NCBI GenBank assembly: GCA_018716505.1
Contig: DVJW01000046.1
Location: 1 to 48,740, forward strand
Direction: 5' to 3'
Source of the DNA: Candidatus Faecaligallichristensenella faecipullorum
GTDB lineage: Bacteria > Bacillota > Clostridia > Christensenellales > Aristaeellaceae
DNA: 48,740 nt
In this document: positions 1-48,740 of the stretch, piece by piece
Layout of the letters: every line of letters starts with the position of its first letter
Numbering within the stretch: position 1 is the stretch's first letter
Position numbers and translations under genes: made by a program
The notes under the pieces: model-generated
The model's database searches: none
Seen by the model: the letters and a program-made list of their open reading frames with translations, nothing else
What the model was told of the DNA's origin: nothing

Positions 1-281
1 GGCTGGAAGAGCACCACCAGCACCAGTACGCCCATATTCAAAACCTGAGTGAGCAGCCAATTGATCGCGCTCAACTGTAAAAGCTCGCTCAACCAGGTAA
101 TTAATACCACCACGGCCACGCCTTTAATAACCGAATTGGCGCGCGTCTGTTTAAACAGCTTTATGCCCTGATAAATTATGAACGCCACAATGGCGATATC
201 AATAACATCCCGCCAGTCCGGACGGCTGAACAGATTGCTGAATAACACACCAACGCCTTGCCACAATTGAGTCAGCACCAC
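1..281 (-). CDS. cdaA: Diadenylate cyclase CdaA, N-terminal membrane part (partial)
   Basis: Only the first 93 codons lie in the window; the gene runs off the left edge. CdaA makes cyclic di-AMP from two ATP at the membrane, and the messenger controls potassium and osmolyte balance and cell-wall homeostasis. The visible part has the family's three N-terminal membrane segments and the conserved stretch around 'TRANSVIKGVAVVVLITWLS', followed by 'INWLLTQVLNMGVLVLVVLF', which leads into the DisA_N cyclase domain (not visible). The start is GTG at 281-279, placed because GGAGGTG lies just upstream at 292-286; the next codon is also GTG, so the start could shift by one. Family assignment is by motif recognition; the catalytic domain itself cannot be checked. 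Confidence 0.88.
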   Translation of the reverse strand, partial: MVLTQLWQGVGVLFSNLFSRPDWRDVIDIAIVAFIIYQGIKLFKQTRANSVIKGVAVVVLITWLSELLQLSAINWLLTQVLNMGVLVLVVLFQ

Positions 282-625
282 GCCCCACCTCCAAACGCTC
301 GGATGAAGTTACTCTTTTTTATTATAATACAAAATATCGGGAAAGGGAACGTCTTTACTACATCTTTCCCGTATTTTCGCATTTCACCGGCGGGCGTTTT
401 TTACCTTTTTTAGACGCGCGAACGCATCCGGTGGTTGCGCTTTTTCGCCCTTCAAGGCTATTATTCTTCAAAGCGATTCGATCATACCCGGAAAAAGTTT
501 AGCGTTTGACCGCGCAGCAGCCATCTCGCGTCATTTTTCAGAAAATATGGAATTCAGTCCTGTAAAGGAAAAAAGAAGATTACCTGCCTCAACGATATGA
601 AAATGATATGCGCAAAATTCGCTCT
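282..625. other. Intergenic stretch without a gene
   Basis: These 344 bases separate the start of cdaA from the end of the AraC-type regulator, both on the minus strand. They hold a likely cdaA promoter (321-349). A loose GCGC-AAC/GTT-GCGC hairpin followed by TTTTT lies near 420-455 on the plus strand, but no plus-strand gene precedes it. No convincing terminator for the regulator and no RNA gene were seen. Confidence 0.6.
321..349 (-). promoter_or_regulatory. Possible cdaA promoter
   Basis: Read on the minus strand there is a perfect TATAAT (326-321) with a weak TTCCCT -35 (349-344) at 17 bases. The -10 is strong; the -35 match is poor. Confidence 0.35.
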
Positions 626-2897
626 TCAGCGGCCCAGACGCAATGGGGACAGGGATCCATTGGTCTCCGCCTCAGCGGCAGCCGAGCTTTCCCGAAAGCG
701 CGACGGGCTAACGCCCCGAACGCGACGAAATGCGCGCCGGAAGGAATCCGAGCTGATATACCCAACCCGTTGGGCAATTTCATCGATGGTTATCCCGAAA
801 TCCGCCAGCATTTTTTCAGCATGACGAATGCGCACCTCTTCCAGGTAAACGGAAAAATTCATGCCGCACTGCTTTTTAAACAAACCGGAAAGATAGTTGC
901 CGGTAATGCCGAAATGCATGGCCAGGCTGTTTAACGACAGGTCGTAGCGCCCGTAGTTGGCTTCGATATGCGCACACCTGATCCACCAAATATTGAGAGC
1001 GCTGGCGGTTTTGAGTCTGGGCACGCTCGCAATATTCAGAAAACCGCCGGTTCAGCCAGGTAAAAAACGCCTTGCCGTCCATTTGCATCAGCCGGTCCGG
1101 AATTTCCGATTGTGCGGACAGATTTGCGCCGCAGGCAACCAGGACACCCATCAACCGGCAATACAGGAACTGCCGGTTAAACCCCTGGATATTGTGTTCC
1201 ACAAAATTGCGCCGGTAGATGGACCACAGCCGTTCTTCGGCCGCGCCTTTTTCGCCGGTCATCAGATAGTTTTCCAGCTTTTTTTCCTCTTCCGGCAACA
1301 GAATACCGTTAAAATCCACACAACCGCCGTTGTCTTCTGCCATGCTCAACCATTCATTATGCTGGGAAATGCGCATGAGCCATTCGGCCGTGGAAAAGGA
1401 TTGGGCGATTTTTTCCAGCCGGTCGCAGGGAATGCCCACATAAAACGCGGCCTCACAGTCAAAGGTATTGCGCAGCGTCTGATAAGCATGGGTCAGCAGC
1501 GCCCGCACATCCATGGGCGCACGGTCATCCTGGGAAAACAAACAGGTGACCACCTGGCCGCTTTCAAAGGTAAGGAAGGTGAGCTGCTTGCCATATTGAT
1601 CCAGCAATTCCAAGATCATGGTTAGGGAAGCCTCTTGGGATTCCATGCCAAAAAGCTCAATCAGTACCCCTCGGAAACGGCTGCCTTGAATGGTCAGGCC
1701 AGAATCCCTCAGCATTTCCTCCAAGCTAAAGGAATCCTGGGCGTCCGCATGCACCAGGCGTTGGACGCAGGCGTTGCGCAGATGCAACCGCTGTTCCTCC
1801 AGCCGCCTTTCCAATTGCAACTTTCGATCTTCCATCTGGGAAAACGCTTCGGAAATCATCCACATGCCCCGCGCGCCGGTTTCCGCCTGCGCGGCGCGGC
1901 TGGCAATATTCATCAGCGGCAGCACATTGGTCAAAATCAAAATTACAATCAATACAACGCCGATGGACAGCATCCAAAGCAATATGGCCAGCATACCCCG
2001 GATGGATTCGTTGGCCTGCTCCACGATGGCGCTTTTGGGCATCAGAATCAACATCTGTACTCCAAATTCGGGCACAGTCTGGGAAGAAAGCACATAGGTT
2101 TCGCCCAGCGCGGTCAATTCCTGGGCGGAGTCTGTCTGATGGGGAAATTGCGCTTCCAATTGGCATACCAACGCCTCATTTCCGGCACTGGCCGCAAGGA
2201 CGTTGCCCTGCATATCCGCCACCAGTGCGCAGCCCGCCTCGCTGTCGGAAAAATGCGTCAGCTGCTGAATCAGTCTTTGGGCATGTAACCGGTAAATCAC
2301 TTTGCCGGAATATCCGCCGCTGGCGGAATTGCTCATGGGCATGACGTACTGGATCTCCTGGCTGGTCTTCCAATCGGCGTGAATGGATTTTCCCGTTCCA
2401 TCAAGCACTTCATTGCGCCAATCCGCATAGCCCTGCTGGGTACTAAAGGCAAAATGCTGGTCGTAATACCGGCTTATCCCGGTAAACCCCTGCCCTGGCG
2501 CCACAATGAGATCTCCCGCGGGAATATAGATAAAATATCCGGTGATGATATCGTTGGCATCATTCAGCGCGGGCAACGCCCGAATGGTTTCATAAATATC
2601 CATGGTGTTTCCCTGTTCACTCCAGGCCGAACGGCTCATAAGCTGCTGCAGCCGGCGCAGGGCATACAGGTTGGCGGTAAAATCCTCGATGGTCTTAAAG
2701 GTATTCCGCAAGGTAAACGCCGAGCTTTCAAAGATCAGCCGGTTCCTGGACATCAGATTGTTTACGCTCATATCCAACGCCTGATAATAGGAATAGCCGC
2801 ACACCGCCGCAAAGATCACGACCAAAATAACATAGCAGGCAATCAGCCGGAAGAACACGCGCCTCATGCCGGTCTTTGCCTTGGTGGATGCAGCCAT
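626..2897 (-). pseudogene. AraC-type membrane-bound sugar regulator, split by a frameshift
   Basis: The main frame (2897 to 876, 673 codons) has a membrane segment at about residues 15-38, an extracytoplasmic sensing region, a second membrane segment near residue 300 ('MLAILLWMLSIGVVLIVILI') and a long cytoplasmic linker. The expected AraC double helix-turn-helix is not in this frame. It appears in the next frame (1024 to 626), from 'CAHIEANYGRYDLSLNSLA' through 'GLFKKQCGMNF' to 'IAQRVGYISSDSFRRAFRRV'. The frames meet at the ATAT at 966-969, where loss of two bases (or gain of one) would explain the break. Start ATG 2897 ('MAASTKAK') was preferred over an upstream start because the extra N-terminus is lysine-rich and unlike the family. 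The position divergent from a sugar ABC operon is typical for regulators of that operon. It may be a real pseudogene or a sequencing or assembly error. Confidence 0.8.
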
Positions 2898-2991
2898 TTT
2901 CTTCTTCACCAACCTTCTTTTTTTCAAGTATAGCATATTCTTCTTCAAAATGTAAATCAATGCATCAGGAAATATGCACCAATATATGTAG

Positions 2992-3052
2992 AATTGTCGA
3001 TAAAACGGAAAATTGTCGTGTGGATTTCCTATAGAATTCGCGTCTTTTGTCG
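2992..3052. promoter_or_regulatory. Three TTGTCG repeats upstream of the sugar operon
   Basis: AATTGTCG occurs twice (2992-2999 and 3011-3018) and TTGTCG a third time (3047-3052), between the regulator and the promoter of the ABC operon. AraC proteins bind direct repeats about two helical turns apart; the first two copies are 19 bases apart. The operator role is inference. Confidence 0.4.
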
Positions 3053-3073
3053 GAAAAGCCTAAAACTATCCGG

Positions 3074-3102
3074 TTGTATTCCACAAAACGCGGCCGTATA
3101 AT
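3074..3102 (+). promoter_or_regulatory. Sigma-A promoter of the sugar ABC operon
   Basis: TTGTAT (3074-3079) and TATAAT (3097-3102) are separated by 17 bases. This leaves a leader of about 70 bases before the first permease gene. Confidence 0.7.
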
Positions 3103-3178
3103 ACCCTCAGCAGGCGCGGCGCATGGTTTTCACTCCGCCCGCCAAGGCATCAAAGATTTATGAAACGGAGCGAGGGCC

Positions 3179-4120
3179 ATGAACGCAAGAGAAGTCCATT
3201 CCCCTTCCGGTCGCGCCGGACTGTTTAAGCGCGTCTGGAAAAATCGCATGCTGTACCTGATGTTGCTCATTCCCCTGGTGATTCTGATTTTGTTCCGATA
3301 TGTACCCATGTATGGCGTACAGATTGCCTTTCGCAACTATCAACCTTCCCGCAGCATATGGGAAAGCGAATGGGTTGGGTTGAAATATGTGTTTAACTTC
3401 TTTCATAGCTATAATTTTTGGAACATCATCACCAACACCCTGGTGCTGGGCCTGTACGGCATCGCCACCTTCCCCTGTGCGTTGATCTTGGCCATCTGCG
3501 TCAATTACCTGCGCAACAAAAAATTCCAAAAATTCGTGCAGACCGTGTCCTATCTCCCCCACTTCATCACCATGGTTGTGATGTGCAGCATCATCTTGCA
3601 ACTGTTCGACGCCAAAACCGGCCTGTTCAACGCGCTGATGGGACTATTCGGCGTACCGGCGCGCAACTACATGGGCATACCCAGCGCCTTTAAACACATC
3701 TATATTTGGACCAGCGTCTGGCAGGATATCGGCTACGCTTCCATTATTTATATCGCCGCTTTGGCCGGCATTTCTCCGGAGCTGCACGAGGCCGCCACCA
3801 TTGACGGCGCCACGCTGCTCAAACGCATCTGGCATGTGGATCTGCCCGCCCTTTTGCCCACCATCTGCGTGCTTTTGATCATGCGGTGCGGATCGCTCCT
3901 GAACGTGGGGTACGAAAAGGTTTTCCTGCTGCAAAATCCCATGAATCAAACCGCCTCGGAAGTGGTCAACACCTATGTCTATAAACAGGGACTCACCAGC
4001 GGCCTGCCTCAATATTCCTCGGCCACGGCCATCGGCCTGTTTGTTTCGGTCATCAACATGATTATCCTGATTCTCGTCAACCGGCTTTCGGGCGTGATTT
4101 CTGGTAATTCCCTTTGGTAA
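3179..4120 (+). CDS. Sugar ABC transporter permease, LplB/YteP type
   Basis: This 313-residue inner-membrane protein forms half of the channel of a CUT1-type carbohydrate importer. It shows about six hydrophobic segments, starting at 'MLYLMLLIPLVILILFRYVP', and the family opening 'MYGVQIAFRNYQP'. The cytoplasmic EAA loop that docks the ATPase is present ('ELHEAATIDGATLLKRIW', then 'LPALLPT'). GGAG precedes the ATG. It is the first gene of the operon, followed 12 bases later by the partner permease. No ATPase gene is encoded here, as is usual for this family, which shares an MsmX-like ATPase encoded elsewhere. The substrate is unknown; relatives carry oligosaccharides from pectin, hemicellulose or similar glycans. 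Confidence 0.92.
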   Translation: MNAREVHSPSGRAGLFKRVWKNRMLYLMLLIPLVILILFRYVPMYGVQIAFRNYQPSRSIWESEWVGLKYVFNFFHSYNFWNIITNTLVLGLYGIATFPCALILAICVNYLRNKKFQKFVQTVSYLPHFITMVVMCSIILQLFDAKTGLFNALMGLFGVPARNYMGIPSAFKHIYIWTSVWQDIGYASIIYIAALAGISPELHEAATIDGATLLKRIWHVDLPALLPTICVLLIMRCGSLLNVGYEKVFLLQNPMNQTASEVVNTYVYKQGLTSGLPQYSSATAIGLFVSVINMIILILVNRLSGVISGNSLW

Positions 4121-4132
4121 GGAGGTATGAAT

Positions 4133-5047
4133 ATGCTAACCAAAACCAGCACCCGTCATAAAAACCGCATCCGGCCCTGCCTGCAGGACAGAATCGTGCT
4201 GCGCCTGGATGAAATATTGATGGCACTGTTCGCGCTAATCATCGCCTATCCCCTCTTGTTTGTGGTATTTTCCTCTTTTGAGGGGCAGGTCAGCACCCTT
4301 TCCCTGAATATCCTTCCGAAAAAGTGGTCTTTGGAGGGATACAAGGCGGTTTTCGAGTATCATTGGATCTGGATCGGCTACCGCAATTCGATTTTTTATA
4401 CCCTCTTTGGAACCCTGACCGGCCTGGCCTTCTGCGTGCTGGCCGCCTATCCCCTCTCCCAACCAAACCTGGACGGTCGAAAGTTCTTTATGGGCCTGTT
4501 TGTGTTTACCATGTATTTCAGCGGCGGTTTGATCCCCACCTATCTGACCATGCGCGACTATGGTATGCTGGACAGCGTCTGGGCCCTGCTGTTGCCCGGC
4601 GCGGCGAATGTCTATAATATGATTATTATGCGCACCTATTTCAGCACCCAGATTCCCCGGGAACTCAAAGAGGCCTCGGAACTGGACGGCTGCGGGGAAA
4701 TCCGCTATCTGCTGCAAATTGTGCTGCCGCTCTCTGTGCCAATGCTGATGGTGGTTGGGCTGTACTTTGCCGTGGGCATCTGGAACAGCTATTTCGACGC
4801 CATGATCTACATGAGCACGCGCTCCAAGATGCCCCTTTCGATCTTCCTGAGGGATATTCTGATCCTCAACAACAACTCGGATATGGCGGCCATGATGGAC
4901 CCCGACGCCATCGCCTCCTTCCAGGAGCGCCAAAATGTGATGAAATACGCGCTGATTATGGTTTCCTCGGTGCCCATGTTCCTGCTTTACCCATTCGTTC
5001 AGCGCTATTTTATAAAGGGCGTGATGATCGGTTCCGTAAAGGGATGA
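4133..5047 (+). CDS. Sugar ABC transporter permease, YtcP/AraQ type
   Basis: This is the second channel subunit (304 residues), partner of the preceding permease. It has about six membrane segments, the typical 'AFCVLAAYPLSQPNLDGRKF' stretch and an EAA loop ('ELKEASELDGCGEIRY' followed by 'LPLSVPMLMV'). It ends 'QRYFIKGVMIGSVKG', the usual ending for YtcP proteins. The start was placed at ATG 4133 because GGAGG (4121-4125) lies only one base before the in-frame ATG 4127 but seven before 4133. Co-transcription with the upstream gene is clear from the 12-base gap. Confidence 0.92.
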   Translation: MLTKTSTRHKNRIRPCLQDRIVLRLDEILMALFALIIAYPLLFVVFSSFEGQVSTLSLNILPKKWSLEGYKAVFEYHWIWIGYRNSIFYTLFGTLTGLAFCVLAAYPLSQPNLDGRKFFMGLFVFTMYFSGGLIPTYLTMRDYGMLDSVWALLLPGAANVYNMIIMRTYFSTQIPRELKEASELDGCGEIRYLLQIVLPLSVPMLMVVGLYFAVGIWNSYFDAMIYMSTRSKMPLSIFLRDILILNNNSDMAAMMDPDAIASFQERQNVMKYALIMVSSVPMFLLYPFVQRYFIKGVMIGSVKG

Positions 5048-5141
5048 CCATTCGCCTACCGTCTCCCGTTCCTTGCCCGACTGACCTGCCCGACGAACCC
5101 ACCCGACCGGCCCATCGACCCAAAAAGATTGGAGGATTCCC

Positions 5142-6737
5142 GTGAAAAAGTTCCTTCTGCTCACCACAATTTTGATGCTCACCTTATCCATGAGCGCTTC
5201 CGCGCTCACCGTTTCCGGGCCCAACGAGTTTCCCATTGTGGACGAGCCCTATGAGCTGAGCGTCTGGACCACCTTGGCCGCCAACATTGAGGATTTGGAA
5301 ACCAACGAAACCACTCAATATTACGAGGACATGACCGGCGTCCACATCAATTGGACGCAAATCCCGCCCAACGATGTCGCCACCAAGCTGAACCTTTCCA
5401 TCTCCAGCGGTGAATATCCGGATATCTACGCCTGTGATTTCACCACCGACCAAATCACTCAGTACAGCCAGGCCGGTATTTTACAGCCGCTGGACGATTT
5501 GATCGACCAGAGCAGCTTCTACATCAAGCAGGTTTTGCAGGAACGCACCGACATCAAGGAAGCCCTCACCACCACGGACGGCAAAATCTATTCTCTATTC
5601 AGAACCGACCCGGCCACTTACCTGCTGGTGCAGAGCAAGCTCTATGTGCTTCACGACTGGCTGGAAGCATACTGCGCTCAAACCGGCAAACAGGCGCCCG
5701 TAACCACCCAGGAATTCGAGGATATGCTCATCTACTGGCGGGATAATGATATGAACGGCAACGGCGACGCGGCCGACGAGGTGCCCATGATGGGCACGCT
5801 GGCCAATGATTTCACCACCTATCTGCTCAACCCGTTCCAGGCCACGCCCACGGACGATTACCTGATGGCGGATGAGGAAGGCAATGTGGAAATGGTGGCC
5901 ATTACGGACGAATACCGGGAGGGCCTCAAGTGGATCAACCACCTGTATGAGGAAGGCCTGATCGCCGAAGAAACCTTTATTCAGGACAACACCCAGCTTC
6001 AAAGCCTGGTCAACAAAAACGACCCGGCTCAGCGCACGGTGGGCGCGTTCGGCGGCTTCTGGGCAGGGGTAACGGTGAGCCCGGCCTCCATGGAAAACGC
6101 CTATGAGGTCTACGACGTGCTGCCCCCGCTGGAGGGCCCCACTGGACTGCGGCAGGCCACCACCTCGGGCTATACCCCGCTGTACCTCAAAGGCGCGATC
6201 ACCTCGGCTTGCCAAAACCCCGAAATCGCGATCAAGTGGTTGGACTACTGGTTCAGCCATGACGGCATGATCCTCATCGACTACGGCTACGAGGGAGTCA
6301 ACTGGGAATGGGTGGATACCCCGGCCATTGACGGCACCACGCCTTCCCGCAAATTCCTCACCGACCGGAACATCCTGCAAAACACCACCTGGTATGTGGA
6401 TACCGTGCCCTATTACCGCACCGAGGAATCGCTCTTCGGCCGGGCGCCCACCGACCATGTGCCCTATCTGTACGAGGGGGCGGTGACCTACGAGGACTTT
6501 TACACCTACACCAACTTTCCGCAGTTTGCCTGGTGCAGCGACACCGACCTGCTCACCGAGTACAATGAACTCAAGACTTTGATTAACGACTATCTGCTTC
6601 AGGCAAAGGTGCAGTTTATCACCGGCGCCATGGATATCGAGGATGATGCCGCCTGGCAGGGATACATCGACCAGCTCAACGCCATGGGACTCGAGCGCTA
6701 TCTCGAGGTGGTCAAGACCGTGAATTTCGGCCAATAG
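5142..6737 (+). CDS. Extracellular sugar-binding protein of the ABC importer, no lipobox
   Basis: This 531-residue protein belongs to the LipO/solute-binding family 1 that delivers sugars to LplB/YtcP permeases. It has an export signal ('MKKFLLLTTILMLTLSMSA') followed by 'VWTTLAANIEDL', then the 'ISSGEYPDIYACDF' region and the 'DYWFSHDGMILIDYGYEGVNW' stretch common in LipO-like proteins. The start is GTG 5142 with GGAGG about six bases upstream. The signal peptide has no cysteine, so the usual lipid anchor is missing: the protein would be released or held by other contacts. It is the third gene of the operon, 94 bases after the permease. The ligand cannot be deduced. Confidence 0.9.
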   Translation: MKKFLLLTTILMLTLSMSASALTVSGPNEFPIVDEPYELSVWTTLAANIEDLETNETTQYYEDMTGVHINWTQIPPNDVATKLNLSISSGEYPDIYACDFTTDQITQYSQAGILQPLDDLIDQSSFYIKQVLQERTDIKEALTTTDGKIYSLFRTDPATYLLVQSKLYVLHDWLEAYCAQTGKQAPVTTQEFEDMLIYWRDNDMNGNGDAADEVPMMGTLANDFTTYLLNPFQATPTDDYLMADEEGNVEMVAITDEYREGLKWINHLYEEGLIAEETFIQDNTQLQSLVNKNDPAQRTVGAFGGFWAGVTVSPASMENAYEVYDVLPPLEGPTGLRQATTSGYTPLYLKGAITSACQNPEIAIKWLDYWFSHDGMILIDYGYEGVNWEWVDTPAIDGTTPSRKFLTDRNILQNTTWYVDTVPYYRTEESLFGRAPTDHVPYLYEGAVTYEDFYTYTNFPQFAWCSDTDLLTEYNELKTLINDYLLQAKVQFITGAMDIEDDAAWQGYIDQLNAMGLERYLEVVKTVNFGQ

Positions 6738-6758
6738 ACGAATAAGGCGGACGCACAG

Positions 6759-6786
6759 GCCGCCGGAAAGCAGAATTTCCGGCGGC
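6759..6786 (+). terminator. Strong hairpin between binding-protein and oxidoreductase genes
   Basis: GCCGCCGGAAA (6759-6769) pairs perfectly with TTTCCGGCGGC (6776-6786) over a 6-base loop. No T run follows, so it may protect the 3' end or attenuate transcription rather than terminate fully. Confidence 0.45.
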
Positions 6787-6828
6787 TTGCGCCATGCCGC
6801 TCATTAAAGGGATTAGGGGGAATTCATC

Positions 6829-8172
6829 ATGACGGAGACGATCCACATACAGAAGACCGAGCGCTTTGACGTGGTTGTGTGCGGCGGCGGAACCGCTGGA
6901 TTCTGCGCTGCGGTGGCCGCGGCCCGGGGCGGCGCCAAGACCGCCCTGATCGAAAAATGGGGCATGTTGGGCGGAACCATGACCGTGGGCGGGGTGCCCG
7001 CGCCCGCGCTATTTCACGCTCACGGCAAGCAGATCATCGCCGGGATTGGCTGGGAATTGATGACCCGGCTCAGCGAACAGGGGTTTGCCCAGCTGCCGCG
7101 CCCTCCCTTTACCGCGAAGCATCCTCAAATGGCAGTGGAAATCAACGCCTTTCAGGCGGCGGTGCTGATGGACGATATGGCGCTGTCCGCCGGGGTGCAA
7201 CTGCATTTTCATCAGCCGGTGGCCTATGTGCGCTCGGAAAGCGGACATGTGGACTCCATTTTGATTTGTGGGACCAACGGCCTTTCGCGGGTGGAGGGGA
7301 AGGTTTTTATTGACTGCACCGGCGACGGCGACGTGGCCGCCATGGCGGGCGCGGCGTATGAACTATCCGAAGAGCTTCAACCGGCCAGCCTGAACAGCGT
7401 TTTGGTAAACGCCCAGGCACGGCCTCAAAATATGCAGGCCATTGTGGAGGATTACCGGCGGAGAGTCGCCTCGGGCGAACTCAGTCCGCACGATATATGG
7501 GGCGGAGATCCGTCCGCCGTCATTCAGGGGCATGGCCGGGGCCGGGGCGCAGATTTTCGCGAGAACTATTCCATCAACGTGTTCAGCAACCTGAACCATG
7601 TCTACCCCTTCAACGGCGCGGATGACCTCAGCCGTACCCAGGGCGAAATTGAGGGCAGGAAATCCATAGCGCGGATCGTTCGCTGGCTGAACGAAGCCGT
7701 GCCCGGCTATGAGCACGCCTATGTGGCGGCCTGCAGCCCCCAGGTCACGGCCCGGGAATCCCGCCGCATCCTGGGCAACGCCTATATGACCGGCGAGGAT
7801 TATGTAAACGGCGTGTGCCCGCCGGATTCCGTCTGCTACTCCTTTTATCCCATTGACGTGCACCAGGGCGACGAAAACGCGCCGCTGGACAATGTGTTTT
7901 TGGAGCAAGGGCGGGTGCCCGGCATCCCCTATGGCGCGCTGGTGGCCCGGGGATTCGACAACCTGATGATGGCCGGACGGATTGCCTCCGGCGACCGGCG
8001 CGCCCAGTCGGCTTACCGGGTACAGGCCTCCTGCATGGCCATGGGCGAAGCCGCCGGAACCGCCGCGGCCATGGCGTGCGCCGGGCAAATTGGGGTGGAT
8101 GCCCTGGATCCCGCCCTTTTGCGGGCGCGGCTAAACGCCAACGGCATGATCGTGCCCGGCCTCTCGCATTGA
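6829..8172 (+). CDS. FAD-dependent oxidoreductase, FAD_oxidored family
   Basis: The 447-residue protein opens with a Rossmann dinucleotide-binding motif ('FDVVVCGGGTAGFCAAVAAA') and an acidic strand end ('ALIEKWGMLGGTMTVGG'). It has a second FAD-contact region ('VFIDCTGDGDVAAMAGA') and the C-terminal 'MMAGRIASGDRRAQSAYRVQ...MAMGEAAGTAA' stretch of PF12831. The reaction is not predictable; relatives often sit in polysaccharide or sugar-acid loci of Firmicutes and Bacteroidetes. GGGGG lies 10 bases before ATG 6829. It follows the sugar-binding protein in the same direction, with a hairpin between, so it is probably the last gene of the uptake operon and may oxidise the imported compound. Confidence 0.85.
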   Translation: MTETIHIQKTERFDVVVCGGGTAGFCAAVAAARGGAKTALIEKWGMLGGTMTVGGVPAPALFHAHGKQIIAGIGWELMTRLSEQGFAQLPRPPFTAKHPQMAVEINAFQAAVLMDDMALSAGVQLHFHQPVAYVRSESGHVDSILICGTNGLSRVEGKVFIDCTGDGDVAAMAGAAYELSEELQPASLNSVLVNAQARPQNMQAIVEDYRRRVASGELSPHDIWGGDPSAVIQGHGRGRGADFRENYSINVFSNLNHVYPFNGADDLSRTQGEIEGRKSIARIVRWLNEAVPGYEHAYVAACSPQVTARESRRILGNAYMTGEDYVNGVCPPDSVCYSFYPIDVHQGDENAPLDNVFLEQGRVPGIPYGALVARGFDNLMMAGRIASGDRRAQSAYRVQASCMAMGEAAGTAAAMACAGQIGVDALDPALLRARLNANGMIVPGLSH

Positions 8173-8192
8173 ATCCATTTTCTCAACCAAAA

Positions 8193-8225
8193 GCGCCCCG
8201 GCTGTCCATGGGACAGCCGGGGCGC
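8193..8225. terminator. Terminator hairpin between convergent genes
   Basis: Fifteen perfect base pairs (8193-8207 with 8211-8225) have a 3-base loop. On the minus strand the stem is followed by TTTTGG, fitting termination of the GNAT operon; it may also stop the oxidoreductase transcript. Confidence 0.6.
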
Positions 8226-8243
8226 AAACGTTTAAACCAACCC

Positions 8244-8282
8244 CAAACCGCCGCCGGACGGGTTCGCCCATGCGGCGGTTTG
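8244..8282 (+). terminator. Second hairpin after the FAD oxidoreductase
   Basis: CAAACCGCCGC (8244-8254) pairs with GCGGCGGTTTG (8272-8282). A pyrimidine-rich tail with several Ts (AGGTTCTTTCTT) follows on the plus strand. It is a weaker terminator candidate because of the 17-base loop. Confidence 0.35.
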
Positions 8283-8320
8283 AGGTTCTTTCTTATTCAG
8301 ATACTTCAGCCTGTTTCGGC

Positions 8321-8914
8321 TCATGGGCGGTTCGTTCCCCGCATCCTCAGGGCGTGGAAATCCTCCCGCAGGATGGCGTACAGCTCCACATCCACATAGC
8401 GCCCTTTGTTGTACAACCGGCCGCGCAGGGTTCCCTCGTGGCGCATGCCGCACTTGCGCATCACCTTGCCCGAGGCCGGATTGCTGACCTCATGTTGGGC
8501 CTCCACCCGGTGCAGGTGCAATGTATCAAAGGCGTACTCCAATACCGCGCCCAGCGCCTCGGTCATCAGCCCTTGATTCCAATAGGCCCGGGAGAGCGAA
8601 TAGCCCACCTCGGCCGAGGAATGCTCCTTTTGCCACCACATGAAGCCGATGGTTCCGATGAGCTTGCCGCTGGCACGATGTTCTATGCCCCAGCTGCAAG
8701 GCTCGCCCAGCCGCGCGCGGCGCAGGCTGTAACGAATGTATGTTCTGGATTCCGAAGGCGAAACATGCGCGTCCCAGAGCACATGGCGCGCCACCTCCGG
8801 ATCCCGGCTGTATTCATACATATCGGTTGCGTCCCGCATGTTCAGTTTGCGGAGCAGCAGCCTGGGTGTGGTTATCTCAGGCAAATGCGAGAAAAAATAT
8901 TCCGGTTCCAACAT
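8321..8914 (-). CDS. GNAT acetyltransferase, RimJ/RimL type
   Basis: This 197-residue enzyme is predicted to move an acetyl group from acetyl-CoA to an amine, often a protein N-terminus. It starts with the family signature 'ITTPRLLLRKLNMRDATDMY', has the central 'IGTIGFMWWQKEHSSAEVGY' strands, a CoA-binding turn around 'AYWNQGLMTEALGAVLEYAF' and the closing 'NPASGKVMRKCGMRHEGTLR' helix and strand. It ends the minus-strand operon headed by the Nudix gene; only 50 bases separate it from the dehydrogenase gene. The true acceptor is unknown. Confidence 0.88.
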   Translation of the reverse strand: MLEPEYFFSHLPEITTPRLLLRKLNMRDATDMYEYSRDPEVARHVLWDAHVSPSESRTYIRYSLRRARLGEPCSWGIEHRASGKLIGTIGFMWWQKEHSSAEVGYSLSRAYWNQGLMTEALGAVLEYAFDTLHLHRVEAQHEVSNPASGKVMRKCGMRHEGTLRGRLYNKGRYVDVELYAILREDFHALRMRGTNRP

Positions 8915-8964
8915 GAACCCCCCACCATTCGGCCCGCGCCGAACGTTCCTTCCTTGTCACCCGA

Positions 8965-10002
8965 TTACAGCTCAACCTCTTTGCCCAGGCGCGCCGAGGT
9001 ATAGATGCCTTCCAGCATCTTTTGAACCGTCAGGCCATCCTCCAAGGGCGAGCGCGGCGCTTTTCCGGTGCGCACACAATCGATAAAATGGTCGATCTCC
9101 ACCGCGAAGGGATTGACATCCTGAACGGTCAGCTTATTATCGGTCAGATAGCCCATATCCTCGCCGTACACGGTGAGCGGATCGAGCTCAGCCCCGGCCA
9201 AAGTGCCGCAGATCTGGGTATAATCCTGGGGCTTGCAGTTCAGCGCCCAGCTCACCTCAAACAGCATGCAGGCCCCATTTTCAAAATGGATCACGCCCGC
9301 CGCCGAATCCTCGGTATCAAAGGCGGTCACATCGCTGTCCAACGCCACCCAACGGGAAACGCCCTTGGTCTGATAGTTGCCGATCCTGCTGGAGGTCATG
9401 GCGCTCACCCTGGTGGGGCGCGGACGGCCCATCAGGTACCAGGTCCGGTCGATGCAATGCACGCCGATATCGATCACCGGACCGCCGCCCGATTTGGCGG
9501 TATCGGTAAACCAGCCCAGCGGGGTTCCCCGGCGGCGCACCATGGCGGTCTTGGCATAATAGATTTCGCCCAGTTTTCCGCTGTCCACCATATCCTTGAG
9601 CAAAGTCACGTCGCTGCGGTAGCGGTTGGGCACGGCCATCATGAACAGCACGCCCGCCTTTTCCACCTCTTCCTTCATGCGCAGCGCATGCTCCACATTC
9701 AGGGCCATGGGCTTTTCGCACAGGATGTGCTTGCCCGCCCGGGCCGCCGCAATGGCCACCTCGGAATGGGAGCGGTTCCAGACGCAAATATCCACCGCGT
9801 CCACCTGTTCCGCGGCCAGCAAATCCTCCACACAGCTATACGCCTTGGAAATTCCGAACTTCCCGGCGGCCTGTTGGGCGCGCTCCAGGTTCCAGTCCGC
9901 GATGGCCACCACCTGCACGTCGTCGCGCTCCTTATAGACCGGCAAATGGGCGTTCTGAGCAATATTGCCCGCGCCAATGATGCCAATGCGCAGCTTCTCC
10001 AT
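8965..10002 (-). CDS. Gfo/Idh/MocA family NAD(P)-dependent dehydrogenase
   Basis: This 345-residue cytosolic oxidoreductase probably acts on a sugar, sugar acid or inositol. The N-terminal Rossmann fold is clear ('LRIGIIGAGNIAQNAHLPVY'), with the 'CEKPMALN' motif (the EKP lysine is usual at the active site) and a substrate domain holding 'GGGPVIDIGVHCIDRTWYLM', where the GVHxxD pattern carries catalytic Asp and His. Start ATG 10002 was chosen because GGGAGGG lies 7 bases upstream; an upstream in-frame start adds 30 residues unlike the family. It lies 68 bases after the GH2-like gene in the same operon, suggesting a role in processing a released sugar. Confidence 0.9.
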   Translation of the reverse strand: MEKLRIGIIGAGNIAQNAHLPVYKERDDVQVVAIADWNLERAQQAAGKFGISKAYSCVEDLLAAEQVDAVDICVWNRSHSEVAIAAARAGKHILCEKPMALNVEHALRMKEEVEKAGVLFMMAVPNRYRSDVTLLKDMVDSGKLGEIYYAKTAMVRRRGTPLGWFTDTAKSGGGPVIDIGVHCIDRTWYLMGRPRPTRVSAMTSSRIGNYQTKGVSRWVALDSDVTAFDTEDSAAGVIHFENGACMLFEVSWALNCKPQDYTQICGTLAGAELDPLTVYGEDMGYLTDNKLTVQDVNPFAVEIDHFIDCVRTGKAPRSPLEDGLTVQKMLEGIYTSARLGKEVEL

Positions 10003-10070
10003 ATCCGAACCCTCCCAATTTTCTTCCTCTGTTCCGTATCGATCTGCGGCCCTTTGCCGCATCGCCCTTA

Positions 10071-11906
10071 TTATACCATAGCGTTCAGGCATTCGACGAT
10101 AGTTTCCGGCCCGATTTCCAAAGAAATTTTCTCATCCGGCAGCAGCGCGCCCCAATAGAGCGGCTTCATGCCCCGGGAAACCGCAACCCCAATGGCCATG
10201 ACCGGACTGTCGTTCACCAGCGCCCCCTGCTCCCGCTTTATAAGCGCCCGCTTGGGGGTGAGCAATGGAGATTGGCCCTCCCCGTTAAATACCACCAGAA
10301 ACTGATCGTTTTTACAAAGCGTCTGGCCCTGAGCAGAAACCACCTCCAGGCGCAGCGTCAAAATCTGGGCCTCATTGGGCAAATTCAGGGCCAGTTCTCC
10401 ACACTTGACCGCCCGGTCGGCCACCACCGGATAGCTGCTGCCCGCGATCAACGATCCTTCCATATTATAGACCGCCGCGTGCAAAGTCACCGGTTCGCCC
10501 AGGCCGGTTTCGGCCATCAAATACAGGGGCAGACAGGCCGTTTGGCCCGGAACCAGCGTTTCGGGCAGCTCCGCCCATGCGCCCGTGGGCGCCCACGCCC
10601 TTTTAAGAGCCGCGCAGGCCGGACGAAGTTGACCATCATACTCCACCAGGCTGTCGTCCACCCAATAGGCAAAGGACTGCCAAAAATTTTGAATCATCAG
10701 GGGCGTATCCAGGCGCCGTGCCTGCATGGCCCGGGAAAACAGTTCGTCCGCCTGCAAAAACCGGCTCACCCGCGCGGTGCGTCCCAGCTCCGAACATCTC
10801 TGGGCCAATTCCGCGATCTCCTCCACCGCGCCGCCCCGCAGCCGCCATACAGGCCCGTCCATGGGCCAAACTCTTTCCCCGCCGGCCAGGCGCTCGATCT
10901 TTTGCGCCTCCATGGCCGCGGGCCGCACCGGGCAAAACGCCGTCCCGGCTTCGGCCTTCATCAGACCAGCCTCCAGGCGAGCCTCTTCGAACCCATGAGC
11001 AACCCGCTCCGGATCGCAGCACACCGCCTGCGCGCCCAGATCATGAAGCGCCTCGGTGATCTCCTCGACCCGCCGCTGGTCCGCGATTCGCCCCACTTGG
11101 ACGCCCCGCTTCCATTGCGCCCCGGTTTCCAGGGCCACCTGGCGCCGGATCAATTCGCAGCCCACCCCACTGCGCTCAATGGACAGGCGCACATCATAAA
11201 ACGCCGGGCGCGCGCCGCCCATCTCAAAGGCGCTGGCCTGCTCCAAGCGAATTTGGTGGCTGACCCGGCTTTGGGCCGCGGGCAGTTTTTCATAAAACTC
11301 AAAGTTTCCCGCCGGTTCATCCTCCAGCATCAGGCCATAGCGAAACACATACCGTCCGGCCGCATGCGCGGTGATTTCCATTTCGCAATCAATAATCCCC
11401 GCGCCGTCCTGAATGCTGCCCTTCATTTGAGCCCGGTGCAGGGTCACATAATTGGTACACCTGAGTTCCACCCGATCGCCCAGCCCGCGCTCCATGACCA
11501 GTCCATCCAGCAATTCGGGCAGGAACACCACCTCCAGCAGGTTTTCCTCCTCCCGGTTGACCCAAGCGGTCACATCCACCCGCGGGCTCCCACCCTCGAA
11601 CTCCAAAATCGGATGGCCATTGAGGATCAACCGGCCCTTGCCCCGCGTTCGGTACAGCACGATTTCGGCGCGCTCATCCTCCTCCTCGGGCATCTCAAAG
11701 CGGATCCTGTACCGCCAGGTCTGTCCCTGGGTCCATTGAGCCGCGCGGCAGTTCATGCCCTGAAAAATATCCTCCACTTCGCCCTGCATGGCCAGCGCGC
11801 TCATGATATCCATGGGCCGCTCCAATTCAAAGGGGCGTATGACGCCGTCGTCCAGCGTCCATCCTTCGCACAAATTCCGCGTAATCGCCAAAGGTTTTCC
11901 CTCCAC
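10071..11906 (-). CDS. GH2 beta-mannosidase-like protein that seems to lack the catalytic barrel
   Basis: The N-terminus (about residues 14-180) resembles the sugar-binding jelly roll of GH2 beta-mannosidases: 'GWTLDDG', then 'MDIMSALAMQGEVEDIF' and 'QTWRYRIRFEMPEE'. An Ig-like region follows (about 185-270). In normal GH2 enzymes a barrel of roughly 300 residues with two catalytic glutamates comes next. Here only about 100-130 residues intervene before a stretch ('FLQADELFSRAMQARR...QNFWQSFAYWVDDS...LKRAWAP') that looks like the last barrel helices, then C-terminal beta domains. The protein has 611 residues; beta-mannosidases usually exceed 800. It therefore looks like a non-catalytic or highly reduced GH2 relative. 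It starts 6 bases after the Nudix gene stop. The domain reading is by eye and the barrel loss needs a profile alignment. Confidence 0.6.
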   Translation of the reverse strand: MEGKPLAITRNLCEGWTLDDGVIRPFELERPMDIMSALAMQGEVEDIFQGMNCRAAQWTQGQTWRYRIRFEMPEEEDERAEIVLYRTRGKGRLILNGHPILEFEGGSPRVDVTAWVNREEENLLEVVFLPELLDGLVMERGLGDRVELRCTNYVTLHRAQMKGSIQDGAGIIDCEMEITAHAAGRYVFRYGLMLEDEPAGNFEFYEKLPAAQSRVSHQIRLEQASAFEMGGARPAFYDVRLSIERSGVGCELIRRQVALETGAQWKRGVQVGRIADQRRVEEITEALHDLGAQAVCCDPERVAHGFEEARLEAGLMKAEAGTAFCPVRPAAMEAQKIERLAGGERVWPMDGPVWRLRGGAVEEIAELAQRCSELGRTARVSRFLQADELFSRAMQARRLDTPLMIQNFWQSFAYWVDDSLVEYDGQLRPACAALKRAWAPTGAWAELPETLVPGQTACLPLYLMAETGLGEPVTLHAAVYNMEGSLIAGSSYPVVADRAVKCGELALNLPNEAQILTLRLEVVSAQGQTLCKNDQFLVVFNGEGQSPLLTPKRALIKREQGALVNDSPVMAIGVAVSRGMKPLYWGALLPDEKISLEIGPETIVECLNAMV

Positions 11907-11912
11907 CTGTCG

Positions 11913-12461
11913 CTAAATCCCAAGAACCCGCGCCGCCATCAGCAGGGCGGCCACCGTCTTTCCGTCCTGAATTTCGCCCTTCATCACCTTTTCCACCGCC
12001 TCGGCCAGGGGCAGACGGCACAGGTATAAAAATTCATCGTCATCCGGGCGGCTCTCCCCCTGGCTCAGGCCGCGCGCCAGATAGATCGATATTTTTTCAT
12101 CGCAAAAGCCCGGGGTGCTGATGAAATCCGTCAAATGTTGCCACTCCGAGGCCATAAGTCCGGTCTCCTCCTTGAGCTCACGCCGGGCGGCCTCCAACCG
12201 GTCCTCCCCCGCAAAGTCCAGCTTGCCCGCCGGAACTTCCAGCATAACCCTGCCGATGGCGGCCCGGTATTGATAGACCAGCGTCACATTCAGATTTTCA
12301 TCCACCGGGACAATGGCTGAAGCCCCGATATGGCGCGCCACCTCCCGCAGGGCCATGCGCCCATCCGGCATCTTGACCTGCCAATGATCCACATGAATAA
12401 TCTTCCCGTCAAATACCCGCTTTTGTTCCACCACGGTTTCCTTTAGCTCATCGTGGGCCAT
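11913..12461 (-). CDS. Nudix hydrolase, ADP-ribose pyrophosphatase type
   Basis: The 182-residue protein has the ADP-ribose pyrophosphatase layout: an N-terminal beta domain ('FDGKIIHVDHWQVKMPDGR'), 'LEVPAGKLDF', a Nudix box ending 'EDRLEAARRELKEETGL' with the catalytic REXXEE core, and the acidic 'FISTPGFCDEKISIYLARG' loop. It would hydrolyse ADP-ribose or a similar nucleoside diphosphate sugar with magnesium. One extra residue lies between the PAGK glycine and the Nudix glutamate compared with many relatives ('GKLDFAGE'). AAGGAG lies about 12 bases upstream of the ATG. It heads the operon that continues into the GH2-like gene after 6 bases. Confidence 0.92.
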   Translation of the reverse strand: MAHDELKETVVEQKRVFDGKIIHVDHWQVKMPDGRMALREVARHIGASAIVPVDENLNVTLVYQYRAAIGRVMLEVPAGKLDFAGEDRLEAARRELKEETGLMASEWQHLTDFISTPGFCDEKISIYLARGLSQGESRPDDDEFLYLCRLPLAEAVEKVMKGEIQDGKTVAALLMAARVLGI

Positions 12462-12566
12462 CTGCCGTCACGCTCCTTGCGCATCCATTTCCTTTATTTA
12501 TTCACCAATTCGCCCCGAACGACCCGCACTCCTGCCTTGCCCCTTATTTCTTTACCATTTTCCCAC

Positions 12567-12606
12567 AAAAAAGGCGCCGCTTAAGGAAGAAACCCTAGGC
12601 GGCGCC
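12567..12606 (-). terminator. Rho-independent terminator of the sensory hydrogenase operon
   Basis: On the minus strand GGCGCCGC (12606-12599) pairs with GCGGCGCC (12580-12573), extended by more pairs towards a short loop, and TTTTTTG follows. It lies 13 bases past the phosphatase stop. Confidence 0.85.
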
Positions 12607-12618
12607 GTGCATGTTGGA

Positions 12619-13797
12619 TCAGTAAACATAGGTATTGACGATTTTGCCCATGGCCCGCATTTCCTGGGTCAGCTCCTCAATCAGCCGCATTTTGATGCTC
12701 AAATCCATGGGTAAATTGGGATTTTGGTGGGCCGGGTTGATGGCCTTTCCGATAAACAGGTTCAGATGGGTGCACTTTTCCAGCAGAATCCGGGCCAGCT
12801 CGGCCGCGCCGTTGTTGGCGTCCAGCCTGCGGAAATAATCGTCGCAATCCTCAGGGTTCAGCGAGCGGTACTGGCGCAGAATCTCCAACGTGCGGTTGAT
12901 GGTCAACACGCCTTCGGTCACCAGATCCACCCCGCGCATGGTGGCGGTGGGGGGAATATCCGGATCATCCGCATACAGCGAGGCGTTGATGGGCACGCCC
13001 AGCACCCGGGAAACGATATTGGCGCTGGTGCCGCCGGCCACAATTTTCAGGCCTTCCTGGCTGTACCAATCATGCACCAGCCGCTCATCGTTGGCCTTGT
13101 CCTTGGGCGGACCGGAAAAGAAGTTGACCTGGCGCTTGGGCACCACCTGGGCCACCAGGACGGTGGAATCATCCCCGGGCTTGCCCTGATACAAATTCGA
13201 AATCATCTGGGCAATGGAGGTCAGCATGCGGGGCACCGACTGTTTTTTGCGCGCGGCGTCCCGGAAAAAGGCGGCCACGTTCTCCCATTGCCAGCCCAAA
13301 TTCAGCACCGCACCCACCCCGGCATAGGGCACGCCATCGGAAAACAGCGCAAACACGTCGCCCAGCTTGACCTCAAATCGGGATTCCCGGATATTCTTGC
13401 CGGCCACCTCGCGCTCGGTGTGATCCAGCTGCATGATCTTTCCATCCCGGATCATGACGCACTCGGGGCCATCGAATTCCACCAGATAGGCCCGGCCATC
13501 GTCGAAAACCTGCAAAATGCTGAAGGTGGAGTAGGCCACCTGCCGCACCTTGCAGATGGGCAAGGTGGCGGCGATGGTCTCCACCACCTCTTCGATGGTG
13601 GAGCCCTCCTTCATCATGGTGATGATGATCTTGCTGGTCAAGGTGGCCAGTATATTGGCCTTGACCCCGCTGCCCAAACCATCGGAGAGCACGAAAATCG
13701 AGGATTCGTCGGTGCGGACAATTTCAACCTTATCGCCGCACAATTCCTCGCCCACATGATTCAGGCTGATGTAATCCGCGTCGATATAGAATGTCAC
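12619..13797 (-). CDS. PP2C/SpoIIE-type serine phosphatase of the hydrogenase operon (HfsC-like)
   Basis: The first ~215 residues form a PP2C-type phosphatase domain with the metal-binding aspartates in 'FVLSDGLGSGVKANILA', 'VFALFSDGVPYAG' and 'GKPGDDSTVLVAQ'. The last ~170 residues ('VNFFSGPPKDKANDERLVHD' onward) are an extension typical of phosphatases next to PAS-containing hydrogenases, of unknown role. The gene overlaps the upstream sensor gene by four bases (ATGA), so the two are translated together. The same order of [2Fe-2S] protein, PAS-hydrogenase and phosphatase occurs in the hfs cluster of Thermoanaerobacterium. It likely turns a hydrogen or redox signal into dephosphorylation of a target protein; the target is not in the window. 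Confidence 0.85.
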   Translation of the reverse strand: MTFYIDADYISLNHVGEELCGDKVEIVRTDESSIFVLSDGLGSGVKANILATLTSKIIITMMKEGSTIEEVVETIAATLPICKVRQVAYSTFSILQVFDDGRAYLVEFDGPECVMIRDGKIMQLDHTEREVAGKNIRESRFEVKLGDVFALFSDGVPYAGVGAVLNLGWQWENVAAFFRDAARKKQSVPRMLTSIAQMISNLYQGKPGDDSTVLVAQVVPKRQVNFFSGPPKDKANDERLVHDWYSQEGLKIVAGGTSANIVSRVLGVPINASLYADDPDIPPTATMRGVDLVTEGVLTINRTLEILRQYRSLNPEDCDDYFRRLDANNGAAELARILLEKCTHLNLFIGKAINPAHQNPNLPMDLSIKMRLIEELTQEMRAMGKIVNTYVY

Positions 13798-15509
13798 TTT
13801 TTCCCCTCCCCGTCGTTGATAATCATATTTTTCAGCCGGGTAAGGGTGCTCTTGGTTTCCGCGGTGGTCTCGCCCAACAGACTGGCGATCTCCTGGGCCG
13901 CCACCATCTGTTTGCTGATCACCTTTTGGGCCATTTCCACGGTATCCAGCTTGAGTTTGTACTCCCTGCTCTCCCGCTCCTCTTCGGCGGTGATATCCCG
14001 GAGGATGGCCATGACCGCGCGCTGGCTGGGGATATACACCAAGGTCATGCTGGCGGTCATGTTATAGGCCGGATAGCTGACCTTCTTGTCGCGAATGGTC
14101 TCGTAATTGTTCAGCACGGTCTGGAAATCGTCGGCCTCAATGAGTTCAAAGATGTAATGGTTGAGGGCCTCGATCCGGCTCATGCCAAACACCTGGCTGG
14201 CGGCCTTGTTCATCTCCTTGATCTTGAGCTCTTCATCCACCAGGAGGATCAGGTTGGGGGTGTTTTCCATCACCACATTGGAGAAGGACTGGGCCGACTG
14301 GAACATATAGGGCATGCACATGGAGGGATCGGCCTTGCCCTGATACACCGCGATGGCCTTGGCCCGGCAGGAGGGATAGCCGCAGGATCCGCAGTTGAGC
14401 TCGTCCATCTTGCACTCCTTGCCCATGCTCCTGAGGATCGAGCGAATGGTCTCGGCGTCGGGTATGGCGTCCTTCTTGGCGCGGTTGACAAACTGTTTGA
14501 ACATGGGCACCTTGTCGGAAATCTCCGGTACCTTGACCTGGGCGCCATCGGCCAGCGCCTGAACCGCCAGCTGGCCTTTGAACCGCTCGTGTTTGACATT
14601 GCCGGTCATGGGGCCGCCCATGCAGGCGCCTTCGCACATATTCATCTCGATAAAGCAGTCGTGCAGCTGGCCCGCCTCCAGGGCCTGCAGCAGTTCCTCG
14701 CAGGATTGGGCGCCCTCCACATGCAGCATATGATACTTGGGATTGATGCCCCGAAGCCTTACGTTTTCGAGGATGCCCGCGGCCGTGGGATACATGCGCG
14801 CCATGCCGGGCTGAACGCCGTCAAAGGGCGACTCTTCCAGGTGATCCACATCGATTTTGGCCTCTTTCAGCCATCCGATGATATCCGCAAAGGTCAATAC
14901 CGCGTTTACGGCGTCCAGATGGCGCACATCCTCGGCCTCTTCCATCTTGGCGATGCACGGTCCGATGAACACCACCTTTACCTCGGGCCCCAGCTCCTTT
15001 TTGATGGCGCGCGCATGGGCCACCATAGGCGAAATCACCGGGGCCATGGCGTCCACCAGGGTGGGATGATATTTTTCAATCAAATCATTGACCGAGGGGC
15101 AGCAGGTGGTGATGATATTATCCATCTTTCCATCCGCTGCCAACTCCACATAGGCGTCGCTCACCCGAGCCGCGCCGTCCGCGGTCTCCCGCGCCTGATA
15201 AAAGCCCAGCGCCCGAAGCGCGGTGGGCAACTTCATGGGCTGATGGGAAAACAGGCTGCCCGGGAAGGAAGGCGCCACCGAGGCCACGACTTTTTGGCCC
15301 TCCCGAATCATGCGGCGGACTTTATCCAGCTGATTGGCCACGGTCTTGGCCTGCTGGGGACAGTTCAGCACGCATGCGCCGCAGAAGATACACTCCTGGG
15401 GCAAAACCTCGGCCTGGTTGTCCTCGAATTTAATGGCCTTCACCGGACAGACGCGCACGCATTTATAGCAGTTTTTACAGTTCGCTTTGGTGGAAAGAAT
15501 TACGCTCAT
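13794..15509 (-). CDS. PAS-containing sensory [FeFe]-hydrogenase-like protein (HfsB/HydS-like)
   Basis: Domains in order: two [4Fe-4S] ferredoxin motifs (Cys 11, 14, 17, 21 and 40, 43, 46, 50); an H-cluster domain with 'TTCCPS' (Cys 136/137), 'GPCIAKMEEAE' (Cys 185, Lys 188) and 'MCEGACMGG' (Cys 292, 296); a further iron-sulfur segment 'NCGSCGYPSCRAKA' with Cys 398; a PAS domain (about 411-520); and a helical tail. All four H-cluster cysteines are kept. The methionines usual before the second cysteine (MPC) and two before the third are replaced by Gly and Asn, as in sensory rather than high-turnover hydrogenases. With 571 residues it fits the group C sensory type. It overlaps both neighbours by four bases, giving a three-gene translational unit. 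Confidence 0.88.
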   Translation of the reverse strand: MSVILSTKANCKNCYKCVRVCPVKAIKFEDNQAEVLPQECIFCGACVLNCPQQAKTVANQLDKVRRMIREGQKVVASVAPSFPGSLFSHQPMKLPTALRALGFYQARETADGAARVSDAYVELAADGKMDNIITTCCPSVNDLIEKYHPTLVDAMAPVISPMVAHARAIKKELGPEVKVVFIGPCIAKMEEAEDVRHLDAVNAVLTFADIIGWLKEAKIDVDHLEESPFDGVQPGMARMYPTAAGILENVRLRGINPKYHMLHVEGAQSCEELLQALEAGQLHDCFIEMNMCEGACMGGPMTGNVKHERFKGQLAVQALADGAQVKVPEISDKVPMFKQFVNRAKKDAIPDAETIRSILRSMGKECKMDELNCGSCGYPSCRAKAIAVYQGKADPSMCMPYMFQSAQSFSNVVMENTPNLILLVDEELKIKEMNKAASQVFGMSRIEALNHYIFELIEADDFQTVLNNYETIRDKKVSYPAYNMTASMTLVYIPSQRAVMAILRDITAEEERESREYKLKLDTVEMAQKVISKQMVAAQEIASLLGETTAETKSTLTRLKNMIINDGEGKK

Positions 15510-15751
15510 TGCTCAATTCTCCTTAGCACTTCGTTGTTGAAAAAGTCTTCAGCCGTCTCCGGGGTGAGCGAAAAAAATTCGCCGTCCAAGGTTACGCACA
15601 CACCCTCGGTGCAGCGGCCCATGCAGAACGATCCGGCCATGGTCACCTGATCCTGAAGGTTGTTATCGGTAATCAGCTGATCCAGGGTATTAATAATCTT
15701 TCGGGACCCCTTCAAATGGCAGGAGCTTCCGATACAAATGGTAATATTCAT
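15506..15751 (-). CDS. Thioredoxin-like [2Fe-2S] ferredoxin domain protein (HfsA-like)
   Basis: This 81-residue protein has a ligand pattern of the NuoE/HydC type: 'ICIGSSCHLKGS' near the N-terminus and 'SFCMGRCTEGVCV' near residue 45. It is a single compact domain that probably passes electrons to or from the sensory hydrogenase encoded next. The gene ends within the start of the hydrogenase gene (four-base overlap), so it leads the operon. AGGAA stands upstream of ATG 15751. Confidence 0.88.
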   Translation of the reverse strand: MNITICIGSSCHLKGSRKIINTLDQLITDNNLQDQVTMAGSFCMGRCTEGVCVTLDGEFFSLTPETAEDFFNNEVLRRIEQ

Positions 15752-15808
15752 GTTCCTTTCCCTCTTTATCCTCTTTTTCGCCAGTTTTCCCCGGCGTTAC
15801 TGCTATAC

Positions 15809-15843
15809 ATGTTAATTTTCACACATTGACGGAGCTCTGTCAA
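15809..15843. promoter_or_regulatory. Operator-like sequences upstream of the hydrogenase operon
   Basis: Two overlapping elements are visible. TTGACGGAGCTCTGTCAA (15826-15843) is an 18-base palindrome with one mismatched pair. Next to it, ATGTTAATTTTCACACAT (15809-15826) partly resembles the Rex repressor site (TTGTTAA-N4-TTAACAA), with one good half-site. A clear -10 was not found: TATAGC at 15807-15802 on the minus strand is possible. Rex control would fit a redox-linked operon but is inference. Confidence 0.35.
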
Positions 15844-15898
15844 TAGAAATTTAAGCCTGGATGAAAAATTGGCGATTTTTCAAAAAAGAATATGCAAA

Positions 15899-15932
15899 GG
15901 CCCGCCTCGAATCCATATTTTCGAGACGGGCC
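15899..15932. terminator. Bidirectional terminator after the amino-acid ABC operon
   Basis: GGCCCGCCTCGAA and TTCGAGACGGGCC form a 13-base stem with one mismatch. GATTTTTTCTG follows on the plus strand, and TTTGCATATTCTTTTTTG on the minus strand. It sits 15 bases beyond the ATPase stop. Confidence 0.72.
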
Positions 15933-15946
15933 GATTTTTTCTGTTG

Positions 15947-16669
15947 TCATAGAACCTTGCGCAAAAAATCCTGGGTGCGCGGATTTTTGGGATTTCCGAA
16001 AATCTCGCCGGGCGTGCCCTGCTCCATGATAATCCCCTCGTCCATGAACAACACCCGATCCCCGACTTCCCTGGCAAAGCCCATTTCATGGGTCACCACC
16101 ACCATGGTCATGCCCTCGGCCGCCAACTGTTTCATGACCTCCAGCACCTCGCCCACCATTTCCGGATCCAGAGCCGAGGTGGGTTCGTCGAACAGCATCA
16201 CATCCGGATCCATGGCCAGGGCCCGCACAATGGCAATGCGCTGCTTTTGGCCACCGGACAGCTGGGCCGGATAGCTCCTGGCCTTTTCCTCAAGCCCCAC
16301 TCGCTTGAGCAAAGTCATGGCTTTATCCTGGGCCTGGCTTTTGGTCAGGAGCTTTAGGTGAACCGGGGCCAACATGATGTTTTCCAGCACCGTCTTATGG
16401 GGAAACAAATTGAACTGTTGAAACACCATGCCCATCTTGCGCCGTACATGATTGATGTTGCATTTGGGCGAGGTAATATCAATGCCCTCAAACTCGATGG
16501 TTCCGCTGGTGGGCTCCTCCAATCGGTTCAGGCACCTTAAAAAGGTGGATTTACCGCTGCCCGAGGGACCAATGACGACCAGCTTTTCACCTTTTTCAAT
16601 GGTCTGATCAATGCCTTTAAGCACTTTGACCGCTCCAAAGTCTTTGGTCAATCCTTTAACGTTGATCAC
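15947..16669 (-). CDS. Polar amino-acid ABC transporter ATPase (GlnQ/HisP type)
   Basis: This 240-residue ATPase drives import of a polar amino acid. All motifs are present: Walker A 'GPSGSGKST', Q-loop '[11 protein letters not shown]', signature 'LSGGQKQR', Walker B '[14 protein letters not shown]' and the switch histidine in '[10 protein letters not shown]'. Full length for the family. Its start overlaps the end of the permease gene by 14 bases, so translation is coupled; both are followed by a shared terminator. Substrate specificity depends on the binding protein encoded upstream. Confidence 0.95.
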
Positions 16670-17366
16670 TCAGGCGAATCCTCCTTTCAATCAGTGCGAA
16701 CAACTTGCTGAGCGCGGTTACCATAAGCAGATACACCAAGGCCACCGCAATGAGTGGGAAAAAGGCTGAAAAGGTACGGCTGCGGATGAAGTCTCCGGCT
16801 TTGGTCAAATCCATCATGCCCACATAGCCCACGATGGCCGTCTCTTTCAACAACGCAATAAACTCGTTCAGCAGCGAGGGCAACGCAACCTTCAATGCCT
16901 GGGGCAGCACAATCAGCAGCATGGTGGACGCGCTGCTCAGGCCCAGCGAGCGCCCGGCCTCCGTTTGACCTTTATCCACGGCCAAAATACCGCCGCGAAC
17001 CATTTCTGAAACATAGGCCGCGCTGTTCAGGCCAAAGGTTGCAATACCGATGGGCAAAGGATTTGAAACATTCACCATAATGATAAAGTACATGATCAAA
17101 AGCTGAACCACCACCGGGGTTCCCCGGATGATGTCCACATACCAGGTGGCGATGGTTCGCAGAAAATACCATCTGCCAATGTGCGCATTGGAAAGCCGCA
17201 TCAGCGCGATAATCGAACCCAGCAAAACGCCGATTACCGCCGCCGCAACCGAAATCTGTAGCGTGACCTTGAGTCCGTCCAGCATCATCAGATACCGGTC
17301 GCCCTGGATCAGGTTGAAGTCAATCTGCTCCCAAACGGACTGGGCCCATGCCTGTATGGCCTCCAC
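16656..17366 (-). CDS. Polar amino-acid ABC transporter permease
   Basis: This 236-residue membrane protein has about five hydrophobic segments and the HisM/GlnP hallmarks: '[20 protein letters not shown]', '[17 protein letters not shown]', and the EAA loop '[20 protein letters not shown]' that contacts the ATPase. It lies between the binding-protein and ATPase genes, 122 bases after the former, with a hairpin in the gap. Confidence 0.94.
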
Positions 17367-17434
17367 GTTGTCTCCCCCTTTATCGATTTAGCGGCAGGCC
17401 GGTCTCCCGGACGCCTGCATGAATCCTCACAATA

Positions 17435-17468
17435 AGCCGCCGCCCGTCTTGGCGAACGAGCGGCGGCT
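17435..17468 (-). terminator. Hairpin between binding-protein and permease genes
   Basis: AGCCGCCG (17435-17442) pairs with CGGCGGCT (17461-17468) over a long loop, without a T run. Such a structure often lets the binding-protein mRNA outlast the rest of the operon; here that is inference. Confidence 0.4.
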
Positions 17469-17488
17469 GAACGAATCAACCAGTCGAA

Positions 17489-18949
17489 TTAGGCAGCGGG
17501 CTCTTCAGTGGCCTCGGCGGTCGCCTCGGCAGCCGGCTCCTCGGTGGCCTCGGCAGCCTGTTCTTCGGAGGCTTCGGCAGTCGCCTCAGCGGCCGGTTCC
17601 TCGGTGGTCTCAGCGGTAGCCTCAGCGTCCGCTTCCTCGCCATCCACAGTGGTCATATCCGCGTACTTGTCCAGAATAGCATCCAACGTACCGTCGGTCT
17701 TAATACGCTCCAAGGTGTCATTGATGGCGGCCAACAGCGCCGGGTCATCCGACTTTACCGCGATGGCATACTCTTCCTGGGTCAGATCCTCATCCAGCTC
17801 CAGGATTTCCACGCCTTCCACATTGGCCACAAAGCTCCTGGCAGGCAGCAAGTCGATAATCACGCAGTCCAGGCGGCCAGCAGCCAGATCCATCACCGCA
17901 TCCAGTCCCTTGTTGTAGCGGGTTACCGTCACATCTTCCAGATCATCGGTATACAGATCACCGGTGGTGCCCAACTGCACGCCGATCTTCTTGCCCGCCA
18001 AATCCTCCACCGAAGCCACGGTGGAATTCTCGCTGGGCACAATGATCACCTGGGTGGCGTTGAAGTAGGGATCCGAGAAGGTGGTGGTCTGCTTCCGCTC
18101 CTCGGTCACAGTCATGCCGGCGATGGCAATGTCAATCTTGCCGCTGGCCAACGCAGGCAAAAGCGAATCAAAATTCATGTTGCTGATTTCCAGCTCCACG
18201 CCCAGATCCTTAGCGATCTCAGCCGCGATTTCCGCGTCAATGCCCTGCACCGTGCCGTCGTCGCCCACGAACTCAAAGGGCGCGAACTCGGCATTGGTGC
18301 CCATGATCAGCGTGTCGGTAATGGTCAGCTCGCCAACCGGCTCAGTGGCTTCCTCGGTAGCCTCGGCGGTGGCCTCGGGCTCCTCGGTGGCTTCCTCAGT
18401 AGCCTCAGCGGTGGCCTCGGGCTCCTCAGTCGCTTCCTCGGTAGCCTCGGCGGTGGCCTCAGGCTCCTCAGTGGCTTCCTCGGTAGCCTCGGCGGTGGCC
18501 TCTTCCTCAGGCTCCTCGGTGGCTTCCTCGGTAGCCTCGGCAGTGGCCTCTTCCTCGGGCTCCTCGGTGGCTTCCTCAGTAGCCTCGGCAGTAGCCTCTT
18601 CCTCGGGCTCCTCGGTGGCTTCGTCAGTGGCCGCTACCTTGGCCGCGGCAGAAGCAGCTTCCTCAGTAGCCTCGGCGGTGGCCTCTTCTTCAGGCTCCTC
18701 CGTCGCTTCCTCAGTGGGCTCGGCGGTGGCTTCCTCTTCAGGCTCCTCCGTCGCTTCCTCAGTGGGCTCGGCGGTGGCTTCCTCCTCAGGCTCCTCCGTC
18801 GCTTCCTCAGTGGGCTCGGCGGTGGCTTCCTCAGTGGCCTCCGGGGTCGGGGTGGCTGCGGGCTGCTCGCCGCCCGAGCAGGACGCCAGCATAACCGCCA
18901 CCATCGTCAGCACGATCAACAGTGAAATCGATTTCTTCAGCAATTTCAT
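17489..18949 (-). CDS. Amino-acid ABC solute-binding lipoprotein with long acidic repeat linkers
   Basis: A lipoprotein signal (lipobox LASC, Cys 24) is followed by about 180 residues made almost only of E, A, T and P in near-repeats of 'EATAEATEEATEEPEE'. The binding domain starts near residue 208 ('TLIMGTNAEFAPFEFV') and has the family features 'IDAEIAAEIAKDLGVELEI' and 'SGKIDIAIAGMTVTEERKQ'. A second repeat tail of about 45 residues ends the protein. Usual family length is about 270 residues; here it is 486. The linker probably lifts the binding domain away from the membrane through the wall. One copy (codons for 'ASAAAKVAATD') is divergent. Good ribosome site AGGAGG upstream of ATG. The ligand is a polar amino acid, type unknown. 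Confidence 0.93.
   Translation of the reverse strand: MKLLKKSISLLIVLTMVAVMLASCSGGEQPAATPTPEATEEATAEPTEEATEEPEEEATAEPTEEATEEPEEEATAEPTEEATEEPEEEATAEATEEAASAAAKVAATDEATEEPEEEATAEATEEATEEPEEEATAEATEEATEEPEEEATAEATEEATEEPEATAEATEEATEEPEATAEATEEATEEPEATAEATEEATEPVGELTITDTLIMGTNAEFAPFEFVGDDGTVQGIDAEIAAEIAKDLGVELEISNMNFDSLLPALASGKIDIAIAGMTVTEERKQTTTFSDPYFNATQVIIVPSENSTVASVEDLAGKKIGVQLGTTGDLYTDDLEDVTVTRYNKGLDAVMDLAAGRLDCVIIDLLPARSFVANVEGVEILELDEDLTQEEYAIAVKSDDPALLAAINDTLERIKTDGTLDAILDKYADMTTVDGEEADAEATAETTEEPAAEATAEASEEQAAEATEEPAAEATAEATEEPAA
18340..18841 (-). repeat. Coding tandem repeat in the binding-protein linker
   Basis: Roughly 48-base units (16 codons, shortening to 13) repeat about ten times with GAG/GCC/ACC-rich sequence. 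A second, shorter block lies at 17492-17640. Unit number is likely to vary between strains by slippage. Confidence 0.8.
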
Positions 18950-19002
18950 CCGAAATTCCTCCTCGATGCGTCCGATTCTTCTCTGAACGCTTTGACTCCT
19001 TC

Positions 19003-19031
19003 ATTATACGCCCAAGTCAATAATTATTCAA
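19003..19031 (-). promoter_or_regulatory. Sigma-A promoter of the amino-acid ABC operon
   Basis: On the minus strand TTGAAT (19031-19026) and TATAAT (19008-19003) are 17 bases apart, about 50 bases before the binding-protein start. Confidence 0.7.
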
Positions 19032-19099
19032 GCATTATGCAACATTTAACCGGATTCCCGAATAAATTTTCTTTATTCTGCCATCATCAAACCCGGATA

Positions 19100-19132
19100 A
19101 AAGCCGGCGGACCGCATAAGCATACCGGCTTT
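19100..19132 (-). terminator. Terminator overlapping the isomerase stop codon
   Basis: AAAGCCGG (19100-19107) pairs with CCGGCTTT (19125-19132). Read on the minus strand the stem starts within the TAA stop and is followed by a short T-rich tail. Confidence 0.55.
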
Positions 19133-19988
19133 ACGCCTGGGCTATGAAACGCCTTAAATTGGCCAAGCCCTTGCTCAGGCCTTCAATGCAATCCTCCAGG
19201 CCTTCGAATTCCAAACTGATAAAGCCATCATATCCGGCATCCTTGAGCAGCTTCACACACTCGGCCACCGGAACCTGGCCTTCGCCCACGATGGCGCCGC
19301 AAAGGGGCTTGCCTCCACGGCTCTTGAACCAACCCTCGGGGGCTTCCTCACCCACGTTTTTCACATGGAAATCTTTGGCATGGGCATGCACCGCATAGGG
19401 CGCGCCCACCTTGACCGCCGAGGCCGGATCCTCATCCGCGCACAGGAAATTGCCGATATCCACCAGCCAACCGTAATTCTTGTGCCCCACCGTATCCATA
19501 ATGGCTTTGACCCGATGGCTGTCCTGGGCAAAGAAGCCATGGTTTTCGGACATGGTATGCACACCCAGCCCCGCGGCATACTCGGTCACCCTGCGGCACC
19601 CATCGGCAATTCGTTCCAGCGCATCCTCAAAGCGGGCAATGGGCTGGCCCTGCTGATCCATTCCGCCGCTGGTGTCGTGGCGCATTTTATCCGTGCCCAA
19701 CAGCACGGCAATCTCAACCTCGCCCTTGAGCCGTTCAACCTCGGCATCCACGTCCTTCGCGGTAAAGTCCGCGCCCACCAGATAGGCCACAATGGGCATA
19801 TCCAGTTCCTTGGACTGGCGGTTCAATTCCTTGGCCAAAGCGCGCATCTCCTCGTCGCTCTGATTGCCACGCACGATTTCCACCCCGTCAAAGCCCAACT
19901 CCTTGGCCTTGGGGAGCACGTCCAACATGGTCATGCGCCCGTCCCGCATGGCCTGGGAAAAACTGTAAGAACTCGCAGCAACTTTCAT
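19131..19988 (-). CDS. Sugar phosphate isomerase/epimerase-like TIM barrel (AP endonuclease 2 fold)
   Basis: This 285-residue protein shows the xylose-isomerase-like barrel pattern: 'VLPKAKELGFDGVEIVRG', 'GVHTMSENHGFFAQDSHRV', a metal site in 'NYGWLVDIGNFLCADEDP' and 'VHAHAKDFH', then 'GAIVGEGQVPVAECVKLLKD' and the final 'YDGFISLEFEGLED'. The E, D, H and E ligands of the divalent metal can be placed in these segments. It probably isomerises a keto sugar or inositol derivative; the substrate is unknown. GGAGG precedes ATG. It is a single-gene unit; a related role to the nearby Gfo/Idh/MocA dehydrogenase is possible but not shown. Confidence 0.88.
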   Translation of the reverse strand: MKVAASSYSFSQAMRDGRMTMLDVLPKAKELGFDGVEIVRGNQSDEEMRALAKELNRQSKELDMPIVAYLVGADFTAKDVDAEVERLKGEVEIAVLLGTDKMRHDTSGGMDQQGQPIARFEDALERIADGCRRVTEYAAGLGVHTMSENHGFFAQDSHRVKAIMDTVGHKNYGWLVDIGNFLCADEDPASAVKVGAPYAVHAHAKDFHVKNVGEEAPEGWFKSRGGKPLCGAIVGEGQVPVAECVKLLKDAGYDGFISLEFEGLEDCIEGLSKGLANLRRFIAQA

Positions 19989-20135
19989 GGTAAAACCCCT
20001 CCTTATTCCCCCGCCACCGTTTGCCGGTCACGGGTATGCAAGCCGGTATATGGATCCGGCATTGAGGGCGGCCTAAAGCGCGCTCTCCTACTTATGGGGT
20101 ATTGTATCATCTTTTGCGCGCCATGACAACCATAT

Positions 20136-20909
20136 TCACCGAATCCCAAAAAGCCTTTTTCCGTTCTCCATGGCGGCCTCATACACCGTTTCCGGGGCGA
20201 TTCCCCGAAGTTCCGCGATCCGGTCGGCGGTATAGCGCACAAAGGCCGGTTCGTTGCGCCTGCCCCGCATGGGCACCGGCGCCATATAGGGGCAATCCGT
20301 CTCCACCAGCAGCCGCTCCAAGGGCATATTTCGGGCCACCTCCCACACCTTGGGCGCGTTTTTAAAGGTCACGGCCCCGGAAAAGGAGATATAGAGGCCC
20401 ATTTCCAGATATTTTTTCGCGCTCTCCCAACTTCCGGTATAACAATGCATAACGCCAGAGGGCATGCGCCCGCGCCGGACGCGTTCGATCATCATGCCGG
20501 TGGCGTCGCCATGGGCCTCCCGAATGTGCAGAATAACCGGTTTTTTCATCTCATAAGCCAATTCCATCTGGGCGTCAAAAGCCGCGCGCTGGATGGGCCG
20601 GGGCTCGGTATCATAATGATAATCCAATCCAATCTCCCCCAAAGCCACCAGCTTGGGCATTTGAAGATATTCCCTCAGGCGCGAGGCCCGCTCCGGGGTA
20701 TAGGCCGCGGCGTCGTGGGGATGAATGCCCACGGCCCAATATATCCAATCGTTTTGCATGGCCAGATCGTAGCTGGTTTGCGGAAACTTTTTCCCATCCG
20801 CCACCAGCAGGCACCGGGTTATCCCGTTTTTCCGCATGCGGTGGATGACCTCCTGCCGGTCGGGATCAAATTTCTCGTCTTCCAAATGCGCATGGGTATC
20901 AAAAATCAT
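20136..20909 (-). CDS. TatD-family metal-dependent DNase
   Basis: This 257-residue hydrolase has every metal-binding motif of the family: 'FDTHAHLEDEKF' (HxH), 'ALGEIGLDYHYD' (Glu), 'VILHIREAHGD' (His), 'MHCYTGSWE' (His) and 'VETDCPYMAP' (Asp). TatD enzymes cut DNA from the 3' end or remove aminoacyl or D-Tyr groups. Start ATG 20909 is set by AGGAGG eight bases upstream and by the family opening 'MIFDTHAHL'; a longer frame adds 27 unlike residues. Being next to metG is the common arrangement in Firmicutes, so co-expression from the T-box promoter is likely. Confidence 0.95.
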   Translation of the reverse strand: MIFDTHAHLEDEKFDPDRQEVIHRMRKNGITRCLLVADGKKFPQTSYDLAMQNDWIYWAVGIHPHDAAAYTPERASRLREYLQMPKLVALGEIGLDYHYDTEPRPIQRAAFDAQMELAYEMKKPVILHIREAHGDATGMMIERVRRGRMPSGVMHCYTGSWESAKKYLEMGLYISFSGAVTFKNAPKVWEVARNMPLERLLVETDCPYMAPVPMRGRRNEPAFVRYTADRIAELRGIAPETVYEAAMENGKRLFGIR

Positions 20910-20953
20910 GGCATCCTCCTGTGTGTATCGCGTTTTCTTCTTAATATATAGCC

Positions 20954-21015
20954 GAAGCGAAACCCCCCCGGACGGAGGTTTCGCTTCCAATCATCAAAAG
21001 GCTGTATTTTTGATG
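20954..21015 (-). other. Two hairpins between metG and tatD
   Basis: GAAGCGAAACC (20954-20964) pairs with GGTTTCGCTTC (20977-20987), and CATCAAAA (20992-20999) with TTTTGATG (21008-21015). Neither has a clear T run on the minus strand, so they may process or partly attenuate the metG-tatD transcript. Confidence 0.4.
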
Positions 21016-21075
21016 AAAACGGCCAGCCGCTCAAAATCCTTACAACCTTGTCCGGCTTGATGGAACTCCCTTTGA

Positions 21076-23067
21076 TTAACCAATTTCAGCCCCCGAACCG
21101 ATGCCTTCTTCCACGGTCAAGAGCTTCAAGTTGCCCTTGTCGTCCGAGGCGCACAGCAGCATGCCTTCGGACAGTATGCCGCGCATCTTGCGGGGCTTCA
21201 AATTGGCCACCAGAATTACGGTCTTGCCCACCATTTCCTCGGGGGTATAATAGTTGGCGATGCCGCTGACCACGGTGCGGGTGGTTCCGCCCACATCCAG
21301 GGTTTCTTTCAGCAGCTTATCCGATTTGGGCACCCGCTCGCAGGCCACCACTTTGGCGGTGAGCAGCTGCACCTTATCGAAATCCTCAATGCCGATCAGG
21401 CTCACGCCCGCCTTTTCCTCTTCATCCTCCGGCGCCTTTGCGGGCTCGGCTTTTTTGGGCGCGGGTTCAGCCTTGGGCTCGGAACCAGCGGGCTTCTCCT
21501 CCTCGGCCAGGGCGGCCAGCTCCTTGCTCACGTCAATGCGCGGGAACAGGGCCTGGCCCTTCTGCACTTTGGTGCCGGCCTTCAGCGCCCCAAAATGTTG
21601 AACGCTGTCCCAGGTCTTGAGCGCAGCATCGGTCACGCCAATCTGCTCAAAGATGCGCTCCGGCGTCTTGGGCATAAAGGGCGCGATCAGCACGGCCACC
21701 GCGCGCACGCACTCGGCCAGATAATACATAACCGTCTTGAGCCTGGGCTTGCCCTCCTCGCTCCGGCCCAGGATCCAGGGCTGGGTCTGATCGATATAGC
21801 GGTTGCAATCGCCCACCAGCTTCCAGATCTCGGAAAGCGCCAGCGAGAACTGCAGTCCGTCCATATTCTTTTCCACCAGCGCAGGCAGGGCCTCAAACCG
21901 GTTGCGCAGCGCGTCCTCCAGCTCGGTGATCTGATCGGGCTCAGGCACTTCGCCGCCAAAATACTTTTCAATCATGGCCACGGTGCGGCTCACCAGATTG
22001 CCCAGATCGTTGGCCAAATCCGCATTCATGCGGGTGAGCATGGCCTCATTGGTATAGTTGCCGTCCGCGCCGAAGGGCATCTCGCGCATCAAATAGTACC
22101 TGAGCGCATCGCATCCATAGCGGGCCACGATGGGCTGGGGATAGACGATATTGCCCTTGGACTTGCTCATCTTGTCATTGCCGAACAAAAGCCAGCCATG
22201 GCCGAACACCTGCTTGGGCAGCGGCAGGCCCAGGGCATGCAGCATGATGGGCCAATAGATGGTATGGAAGCGCACGATCTCCTTGCCCACCAGGTGCACA
22301 TCCGCCGGCCAGTACTTCTTAAACAGCTCGTCATGATCCGTTCCATAGCCCAGGGCGGTGATGTAGTTGGACAGCGCGTCGATCCACACATAGACCACAT
22401 GCTTGGGGTCAAAGGTCACCGGCACGCCCCACTTAAACGAGGTGCGCGAGACGCACAGATCCTGAAGCCCGGGGCGCAGGAAGTTATTGAGCATCTCGTT
22501 GGCCCGGGCCGGAGGCTGGATGAAATCGGGATGGGTCTCGATGTAATCGATCAGCCAATCCTGATATTTGCTCATGCGGAAGAAGTAGCTCTCCTCCCGG
22601 GTGGGCTCCACCGGACGGCCGCAGTCCGGGCAGCATCCGTCCTTGAGTTGGCTGGGCGTCCAGAAGGATTCGCAGGGCGTGCAATACAGGCCTTCATACT
22701 CGCTCTTATAGATATCGCCCTGGTCATAAAACTGCTTGAAGATCTTTTGGACGATCTTCTCATGGCGCTCATCCGTGGTGCGGATAAAATCGTCGTACTC
22801 GATATCCATCAGCTTCCACAGCTCTTTGGTGCGCGCCACAATCTCATCCACAAACTGCTTGGGCGTGACCCCGGCCTCGGCGGCCTTGCGCTCGATCTTC
22901 TGGCCATGCTCATCGGTGCCGGTGAGAAAATAGGTATCGTATCCGGTGAGCTTTTTGAAGCGCGCCATGGTGTCCGCGGCCACGGTGCAATAGGTGTGGC
23001 CAATGTGCATGTTCCCGCTGGGATAGTAGATGGGCGTGGTAATATAAAACTTCTTGCGCTCCTCCAT
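21076..23067 (-). CDS. metG: Methionyl-tRNA synthetase
   Basis: This 663-residue enzyme charges tRNA-Met. The class I motifs are 'GNMHIGHTYC' (HIGH) near residue 20 and 'DKMSKSKGNIV' (KMSKS) near residue 310. A zinc knuckle is formed by 'YCTPCESFW' and 'CCPDCGRP'. The anticodon-binding helical domain follows, then an E/K/P/A-rich linker (about 530-560) and a C-terminal tRNA-binding domain of the Trbp111 type ('VQLLTAKVVACERVPKSDKL' to 'RKMRGILSEGMLLCASDD'). Full length for the two-domain bacterial form. It is preceded by a Met T-box riboswitch that controls read-through. Confidence 0.97.
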   Translation of the reverse strand: MEERKKFYITTPIYYPSGNMHIGHTYCTVAADTMARFKKLTGYDTYFLTGTDEHGQKIERKAAEAGVTPKQFVDEIVARTKELWKLMDIEYDDFIRTTDERHEKIVQKIFKQFYDQGDIYKSEYEGLYCTPCESFWTPSQLKDGCCPDCGRPVEPTREESYFFRMSKYQDWLIDYIETHPDFIQPPARANEMLNNFLRPGLQDLCVSRTSFKWGVPVTFDPKHVVYVWIDALSNYITALGYGTDHDELFKKYWPADVHLVGKEIVRFHTIYWPIMLHALGLPLPKQVFGHGWLLFGNDKMSKSKGNIVYPQPIVARYGCDALRYYLMREMPFGADGNYTNEAMLTRMNADLANDLGNLVSRTVAMIEKYFGGEVPEPDQITELEDALRNRFEALPALVEKNMDGLQFSLALSEIWKLVGDCNRYIDQTQPWILGRSEEGKPRLKTVMYYLAECVRAVAVLIAPFMPKTPERIFEQIGVTDAALKTWDSVQHFGALKAGTKVQKGQALFPRIDVSKELAALAEEEKPAGSEPKAEPAPKKAEPAKAPEDEEEKAGVSLIGIEDFDKVQLLTAKVVACERVPKSDKLLKETLDVGGTTRTVVSGIANYYTPEEMVGKTVILVANLKPRKMRGILSEGMLLCASDDKGNLKLLTVEEGIGSGAEIG

Positions 23068-23127
23068 AAATGATTCCTCCCCCTGTTAAAGTGTTTGACA
23101 AAGAAAAATCGCTCCCGGGCGGCGCAA

Positions 23128-23385
23128 TAAAACAAAAACCGCCCCTCACAAAACTGCGAGGGGCGGATAAAACCGCGGTACCACCCTGCTTCTTCCGGAC
23201 AAAAAATCCGAAACTCAGGCCGACTTTCATCGGCTGCGCCGGTAACGGGGCCATCCGTCCGGAGCTAACGCGCGCTCACCCCGGAAACTCAGGAGCCATG
23301 TTCACCTTATGAATCACTGCCGGTTTTCACCTAACCCGGCTCTCTTTGAGCGTTCAATCCGGCTACTCTTTCCTTCATCGCTATG
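23128..23385 (-). promoter_or_regulatory. T-box riboswitch upstream of metG
   Basis: The minus-strand transcript carries the T-box sequence AGGGTGGTACCGCGG (23187-23173), which pairs with the acceptor end of uncharged tRNA. Stem I has the usual 'AGAGAGCCGG' segment, and a putative specifier ATG at 23299-23297 (context GAACATGGCTCCTGAG), matching Met and metG. The terminator CCGCCCCTC/GAGGGGCGG (23166-23139) with TTTTTGTTTT ends the leader; the T-box bases lie just before it and can form the antiterminator. High uncharged tRNA-Met should switch metG on. The 5' limit is approximate. Confidence 0.93.
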
Positions 23386-23392
23386 TATTGGT

Positions 23393-23422
23393 ATTGTAGT
23401 CCCATTCTCCCCCATCTGTCAA
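23393..23422 (-). promoter_or_regulatory. Promoter of the metG T-box transcript
   Basis: On the minus strand a perfect TTGACA (23422-23417) and TACAAT (23398-23393) are 18 bases apart, directly before the T-box leader. Confidence 0.75.
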
Positions 23423-23558
23423 GAAAAATTCTCGCAAAGCTATATCTGTCTCAACAAAAAGAAAACAAGAATTCATTATTCAAGGATGGCGAAGATCCGC
23501 TATTTATTAAATCTATATCCCCCACATTTTTTACCTTCATTATTTTTATAATATCATA

Positions 23559-23780
23559 TCATTTTATAGAATAAACATGCATCAACACACCATACTTATC
23601 TGCATATTTCATCAGGGATTGCCGATACTTCATGTCCTGTGTTATACTGTTACTCATGAAGGGTGTGGCTCCTTTCGTTGGCGTTCGGTGTGGTAGCTTA
23701 ACTATAACAGAAGTAGCCATATCCTTCTACTCTTTTTCCCTCTTTGTCCAACATGTATTGTAGTCCTGCAACTCCCATAG
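23559..23780 (-). mobile_element. Remnant of an insertion sequence: start of a transposase and its left end
   Basis: A 32-codon frame from ATG 23657 to stop 23559 reads 'ITQDMKYRQSLMKYADKYGV', which resembles the N-terminal helix-turn-helix opening of IS481-like transposases. After 'KYGV' it drifts to unrelated residues and stops, so the rest of the gene is lost. Upstream (to about 23780) lies AT-rich DNA with TTGGACAAAGAGG that could be the left end. The family name rests on memory of the motif, so it is tentative. The surrounding bases are clearly more AT-rich than the neighbouring genes. No terminal repeat pair was found. Confidence 0.5.
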
Positions 23781-23799
23781 TTCGCAAACCGCTTATTTC

Positions 23800-23828
23800 T
23801 TGCAAAATCAAGCCTCAACCGCTATAAT
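23800..23828 (+). promoter_or_regulatory. Promoter of the XRE/S24-like regulator
   Basis: TTGCAA (23800-23805) and TATAAT (23823-23828) are 17 bases apart, about 70 bases before the gene. Confidence 0.75.
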
Positions 23829-23899
23829 AATGAAGATGATTATGCCTTTGCGCCTTCCTGAAAATTTGGAATGGCGCATGAAATAAAGGAGAGAATACT

Positions 23900-24607
23900 A
23901 TGAGCCGATTGGGGGATACCATTCGCGGCGCGCGGCTGAAAAAGGCCATGACGCCCAAGGCGCTGGCCAAGAAATGCGGCGTCTCCGAATCCTTTATCGT
24001 GGAGGTGGAAAGCGGCCGGCGCATCGTCTCCGACGATCAAGCCCAGCGCATTTTAAAGGTTTTGGGGGTGGACAATCCGGTGTCCACCGAGTTGGAAGTG
24101 GCATCTGAGCCCGAAGTCAAGCTGCGGCCCGCGCCCCGGCCCTATGTGCTGCCGGTGGACAGGCCGGAAAAGAAGCCGGCTTCCGAAGAACCGGCGGCCG
24201 CGCCCACCGACGCCTGGCTGGACGCCCTGGGCGGGGTGGTCAAGCGGGTGCCCATCATGGGCATGGACGGAGTGGTGGTGGATCACCGGCTGCTCCCGGT
24301 CATCGGCGGAAAGATCGAGGGTGGCAATCCCGAAAAGGTGTTGTATTACCGATGCCCGGACGATTCCATGCGGGGATTCCGCATCCATCCCGGCGATCTG
24401 CTGCTCACCATACCCGCGCCCAGCGCGATGGACGACGCCATCATGGTGCTGGAATACAAGGGCAAGCGCCTGGTGCGCAAGGTCCGCAAGCAGGAGGGCG
24501 GCAAGCTGATGCTTCAGCATTACGACCGGGAATTTGTGGGCGAAGTGGTTTCGGTGCGCGACGTATTGATTATTGGCCGGTGCGTGCGTTTGGAGGCAAC
24601 ATTGTAA
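23900..24607 (+). CDS. XRE-type regulator with a LexA/S24-like C-terminal domain
   Basis: The N-terminus is a Cro/C1 helix-turn-helix (about residues 3-58: 'RLKKAMTPKALAKKCGVSES', 'IVEVESGRRIVSDDQAQRI'). A Pro/Glu-rich linker (about 65-105) joins it to an S24-like beta domain with 'YRCPDDSMRGFRIHPGDLLL', where Ser matches the LexA nucleophile. In LexA the partner lysine lies in 'VTVKRLKKQ'; the matching stretch here is 'KRLVRKVRKQ', where simple alignment puts Arg at that site. No clear Ala-Gly cleavage pair is seen. It may therefore bind DNA and sense a signal without self-cleavage. GGAG precedes ATG 23900. The targets are unknown. Confidence 0.82.
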   Translation: MSRLGDTIRGARLKKAMTPKALAKKCGVSESFIVEVESGRRIVSDDQAQRILKVLGVDNPVSTELEVASEPEVKLRPAPRPYVLPVDRPEKKPASEEPAAAPTDAWLDALGGVVKRVPIMGMDGVVVDHRLLPVIGGKIEGGNPEKVLYYRCPDDSMRGFRIHPGDLLLTIPAPSAMDDAIMVLEYKGKRLVRKVRKQEGGKLMLQHYDREFVGEVVSVRDVLIIGRCVRLEATL

Positions 24608-24637
24608 TACGTTATGTATTAATTGTTTTTCGATTCG

Positions 24638-24650
24638 ATTTGAGTCAAAT
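24638..24650. promoter_or_regulatory. 13-base perfect palindrome ATTTGAGTCAAAT
   Basis: It lies 31 bases after the XRE/S24-like gene in AT-rich DNA, ahead of the PLC-like gene. The symmetry suits a dimeric repressor, possibly the neighbouring regulator. Role inferred only. Confidence 0.4.
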
Positions 24651-24709
24651 TATGGTAATTTATGGTCATTTAACTCCAAATTAACATCAGTGCGTTATGC
24701 TATACAGAC

Positions 24710-24748
24710 GGTGGGCGCAAGGGGTATTCTCCGTGCGCCTGCCGTCTC
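24710..24748 (+). other. Stable RNA hairpin in the leader of the PLC-like gene
   Basis: GACGGTGGGCGCA pairs with TGCGCCTGCCGTC over 13 positions (two G-U pairs), with an inner GGGG/CTCC helix. It lies about 35 bases before the start codon and has no T run, so it is more likely a leader or regulatory structure than a terminator. Confidence 0.5.
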
Positions 24749-24783
24749 GACCGTGAGGGGCGCTTTGCGTCCGGATTGGAGTG

Positions 24784-25377
24784 ATGGCCTTGCATAGTTT
24801 TTCTCATTTGCGCATTGGGCGCATGGTATGTACCGAAGTAATCCGTCGAACCGGGCTGATTCCCAATCGTTTGGCGTTTATATTGGGCAATATTCGGCCC
24901 GATCTCTCCATAAAATATCGCTTGATTGGCCATACCCGGGCCGAATCCTATGAATTTTTGATTCAGGAGATCCGGGAATTGTCCCATACCCCGGTTTACT
25001 TTTTTACCGGTTTTCGCTATGCCATGCGGCTGGGCATCATCTGCCACTATCTGTGCGACTATTTTTGCTACGCCCACGATGAAGCCTATCCCGGCACGCT
25101 CAGAGATCATCTTCGGTATGAGCGCCAGCTTCGGGCGTATATCCAGCAGCATTATGGCACTTTGTTCGTATTCAACGCCTTGGAAAACCCGCCCATTCAC
25201 GGAGACGTGGAGGGACTGATCCGCCACCTGACCAGTTTGCACAATGGCTACCTGAAATCCGAGAGCCATTCCATGGCGGATGATGCGCTGAGGGCGGTAA
25301 GTGCCTGCCTTGAGTTGGTCTTCAATCTGTTGCGCTTCTCAAAGCAGGCTGCATCCGAACAGCCTGCTTTCGCCTGA
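24784..25377 (+). CDS. Zinc-dependent phospholipase C-like protein (PF00882 type)
   Basis: This 197-residue protein lacks a signal peptide. It shows the family opening 'ALHSFSHLRIGRMV', then 'LAFILGNIRPDL' and the metal-binding core 'AMRLGIICHYLCDYFCYAHD' (H, D and H ligands), with later histidines at 'ENPPIHGDVEGL'. Classical members cleave phospholipids outside the cell; these short intracellular relatives are uncharacterised. GGAG is close before ATG 24784 (GTG 24781 is the alternative start). The last codons fall in a perfect inverted repeat AAAGCAGGCTG/CAGCCTGCTTT (25341-25370) that may help end transcription. Confidence 0.72.
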   Translation: MALHSFSHLRIGRMVCTEVIRRTGLIPNRLAFILGNIRPDLSIKYRLIGHTRAESYEFLIQEIRELSHTPVYFFTGFRYAMRLGIICHYLCDYFCYAHDEAYPGTLRDHLRYERQLRAYIQQHYGTLFVFNALENPPIHGDVEGLIRHLTSLHNGYLKSESHSMADDALRAVSACLELVFNLLRFSKQAASEQPAFA

Positions 25378-25400
25378 CGGCTTTTCCTTTGAAAATGGAC

Positions 25401-25442
25401 GGACGTTCGACCTCATCTCGCGGTCGGGCGTCCTGTTTTTTC
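25401..25442 (+). terminator. Terminator after the PLC-like gene
   Basis: GGACG-TT-CGACC (25401-25412) pairs with GGTCG-GG-CGTCC (25422-25433), an internal loop in the middle, followed by TGTTTTTTC. Confidence 0.7.
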
Positions 25443-25579
25443 TTCAATTTCCACCGAAAAAAAGATTATTTCTAACGTCATAAATGTTAATTTTTCGTTT
25501 ACGCCCAAAAATCGACACCACTTCGACACATCCGCTCACACTTCGCGCTTCAGGATCGACATTCGACATTTCTTCCGCC

Positions 25580-25608
25580 ATGACAAAATCCCCCATCGAT
25601 GGTATACT
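25580..25608 (+). promoter_or_regulatory. Promoter of the histidine kinase gene
   Basis: ATGACA (25580-25585) and TATACT (25603-25608) are 17 bases apart. Transcription would begin near 25615, which supports the later ATG at 25653 as start. Confidence 0.6.
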
Positions 25609-25652
25609 CTAGGAGGATGAAGGAACAACATATTGTATGGGAGAGGGTCAAT

Positions 25653-26525
25653 ATGCAACGCGCGCTCAGCCTAAAACCAATGAAGCAGGCAGCCGTCAGG
25701 CGCTCCAGTTCCATTCGAAAGATTCAACAAACCAATGTTTCCGGCGTGCTGCTCAGCAATTCAGCCGCCCTGACCGAGGTATGCCACGATCTCAAAACAC
25801 CGATCCAGACCATTCGTGGCGCCCTGCAGCTTCTTTCCTTGAGTCTGGACAGCGGTCAATCCAACTCCAGCAGCGCAAGGTATATTGATATGCTGGACGG
25901 CAGCAGCCGCCACCTGATGCGAATGGTGAGCAACCTGGTGGATCAATTGAGGTTGGAAGCGGGCATACTTGCGCCCTATCCGATCTGTTTTGATTTGGCT
26001 GAGCATCTGAACCTGCTCGTTTCCCTGAGCAGTCAGTATGCCGCGTTTGCGGGGATAGCGCTGGAGCTCGAGGGCTGCGACCGCGAGCTGTTCGCCCTGC
26101 TGGATGTGGAAAAGCTGGACAAAATTCTGCTGAATCTGATCTCGAACGCCCTAAAATACGCCCATGACGATGGACGGGTATGCGTGCGGCTAACCTGCTC
26201 CGGCCGGCGATTGACCATCAGCGTTCAGGACGATGGACCGGGCATTGAACCCGAACGCATGGACCATCTGTTCCATTCCCCGGCCGACCTGGAACCGGAC
26301 GTCTTCGGCGGAGCCCGTATGGGCTTGATTTTAAGCCGGGAGCTGGCCGAACTGCAGGGCGGACATCTTACCATAAAGAATCTTCCCGAAGGCGGCGTCC
26401 GGGCGCAGGTCAGCCTGCCCTATATTCCGGGCGACGGCGTGCCCTCGGGCATGATGCCTTCGGAAAGCGAATTGATCTCCCTGCTGCGCACCGAGCTTTC
26501 GGCGGTGCTCACCCGGCTCAGATAA
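25653..26525 (+). CDS. Soluble orphan histidine kinase
   Basis: This 290-residue protein has no membrane segment or input domain. The phospho-acceptor motif is 'VCHDLKTPIQTIRG', followed by a dimerisation helix, then the ATPase domain with N box 'LLNLISNALKYAHDD', G1 'DDGPGIEPERM' and G2 'GGARMGLILSREL'. The start ATG 25653 has GAGAGGG 6 bases upstream; an ATG at 25617 would leave almost no leader from the predicted promoter. No response regulator gene lies nearby, so the partner is elsewhere. The short N-terminal region ('SSSIRKIQQTNVSGVLLSN') could be a docking segment. A terminator follows directly. Confidence 0.85.
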   Translation: MQRALSLKPMKQAAVRRSSSIRKIQQTNVSGVLLSNSAALTEVCHDLKTPIQTIRGALQLLSLSLDSGQSNSSSARYIDMLDGSSRHLMRMVSNLVDQLRLEAGILAPYPICFDLAEHLNLLVSLSSQYAAFAGIALELEGCDRELFALLDVEKLDKILLNLISNALKYAHDDGRVCVRLTCSGRRLTISVQDDGPGIEPERMDHLFHSPADLEPDVFGGARMGLILSRELAELQGGHLTIKNLPEGGVRAQVSLPYIPGDGVPSGMMPSESELISLLRTELSAVLTRLR

Positions 26526-26538
26526 AGTCCTTCAGCGG

Positions 26539-26570
26539 CCCGGCACATCCTGTGCCGGGTCCGTTTTTTC
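26539..26570 (+). terminator. Terminator of the histidine kinase gene
   Basis: CCCGGCAC (26539-26546) pairs with GTGCCGGG (26552-26559), loop ATCCT, followed by TCCGTTTTTTC. Confidence 0.85.
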
Positions 26571-26610
26571 ATATTAAAATACTCAATTATAAAAAAATGC
26601 ACGCTATCTA

Positions 26611-26640
26611 TTGCACCCAGGCGCGCCCGTGGGGTATAAT
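26611..26640 (+). promoter_or_regulatory. Promoter of glyA
   Basis: TTGCAC (26611-26616) and TATAAT (26635-26640) are 18 bases apart, 44 bases before the start. Confidence 0.7.
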
Positions 26641-26684
26641 GAATGAATAAAATGTGTCCGTGGACAAGATGGGAGATATGACCA

Positions 26685-27935
26685 ATGATTGACATGAGCA
26701 CCATAATGAACACCGATCTGGAAGTGGCTCAGGCCATGGAAAAGGAGCTTCAGCGCCAACGGCAGCATATTGAGCTGATTGCCTCCGAAAACTTTGTGAG
26801 TCCGGCCGTTATGGCGGCCATGGGCAGCCATCTCACCAACAAATACGCCGAGGGCTATCCGGGCAAGCGCTATTATGGCGGCTGCGAGGCGGTGGATATC
26901 GTCGAAGAGTTGGCCCGCCAGCGCGCCTGTGAGCTGTTCCATGCCGATCACGCCAATGTCCAGCCCCATTCTGGTGCGCAGGCCAATATGGCGGTCTATT
27001 TTGCCCTGCTCAATCCGGGCGATGTCATCCTGGGCATGAATTTGAGCCATGGCGGCCATCTAACCCATGGAAGCCCGGTCAATATGTCGGGCAAATACTT
27101 CCACATCGTGCCCTATGGCGTCAGCGAAGCGGACGAGCGCATTGACTACGACGAGCTGCGCCGCGTCGCCAAGGAGAGTCACCCCAAGCTGATCGTGGCC
27201 GGGGCCAGCGCCTATCCGCGGATCATTGACTTCGCCGCATTCCGGGAAATCGCCGATGAGGTGGGCGCGTATCTGATGGTGGATATGGCGCACATCGCGG
27301 GCCTGGTGGCCGCGGGCGAACATCCCAGCCCGGTTCCCTATGCGGATGTGGTCACCACCACCACCCACAAGACCCTGCGCGGACCCAGGGGCGGCATGAT
27401 CCTGTGCCGGGAGCAGTACGCCAAGGCCATCGACAAGGCCATCTTCCCGGGCACCCAGGGCGGCCCGCTGATGCACATCATCGCGGCCAAAGCCGTTTGC
27501 CTCAAGGAAGCCATGCAGGAGGATTTCCGCGCCTATCAGCGCCAGATCGTCAAAAACGCCGCGGCCATGGCCCAGGAGTTTGACCGGCTGGGCGTGCGCA
27601 TGGTTTCGGGCGGAACCGACAACCACTTGATGCTGCTCAACCTCACCGGCACCGGAGTAACCGGCAAGGCGCTGGAAAAGATGTTGGATTTGGCCAACAT
27701 TACGGTCAATAAGAACACCGTGCCCTTTGAAACCCTGAGCCCCTTTGTCACCAGCGGCATTCGGGTGGGTACCCCGGCGGTTACCAGCCGCGGCATGAAA
27801 GAGCCCGAAATGGTCAAGATTGCGGGCTTCATCCATCGGATTATCCAGGAGGGCGAGTCCGCCATTCCCGAGGTCAAAGCTCAGGTGCTCGCCATGTTGG
27901 ACGACTTCCCGCTCTATCCCGACCAGGCCGAATAA
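26685..27935 (+). CDS. glyA: Serine hydroxymethyltransferase
   Basis: This 416-residue PLP enzyme interconverts serine and glycine with tetrahydrofolate, the main one-carbon source. It has the conserved opening '[20 protein letters not shown]', '[18 protein letters not shown]', and the PLP lysine in '[17 protein letters not shown]'. Near the C-terminus '[17 protein letters not shown]' is also typical. Length and motifs are normal. GGGAG lies 9 bases before the ATG. A promoter and a strong terminator make it a single-gene unit. Confidence 0.97.
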
Positions 27936-27951
27936 TCCATCATAAACAAAA

Positions 27952-27986
27952 CACGCTTCGCGCAATGGACGCGGAGCGTGTTTTTT
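27952..27986 (+). terminator. Terminator of glyA
   Basis: CACGCTTCGCG (27952-27962) pairs with CGCGGAGCGTG (27970-27980) and TTTTTT follows. Confidence 0.9.
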
Positions 27987-28002
27987 ACAATAAAAAATCC
28001 AC

Positions 28003-28112
28003 GGGACTCGAGCCAGGCAACCTCGCGGCGCACACCAACTTCCGCTTATTGCTGCTGCCTTCCGGCCCTGACAAGATTCACGGCATGATATCGCACGAGA
28101 CCCAACTGTCAT
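28003..28112 (-). ncRNA. ffs: Signal recognition particle RNA, small bacterial type
   Basis: The minus strand has the invariant SRP core GTCAGGGCCGGAAGGCAGCA followed by GCAATAAGCGGA and the GTGCGCC and GCCTGG parts of the 3' strand. The ends GGGTCTCG and CTCGAGTCCC can close the rod. A strong promoter lies just upstream, and TTTTTT follows after GTGGA. From promoter to T run the transcript is only about 135 bases, too short for the Alu domain found in many Bacillota SRP RNAs. The exact 5' end is uncertain. It pairs with the protein Ffh (not in the window) to target membrane proteins. Confidence 0.95.
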
Positions 28113-28132
28113 CGCCCACATGGACAAAAGCT

Positions 28133-28161
28133 ATTATACCATACTTTCCGTTCCTTGGCAA
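28133..28161 (-). promoter_or_regulatory. Promoter of the SRP RNA
   Basis: On the minus strand TTGCCA (28161-28156) and TATAAT (28138-28133) are 17 bases apart. Confidence 0.75.
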
Positions 28162-28187
28162 TCGCTTTTTTCCGCCGGCACAGAGTT

Positions 28188-28787
28188 TTAAAGGGCCTGA
28201 TAGCAAAACCGGATCAACACCGGCACCAGCGCCGAACAGAGGATTCCGTTCAGCACCGACAGCACCACGGTTCGCTCATCGGTGTAACGGATCATCATGG
28301 GCAAGGTGGTGTCCTCGCTGGTCGCTCCGGCCGGGGCAATACAGCTTTCGTAATTCAAATGCCGGGCAATCCATGGAATGGCAAAAAATGAAAAAATCTC
28401 GCGCATCAGGTTGCTCAGAAACGCCACACTGCCCACCTGCGCCCCCGCCATCTCGGTGAGCATGACCCCGGACAGGCTATACCAGCCCAATCCGCTGGCA
28501 ATGGCCGCACCCTCCCGGGGGCTCAAACCCGTGACCAGGCCGGTTAGCAGGCCGCCCAAAATCGAGCCCAGCACAATGCCCAGGGTGATGTAAGCCAGCC
28601 TGACCCCATAACCCCGCATTTGCTTAAAAATTCCCCGATTCAGCCCTACGCTTATGCCCACCAAAAACATCAGCAGATACAGCACATAATCCGCATTTTT
28701 GACCAGAAACTCTACTCCCTGAACTTTGAGCCCCGACAGGCCAACTCCAATGCCCAGAGCCAGGGCAATAATCGCTCCCACCACCAC
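28188..28787 (-). CDS. LysO-like exporter, large C-terminal subunit
   Basis: This 199-residue membrane protein matches the second half of lysine exporter LysO (formerly DUF340). It has about five hydrophobic segments, 'YVLYLLMFLVGISVGLNRGI', and the conserved 'ASGLGWYSLSGVMLTEMAG' and 'GSVAFLSNLMREIFSFFAIP' regions. The start is GTG 28787, only four bases after the stop of the small gene, with GAGGG nearby. In E. coli both halves are one protein; here they are two genes and probably form one transporter for lysine or a toxic analogue such as thialysine. Confidence 0.82.
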   Translation of the reverse strand: MVVGAIIALALGIGVGLSGLKVQGVEFLVKNADYVLYLLMFLVGISVGLNRGIFKQMRGYGVRLAYITLGIVLGSILGGLLTGLVTGLSPREGAAIASGLGWYSLSGVMLTEMAGAQVGSVAFLSNLMREIFSFFAIPWIARHLNYESCIAPAGATSEDTTLPMMIRYTDERTVVLSVLNGILCSALVPVLIRFCYQAL

Positions 28788-28791
28788 GGCG

Positions 28792-29076
28792 CTATCCCTC
28801 TTTCTCCTTTAACTTTTTCCCGGATAGCAAACGGCTGAGCAGATAGACCAAAGCCGTGGATCCCACCGTGGGCAAAAGAAAACTGACCAGGCTCAGCCAT
28901 CCCAGCGACTTCAGCTCCTCGAGAAAATCCGGCCGGCTGCCCAGCCTTACGCCCATGCAGAAGATCAGCACAAAGGTGGCCGCCATCTGCAAAAAGTTGT
29001 TTGCCTTTTTATAGCGCTCGGGAAAGAACCGCGCCCCCACCAACATGCCCAGGCACATAACCGCCAGAATCAGCAT
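28792..29076 (-). CDS. LysO-like exporter, small N-terminal subunit
   Basis: This 94-residue protein with three hydrophobic segments resembles the N-terminal part of LysO ('MLILAVMCLGMLVGARFFPE', 'VLIFCMGVRLGSRPDFLEEL', 'LGWLSLVSFLLPTVGSTALV'). Start ATG 29076 is set by GGAGG seven bases upstream; a longer frame adds 14 residues without a ribosome site. It is followed after four bases by the large-subunit gene, so the two are translated together. Confidence 0.8.
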   Translation of the reverse strand: MLILAVMCLGMLVGARFFPERYKKANNFLQMAATFVLIFCMGVRLGSRPDFLEELKSLGWLSLVSFLLPTVGSTALVYLLSRLLSGKKLKEKEG

Positions 29077-29102
29077 GGCTTTTCCTCCGTTTTTCACAAA
29101 AT

Positions 29103-29137
29103 AATGCGCCCCACGCATTCAGCGCGCCGGGCGCATT
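29103..29137 (-). terminator. Terminator after the DUF3737 gene
   Basis: AATGCGCCC (29103-29111) pairs with GGGCGCATT (29129-29137); on the minus strand TATTTTGTG follows. Confidence 0.5.
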
Positions 29138-29162
29138 CGAATTTCTTGCAGGTATAACGCTT

Positions 29163-30023
29163 TTAGCGGGCCGCGGCATCCCTTTTCGCCGTGATGACGC
29201 AATGACTGCCCGGCCGCTGATGCTCGTCCAGGATCACTTCGCCGATCTCGTCGGCCTCAATGGAACCGCTCACCGGATTCTTCACGCTCACAATGCCGCC
29301 CTTGATGGTGGCCTGAACCTGGCTGTATTCAAAGCTCAGGTCGGTATCCACCATTTCGCAATCCTCCAGCACCAGATCCTTGCAGTAGCACAGGGGCTGG
29401 GTTCCGATAATCTTGCACCGAATCAGGTGCAATCCTTCGGAATACCAGGCCAGGTACTCGCCTTTGATCACACTGTCCATCACGGTGACCTGCTTCCCAT
29501 GCCAAAAGGCATCCTTGGTATCCAACACAGAGTTTTTGATCACCACATTTTCCACATACTGAAAGGAATACTTGCCGCTCAGGCGCAGGTTGTCGATTTC
29601 CATATCCCGGGTCTCGAAAAACGGATATTCGCTTTCCAAATCGCAATTCTTGATCTTTACGCCCCTGCATCGCCATCCAAACTCGGGCGAAGCGATGCGG
29701 CTGGCCTCAATTTGAATTTGATCGCATTCCCTGAGCGCCTTAATGCCGTTCATATCACAGTTTTGAATCCGGATATCCTCGTCATACCAAAGCGCCGCCC
29801 GGCAGGTATCCGGCATCCGGCAAGATTCAATTTTCGCGCGATGGACATGCCAAAAGGGATAGCGCAAATTAAAATCGCAATTTTTTACCCGGATATCCCG
29901 GCTCTCTTTGAGCGCGGATTCCCCGTCCGCCGGGCCGTCGAACACACAGTTTTCCACCTCGGCGTTTTCGATGGCATACAGCGCGCGCTCCTCGTCCAGC
30001 TTCAATCCCTCATATTTTTTCAT
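29163..30023 (-). CDS. DUF3737 family right-handed beta-helix protein
   Basis: The 286 residues consist of short strand repeats such as 'VKNCDFNLRYPFWHVHRAKI', 'IQNCDMNGIKALRECDQIQI' and 'IKNCDLESEYPFFETRDMEI', a pattern of stacked beta-helix coils. The family is widespread in Firmicutes and Bacteroidetes and has no proven function. No signal peptide or membrane segment, so it should be cytosolic. AAAGGATG lies before ATG 30023. It stands alone between its own promoter and terminator. Confidence 0.85.
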   Translation of the reverse strand: MKKYEGLKLDEERALYAIENAEVENCVFDGPADGESALKESRDIRVKNCDFNLRYPFWHVHRAKIESCRMPDTCRAALWYDEDIRIQNCDMNGIKALRECDQIQIEASRIASPEFGWRCRGVKIKNCDLESEYPFFETRDMEIDNLRLSGKYSFQYVENVVIKNSVLDTKDAFWHGKQVTVMDSVIKGEYLAWYSEGLHLIRCKIIGTQPLCYCKDLVLEDCEMVDTDLSFEYSQVQATIKGGIVSVKNPVSGSIEADEIGEVILDEHQRPGSHCVITAKRDAAAR

Positions 30024-30098
30024 CTATGTACATCCTTTCAAGGAACCGCAGATTTCTTTCTCGCGCCCCACGGCGCAGCCAGTCGTCCCCTGAAACTC

Positions 30099-30128
30099 AT
30101 TATAAGGCAGCGCCTTGCCCTTTGTCCA
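30099..30128 (-). promoter_or_regulatory. Promoter of the DUF3737 gene
   Basis: On the minus strand TGGACA (30128-30123) and TATAAT (30104-30099) are 18 bases apart, 75 bases before the start. Confidence 0.6.
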
Positions 30129-30269
30129 GCCGGTTACCCGCCCTGATATGCTAAGTTTTTGTCAATAGCCCGAAAACACCCCTGCGCCGGCGCATAATCC
30201 CGCGGAATTTGGGGCATATCCTAAGATAGGTTTGGAATCGCCGTTCCAATCGAAGCGGAGGGATTGCCC

Positions 30270-30623
30270 ATGGAACCCAACTACAAACTCATTGGCCAGC
30301 GCATTAAGGTGCAGCGGGAAAAGCGCAACATGACCCAGGAACGCCTATCCGAGCAAAGCGGATTCAGCCCCACCCACATTTCCAACCTGGAGAACGGATG
30401 GACCAAGCCCAGCGTGTCCTCTCTGGTGCGCATTGCCAACGCCCTCAGCGTCAGCGCGGACGCCCTATTGTGCGACAGCCTGATTCGCAGCGAGCCGGTT
30501 TTTGACGCCCAGCTCATGGGGGAACTCAGCGACTGTACCCCTTGGGAATCCGGGGTGATCCTGGATACGGTTCGAACCCTCAAGCGCTCCCTGCGTCAAC
30601 ATCGTCCATCCGATCCCCAATAG
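30270..30623 (+). CDS. Small XRE-family regulator
   Basis: This 117-residue protein has one Cro/C1 helix-turn-helix (about residues 6-62): 'IGQRIKVQREKRNMTQERLS' and 'FSPTHISNLENGWTKPSVSS'. The remaining 50 residues end in a helical 'ESGVILDTVRTLKRSLRQ'. ATG 30270 was chosen because GGAGGG lies seven bases upstream; an in-frame TTG at 30264 is less likely. It ends 8 bases from the stop of the convergent lipase gene with no terminator between them. Its targets cannot be inferred. Confidence 0.9.
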   Translation: MEPNYKLIGQRIKVQREKRNMTQERLSEQSGFSPTHISNLENGWTKPSVSSLVRIANALSVSADALLCDSLIRSEPVFDAQLMGELSDCTPWESGVILDTVRTLKRSLRQHRPSDPQ

Positions 30624-30631
30624 CCATATTT

Positions 30632-31300
30632 CTATTGCTCTATAAACAATTTTTGATAGTATGCCTCGGGCCGGTGCTGATTAAAGGAAAAGCCGAGGCC
30701 TCGCCGCTCCCCCACATGAATCAGCGTGCCCACCGGATGGTAGCCCATGAGGCGCAGCGGCACCTTGGTCACAATATCATTCCCGTTTTCCACCCGCAGC
30801 GTCTTGAACACCCGGCGGTTGTAGGATTCGGCAAAGGCCTTGTTGCCCACCCGCGGGCAGCCGAACAGCGCCACCTCAAAATCCCGGTCCGGAAAATTGT
30901 ATTGCAGATCCACCGCGCACAGCACGGCCAAGGCCGCGCCCAAAGAATGGCCTGTGACCCGGATCCTGCGGATTTCCGGGGTTATGTAGCTTTGAATTTT
31001 CCCGCGCACCCCCGGGCACTTATAGGCGTTTAAAAAGCCGGTGTGCACCCGTATGCGCGAGTCCGCGTTTCCATAGGGAATATCCTTTTTGCAAAACAAA
31101 AAGTTGGTATGCCAATCCCTTTTGGAATCCGAGCCACGGAAGGCGATCAACAGCTCGTCTCCCCGAATGCGCAGAAAGCACTGAACATCCGTGGGCCGGT
31201 TGTCGATGACGATCAGCCGCTGGCCGCCGAGCTGGGGCTGAACATCCTGATAGGCCAGCGCCGCAAGCTCCATATCCTGAATCAACTGATGCTTATTCAC
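30632..31300 (-). CDS. Class 3 lipase-like alpha/beta hydrolase
   Basis: This 222-residue cytosolic hydrolase has a nucleophile elbow 'VTGHSLGAALAVL', an oxyanion region in 'DELLIAFRGSDSKRDWHTNF', a likely acid in 'VENGNDIVTKVP' and a late histidine in 'MGYHPVGTLIHVG', the Lipase_3 order. No signal peptide. Start GTG 31300 has GAGGTGAGG directly upstream; the longer frame upstream overlaps the membrane-protein gene and is unlike the family. The gap to that gene is 56 bases, so the three genes from 32569 probably form one operon. Confidence 0.85.
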   Translation of the reverse strand: MNKHQLIQDMELAALAYQDVQPQLGGQRLIVIDNRPTDVQCFLRIRGDELLIAFRGSDSKRDWHTNFLFCKKDIPYGNADSRIRVHTGFLNAYKCPGVRGKIQSYITPEIRRIRVTGHSLGAALAVLCAVDLQYNFPDRDFEVALFGCPRVGNKAFAESYNRRVFKTLRVENGNDIVTKVPLRLMGYHPVGTLIHVGERRGLGFSFNQHRPEAYYQKLFIEQ

Positions 31301-31356
31301 ACGCCTCACCTCAATTCGGTATATGCAGCCCAAAGCGCCGGGGTTCCTGAATGCTT

Positions 31357-31941
31357 TCAGTCGTAAGAGACGTAGTACCAGCCCTCCCCCATGGGTTCGC
31401 ATTGATACAGCGCGCCGGCCTGAAGCGCCTCTTGGTCGGGCGCCTGGCCATCCGAGCAATGGACCATCGCCGAAGCCCCATCCGGCATCCCCCTGAACAC
31501 CCAAAATCCAATCACACTGCGCTCCGGGCTCAGCTCATAGACCTCGACTTCGCCATCCAGCGATATCTGCTTCAGCCCCTCGGGCAGTTCCACAACGCCG
31601 AACCGGTCTGGTAGCAACCGGCCTTGCTCAATCGCAGAGATCACCTCTTCTCGCCTTTCCTCATATCGATGTTGTTTTATCTCGGCGAACGTCCTGGTAA
31701 ACGGAAAGCAAAACAAAAACACCATGCCCAGGAGCATCAGACAGGACGGCGCCAGGCGGCGCAACAGGTTCAAATCCTTCTCCGACCCTCGCGCAATTCG
31801 CCCGAACACCCGGCGCAAACCCCAAATAATCCCCAAGGATCCCAAGAATAAAAAAATAATCATAAGAAGGTATTGGGTTGCATGATCGTTGAGAAGCTCC
31901 ACCGCCACCCTCAGCCCAAACAGCAAACAAAGATAAAGCAC
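31357..31941 (-). CDS. Membrane protein of unknown function, downstream tandem paralog
   Basis: About 194 residues: two or three hydrophobic segments in the first 95, then a soluble domain ending 'GEGWYYVSYD'. It is clearly related to the next gene upstream: 'ISLDGEVEVYELSPERSVIG' against 'ISLDGEVRVYERRPERSVIG', and 'HCSDGQAPDQEALQAGALYQ' against 'YCSDGRMPDEEVLNTGAVFL'. GTG 31941 (GGGGAG six bases upstream) aligns with the start of the paralog; ATG 31986, overlapping the upstream stop, is the alternative. No known domain was recognised. The orientation of the soluble domain, probably outside, is inference. Confidence 0.75.
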   Translation of the reverse strand: MLYLCLLFGLRVAVELLNDHATQYLLMIIFLFLGSLGIIWGLRRVFGRIARGSEKDLNLLRRLAPSCLMLLGMVFLFCFPFTRTFAEIKQHRYEERREEVISAIEQGRLLPDRFGVVELPEGLKQISLDGEVEVYELSPERSVIGFWVFRGMPDGASAMVHCSDGQAPDQEALQAGALYQCEPMGEGWYYVSYD

Positions 31942-31978
31942 GCGGTTCTCCCCATGCCTTTCATAGCCTTCCCCCTCG

Positions 31979-32569
31979 CTAATCATAGGTCACATAATAC
32001 CAGTTCTCCTCCAGGCGTTTGCACAAAAATACCGCGCCGGTATTCAGCACCTCCTCGTCAGGCATCCGGCCATCCGAGCAATAAACTGTCGCTGAAACAG
32101 TATCCGTCAGGCCTTTCGAGGCATAAAAGCCGATCACGCTGCGCTCCGGTCTCCGCTCATAAACTCTGACTTCGCCATCCAAAGAAATGTATTTCAGCGC
32201 TTCGGGCAATTGAATATCTCCGTTCCGTTCTTCCCTCAATTGTCCGTTTATAATTTGCTCCACCACCTCCTGGCGTTGGTGGGCATACATTTGATGCTTA
32301 ATTTCCGCGACAAGCTGCTGAACGGGGACGAAAACGGAAAACAGAACGGTAAACGCCAAACCTCCGCACAAGGCCATTCGTTTCCATCCGCCGGATCTTT
32401 TTTGAATCAAGCGAATGACACCTAAAATGAAATAAAGCAGCGCGGCAAACAGTCCCGCCAGAATACTCAAAAAATAAATGAAATATATAAAGAATTGGCT
32501 GGAACCATCCAACATCAACTCCGCCAAGAGCCGAAAAGCCAAAATCAAGATCATGCAGCCGACCGCCAT
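31979..32569 (-). CDS. Membrane protein of unknown function, upstream tandem paralog
   Basis: The 196-residue protein has membrane segments at about 3-20, 26-50 and 65-85, then a soluble domain from about residue 100 with two conserved-looking cysteines ('YCSDG', 'FLCKRL') and the closing 'ENWYYVTYD'. GAACAGG and earlier AAGGAG lie before ATG 32569. It has its own promoter (32605-32633) and heads a likely operon with its paralog and the lipase gene. No family was recognised. Confidence 0.75.
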   Translation of the reverse strand: MAVGCMILILAFRLLAELMLDGSSQFFIYFIYFLSILAGLFAALLYFILGVIRLIQKRSGGWKRMALCGGLAFTVLFSVFVPVQQLVAEIKHQMYAHQRQEVVEQIINGQLREERNGDIQLPEALKYISLDGEVRVYERRPERSVIGFYASKGLTDTVSATVYCSDGRMPDEEVLNTGAVFLCKRLEENWYYVTYD

Positions 32570-32604
32570 ATCCTGTTCCCCCCTACACTTCTCCTTTAGG
32601 GATC

Positions 32605-32633
32605 ATCATATCACACATCAAATCGAATATCAA
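32605..32633 (-). promoter_or_regulatory. Promoter of the paralog-lipase operon
   Basis: On the minus strand TTGATA (32633-32628) and TATGAT (32610-32605) are 17 bases apart. Confidence 0.55.
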
Positions 32634-32683
32634 TATAATTTTATCGTATTATTGAAAAGTCAAGATTTCCCCAAAAGCCCTTA

Positions 32684-32712
32684 TTGCCATGTAAGGCAAA
32701 TTGATATATAAT
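32684..32712 (+). promoter_or_regulatory. Promoter of the GHL6-type glycosidase, with small inverted repeat
   Basis: TTGCCA (32684-32689) and TATAAT (32707-32712) are 17 bases apart. TTGCC and GGCAA (32684-32699) form an inverted repeat over the -35, a possible repressor site. Confidence 0.7.
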
Positions 32713-32787
32713 GCCTTTAACCCTGAATTTCAGATTTCTTAACACGACTGTCTTGGCCACCTGACCGTCATTAGAGGAGGAACCGCC

Positions 32788-34740
32788 ATGCGCTACCGTC
32801 AGATTCATCTGGATTTCCATACTTCGGAAAAAATCCCGGGCATTGGTTCGGCTTTTTCCAAGGAGCAGTTTCAAAAATGCCTGAAACTCGGGCATGTGGA
32901 TTCCGTCACGGTATTTTCCAAGTGCCATCACGGTTGGGCCTATCACCCCAGCACAGCCAATGAAATGCACCCCCATTTGAACTTCGACCTTTTGGGCGCT
33001 CAGTTGGAGGCCTGCAGGGAAATCGGAGTCAATTCTCCGGTTTACATTTCCGCGGGCTATGACGAAAAAGAGGTGTTGCGCCATCCCGAGTGGCTGCTGG
33101 TCAGCCCGGACGGACAGGGAACTTCCCCCTACACCCAGGTTCATTATCACTTGATGTGTTACAACACCCCCTATTTGGACAAGCTATGCGCCCAGGTGGA
33201 GGAGGTCATGGACCGCTATCATCCCTCGGGGCTGTTTCTGGACATTTCCGCGCCTCGCCGGTGTGTGTGCGCCAGCTGCGTACGTTCCATGCTGGATAAG
33301 GGCATGGATCCCACCCGGGATGAGGACATTACCCGCCATGGCGATATGGTGTACGCCGAATATTGCCGCCGCATAGAGGCCAGCGTGCGCAAATATTCCA
33401 AGGACACGGCCATCTTCCACAACGCCGGGCATATTACCCACGGACGGCGGGATATCGTAAACTTTGATACCCATTTGGAGCTGGAGAGCCTGCCCACCGG
33501 CGGCTGGGGCTATGACCATTTCCCCATGTCCGCGGCCTATGCGCGCACTTTGCCCTTTGAATTCCTGGGCATGACCGGCAAGTTTCACACCACCTGGGGC
33601 GAGTTCGGCGGGTTTAAACATCCCAACGCCCTGATTTATGAGACCGGATTGAGCCTGGCCTGCGGGGCGAAATGCTCCATTGGCGACCAGCTGCACCCCA
33701 ACGGGGAGATGAACGAGAGCACCTACCGTCTGATTGGGGCCGCGTATGCGCAGGTGGAGAAAAAGGAGCCCTGGTGCAAGGGCGCGGTCAACCAGGCCGA
33801 TATCGGCGTTCTGAGCGCCGAGGCCTGTCTGGGCGATGGGCGCAACGGCTCGGGTTCGGTGTGCAACGTGGGCGCGAGCCGCATCCTGTTGGAGGGCAAG
33901 CTGCTGTTCAATATCCTGGATACCGAGGCGGATTTCAGCGCATACAAACTGCTGATTCTGCCGGACTGCGTCCGGATTGACGCGGCCATGGAGAAAAAGC
34001 TCTCCGCCTATCTGGCGTCGGGCGGCAAGCTGCTGCTCAGCGGGCAGTCGGGCCTGCGCGCCGGAAAGGACGAGTTCGCCTTTGAGGTGGGCGCCGATTA
34101 CCTGGGGCGCGCCGGATATACCCCCAGCTACATGGTGCCCGAATTTGATATGACCAACGGCAAGACCAGCTATGTCATGTATCAGCCGGCCGCCGAGCTG
34201 GGCAATGTGCGCGGAAACGTGCTGGCCTGGCGCAACGATCCCTATTTCAACCGCGGCCCCTTCCACTTCTCTTCCCATCAGCATACCCCCAACGACCCGG
34301 ATAAGATGGCCCCGGGCGCGGTGATGAATGGGAACGTAGCCTATTTGGGGTGGGCGGTGTTCACCGACTACGCCACCAAGGGCGAGTTGCATGTCAAGGA
34401 ATTGGTGCTGCATGCCATCGACCTTTTGATCGGCGGAGAGAAGGCCATCGCGGTCCAGGGGCTGCCGGACCGGGGCATCGTCACCCTGACCCATCAGCCC
34501 GGGCGCGACATCGCACATCTGTTGTTTGCCCATACCAGCGTCCGGGGCAATGGCATTGAGGTCATCGAGGACGCGGTTCCGCTGGCGGATATTCATCTGT
34601 CCATCCGGCGGGCAAACGCGCCAAAAAAGGCCTATCTGGCGCCCCAGATGGAGGAATTGCCCTTTGAGTACCGCCAAGGCCGCGTCGAACTCACGGTGCC
34701 CAGGATGGTGCTCCACCAGATGGTGGTCCTGGAAGATTGA
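32788..34740 (+). CDS. Large glycoside hydrolase of the GHL6/GH151-like type
   Basis: This 650-residue protein has no signal peptide. The first ~340 residues look like the GHL6 barrel: 'MRYRQIHLDFHTSEKIPGIG', 'SVTVFSKCHHGWAYHP' and 'GLFLDISAPRRCVCASCVRS'. Residues of about 370-560 resemble the beta-galactosidase trimerisation fold ('KLLILPDCVRIDAAMEKKLS', 'ASGGKLLLSGQSGL'), and a short beta domain ends it. Related proteins include alpha-L-fucosidases of GH151, but activity cannot be fixed from sequence alone. GAGGAGG lies 7 bases before the ATG. It is a single-gene unit with its own promoter and terminator. Confidence 0.78.
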   Translation: MRYRQIHLDFHTSEKIPGIGSAFSKEQFQKCLKLGHVDSVTVFSKCHHGWAYHPSTANEMHPHLNFDLLGAQLEACREIGVNSPVYISAGYDEKEVLRHPEWLLVSPDGQGTSPYTQVHYHLMCYNTPYLDKLCAQVEEVMDRYHPSGLFLDISAPRRCVCASCVRSMLDKGMDPTRDEDITRHGDMVYAEYCRRIEASVRKYSKDTAIFHNAGHITHGRRDIVNFDTHLELESLPTGGWGYDHFPMSAAYARTLPFEFLGMTGKFHTTWGEFGGFKHPNALIYETGLSLACGAKCSIGDQLHPNGEMNESTYRLIGAAYAQVEKKEPWCKGAVNQADIGVLSAEACLGDGRNGSGSVCNVGASRILLEGKLLFNILDTEADFSAYKLLILPDCVRIDAAMEKKLSAYLASGGKLLLSGQSGLRAGKDEFAFEVGADYLGRAGYTPSYMVPEFDMTNGKTSYVMYQPAAELGNVRGNVLAWRNDPYFNRGPFHFSSHQHTPNDPDKMAPGAVMNGNVAYLGWAVFTDYATKGELHVKELVLHAIDLLIGGEKAIAVQGLPDRGIVTLTHQPGRDIAHLLFAHTSVRGNGIEVIEDAVPLADIHLSIRRANAPKKAYLAPQMEELPFEYRQGRVELTVPRMVLHQMVVLED

Positions 34741-34751
34741 TGAAACAACAG

Positions 34752-34778
34752 TGGCCGGGGAAAAATCCCCGGCCATTA
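34752..34778. terminator. Terminator between convergent glycosidase and ABC exporter genes
   Basis: TGGCCGGGGA (34752-34761) pairs with TCCCCGGCCA (34766-34775), loop AAAA. A TTATTTAT tail follows on the plus strand; the tail on the minus strand is weaker. Confidence 0.65.
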
Positions 34779-34779
34779 T

Positions 34780-36351
34780 TTATGCGCGTATTTTAAAGGT
34801 CTTGGGCGCGAAGCGGTAGACCAGTATGCTGGCCACCACACAATAGATGAGGCAGAACGCAATGGTGCTCAACCCGAATACAAAGGTGGACATCTGTAGC
34901 TTGGTGAAATAGAAACACACCAGGTAGGTGGCCGCCATGATGATCTGATACATGCCGCTCTTGATCTCGGTGCCCGCATTGTAGGGCTGAAGCAGGTAAT
35001 AAATCGTCAGATAGTGCACCGAGAAAAACATGCTCATGCTCAGAATTGAGACGATCAACACCAGATAATTGACGGGTTGATCGGTTCCCCCCGAGGCAAA
35101 CAGCAACAGCGCCAGCCCGCCTCCGATCACCGTCGCGGGCAGCAGGTTGACCTTGATGATTTCCCGCAGGCGAATTTGAAACAGCTTGAGGATAAACCTG
35201 GGCTGTTTATAGAAGGAATAGGTCAACAGGCTGTGGTCGCAGTTGATGAACAGCGCCCGGGTAAATCCGGTGCCCCGGTTAATCAGGTACATGACGAACA
35301 CAAAATACGGCAGGTAGGTCATGAGCAGCCCGTTGACAACGGCCTTGGCCTCGGGCCTCAGCCAAAAGATCAGCAATGCCGCCAAAATTACCGCCAGGCT
35401 GACCGCGGCAATGCGCTTCGACGACCGCCAAAGAATTTTGCGATGCCGCTTGACGAAGAGCTCATTAAGATATTCAAAGCCCTTGCGCTTGCTGGTGATG
35501 CTGGTATCCGCCGCGATGATCTTCCGGCTTTGATTGCTGGCGGCCTGACGGGCCTTGTCCATCTGGTTCATGGCCTGGGACAAAAACGCTTTATACACCT
35601 CAGGATAGCGGTCAAAGCGCCATATGACCGGTATAAACACAAGCCCGGTCAGAAATGCCAGTCCCATGACCCCCAACACGGCCATTTGGGGAATCAAGAT
35701 GCCCAACGCAGGCAACCCGTAGGCCGCGGCCAAAAGGAGAACCATGGCCGCCCATTGAACCTTACTCAGGTTGTTTTCATTGGGGATTTTTCCGGTTCGC
35801 TTGTAGCTCAGCAGATCCCATCCGGTCACAGCCAGCTTGAGCCCCACCACAAAAAAGGGAATCATCAGGCATTGGCCCACCGTGAGCCCAACCATTCGTC
35901 CAAAGACCATGCCCATTATCAGAAAGCCAACAAACGCCTTGGCTATGGCATAAAAATAATGGGTCAGCGCGTATTCCCTGCTGTCCATCTTGAGCAAAAT
36001 CATGGCATAGTACTTATCCTTGGTGGGATTAAACATAAAGGTATTGGCATAGGATCCGATGACCGTCAGACAGAGCAGAATATGCAGAAAAAGCGCCGCG
36101 CCGTTCAGCTGAGGATAAAGCGAAGCCGCACAGATAAACATCAATAAAAAATACAGCAGTTTTCCCAGGAAGACCGAAAGGATCTCCCACAGAATGGAAA
36201 TCACATTGGCCAGTCCCTTGAGCACGCGCGACTGATACAGCGTGTCCGGCAACAGCTTTTTGATCAGCGGAATCTGTTTGATTCCATACAAAATGCTGTT
36301 GACCCGATAGGTGTTTTTCAGGGAAAAGGAAAGCGCAAACGTCCTATTCAT
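34780..36351 (-). CDS. ABC exporter membrane subunit, ABC-2-like, substrate unknown
   Basis: This 523-residue protein has about 10-12 hydrophobic segments in two clusters, split by a charged loop near residues 250-300 ('MNQMDKARQAASNQSRKIIA'). It starts 'MNRTFALSFSLKNTYRVNSI', typical of large exporter permeases next to lone ATPase genes in Clostridia. Start ATG 36351 has GGGAGGAC upstream and overlaps the ATPase gene by 8 bases; a longer frame adds 37 residues lying inside that gene. The pair could export a peptide, lipid or antibiotic; there is no direct clue to which. Confidence 0.8.
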   Translation of the reverse strand: MNRTFALSFSLKNTYRVNSILYGIKQIPLIKKLLPDTLYQSRVLKGLANVISILWEILSVFLGKLLYFLLMFICAASLYPQLNGAALFLHILLCLTVIGSYANTFMFNPTKDKYYAMILLKMDSREYALTHYFYAIAKAFVGFLIMGMVFGRMVGLTVGQCLMIPFFVVGLKLAVTGWDLLSYKRTGKIPNENNLSKVQWAAMVLLLAAAYGLPALGILIPQMAVLGVMGLAFLTGLVFIPVIWRFDRYPEVYKAFLSQAMNQMDKARQAASNQSRKIIAADTSITSKRKGFEYLNELFVKRHRKILWRSSKRIAAVSLAVILAALLIFWLRPEAKAVVNGLLMTYLPYFVFVMYLINRGTGFTRALFINCDHSLLTYSFYKQPRFILKLFQIRLREIIKVNLLPATVIGGGLALLLFASGGTDQPVNYLVLIVSILSMSMFFSVHYLTIYYLLQPYNAGTEIKSGMYQIIMAATYLVCFYFTKLQMSTFVFGLSTIAFCLIYCVVASILVYRFAPKTFKIRA

Positions 36352-37051
36352 GGCTGTCCTCCCGAAGCGCGGCGATAATCTTTTCTTTAAACTCCTGACT
36401 GTCCAGATTTTCCTTGTCCACAATTTCCAGTTCCCCATGGTTGAGCAGCACAATTTCATCACACAGATCCAGGGCCAAATCCATGATATGGGTGGAAAAA
36501 ATGGTAATCCGGCCGGTTTTCAGTGATCGCAAGAGCTGCTTCATCTCCTCGGCCACCACCACGTCCAGGGAGGTCAGCGGCTCGTCCAAAAGCAGGATAT
36601 TGGGTTGGGCGATGATGCTGATCAACATCTGCATCTTGTTTTTCATGCCGTGGGAATAATCCTTGAGCAGCTTATCCCGATCCTCCGGGGCGATGCTCAT
36701 CCCGTCAAAGTATTCATCCAGCGGCCTGGGGTTGCGAATGGTCTTTTCATGGATATCCAGGAAAAACTTTAAAAATTCGCGGCCGGTGAGAAACTCCGGC
36801 ACCGTAGGGGTGGACAGCACATAGCCGATGTCCTCCGGCTTGAGATTGCGCCGGTTATCGCCCTCGATGATAAAAAAATTTCCGCTGTCCGCCTTGATAT
36901 CCCCATTGACGCAGTTGAACAAAGTGGTTTTGCCCGCCCCGTTCCGGCCGAGCAGGCCATAGATTTTCCCGCTCTCAAAGGCAAAATCCACATCGCGCAA
37001 CACCTGTTTCTCCCCATAGCGCTTCGAAACATGCTCCATGACAAATTTCAT
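36344..37051 (-). CDS. ABC exporter ATPase
   Basis: This 235-residue ATPase carries Walker A 'LLGRNGAGKTTLF', signature 'KDYSHGMKNKM', Walker B 'ILLLDEPLTSLDVV' and the switch histidine in 'ITIFSTHIMDLA'. It has the YSHGM form of the signature seen in ABC-2 exporters. Start ATG 37051 is set by AAGGAG seven bases upstream; a longer frame adds 13 residues. It overlaps the permease gene by eight bases. Its promoter faces a small XRE gene that may regulate it. Confidence 0.92.
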   Translation of the reverse strand: MKFVMEHVSKRYGEKQVLRDVDFAFESGKIYGLLGRNGAGKTTLFNCVNGDIKADSGNFFIIEGDNRRNLKPEDIGYVLSTPTVPEFLTGREFLKFFLDIHEKTIRNPRPLDEYFDGMSIAPEDRDKLLKDYSHGMKNKMQMLISIIAQPNILLLDEPLTSLDVVVAEEMKQLLRSLKTGRITIFSTHIMDLALDLCDEIVLLNHGELEIVDKENLDSQEFKEKIIAALREDSHE

Positions 37052-37085
37052 AACAGACTCCTTTTCCTCTCTCCCTTGATTTGTT

Positions 37086-37113
37086 TCCATTATAGCATGA
37101 GGCGGCCCGTTGG
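37086..37113 (-). promoter_or_regulatory. Promoter of the ABC exporter operon
   Basis: On the minus strand TTGCCA (37113-37108) and TATAAT (37091-37086) are 16 bases apart. Confidence 0.6.
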
Positions 37114-37244
37114 CAACCCATAACCGCCCAATTATACAAATCAGGGGCGCTGGTGTCGCTTTTTGCTCCGGACCATAATCCCGCGGCCATAAAGAGCGCC
37201 TTCTTCAGCAAGCAAATGTATACCACCCCATGCGCACGGGCATT

Positions 37245-37279
37245 ATACACCATATCTGGCGTATATGTCAATACACCAT
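37245..37279. promoter_or_regulatory. Direct repeat ATACACCAT in the exporter/XRE intergenic region
   Basis: ATACACCAT occurs at 37245-37253 and 37271-37279, and a partial copy GTATACCAC near 37218. The repeats sit between the two divergent genes and could be sites for the small XRE protein. Role inferred. Confidence 0.35.
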
Positions 37280-37316
37280 TTTAAGTGTGTCATCATAGAA
37301 AATGAGGTGGTACCGC

Positions 37317-37538
37317 ATGAAAATGTACTGGGAAATTATTCGTGAACTTCGGGAAGACCGCGATCTGAAACAGTCGGATATCGCGGCGGTTCTTCAAACC
37401 ACCCAACAGGTGTATTCCCGATATGAAAAAGGCATCAACGAGCTGCCCATCCATCACCTGAAGACCCTCTGCCTGTTTTACCAGGTCAGCGCGGATTATA
37501 TTCTGGGCCTGTCCCACGATATGAATATCCATAAGTAA
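37317..37538 (+). CDS. Minimal XRE-family regulator
   Basis: The 73-residue protein is essentially one helix-turn-helix: 'IIRELREDRDLKQSDIAAVL' and 'TTQQVYSRYEKGINELPIHH', then 'FYQVSADYILGLS', the usual ending of Clostridial mini-XRE proteins. ATG 37317 follows GAGGTGG by six bases; the upstream in-frame ATG 37302 lies before that site. It is divergent from the ABC exporter, which suggests control of it, and it is followed by the sigma factor gene 170 bases on. Confidence 0.9.
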   Translation: MKMYWEIIRELREDRDLKQSDIAAVLQTTQQVYSRYEKGINELPIHHLKTLCLFYQVSADYILGLSHDMNIHK

Positions 37539-37708
37539 GATTAACGCCTTGTTTTTCATAGGGAACATTTTCCTGAACGCCAGATCCTTCGCCTCAAATC
37601 CAGTCATTCTTCTGTATACAGGTAAAATATTTTTCAAATCCGTTCATATTCAAGTATCTTTTGCCCCCGGCCGCCTTGTCTAATGAGTGTAAGGAGGTGA
37701 GCGCTTAT

Positions 37709-38230
37709 ATGAACATCGCTTTGGAAACGAGCGAGGTTCGCCGCCAACGCTTGGAGGAGTGGGTTCGCGAATACAGCGATATGGTGCTCAGGACTTGTTA
37801 CCTCTATCTGGCCGACAGGGCCCTGGCGGAAGACGCCATGCAGGACACATTCGTGAAGGTCTGGCGCGGAATGGATCGCTTTGAGGGGCGCAACGGCAGC
37901 TCCGTCAAAACCTGGATCATCCGCATCGCCATCAACACCTGCAAGAACTATCAAAATTCCGCATGGCACCGGCGGGTGGACAAACGGAAAATGGTTGAAG
38001 AATTGCCTGCGGCCAGGGTATCCCAGGAATCCCGCGCCATTTTTATGGAAGTCATGGAGCTCCCCGACAAGCTCAGGCAAGTTGTGATCCTGTACTATTA
38101 CCACGATATGAACATGGCGGAAATCGGCGATATATTAAAGATCAGCCGTTCCGCCGTGCAGCACCGTCTGAAAAAGGCGCATGCGCTGCTGCGAAAAGAA
38201 TTGGAAGGGAGTGGCTTTGATGAGATCTAA
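37709..38230 (+). CDS. ECF-type RNA polymerase sigma factor
   Basis: This 173-residue protein has a region 2 domain ('REYSDMVLRTCYLYLADRAL', 'AMQDTFVKVWRGMDRF') and a region 4 domain ('LPDKLRQVVILYYYHDMNMA', 'IGDILKISRSAVQHRLKKAH'). AGGAGGTG lies nine bases before ATG 37709; the longer frame is unlike the family. It overlaps its probable anti-sigma gene by 11 bases. It should direct the polymerase to its own promoter and a small stress or envelope regulon. Confidence 0.94.
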   Translation: MNIALETSEVRRQRLEEWVREYSDMVLRTCYLYLADRALAEDAMQDTFVKVWRGMDRFEGRNGSSVKTWIIRIAINTCKNYQNSAWHRRVDKRKMVEELPAARVSQESRAIFMEVMELPDKLRQVVILYYYHDMNMAEIGDILKISRSAVQHRLKKAHALLRKELEGSGFDEI

Positions 38231-39422
38231 GGATCTGATCCGTGAAAGTCTTCAGCAAAATCTGTCCGGCCTGCACGTTTCCCGGCAACGCCAGACGGAT
38301 ATGATTGACAAGATCGTGGGAGGCAAGAGAATGAAACGGAAGATGCCCTTCAGCATTGTGCTGGCCACCATTTTGGTTCTCATGAGCATAACGGCATTGG
38401 CCGCCGGAACGAATCTTTTCAGCTATTTTTCGAATCGGGACATTCGGTATGGCGAAGTTGCCGAACAGGCCGCCCATATTGCCGCTTCCCCCGCGCAAAT
38501 GGAATCCGAAGCGCTGGGCAAGGTCAGCGCCCGCATTGACAGCGCGTATTATGACGGGCAATCTCTATCCGTCGGATGTATAATCGACAACGCCGTGCGA
38601 ATTGAGGCCTATACCCCCTCCGAATCAGAGCTGGCCAACGCGCAGACCGTCATTGATCCGATGGAGTTCCCCGCCGGCAATCCAGAGGAGCGGCAAGTCC
38701 TGGACGCGTTTCGCGAGGCCATTGAAAAGGGCGAGCCTTACGGGTATGCGATCTATCAGATATATCCCGGCGGTCAAACCCTGGCCAACGATATAGAGCT
38801 GCCGCCCTGTACCGGCGTTGAAGAGTATGATGACACCGGCGCTTATCGCGTAATTCGCGATTATGAAGCGCCGCTTCCGGAGGAAGTTCAGAATCAGGAT
38901 TCGCTCCGTCTAAAGATCCAGCTCTACGAGTCTGTGAACTTCCACTATTTTGACGGGGAAAATATCCGCTGCTATCAGTTGGCGAGCCGCGACGCCGGTT
39001 CCATCACGGCCACGGTGCCCCGCATCCAGGCCGAGACGCGCGCTTATGCCGGCACGGCCGCCATCGAAGGCGTAACCTTTAAAGCAAGGGCCTCCCTGTC
39101 GGCCATGCAGGGCAAAATCATTTTGGAGGCTGATCGGGATATTTTTACGCTGGTTACCTTCCAGGATGGGGACGAAAGCTGGCAAGATCTGCCCTGGCAA
39201 TTGGCCGTATTCGACGAAAACGGGGCGGAATACCGCAATATGGACGGCTACAGCCTTACCCAACTCAATCCCATGGAAATCTCCATTGAGGGCAGCGGCC
39301 AGCTGCCCAAAGAGCTCCACCTCTATCTGCTCCATGCCGGCAGCCCCGACGCCTATGACTACTGGCCGGAGGCGGATAAGGGACTGGAAAACGACCACCT
39401 GGTCTTAACCCCCTGCGAATAG
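38220..39422 (+). CDS. DUF4179-type membrane anti-sigma factor
   Basis: The 400-residue protein has a short cytoplasmic N-terminus (about 40 residues, 'DLIRESLQQNLSGLHVSRQR'), one membrane segment at about residues 42-62 ('MPFSIVLATILVLMSITALA') and a large outer domain. This layout is the DUF4179 pattern of proteins paired with ECF sigma factors in Clostridia. The cytoplasmic part would hold the sigma factor, and the outer domain would sense an envelope signal. The start overlaps the sigma stop, and AAGGGAG lies upstream. A strong hairpin ends the operon. Confidence 0.85.
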   Translation: MRSKDLIRESLQQNLSGLHVSRQRQTDMIDKIVGGKRMKRKMPFSIVLATILVLMSITALAAGTNLFSYFSNRDIRYGEVAEQAAHIAASPAQMESEALGKVSARIDSAYYDGQSLSVGCIIDNAVRIEAYTPSESELANAQTVIDPMEFPAGNPEERQVLDAFREAIEKGEPYGYAIYQIYPGGQTLANDIELPPCTGVEEYDDTGAYRVIRDYEAPLPEEVQNQDSLRLKIQLYESVNFHYFDGENIRCYQLASRDAGSITATVPRIQAETRAYAGTAAIEGVTFKARASLSAMQGKIILEADRDIFTLVTFQDGDESWQDLPWQLAVFDENGAEYRNMDGYSLTQLNPMEISIEGSGQLPKELHLYLLHAGSPDAYDYWPEADKGLENDHLVLTPCE

Positions 39423-39431
39423 CGGAAACTG

Positions 39432-39466
39432 TGGCCCGGGACGGCGAGGTCCCGGGCCATTTGTTA
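39432..39466 (+). terminator. Terminator of the sigma/anti-sigma operon
   Basis: TGGCCCGGGAC (39432-39442) pairs with GTCCCGGGCCA (39449-39459), loop GGCGAG, then TTTGTTAT. It slightly overlaps the end of the convergent AraC gene. Confidence 0.75.
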
Positions 39467-40369
39467 TGCCCTTTCCCCGGCGTTCTTTCCCGATAATCCG
39501 GCCTTTCTGTACTCCAGGGGGCTTCGCCCATACAGCTTTTTAAACATCTCGATAAAATAGCTCACGTTTGAAAAACCGCAGCGGTAGGCGGTCTCGGTGA
39601 CCGAGCCATCCCCCGCGCGCAACAGCTTGGCGGCCGACTGCAGGCGGTAGCGGATGAGGTAATTGACCGGGGTATCCCGCAGATATTTTTTAAACAGCGC
39701 AAGGCAGGTGCTCTTGCATACCGCCCCTGCCTTCGCAATCTCTTCCAGGGTGATTTTCCGCCTGTAGTTCCTTTGAATGTACAGCACCATATCCTTCAGC
39801 GAGGTCAACCCATGGTCCTGTTTCGCCAATTGGGGCTGTGTCCTGGGCCGGAACGCGTGTTCATACAGGTTCAGCCAAATCTCGTAAAACAGGCTTTGAA
39901 TCTTCAAGGGGCCTCCGGCCCTGTCCCTCCAGGAATGAATTTGAAACAAAGCGTCCATAACGGCCCGCTCCCACGCCTCGCCTCCATCCAACACCGCATA
40001 GCTGGCGGCGCCCGTCAAAAGGGGCGCCGCATACTTCTGTTCGACCTCCCGGGAGGCGCACAGCAACATGGGATGCAGCAATGTGCAAAGATAGGTACAA
40101 TCCGGGTCATCGGAACGGAATCCATGCAACTGGCGCGAATTGACCACGATGCCCTGGCCTTGGGCAAGGGGAACCGAATCCCCGTTGACATAGTAAAGCA
40201 GGCTTCCCCTTTGAACCCATATGAATTCAATATCCTCATGCCAATGGGCGGCGGCCGTCATGTTCAGGTAGCCGGACATTTTCCCAAAGTGGGAATAGGC
40301 AAAATAGTCTTCATAATCATATTGAAAAATTTCGGAAGAATCCGCCCTGGTTACAATATCCCGCTCCAT
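39464..40369 (-). CDS. AraC-family transcriptional regulator with cupin sensor domain
   Basis: The 301-residue protein has an N-terminal cupin-like sensor ('AAAHWHEDIEFIWVQRGSLL', 'LAQGQGIVVNSRQLHGF') and a C-terminal double helix-turn-helix ('ITLEEIAKAGAVCKSTCLAL' and 'SVTETAYRCGFSNVSYFIEM'). It ends 'KLYGRSPLEYRKAG', the typical AraC end. Start ATG 40369 has GGGGGATG upstream; the longer frame enters the promoter region. It is divergent from the MFS transporter gene, the likely target. The effector is probably a small sugar. Confidence 0.9.
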   Translation of the reverse strand: MERDIVTRADSSEIFQYDYEDYFAYSHFGKMSGYLNMTAAAHWHEDIEFIWVQRGSLLYYVNGDSVPLAQGQGIVVNSRQLHGFRSDDPDCTYLCTLLHPMLLCASREVEQKYAAPLLTGAASYAVLDGGEAWERAVMDALFQIHSWRDRAGGPLKIQSLFYEIWLNLYEHAFRPRTQPQLAKQDHGLTSLKDMVLYIQRNYRRKITLEEIAKAGAVCKSTCLALFKKYLRDTPVNYLIRYRLQSAAKLLRAGDGSVTETAYRCGFSNVSYFIEMFKKLYGRSPLEYRKAGLSGKNAGERA

Positions 40370-40394
40370 TTGCCCATCCCCCAAATGCGATATT

Positions 40395-40422
40395 GTTATA
40401 TTTTCATGGGAAATTACCGCAA
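40395..40422 (-). promoter_or_regulatory. Promoter of the AraC regulator gene
   Basis: On the minus strand TTGCGG (40422-40417) and TATAAC (40400-40395) are 16 bases apart. Confidence 0.45.
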
Positions 40423-40427
40423 GACAA

Positions 40428-40455
40428 TTGATTTCCCCTATGATATTATCATAAT
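40428..40455 (+). promoter_or_regulatory. Promoter of the MFS gene with palindrome over the -10
   Basis: TTGATT (40428-40433) and CATAAT (40450-40455) are 16 bases apart. ATGATATTATCAT (40440-40452) is a 13-base perfect palindrome overlapping the start of the -10, a good candidate operator. Confidence 0.55.
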
Positions 40456-40516
40456 GTTTGCACCCTGGCAAGGCATGGCTTCGCTTGGGGGGCTCTATCG
40501 TCAAGGAGGCATTTGC

Positions 40517-41686
40517 ATGTATTCACTTTTGCTGGCCGTCATTTATCTCGCGTTTATCAGCCTGGGCCTGCCGGATTCTCTGTTGGGCGCGGCCTGGCCC
40601 GCCATGCGCCAGATGTTCGGCGTGCCCATCTCCAATATGGGCATGGTGTCCATGATTATATCGGGCGGCACCATATGTTCCAGCCTGATGTCCGAGCGCC
40701 TGACCCGAAAACTCAGCACACAAATCGTGACGCTGATCAGCGTATTTTTGACCGCGGCCGCGCTGATGGGCTTTTCCTCGGCCACGGAATTCTGGATGCT
40801 CTGTCTTTGGGCGGTCCCCTATGGCCTCGGGGCCGGAGCCATTGACGCCGCGCTGAACAACTATGTGGCGCTGCACTACACCTCGCGGCATATGAGTTGG
40901 CTGCACTGTTTCTGGGGCGTGGGCACCATTGTGAGCCCCTATGTGATGAGCTATGCCCTCAGCCAGGGCAGTTGGCCCATGGGCTACAAAATCGTATCGT
41001 ATATCCAATTCGGCATTGTGCTGATCCTGGCTTTGGCCCTTCCCCTTTGGAAAGTCAATCAAAAACCGTCGGATGCCGAAACGGCCTCCAAGCCGGCGCT
41101 GGGGGTGGTTGGGGCGCTGAAGCTTCGGGGCGCGCCCTCTTTGCTGATGGGATTTTTCGCCTACTGCGCGGCGGAATCCACCACCATGCTTTGGACCAGC
41201 AGTTACCTTGTCAATACCCGGGGCGTTTCGGAGGAATTGGCGGCTGCCTTTGCCTCGCTGTTCTTTATCGGCATTACCGTGGGGCGCTTCCTGTCGGGCT
41301 TTATATCGGACCGGCTGGGCGACCGCAAGATGATCCGGCTGGGCACCTGCATAACGCTGGCGGGCGTGGTGCTGATCGCCCTGCCCCTGGGAAACGACCT
41401 GCCCACTCTGGCCGGTTTTATCGTCATTGGATTGGGGTGCGCGCCCATCTATCCCTGCATCATCCATTCCACGCCCAGCAATTTCGGCGCTGAAAACGCC
41501 CAGGCGATTATCGGCATTCAAATGGCCAGCGCCTACACCGGCTCCACCTTCATGCCGCCCCTGTTTGGCCTGCTGGCGGGCAAAATTGGCCTGAATATCC
41601 TGCCGCTTTTCATCGGGTTCTTCTTTGTGCTCATGATTTTTATGATTGAGCGCACTTATAACACCGTATCGAAAAAGCCCGCTTAG
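40517..41686 (+). CDS. MFS transporter, sugar (fucose permease-like) type
   Basis: This 389-residue protein has about 12 membrane segments ('MYSLLLAVIYLAFISLGLPD', 'MGMVSMIISGGTICSSLMSE' and so on). The MFS loop motif is seen in 'RFLSGFISDRLGDRKMIRLG', and 'AVPYGLGAGAIDAALNNYVA' resembles FucP-like proteins. ATG 40517 follows AAGGAGG by seven bases. It is divergent from an AraC regulator, which points to inducible uptake of a sugar or sugar acid. The substrate is not fixed. Confidence 0.9.
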   Translation: MYSLLLAVIYLAFISLGLPDSLLGAAWPAMRQMFGVPISNMGMVSMIISGGTICSSLMSERLTRKLSTQIVTLISVFLTAAALMGFSSATEFWMLCLWAVPYGLGAGAIDAALNNYVALHYTSRHMSWLHCFWGVGTIVSPYVMSYALSQGSWPMGYKIVSYIQFGIVLILALALPLWKVNQKPSDAETASKPALGVVGALKLRGAPSLLMGFFAYCAAESTTMLWTSSYLVNTRGVSEELAAAFASLFFIGITVGRFLSGFISDRLGDRKMIRLGTCITLAGVVLIALPLGNDLPTLAGFIVIGLGCAPIYPCIIHSTPSNFGAENAQAIIGIQMASAYTGSTFMPPLFGLLAGKIGLNILPLFIGFFFVLMIFMIERTYNTVSKKPA

Positions 41687-41693
41687 CCTTAAA

Positions 41694-41736
41694 ACCCACA
41701 GGCTCCGGCGCGCCGGAGCCTGTGGGTCCTTTTTTT
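41694..41736 (+). terminator. Very strong terminator of the MFS gene
   Basis: ACCCACAGGCTCCGGCG (41694-41710) is followed at once by its full complement (41711-41727), a 17-base perfect stem, then CCTTTTTTTC. Confidence 0.92.
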
Positions 41737-41779
41737 CTATGGTTGGGTCCGTGAACGCTGCGCGCAATACGTCTGCGCC

Positions 41780-42199
41780 TCATCGTTCCGTGGCTTTGGC
41801 CGGCTTTGCCGCGCTTCCTATAAGATAAAAGAACAGGGCGCATCCCCAAAGGAGCCCTCCAACCATCCAGTAGACCGCGACCAAACGGTTGGTCGTGCCA
41901 TAGATTTCCAGTGCCCCCTTAAAGAGGCTGCCCACGGTCATGGCGGCAATGCCGGAATGATAGAGGTTTAACGCTGCCCGGCCCGGCGGGCGGCGGTTGG
42001 AAAAGGCCAGCGCAAAGAACGGCAGCACGCCGCCTGCCAGCGGGAAACCGAAGGCATAAATCATGAAACAGGAATAAACCCCATGGCTGAACCCTTCATA
42101 GACGGCGCCGAACAGCGCGCAGAACAGGCTCATTCCCAGATAGACAAAGCCGGTTTGGGCCATTTTCCTGCGCCGCTTTTCAATAGCCGATATAGACAA
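41780..42199 (-). CDS. Small membrane protein of unknown function
   Basis: The 139-residue protein has four hydrophobic segments and no recognised family ('GFVYLGMSLFCALFGAVYEG', 'VYWMVGGLLWGCALFFYLIG'). The start is placed at TTG 42199 because AAAGGAG lies upstream within the end of the NAGPA gene; ATG 42163, with a weak site, is the alternative. It overlaps the NAGPA gene by 20 bases, so the two are co-translated and its role may be linked to the surface operon. Confidence 0.65.
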   Translation of the reverse strand: MSISAIEKRRRKMAQTGFVYLGMSLFCALFGAVYEGFSHGVYSCFMIYAFGFPLAGGVLPFFALAFSNRRPPGRAALNLYHSGIAAMTVGSLFKGALEIYGTTNRLVAVYWMVGGLLWGCALFFYLIGSAAKPAKATER

Positions 42200-43094
42200 T
42201 ATCGCTCACGCTCCTTTCCCGGATGCTTCGCCCGTTGGTGGTGGGGTTGTTGACCACCTGTCCGTTAAAAACCATGGTGGAAGATCCGCCGCCGTCCAAA
42301 TTATAAGCGGCAGTAGCCCCAAGGCTTTCCATGAACCCGGCCAGTTCGGAAAGCGACAGCCCGGCGCTTTCGCTTGTGCGGCCATCCGAAACCACGAATA
42401 CGTAGTGAAGCGCGTCGATAATGCCCAAAGCGGTTCTCGGATTGCTGGCCATGGCCTTGCCCACCTCCTCGGATTCAGAGACCGTTACGGCGCCGTCCGT
42501 TATCAAAGCCGGGCCAAAGGAAAGGATCTGCACCGCCCCATCCGATAACAATTCCTCGGCCGTCACCGCTTCCTCGGCAATGATGGCGAAACTTCCGTCC
42601 CCATAAATGACCAGGTCTTCCTGCCCAGGGGATGCCGTGTTTCGGTATAATACGCCGTTTCTGAGCACATAGCCCTCCTGCTGCGAGCCGTAGTAATCTC
42701 CATTGATCGCCAGAATCGCCCCCACGTTTTCGGCGATTTCCGAGGTTTTTTTGGTTATATTCCGGCCGTAGGCATTTTGCGCAAAGGCGGTTTTCAGATA
42801 TTCCGCAGAGGACAATTGGACATCCGCCACATAAACCTCCGTTTCATAGACCCGGTATTGGGTAATCACGATGGAAATGTTTTCATCCTGATAGGCGTTC
42901 TCCGAGACCATAACGCCGCTTTCCCCCTGCGCTTCGTCCCGTTCCTCTGCCGCCTCCTCCCCGGAACCCACCCGTGTTTCGGGCACCACCGCATACACCC
43001 TGGGAATTACAAAGGTATCCAATGCAAGATAAACAGTGAACGCGGTCAGCAAAAGGCTGTACAAAATCGCCCGCCAATGCCGTCTTATAAACAT
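42180..43094 (-). CDS. NAGPA-type phosphodiester glycosidase family protein
   Basis: The 304-residue protein has an N-terminal membrane anchor (about residues 9-30) and an outer domain with the family motifs 'VGAILAINGDYYGS', 'NPRTALGIIDALHYVFVVSD' and 'YNLDGGGSSTMVFNGQVVNN'. The human relative uncovers mannose-6-phosphate; bacterial members are tied to exopolysaccharide or wall glycan processing. It follows the carbohydrate-binding lipoprotein gene by 53 bases in one operon. Confidence 0.88.
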   Translation of the reverse strand: MFIRRHWRAILYSLLLTAFTVYLALDTFVIPRVYAVVPETRVGSGEEAAEERDEAQGESGVMVSENAYQDENISIVITQYRVYETEVYVADVQLSSAEYLKTAFAQNAYGRNITKKTSEIAENVGAILAINGDYYGSQQEGYVLRNGVLYRNTASPGQEDLVIYGDGSFAIIAEEAVTAEELLSDGAVQILSFGPALITDGAVTVSESEEVGKAMASNPRTALGIIDALHYVFVVSDGRTSESAGLSLSELAGFMESLGATAAYNLDGGGSSTMVFNGQVVNNPTTNGRSIRERSVSDIVYIGY

Positions 43095-43147
43095 CCGGTT
43101 TCCTCCTGTTTGATTTTTCCGGCGGCGTCAGTCCCCGCCCCGGCAAC

Positions 43148-44945
43148 TCAGCTTGCCGTGACCTCCTGGGGCGTTGACCCGGTGGTGAGGGTGTAGCTCT
43201 GGCCGGACAGGATATCGGGGCTGCTGAGGATAACAAGACCGAAGGAGAGTTCCGGGGTATAGGAGAGCAGCACATTGCCGTTTTGATCCGCCAGCTCGAC
43301 GCTGGTTCCGGCAGACTGGGCATCCACCCTGACCGATATGACCCCTTGCTCAGCGCCGCTGAAGTTTTGGGCCATGCGAGCGGATCCGGTGCCTATGAAG
43401 ACGCCCCCGGTAATGGTCGCGCTGGTATCATAATCCAGAACCGCGGTATCCCCCTGGGTGGGGCCGGTAATCACAACATAGCCCCCGGAAATCTCCAGCG
43501 TGCCGTTGGCGTCGATTCCGTCGCCGGAGGCGGTGACGCGCAAGGTTCCACCGGAGATGACGATGCTTCCATCGGAAGACGAACTTGACCAACCGTGGCC
43601 GCCCCCAAACCGGGCATCCCGGCCGCCCGACGTGCCGCTGGAATCCCGGCCGCCCGCAGCGTTCAGACCGTCGTCGCTGGATGTCAAGGTGATTTCCCCG
43701 CCCTGAACCTGAATATGCAGGGCCTCCAGCCCCTCATAACTCTCCGATATGGCCATCGTACCCGCATTTACCGTCAGGGTATCGTCCGCATGAAGGGCGT
43801 CGTCGCCGGAAGCGATCTCAAAATTGCCTCCGTTTATGGTCATCGAGGCATTGGTATGCACCGAATCATCCGCGGAATCAATGTTGAAACTACCCTCTGA
43901 AATGAGCAGATTGCCCGTAGCCTTGAGTCCTTTCATGCTGGTGCTGCTGTCGTCCCCGGTATCGGCGGACGGATCGGACCGGCCCCGATCCCTGGGGAAA
44001 CTGCCCCAGGCATCCGAGGACGCGCTGGATCCGTTGACGCTTCCGCCCCCCGCGAGGATTTGAAAATCGCCGTTTTCAATCTGCATATAGGCCCCGGCGC
44101 TGATGCCGTCGCCCTCCGCCTCAATGTTCACGGAACCATTGGAGATATACACAAAGCCCAGCGCGCTGTCGTCGTTGTTTTCCGCATGCAGTCCGTCCTT
44201 TCCGGCCTCCACGGCGAGGGTTATCTCCCCGGTGATCCTGATGCTGTCGTTGGCATCCAGGCCGTGAGCGGCGGATGTGATGGTATAGGTTCCGCCGGTT
44301 ATCACCAGGTCATCCTTGGATACGATCCCACTCCCGGCAGGAGAAGTCACCGCAAGCGTTCCGGAACCGTTGAGCGTCAAATCCTGCCGGGAGAAAATGA
44401 CCGAATCCATGCCGCTGTCGTCGGAAAATTCAAAAGCCCCGCCGTTGGAAAGGGTGTTTTGACTGCCGTCCGCCAGGGTAATCAACACCTTATCCGCCTC
44501 AAGAATATAGATCGGGGCGGCGTTTTCGCTGTTTATGGAAACGCCGTCGAGGACCAATTGAAGCTTGGCGGTATCGGGCGCGTTCACAATAATCATTCCA
44601 TCGTCCAATGTGCCGGAAATTATATAAGTGGCTTCCTCGGTGAGGGTAATGGTACTGCCGGAAATTTGGACGCCGCTGGCGCTGGCCGTGGCGGTGTCGC
44701 CGGTGAGCTCAATGCGCACACTGGCGCTTTCATCATATTCCGAGCGATAATCCCGCTCCGTGAACATATCGCCATCCGCCTGGTTGGCGTTCGTCTGCGT
44801 CTGGGTGGAGGAATCCTCCGTCGAACCGGAAGCGCTTTCGGCCGGGCTCAAAGCCGAGCCGGCCGGTTCCGATGCGCCGCTGCATCCGGCGAGCATGCCC
44901 AAAATCAACGCAAACACCAGGACGGCGGTTATTCTTTTTTTTCAT
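43148..44945 (-). pseudogene. Carbohydrate-binding beta-helix lipoprotein, frameshifted at an A8 tract
   Basis: The main frame (43148-44917) encodes about 589 residues: a lipobox LAGC, an S/T/Q-rich linker, then beta-helix coils with DGI/DGL turns ('GDGISAGAYMQIENGDFQIL', 'SDDGLNAAGGRDSSG') as in Cthe_2159-type cellulose and pectin binders. The only good ribosome site (AAGGAGG) and ATG lie upstream at 44945, in another frame. ATG is followed by eight As (44942-44935); with seven, translation would give 'MKKRITAVLVFALILGMLAG', a normal lipoprotein signal. So the gene is off by one base at a homopolymer. It may be a sequencing error, a true pseudogene or a phase switch. Confidence 0.78.
44935..44942 (-). 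repeat. A8 homopolymer directly after a start codon
   Basis: Eight As follow the ATG at 44945. One base less restores the lipoprotein frame. Such tracts change length by slippage in replication or transcription. Confidence 0.7.
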
Positions 44946-44964
44946 ATACAAAACCTCCTTTCCG

Positions 44965-45520
44965 TCAAAGCTCCGCCATGGCGGTTTCTTGTCTGGATAC
45001 GGCGATTTCAAGGTTCCCGTTCCTGCAACGGATCTTGTCGATCATTTCCTTTTCCCGCTTGACATCGCGCAAGGTCACCTGATAGGTGAGCCGGAACAGG
45101 CTGCCGATATTGGTGGTCTTCACGCATACCAGCTCATGGGAAACCGTATAGCTTTCAAAAATATCCTCAAATACCCCGGTGTAATCCAAATCCTCCGGGA
45201 TGGTGATGGTAACCGTCTTGTAGGCCGCCGCGTTTCTTTTCGCGCCCAGATCCAGGCGGTTATAGAGCAAAAACATCGCGCACATGACCACCGTAAACAG
45301 CACCGCAAAGCCCAGATACCCCATGCCCGCGATCAACCCGGAGCCCATGGCCAAAAACAGAGCGCAAATCTCCTTGGCCGTGCCGGGAACGGAGCGGAAG
45401 CGAACCAGGCTAAAGGCCCCGGCAACGGCCACCCCGGTGCCCACATTGCCGTTGACCAGCATGATGACCACGCAAACCACGGCCGGCAAAAGCGCCAGGG
45501 TGACCACAAAACTCTTGGTA
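44965..45520 (-). pseudogene. DUF4956 membrane protein, 5'-truncated
   Basis: The readable 180 residues start at 'MVTLALLPAVVCVVIMLVNG', preceded in frame by 'TKSFV', and contain the family core 'GAFSLVRFRSVPGTAKEICA' and about three membrane segments, then a cytoplasmic domain. DUF4956 proteins normally begin about 40-50 residues earlier with another membrane helix; here the DNA changes to serine-recombinase sequence at about 45520. GTG 45507 could serve as a late start but has no good ribosome site. DUF4956 genes often stand beside a VTC-type polyphosphate polymerase gene, CotH and carbohydrate-binding proteins; the upstream partner is missing. Confidence 0.72.
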
Positions 45521-45522
45521 GT

Positions 45523-45819
45523 ATGGATCTACAGTTTATCAACAGCTTAATTCCCAAGCGCAAGGCCAATCTGGAAAACGCGCTCGGAGAAGTAGAACGA
45601 CTCCGCAGGGAACTCGCCGAGATTGAAAAAGCAGAGCAGGCAGCAAGCCGCGAACTTGAAATGATCTTGTCCTGGGCCGAAACCTTCGACGCGGCTTCCC
45701 GCGAGACGTAGCGATCCATCATTGCCATGTTGATTGATCGAATTGTGGTGTATTCAGATTATCGGCTTGACATCCATTTTCGTATAACTGTTCAGCAGTA
45801 TTGGGGAAAAGCCTCATGA
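45523..45819 (+). pseudogene. C-terminal fragment of a large serine recombinase with an internal stop
   Basis: One frame of 99 codons reads 'INSLIPKRKANLENALGEVE' and 'ELEMILSWAETFDAASRET', then TAG (45709-45711), then continues in the same frame as 'SIIAMLIDRIVVYSDYRLDI' to a TGA. This is the coiled-coil and C-terminal end of TnpX-like site-specific recombinases of conjugative or mobilisable elements. The catalytic N-terminal part is absent. The piece points away from, and abuts, the broken DUF4956 gene, so it marks an insertion or deletion scar. Confidence 0.72.
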
Positions 45820-45833
45820 GAGATCCAAAATAG

Positions 45834-45878
45834 CGCAAGCCCCATGCCCGGATCATCATACCAGGCATGGGGCTTGCG
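45834..45878. terminator. Long hairpin between recombinase remnant and surface gene
   Basis: CGCAAGCCCCATGCC (45834-45848) pairs perfectly with GGCATGGGGCTTGCG (45864-45878). On the minus strand CTATTTTGG follows. It can end the surface-protein operon; it might also be an element end. Confidence 0.6.
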
Positions 45879-45939
45879 TTTGCGATGGTAGAATCTTGGT
45901 TTTCTGTCTTCTGTGTATGATTTACCAGTTCACCAAGCA

Positions 45940-47373
45940 TCAGCCATCCAGTTCGACCAGACAGTATTCGACATTGCCGGCCCAGTCTGCGCACATCGAC
46001 CAGCGCCGATACGCATCCAGCGACTTCTCCGGATCATACAGCACGATGGCGTGCTCCTCGGAATCGATTTCCACGTTGAAGTACTCGCTCAGCTGATCCT
46101 GCCCGCCCGTCTCACGCACCGGCGTCTCGATGAGTGCGCTCTCCAGATATTCTACTGCGCCCATTTCGTCCGTCGCGCTCAACGCATGCGCCTCGACGTA
46201 CGCATTGCGTTCCGCTTCGCCGCCCTGTTCGCCTGCGCTCAGGCACACCTTCAGAGATGACATCAGCTCCGCGACCGACGGCTGCTCCCCGGCAAACCAC
46301 ACATACACGCCAAAGCGATATGTGCCTTCCTCGCCGGGCTCGATGCGCACTTCAAACCGCACGTGCTCCAGCTGCACTGCCGTGAGTTCCACCTCCGGCA
46401 GATTCTCCACCGCTTCCGGCTTCGCTGCTTCGGGATCCCTCAACGCCCAGTCCACGTACTTGGCTACGTTTCCGCTCAGCAGTTCATCGATGCGCAGCAG
46501 AACGCCGGCTTCGCCGTTTCGCATCTCGATCCATTGAATTTGCTTTTCCTGCCATAGCCGCGCCAGCTGCAATCCGGACAACATCAGACTGTGCTGCGCA
46601 TAGCTACCATTATCTTCAGGCTGCGCAATGACCAACAGCATATTCCCATCTGCCCAGTCTTTATTATTCAGCACGGCCAGCAGCTCATATTCATCCAATT
46701 CGTAATCCTCATCATAGAGGATACCCAGTTCTTTCAGCCCGGCACCTGTTCCCAGATAATCATCATAGAGCACATTTCCCTGATACTCTACGAAAGGCAA
46801 ATCAAAATTCGGCTGAGGCTTGGGACTCGCCGTTGGGCTCGCCGTCGCCGTCGGACTCACCGTCGCTGTCGGACTCACCGTCGCTGTCGGACTCACCGTC
46901 GCCGTTGGGCTCACCGTAGGTGTCGGGCTCACCGTCGCCGTCGGGCTCGCCGTTGCCGTCGGGCTTATCGTGGGCGTTGGGTTCACCGTGGGTGTCGGAT
47001 TCACTTGCTCGCGTACAAAACTCAGTGTCAATGTCTTGCCCTCGTACACGCTGCCGATGATGACCATATTCCCTGATATGCTCACGCCACTGCTGGGCTG
47101 CGCCTCCACCTGACTGAATTGGTATCCCGCATCCGGTACGGCCTCCAGCGCAAAAGAGGATAGGCGATCCACGGTAAACTCGCGCGTACCCGTATAAACC
47201 GTCCCATCTATGCGCACCGCCCCGCCCGCGCCGCACACTACCGTGATTATATGTTCCTCCGGCAGCGTCGTGCTGATTTGCGTGGCACGATTTTCCGCCG
47301 CCAACCCGGCCGCAGGCAGGAGCGCGAATAGCGCGGCCAGCATCCATATAAGGTATCTTTTCAACTGCGCCAT
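45940..47373 (-). CDS. Secreted repeat-linker surface protein of unknown function
   Basis: About 477 residues: a signal peptide ('LIWMLAALFALLPAAGLAAE'), a small beta domain (about 30-125) resembling a bacterial repeat ('GAGGAVRIDGTVYTGTREFT'), a P/T/S linker of about 68 residues ('SPTATVSPTATVSPTATV'), and a C-terminal domain of about 280 residues rich in E, W and Y with no recognised family. No LPXTG or membrane anchor is seen. ATG 47373 lies almost on GGGAGG; TTG 47364, nine bases on, has better spacing ('MKRYLIWML' if used). It is the last gene of the minus-strand secreted cluster. Confidence 0.75.
   Translation of the reverse strand: MAQLKRYLIWMLAALFALLPAAGLAAENRATQISTTLPEEHIITVVCGAGGAVRIDGTVYTGTREFTVDRLSSFALEAVPDAGYQFSQVEAQPSSGVSISGNMVIIGSVYEGKTLTLSFVREQVNPTPTVNPTPTISPTATASPTATVSPTPTVSPTATVSPTATVSPTATVSPTATASPTASPKPQPNFDLPFVEYQGNVLYDDYLGTGAGLKELGILYDEDYELDEYELLAVLNNKDWADGNMLLVIAQPEDNGSYAQHSLMLSGLQLARLWQEKQIQWIEMRNGEAGVLLRIDELLSGNVAKYVDWALRDPEAAKPEAVENLPEVELTAVQLEHVRFEVRIEPGEEGTYRFGVYVWFAGEQPSVAELMSSLKVCLSAGEQGGEAERNAYVEAHALSATDEMGAVEYLESALIETPVRETGGQDQLSEYFNVEIDSEEHAIVLYDPEKSLDAYRRWSMCADWAGNVEYCLVELDG
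46820..46995 (-). repeat. Tandem repeat encoding the SPTATV linker
   Basis: Units of 18 bases built on GTCGGACTCACCGTCGCT repeat about eight to ten times with small changes, all in frame. Confidence 0.8.
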
Positions 47374-47404
47374 GCCTCCCTGCAAATCATTTTACTCATT
47401 GCGC

Positions 47405-47854
47405 TTATTTCGCCGAAATGGTGAAGCTCATCGTCCCCGTGTAGTCGCCCGCCGGCGCCTGCTGCCACTCTTCAGCGGTGATGTTAATGTTCATCATTTT
47501 TGAGCTGGGAAGGCTGCTGAAGTTGCTGAATGAAAGCTCATTGGACGAAACCGTAAAGGCGATCGTTCCGTCGCTTCCATTCGTCATGCTGCCGCTCGCC
47601 GCCGTCTCCACCGTGATTGACTCGGCGTTTGCAACCTCCGTGAGCTGAACCGTCAGCGCAGTGCTGGTCGCGTTGGGCTCAATGGTCAGCGTGGAGGGGA
47701 TGATGATGGTGTAGGTCGGGGCATCGGGACCTTTGATGGTGGTGGTCAGCGTGGTGGACGCGGTCGAGTCATCCTCGTCATAGGTGCCTTCCGCCAGCGC
47801 GGCGGCGCAGAAGATCAGGCTCAGGGTCAGCAGCGCGCAAAGCAACTTTTTCAT
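47405..47854 (-). CDS. Small secreted beta-rich protein, paralog A
   Basis: The 149-residue protein has a signal peptide ('MKKLLCALLTLSLIFCAAAL'), then about 125 Thr/Ser-rich residues of likely beta-sandwich structure. It shares with the next gene 'YTIIIPSTLTIEPNATSTAL' against 'YTVVIPASVAILQGETSATM' and 'AGDYTGTMSFTIS' against 'AGDYSDTLTFKLS'. There is no anchor motif. The AGxY-TxTF end resembles repeat ends of bacterial surface and pilin-like beta domains. Function unknown. Confidence 0.8.
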   Translation of the reverse strand: MKKLLCALLTLSLIFCAAALAEGTYDEDDSTASTTLTTTIKGPDAPTYTIIIPSTLTIEPNATSTALTVQLTEVANAESITVETAASGSMTNGSDGTIAFTVSSNELSFSNFSSLPSSKMMNINITAEEWQQAPAGDYTGTMSFTISAK

Positions 47855-47958
47855 GTAAATACGCTCCTTTCAATATCAGACACATAAATCTCGATCGTTT
47901 CCTGTTCTCGCCCAGGAAAGCAAGTCATGTACGGGCAACTTTACCCGTTCCGTCCAGT
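47855..47958. other. Spacer with two small hairpins
   Basis: TTTCCTG/CAGGAAA (near 47900-47921) and ACGGG/CCCGT (near 47930-47947) are inverted repeats between the two paralog genes. Neither has a clear T run; they may tune relative mRNA levels. Confidence 0.4.
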
Positions 47959-48507
47959 TTACCAGATTACCTCTCCTCCATCCTCGAAACCTTCATGGTC
48001 GGCATTAAATCCGGTGGTGCTCAGCGAGAGCTTAAAGGTCAGCGTGTCGCTGTAGTCGCCCGCAGTCTTGCCGTCGGTGGACTCCGTGAGTTCCATCGTC
48101 AGCGTCGCCGCCGCGGGAATGACCTCGCCGCCCGTCCAGCTGAGCACGGCGTTGCCCGCGTTCACGGCCTGGCTGTCCTTCTCTACCTTATAGCCGATAG
48201 TGTCGCTGCCGCCCGCCAACTTGAGGCTGAAGTTATTGGCCGAGCTTTCCAGCTTCACGCTCAGGGTCTTGCCGGATTCCAGCGTGGAACCCGTGCCGAT
48301 GGAAATCTGCATGGTGGCGGAAGTTTCGCCCTGGAGAATGGCGACGCTGGCGGGAATGACGACCGTGTAGCCCGTCCCCGGCTCCGGCACGGTGTAGGTC
48401 ACCGTGGTAGAACCTGTTCCGCCGTCGGTGGTGATTTCGGTGTCCGCCAGCGCCACGCCCGCGCACAGCAGGCTTAGCGCCAGCAAAAGGCAAATCGGTT
48501 TCTTCAT
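47959..48507 (-). CDS. Small secreted beta-rich protein, paralog B
   Basis: The 182-residue protein has a signal peptide ('MKKPICLLLALSLLCAGVAL') and a beta-rich domain related to paralog A. It carries an extra 'DTIGYKVEKDSQAVNAGNAV' segment and a C-terminal tail 'NADHEGFEDGGEVIW' that ends in Trp, seen in no other protein here. GGAAAAG lies upstream of ATG 48507. Order and direction suggest it is transcribed with the partial gene upstream, 20 bases away. Confidence 0.8.
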   Translation of the reverse strand: MKKPICLLLALSLLCAGVALADTEITTDGGTGSTTVTYTVPEPGTGYTVVIPASVAILQGETSATMQISIGTGSTLESGKTLSVKLESSANNFSLKLAGGSDTIGYKVEKDSQAVNAGNAVLSWTGGEVIPAAATLTMELTESTDGKTAGDYSDTLTFKLSLSTTGFNADHEGFEDGGEVIW

Positions 48508-48527
48508 GCTTTTCCATCCTTTCTTTT

Positions 48528-48740
48528 CTATTCCACAATCAACACCGTTTCCGTGTCGGCGTTGTTTGTTGGGGTCTTGTCGCTCATGCGGTAGGGCTGC
48601 ACGTGCAAAATGACGTTGTACTCGCCCGGCTCCAGCGCGCGGGTGAGCGTCACCTGGTTGCAGTACTGCCCCGGCGGGATAAGCCCCGTGGTGAAGAGCA
48701 CTTCATAGCTCTCCTCGCCGGTTTCCTCATCCACGGTGGG
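48528..48740 (-). CDS. C-terminal part of a protein upstream of the secreted cluster (partial)
   Basis: The gene enters from beyond the right edge; the visible 70 codons read 'EVLFTTGLIPPGQYCNQVTL' and 'ALEPGEYNVILHVQPYRM' to a TAG-type stop. The strand pattern (PPGQY..., EPGEYN...) is that of a beta-sandwich domain. The start, any signal peptide and family cannot be judged. It appears to head the same operon as paralogs A and B. Confidence 0.7.
   Translation of the reverse strand, partial: PTVDEETGEESYEVLFTTGLIPPGQYCNQVTLTRALEPGEYNVILHVQPYRMSDKTPTNNADTETVLIVE

Follow-up and report, generated by a model that had tools for sequence, protein, structure and literature searches.

In the 48,740-nt stretch of DNA from Candidatus Faecaligallichristensenella faecipullorum analysed here (contig DVJW01000046.1, called the window below), three genes overlap on the minus strand and encode, in 5' to 3' order, a small [2Fe-2S] protein (Fd81, 15506–15751), a sensory-type [FeFe] hydrogenase (HydS, 13794–15509) and an HfsC-like SpoIIE/PP2C phosphatase (HfsC, 12619–13797). 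We consider it probable that HydS is a phosphatase-linked sensory hydrogenase (group C3 type) that signals through its C-terminal tail to HfsC, a judgement that takes in the inferred steps of this path as well as its observed parts. The arrangement of sensor and phosphatase is already known and is common in Clostridia, and the module is a further case of it.

Organization of the Fd81-HydS-HfsC locus

A preliminary description of the region had named a [2Fe-2S] protein, a PAS hydrogenase and a PP2C phosphatase at 12619–15751, and Pfam matches in all three proteins bear this out. The four-base overlaps that it reported at both joints are likewise present, as ATGA at 15506–15509 between Fd81 and HydS and as GTGA at 13794–13797 between HydS and HfsC (minus strand). 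Both internal starts are preceded by purine-rich, ribosome-site-like sequence. Downstream of HfsC lies a terminator-like hairpin with a GC stem and six U (12567–12606, minus strand; fold −30.4 kcal/mol, z −4.47), which is not among the terminators returned by a simple pattern scan of the region. Upstream of Fd81 is a promoter-like site, TTGACA-17-GAAAAT with a preceding TG (15815–15843, minus strand), which comes from a consensus scan alone that found 6 sites in the region against 2.3 expected. The three genes are best explained as one predicted transcription unit. The module stands alone, with no adjoining hydrogenase, AdhE or kinase-like gene, which are often its neighbours elsewhere, and this occurrence without the usual neighbours is newly described here. 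The host genome is 84% complete, so absences from it are provisional.

Fd81 is an 81-aa thioredoxin-like protein (2Fe-2S_thioredx, PF01257, 28.7 bits, cut-off 24.8). Of 80 related public loci, the best 80 of 583, 72 have a homologue 5' of HydS in the same orientation. In two the room is too short, and six have none at this place despite sufficient room; in L126 and L136, among these six, the homologue sits between two HydS genes, and in L122 it is on the opposite strand. The host genome has a second Fd81-like gene, 38% identical to Fd81, beside a group B-type hydrogenase on another contig.

The pairing with the phosphatase gene goes beyond chance. The same phosphatase follows the HydS-type hydrogenase in 79/80 loci (best 80 of 583), the sole exception (L127) being a sequence that ends 118 bases past the hydrogenase gene, and HfsC is 3' of HydS in all 19 HydS-bearing loci among 20 fetched from relatives. 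No fusion of the two genes occurs among the 80 loci (best 80 of 583). Over 45 loci, the correlations of HydS (H-cluster, PAS and coil parts) are 0.92–0.96 with HfsC and 0.81–0.89 with the neighbouring hydrogenase; partial r is 0.75–0.85.

The 80 loci were collected by patterns in the HydS tail, and are thus biased toward tail conservation and likeness to the query, C299 included. An 18-sequence HydS alignment free of the bias toward the tail comprises 17 of 24 matched relatives and the window protein; it omitted L022 and L049 for no good reason, L029 and L056 for an in-frame TAG, and also the four partial matches L036–L039, as well as L040. After thinning at 80% identity, 49 of 49 HfsC references and only 47 of 62 HydS references entered the alignments with the window protein.

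Domains, residues and class of HydS

HydS has 571 residues, and its assignment as a sensory-type [FeFe] hydrogenase with a PAS domain draws on Pfam matches above cut-off, alignments and trees. From the N-terminus it carries two 4Fe-4S motifs (residues 8–54, 15348–15488; Fer4_10, Fer4), whose eight cysteines are invariant in alignments of 18 and of 48 sequences, followed by the H-cluster domain (residues 72–300, 14610–15296; Fe_hyd_lg_C, PF02906). Between this domain and the PAS domain is an extra four-cysteine Fe-S motif (residues 370–400, 14310–14402; FeS PF04060, 44.5 bits), whose cysteines are also invariant in both alignments. The PAS domain itself (residues 413–505, 13995–14273) is matched above cut-off by PF00989 (28.2 bits) and TIGR00229 (36 bits). 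The protein ends in a C-terminal helical hairpin without His (residues 507–569, 13803–13991), which AlphaFold2 models as helices 507–541 and 546–569 with low pLDDT. All these features are on the minus strand. Within the hairpin, residues 530–560 are almost invariant (KQM..AQEIASLLGETTAETK), 18 of the 31 being identical in the 18 sequences chosen independently of the tail motif; such a tail on a HydS sensor is newly described here, as judged from alignment.

The H-cluster ligands C137, C185, C292 and C296, which we take to correspond to C300, C355, C499 and C503 of CpI, are Cys in 83/83 aligned HydS sequences, as the preliminary description had held for the copy in the window. It was also right that two methionines near the active site are replaced, M353 by G183 and M497 by N290; across the 83 aligned sequences the former position is Gly in 80, and the latter is Ser in 48, Asn in 34 and His in 1. 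Thus the kept cysteines and replaced methionines of the sensory HydS feature set are found, whereas the replacement of C299 is not: this proton-relay cysteine, on which the preliminary description was silent, is kept as C136. It is Cys in 69/83 aligned HydS, a sample biased toward the query, and this retention of a residue absent from T. maritima HydS appears from the alignment to be a newly described trait. Excerpts of PMC10055695 give 17% of sensory sequences as retaining C299, so its replacement is not strictly defining. Since C299 is kept, turnover by HydS may not be impaired as it is in the T. maritima protein.

In the tree, HydS and Ruminococcus albus HydS form one clade (support 100/100) that is separate from group A (100/99), and a topology uniting HydS with group A, the outcome that would have spoken against the preliminary description, has a p-AU of 0.0012 and is rejected. 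Within the reach of this tree, which is anchored by name on R. albus 8 HydS (L145) and has no HydDB C1, C2 or C3 reference sequences, the group C class predicted in that description is borne out. Both HydS trees are without the HydA of L118 (1103 aa), and that of the p-AU test is also without L193, which is identical to L088; the tree label D was assigned by the fetching search and is impure, with L192 and L193 grouping with B. Group C3 is defined as phosphatase-linked in the portion of PMC5037454 used here. With an H-domain outside group A, a C-terminal PAS domain and a linked SpoIIE/PP2C gene with a 4-base overlap, HydS fits the HydDB class "group C3, phosphatase-linked (putative)" of the hydS/hfsBC type, a placement made without HydDB references.

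The closest layout compared is the hydS cluster on pRUMAL01 of R. albus 7, which comprises rex, adhE, a phosphotransferase, two 2Fe-2S genes, HydS, a SpoIIE phosphatase and a hydrogenase. The 2Fe-2S, HydS and phosphatase core is common to both in identical order, with phosphatases 43% identical over 97%; unlike that cluster, the window has no adjoining rex, adhE, kinase-like gene or hydrogenase, and a group B-type hydrogenase is encoded on another contig. As far as the published descriptions in PMC5707799 and PMC11837493 were available to us, hfsABCD of Thermoanaerobacterium likewise combines a PAS hydrogenase with a serine phosphatase, but its operon additionally carries HfsA and the ferredoxin-linked hydrogenase HfsD. 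The partial descriptions of TmHydS and TamHydS (PMC8163306, PMC10055695) agree with HydS in the N-terminal clusters, the H-domain with replaced methionines and the C-terminal Fe-S motif. By the same descriptions the PAS domain is shared with TmHydS of T. maritima and lacking in TamHydS, and C299 is absent from both, in contrast to HydS here. RsbP and RsbU, as outlined in part of PMC12143880, similarly join a PAS or other sensor through a helical linker to a SpoIIE-type PP2C domain; here, however, the sensor is one protein and the phosphatase another, and HfsC has an extra C-domain.

The HfsC phosphatase

HfsC (392 aa, GTG start) matches SpoIIE (PF07228) with 57.6 bits and is modelled by AlphaFold2 with mean pLDDT 89.3. 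Its residues 1–225 (13123–13797, minus strand) are a PP2C catalytic domain, in which D22, D39, D154, D209 and D210, presumably the metal-binding residues of the PP2C family, are invariant across 50 sequences. The closest structural matches are 3pu9 (Z 25.0, rmsd 2.8, 218 aligned) and SpoIIE 5ucg (Z 24.1). Both the fold and the conserved Asp set of PP2C are therefore present in this predicted phosphatase.

Residues 226–392 (12622–13122, minus strand) form an unnamed C-terminal domain with the pattern GPP..GGT..PP..G.DL.TEGV.T..NPAHQNP. No Pfam family matches the window's copy, and 21 members searched against Pfam gave seven families, each matching one member (best E 0.0088). Among 40 relatives the domain is encoded in 16/16 HydS genomes, the host's own included, and in 1/24 without HydS. 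This domain of about 165 residues, which by homology search seems nearly confined to the HydS genomes examined, is newly described. The Foldseek and VIA-align rows for HfsC span mainly residues 1–220 and barely cover it; a single long row, to the RsbU-RsbW protein 3ke6, extends over residues 2–384 (Z 22.1, rmsd 4.8, 270 aligned). A SIS (sugar isomerase) fold, at which a low-scoring profile hit on 3trj (E 0.033) hinted, is unsupported, since profile-profile comparison with eight SIS proteins gave a probability of 0.2% and six control families gave 0.1–1.0%.

A proposed path from H2 to dephosphorylation

A path from H2 or redox state to dephosphorylation, as suggested in the preliminary description, is the published hypothesis for the phosphatase-linked class (passages of PMC5037454 and PMC6776011). 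For the module in the window, we propose that the H-cluster of HydS, a weak catalyst through its altered surroundings, would sense either H2 or how reduced the ferredoxin pool is. The pair of 4Fe-4S clusters at the N-terminus, and perhaps Fd81 too, would carry the electrons; the sensed state would be relayed to the PAS domain and then to the helical tail, which would act in trans on HfsC. Because the PP2C domain of HfsC begins at its first residues, with no linker of its own, the two proteins may amount to a PAS-coil-PP2C phosphatase of the RsbP kind split between two genes. HfsC would dephosphorylate some Ser/Thr phosphoprotein, perhaps selected by its C-domain, and may in this way adjust H2 and ethanol output, perhaps including that of the group B hydrogenase, whose gene is on another contig. 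In favour of this path we count the HydS and PP2C domains, the clade with R. albus HydS, the pairing and correlations with HfsC, the conserved acidic residues and the PP2C fold. The parts of the literature consulted add that the R. albus cluster drops 111-fold when an H2-consuming organism is grown alongside (PMC6776011), that deletion of hfsA or hfsB in T. saccharolyticum alters ethanol and adhE (PMC5707799), and that RsbT activates RsbU by driving the linkers of RsbU into a coiled coil, through which the phosphatase dimerises (PMC12143880). Against it we count the low-confidence model of the tail, the kept C299, and that no direct H2-sensing measurement of a phosphatase-linked member was found in the portions of the literature examined. 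As reported in extracts of the sources, hfsD alone restored high ethanol yield after deletion of hfsABCD in T. thermosaccharolyticum, so that HfsC is dispensable for that phenotype (PMC11837493), and the C-terminal 4Fe-4S cluster of a related group D sensor is unresponsive to H2 (PMC13104023).

What HydS reads may be argued. It is rather doubtful to us that the input is ferredoxin or the cell redox state and not H2, with the H-cluster as electron relay or valve and HfsC following reduction of the Fe-S chain. The twelve invariant Fe-S cysteines beyond the H-cluster (eight near the N-terminus and four ahead of the PAS domain), the upstream 2Fe-2S partner gene in those 72/80 loci (best 80 of 583) and the description of HfsB as possibly redox-potential responsive (excerpt of PMC11837493) would suit it; the full set of H-cluster ligands, kept 83/83, would be superfluous for a redox sensor of Fe-S clusters alone. 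An ordinary catalytic hydrogenase sharing an operon with an unrelated phosphatase is very improbable: C299 and all H-cluster cysteines are retained, and HydS-type enzymes do turn over H2 at very low activity (PMC11376134, in part), but the PAS domain, the replaced methionines, the clade outside group A and the phosphatase pairing in 79/80 loci (best 80 of 583) speak otherwise.

The counterparts of HfsC are also open to other readings. We think it unlikely that its substrate is a STAS anti-anti-sigma factor, as for SpoIIE, RsbU and RsbP, which here would mean the only SpoIIAA-like protein and a path from H2 to sporulation. That protein, the genome's only STAS protein found, is indeed encoded in one operon together with genes resembling those of SpoIIAB and a sigma factor, and one or more STAS proteins occur in 18/20 HydS genomes (only HydS genomes were counted), yet two of the 20, each 90% complete, have none. 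Moreover no ORF matching SpoIIAA- or SpoIIAB-like references occurs in the 80 loci (best 80 of 583), a search that a distant STAS could escape, and a second SpoIIE-family protein of the genome (842-codon frame) is probably the sporulation SpoIIE. Less likely still is a push-pull switch of two hydrogenases in which the opposing kinase is an RsbW-like ATPase encoded next to a group D-like sensory hydrogenase. Contig C20 does end in genes for DRTGG, HATPase and group D-like hydrogenase proteins, and contig C96 has another HATPase alongside hydABC-like genes, but the co-occurrence of ATPase and HydS is weak (17/24 HydS genomes against 19/36 others, Fisher p 0.19), which also leaves this ATPase unsupported as an obligate HydS partner. 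In these counts G048 is taken as lacking both HydS (partial match, 34%, residues 16–329) and the ATPase (weak match, E 1.9e-9, 34%); counting the latter would give 20/36. A kinase in parallel, suggested in the preliminary description, did not turn up in the 84%-complete genome; the kinase-like gene from the R. albus cluster (249 aa, APH/RIO-type) shows only brief, weak similarities there, the best with E 0.0012 across 36 residues. One-piece AdhE was not found there either, only separate ADH and ALDH homologues.

Returning to the tail-to-HfsC path, we tentatively extend it to a possible scheme, which we hold with less than even confidence, in which the tail switches HfsC in trans and the C-domain, confined to the module in the genomes searched, would be a dedicated receptor for the target or for a small ligand. 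The module would then be a branch of H2 sensing by Ser/Thr phosphorylation outside sigma-factor partner switching. The HydS tail and the HfsC C-domain offer two specific handles toward the phosphatase target, and the stand-alone module offers a minimal system for expression. Phosphatase-linked sensory hydrogenases probably help to set the choice of anaerobes between H2 plus acetate and ethanol, a choice that bears on rumen methane and on biofuel strains.

Gene organization and surroundings

The preliminary description had read the region as an overlapping three-gene module, and both its coordinates and its joints agree with this reading; all three genes are on the minus strand. The genes for Fd81, a thioredoxin-like 2Fe-2S protein of 81 aa (15506–15751), HydS, an [FeFe] hydrogenase-like protein of 571 aa (13794–15509), and HfsC, a SpoIIE/PP2C phosphatase of 392 aa (12619–13797), overlap by 4 bases at each joint (ATGA and GTGA), and both internal starts are preceded by purine-rich, ribosome-site-like sequence. 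Directly 3' of the phosphatase stop is a GC hairpin with six U after it (12567–12606; fold −30.4 kcal/mol, z −4.47). About 65 bases upstream of the Fd81 gene a consensus scan places a promoter-like site, which is weak evidence because the scan gave 6 sites against 2.3 expected and missed this hairpin.

The amino-acid-type ABC transporter upstream of the module, and the Nudix gene and glycosyl-hydrolase-2-like gene downstream, look unrelated to it. On the same strand, a family 3 solute-binding protein (17489–18949; binding domain at residues 214–430) carries a long Thr/Glu/Ala/Pro repeat array before its binding domain, with a DNA period of 48 bp in about 10.7 copies (18341–18826), and further repeats near its C-terminus (17518–17587). 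Another tandem repeat, of 18 bp in about nine copies, is found at 46827–46989, and a minus-strand T-box leader (23156–23387, 102.7 bits) sits just upstream of an ORF (21076–23067) that by eye looks like methionyl-tRNA synthetase.

Within its genome the module stands alone; the group B-type hydrogenase is on a different contig, adjoined by a gene whose product is 38% identical to Fd81. The same genome encodes another sensory-type hydrogenase (group D-like), which lies beside genes for DRTGG and an RsbW-like HATPase at the end of contig C20 (locus L013, 8357–10604), and has DRTGG, PHP, NuoE-like, HATPase, 2Fe-2S, HydB- and HydA-like genes on contig C96 (locus L015, 1–5446); the two sets are perhaps one split hyd operon.

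Class, active-site residues and distribution of HydS

The H-domain tree, built by maximum likelihood from 66 rows and 255 columns, places all 23 HydS rows, that of R. albus 8 included, in one group (100/100) and the 15 group A rows in a separate one (100/99). Placement of the window HydS with group A, which the preliminary description had set against its own reading, is rejected (p-AU 0.0012). The module is of a kind already known and, so far as these sequences can tell, belongs to HydDB group C3. The neighbouring hydrogenase is termed group B because TIGR04105 scores exceed the cut-off of 450 (579.8 bits in R. albus 8, 570.5 for the window genome's own); the accessible part of PMC6776011 annotates the R. 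albus 7 enzyme as group A1, and the classification schemes therefore disagree on that enzyme.

In HydS a pair of N-terminal 4Fe-4S motifs is followed by the H-domain, then by an Fe-S motif with four Cys (PF04060) and a PAS domain; at the C-terminus is a helical hairpin. The four H-cluster ligands, which we take to be C300, C355, C499 and C503 of the reference hydrogenase CpI, are Cys in 83/83 HydS sequences. Among the group A HydA rows of the tree, 10 of 15 carry Ser in the column aligned with C300 (TSCSP in locus L066). Residues were numbered to CpI by motif, with C299, M353 and M497 as in the accessible text of PMC8163306 and PMC10055695. The replacement of two methionines near the intact cysteines, as first described, is confirmed: M353 is Gly here and in 80/83 sequences, and M497 is Asn here, among 48 Ser, 34 Asn and 1 His. 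The proton-relay residue C299 is Cys in the window HydS, in 69/83 sequences and in 14/18 picked independently of the tail motif, frequencies biased upward because the query itself has Cys and each sample consists of its relatives. In the portion of PMC10055695 available, 17% of sensory enzymes in HydDB have Cys there. On average, the clade linked to phosphatases seems unlike T. maritima HydS in this residue.

A HydS match, one of them partial, is present in 25 of 60 relatives searched (own genome included). A one-genome-per-species scan gave at least 583 confirmed relatives, and the counts that follow concern the best 80, among which the closest named matches have 57% identity; judged by these matches alone, the host is probably a Clostridia member of Christensenellales type. 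The phosphatase is downstream of HydS in 79/80; in the one exception (L127) the sequence ends before its position. A group B-type hydrogenase follows within 3 kb on the same strand in 51 loci, is not there despite room in 21 (elsewhere in the locus in 3 of these) and has no room in 8. AdhE is upstream in 20 (without in 44, no room in 16), and a 249-aa APH/RIO-type kinase-like gene is upstream in 26 (without in 42, no room in 12). The annotated R. albus 7 plasmid has the full set of rex, adhE, phosphotransferase, two 2Fe-2S genes, HydS, phosphatase and a gene at the hydrogenase position. Two loci, of Clostridium brassicae (L126) and C. ganghwense (L136), carry a tandem HydS pair with one common downstream phosphatase.

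Pairing of sensor and phosphatase

In the 45 loci where all three genes occur, HfsC shows correlations of 0.92–0.96 with the H, PAS and coil parts of HydS, and the neighbouring hydrogenase correlations of 0.81–0.89 with them. Given the neighbouring hydrogenase, through which alone shared ancestry is controlled, the partial correlation with HfsC is 0.75–0.85 for these parts, 0.59–0.66 for the FeS motif and 0.44–0.48 for the N-terminal ferredoxin part.

HfsC residues 226–392 form a C-domain with near-invariant motifs, predicted mostly with confidence (blocks at 351–370 near 60). For the window's copy Pfam gives no match, and seven families each match one of 21 members (best E 0.0088). Its profile finds one place in each of 17/40 genomes, namely 16/16 HydS genomes, the window's own among them, and G006, with a match that begins 45 bases from a contig edge (Fisher p 3e-10, ancestry-uncorrected); the domain is therefore tied to the module, as far as searched. 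In an alignment of 18 HydS sequences, 18 of the 31 tail residues 530–560 are invariant (58%), against 36% in the FeS motif, 32% in the N-terminal clusters, 12% in the H-domain and 3% in PAS. There is no histidine from residue 507 on, and hence no histidine-kinase acceptor site. Our literature search found no description of either the C-domain or the tail, which is not proof of absence.

Possible signal route and target

According to the part of PMC12143880 available, the linkers of RsbU form a coiled coil by which the phosphatase domains dimerise and RsbU becomes active, and its authors propose a like mechanism for RsbP, which has a PAS domain. In contrast to both, HfsC begins directly with its PP2C domain, and PAS and helical tail are carried by HydS. 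By analogy, the simplest reading would be that the HydS tail plays in trans the part that the linker has in cis, with H2 or redox state as candidate signals.

As to the target, the search of the window's genome (84% complete) found one STAS protein, in a spoIIAA-spoIIAB-sigF-like operon, and two SpoIIE-family proteins, HfsC and one in an 842-codon frame that is probably the sporulation SpoIIE. No STAS protein was found in 2 of 20 HydS genomes searched, so a sigma-factor partner switch is possible, and unsupported as a general target. The RsbW-like ATPase does not consistently accompany HydS (p 0.19). In the accessible text of PMC5707799, deletion of hfsA or hfsB raises ethanol and adhE expression, and deletion of hfsC or hfsD sends flux to lactate; as far as PMC11837493 is available, high ethanol is regained after hfsABCD deletion with hfsD alone, and a phosphatase requirement in that phenotype is therefore not established.

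As a find the module is ordinary and its first reading was correct; the useful leads are the unnamed C-domain of the phosphatase and the almost invariant tail of the sensor.
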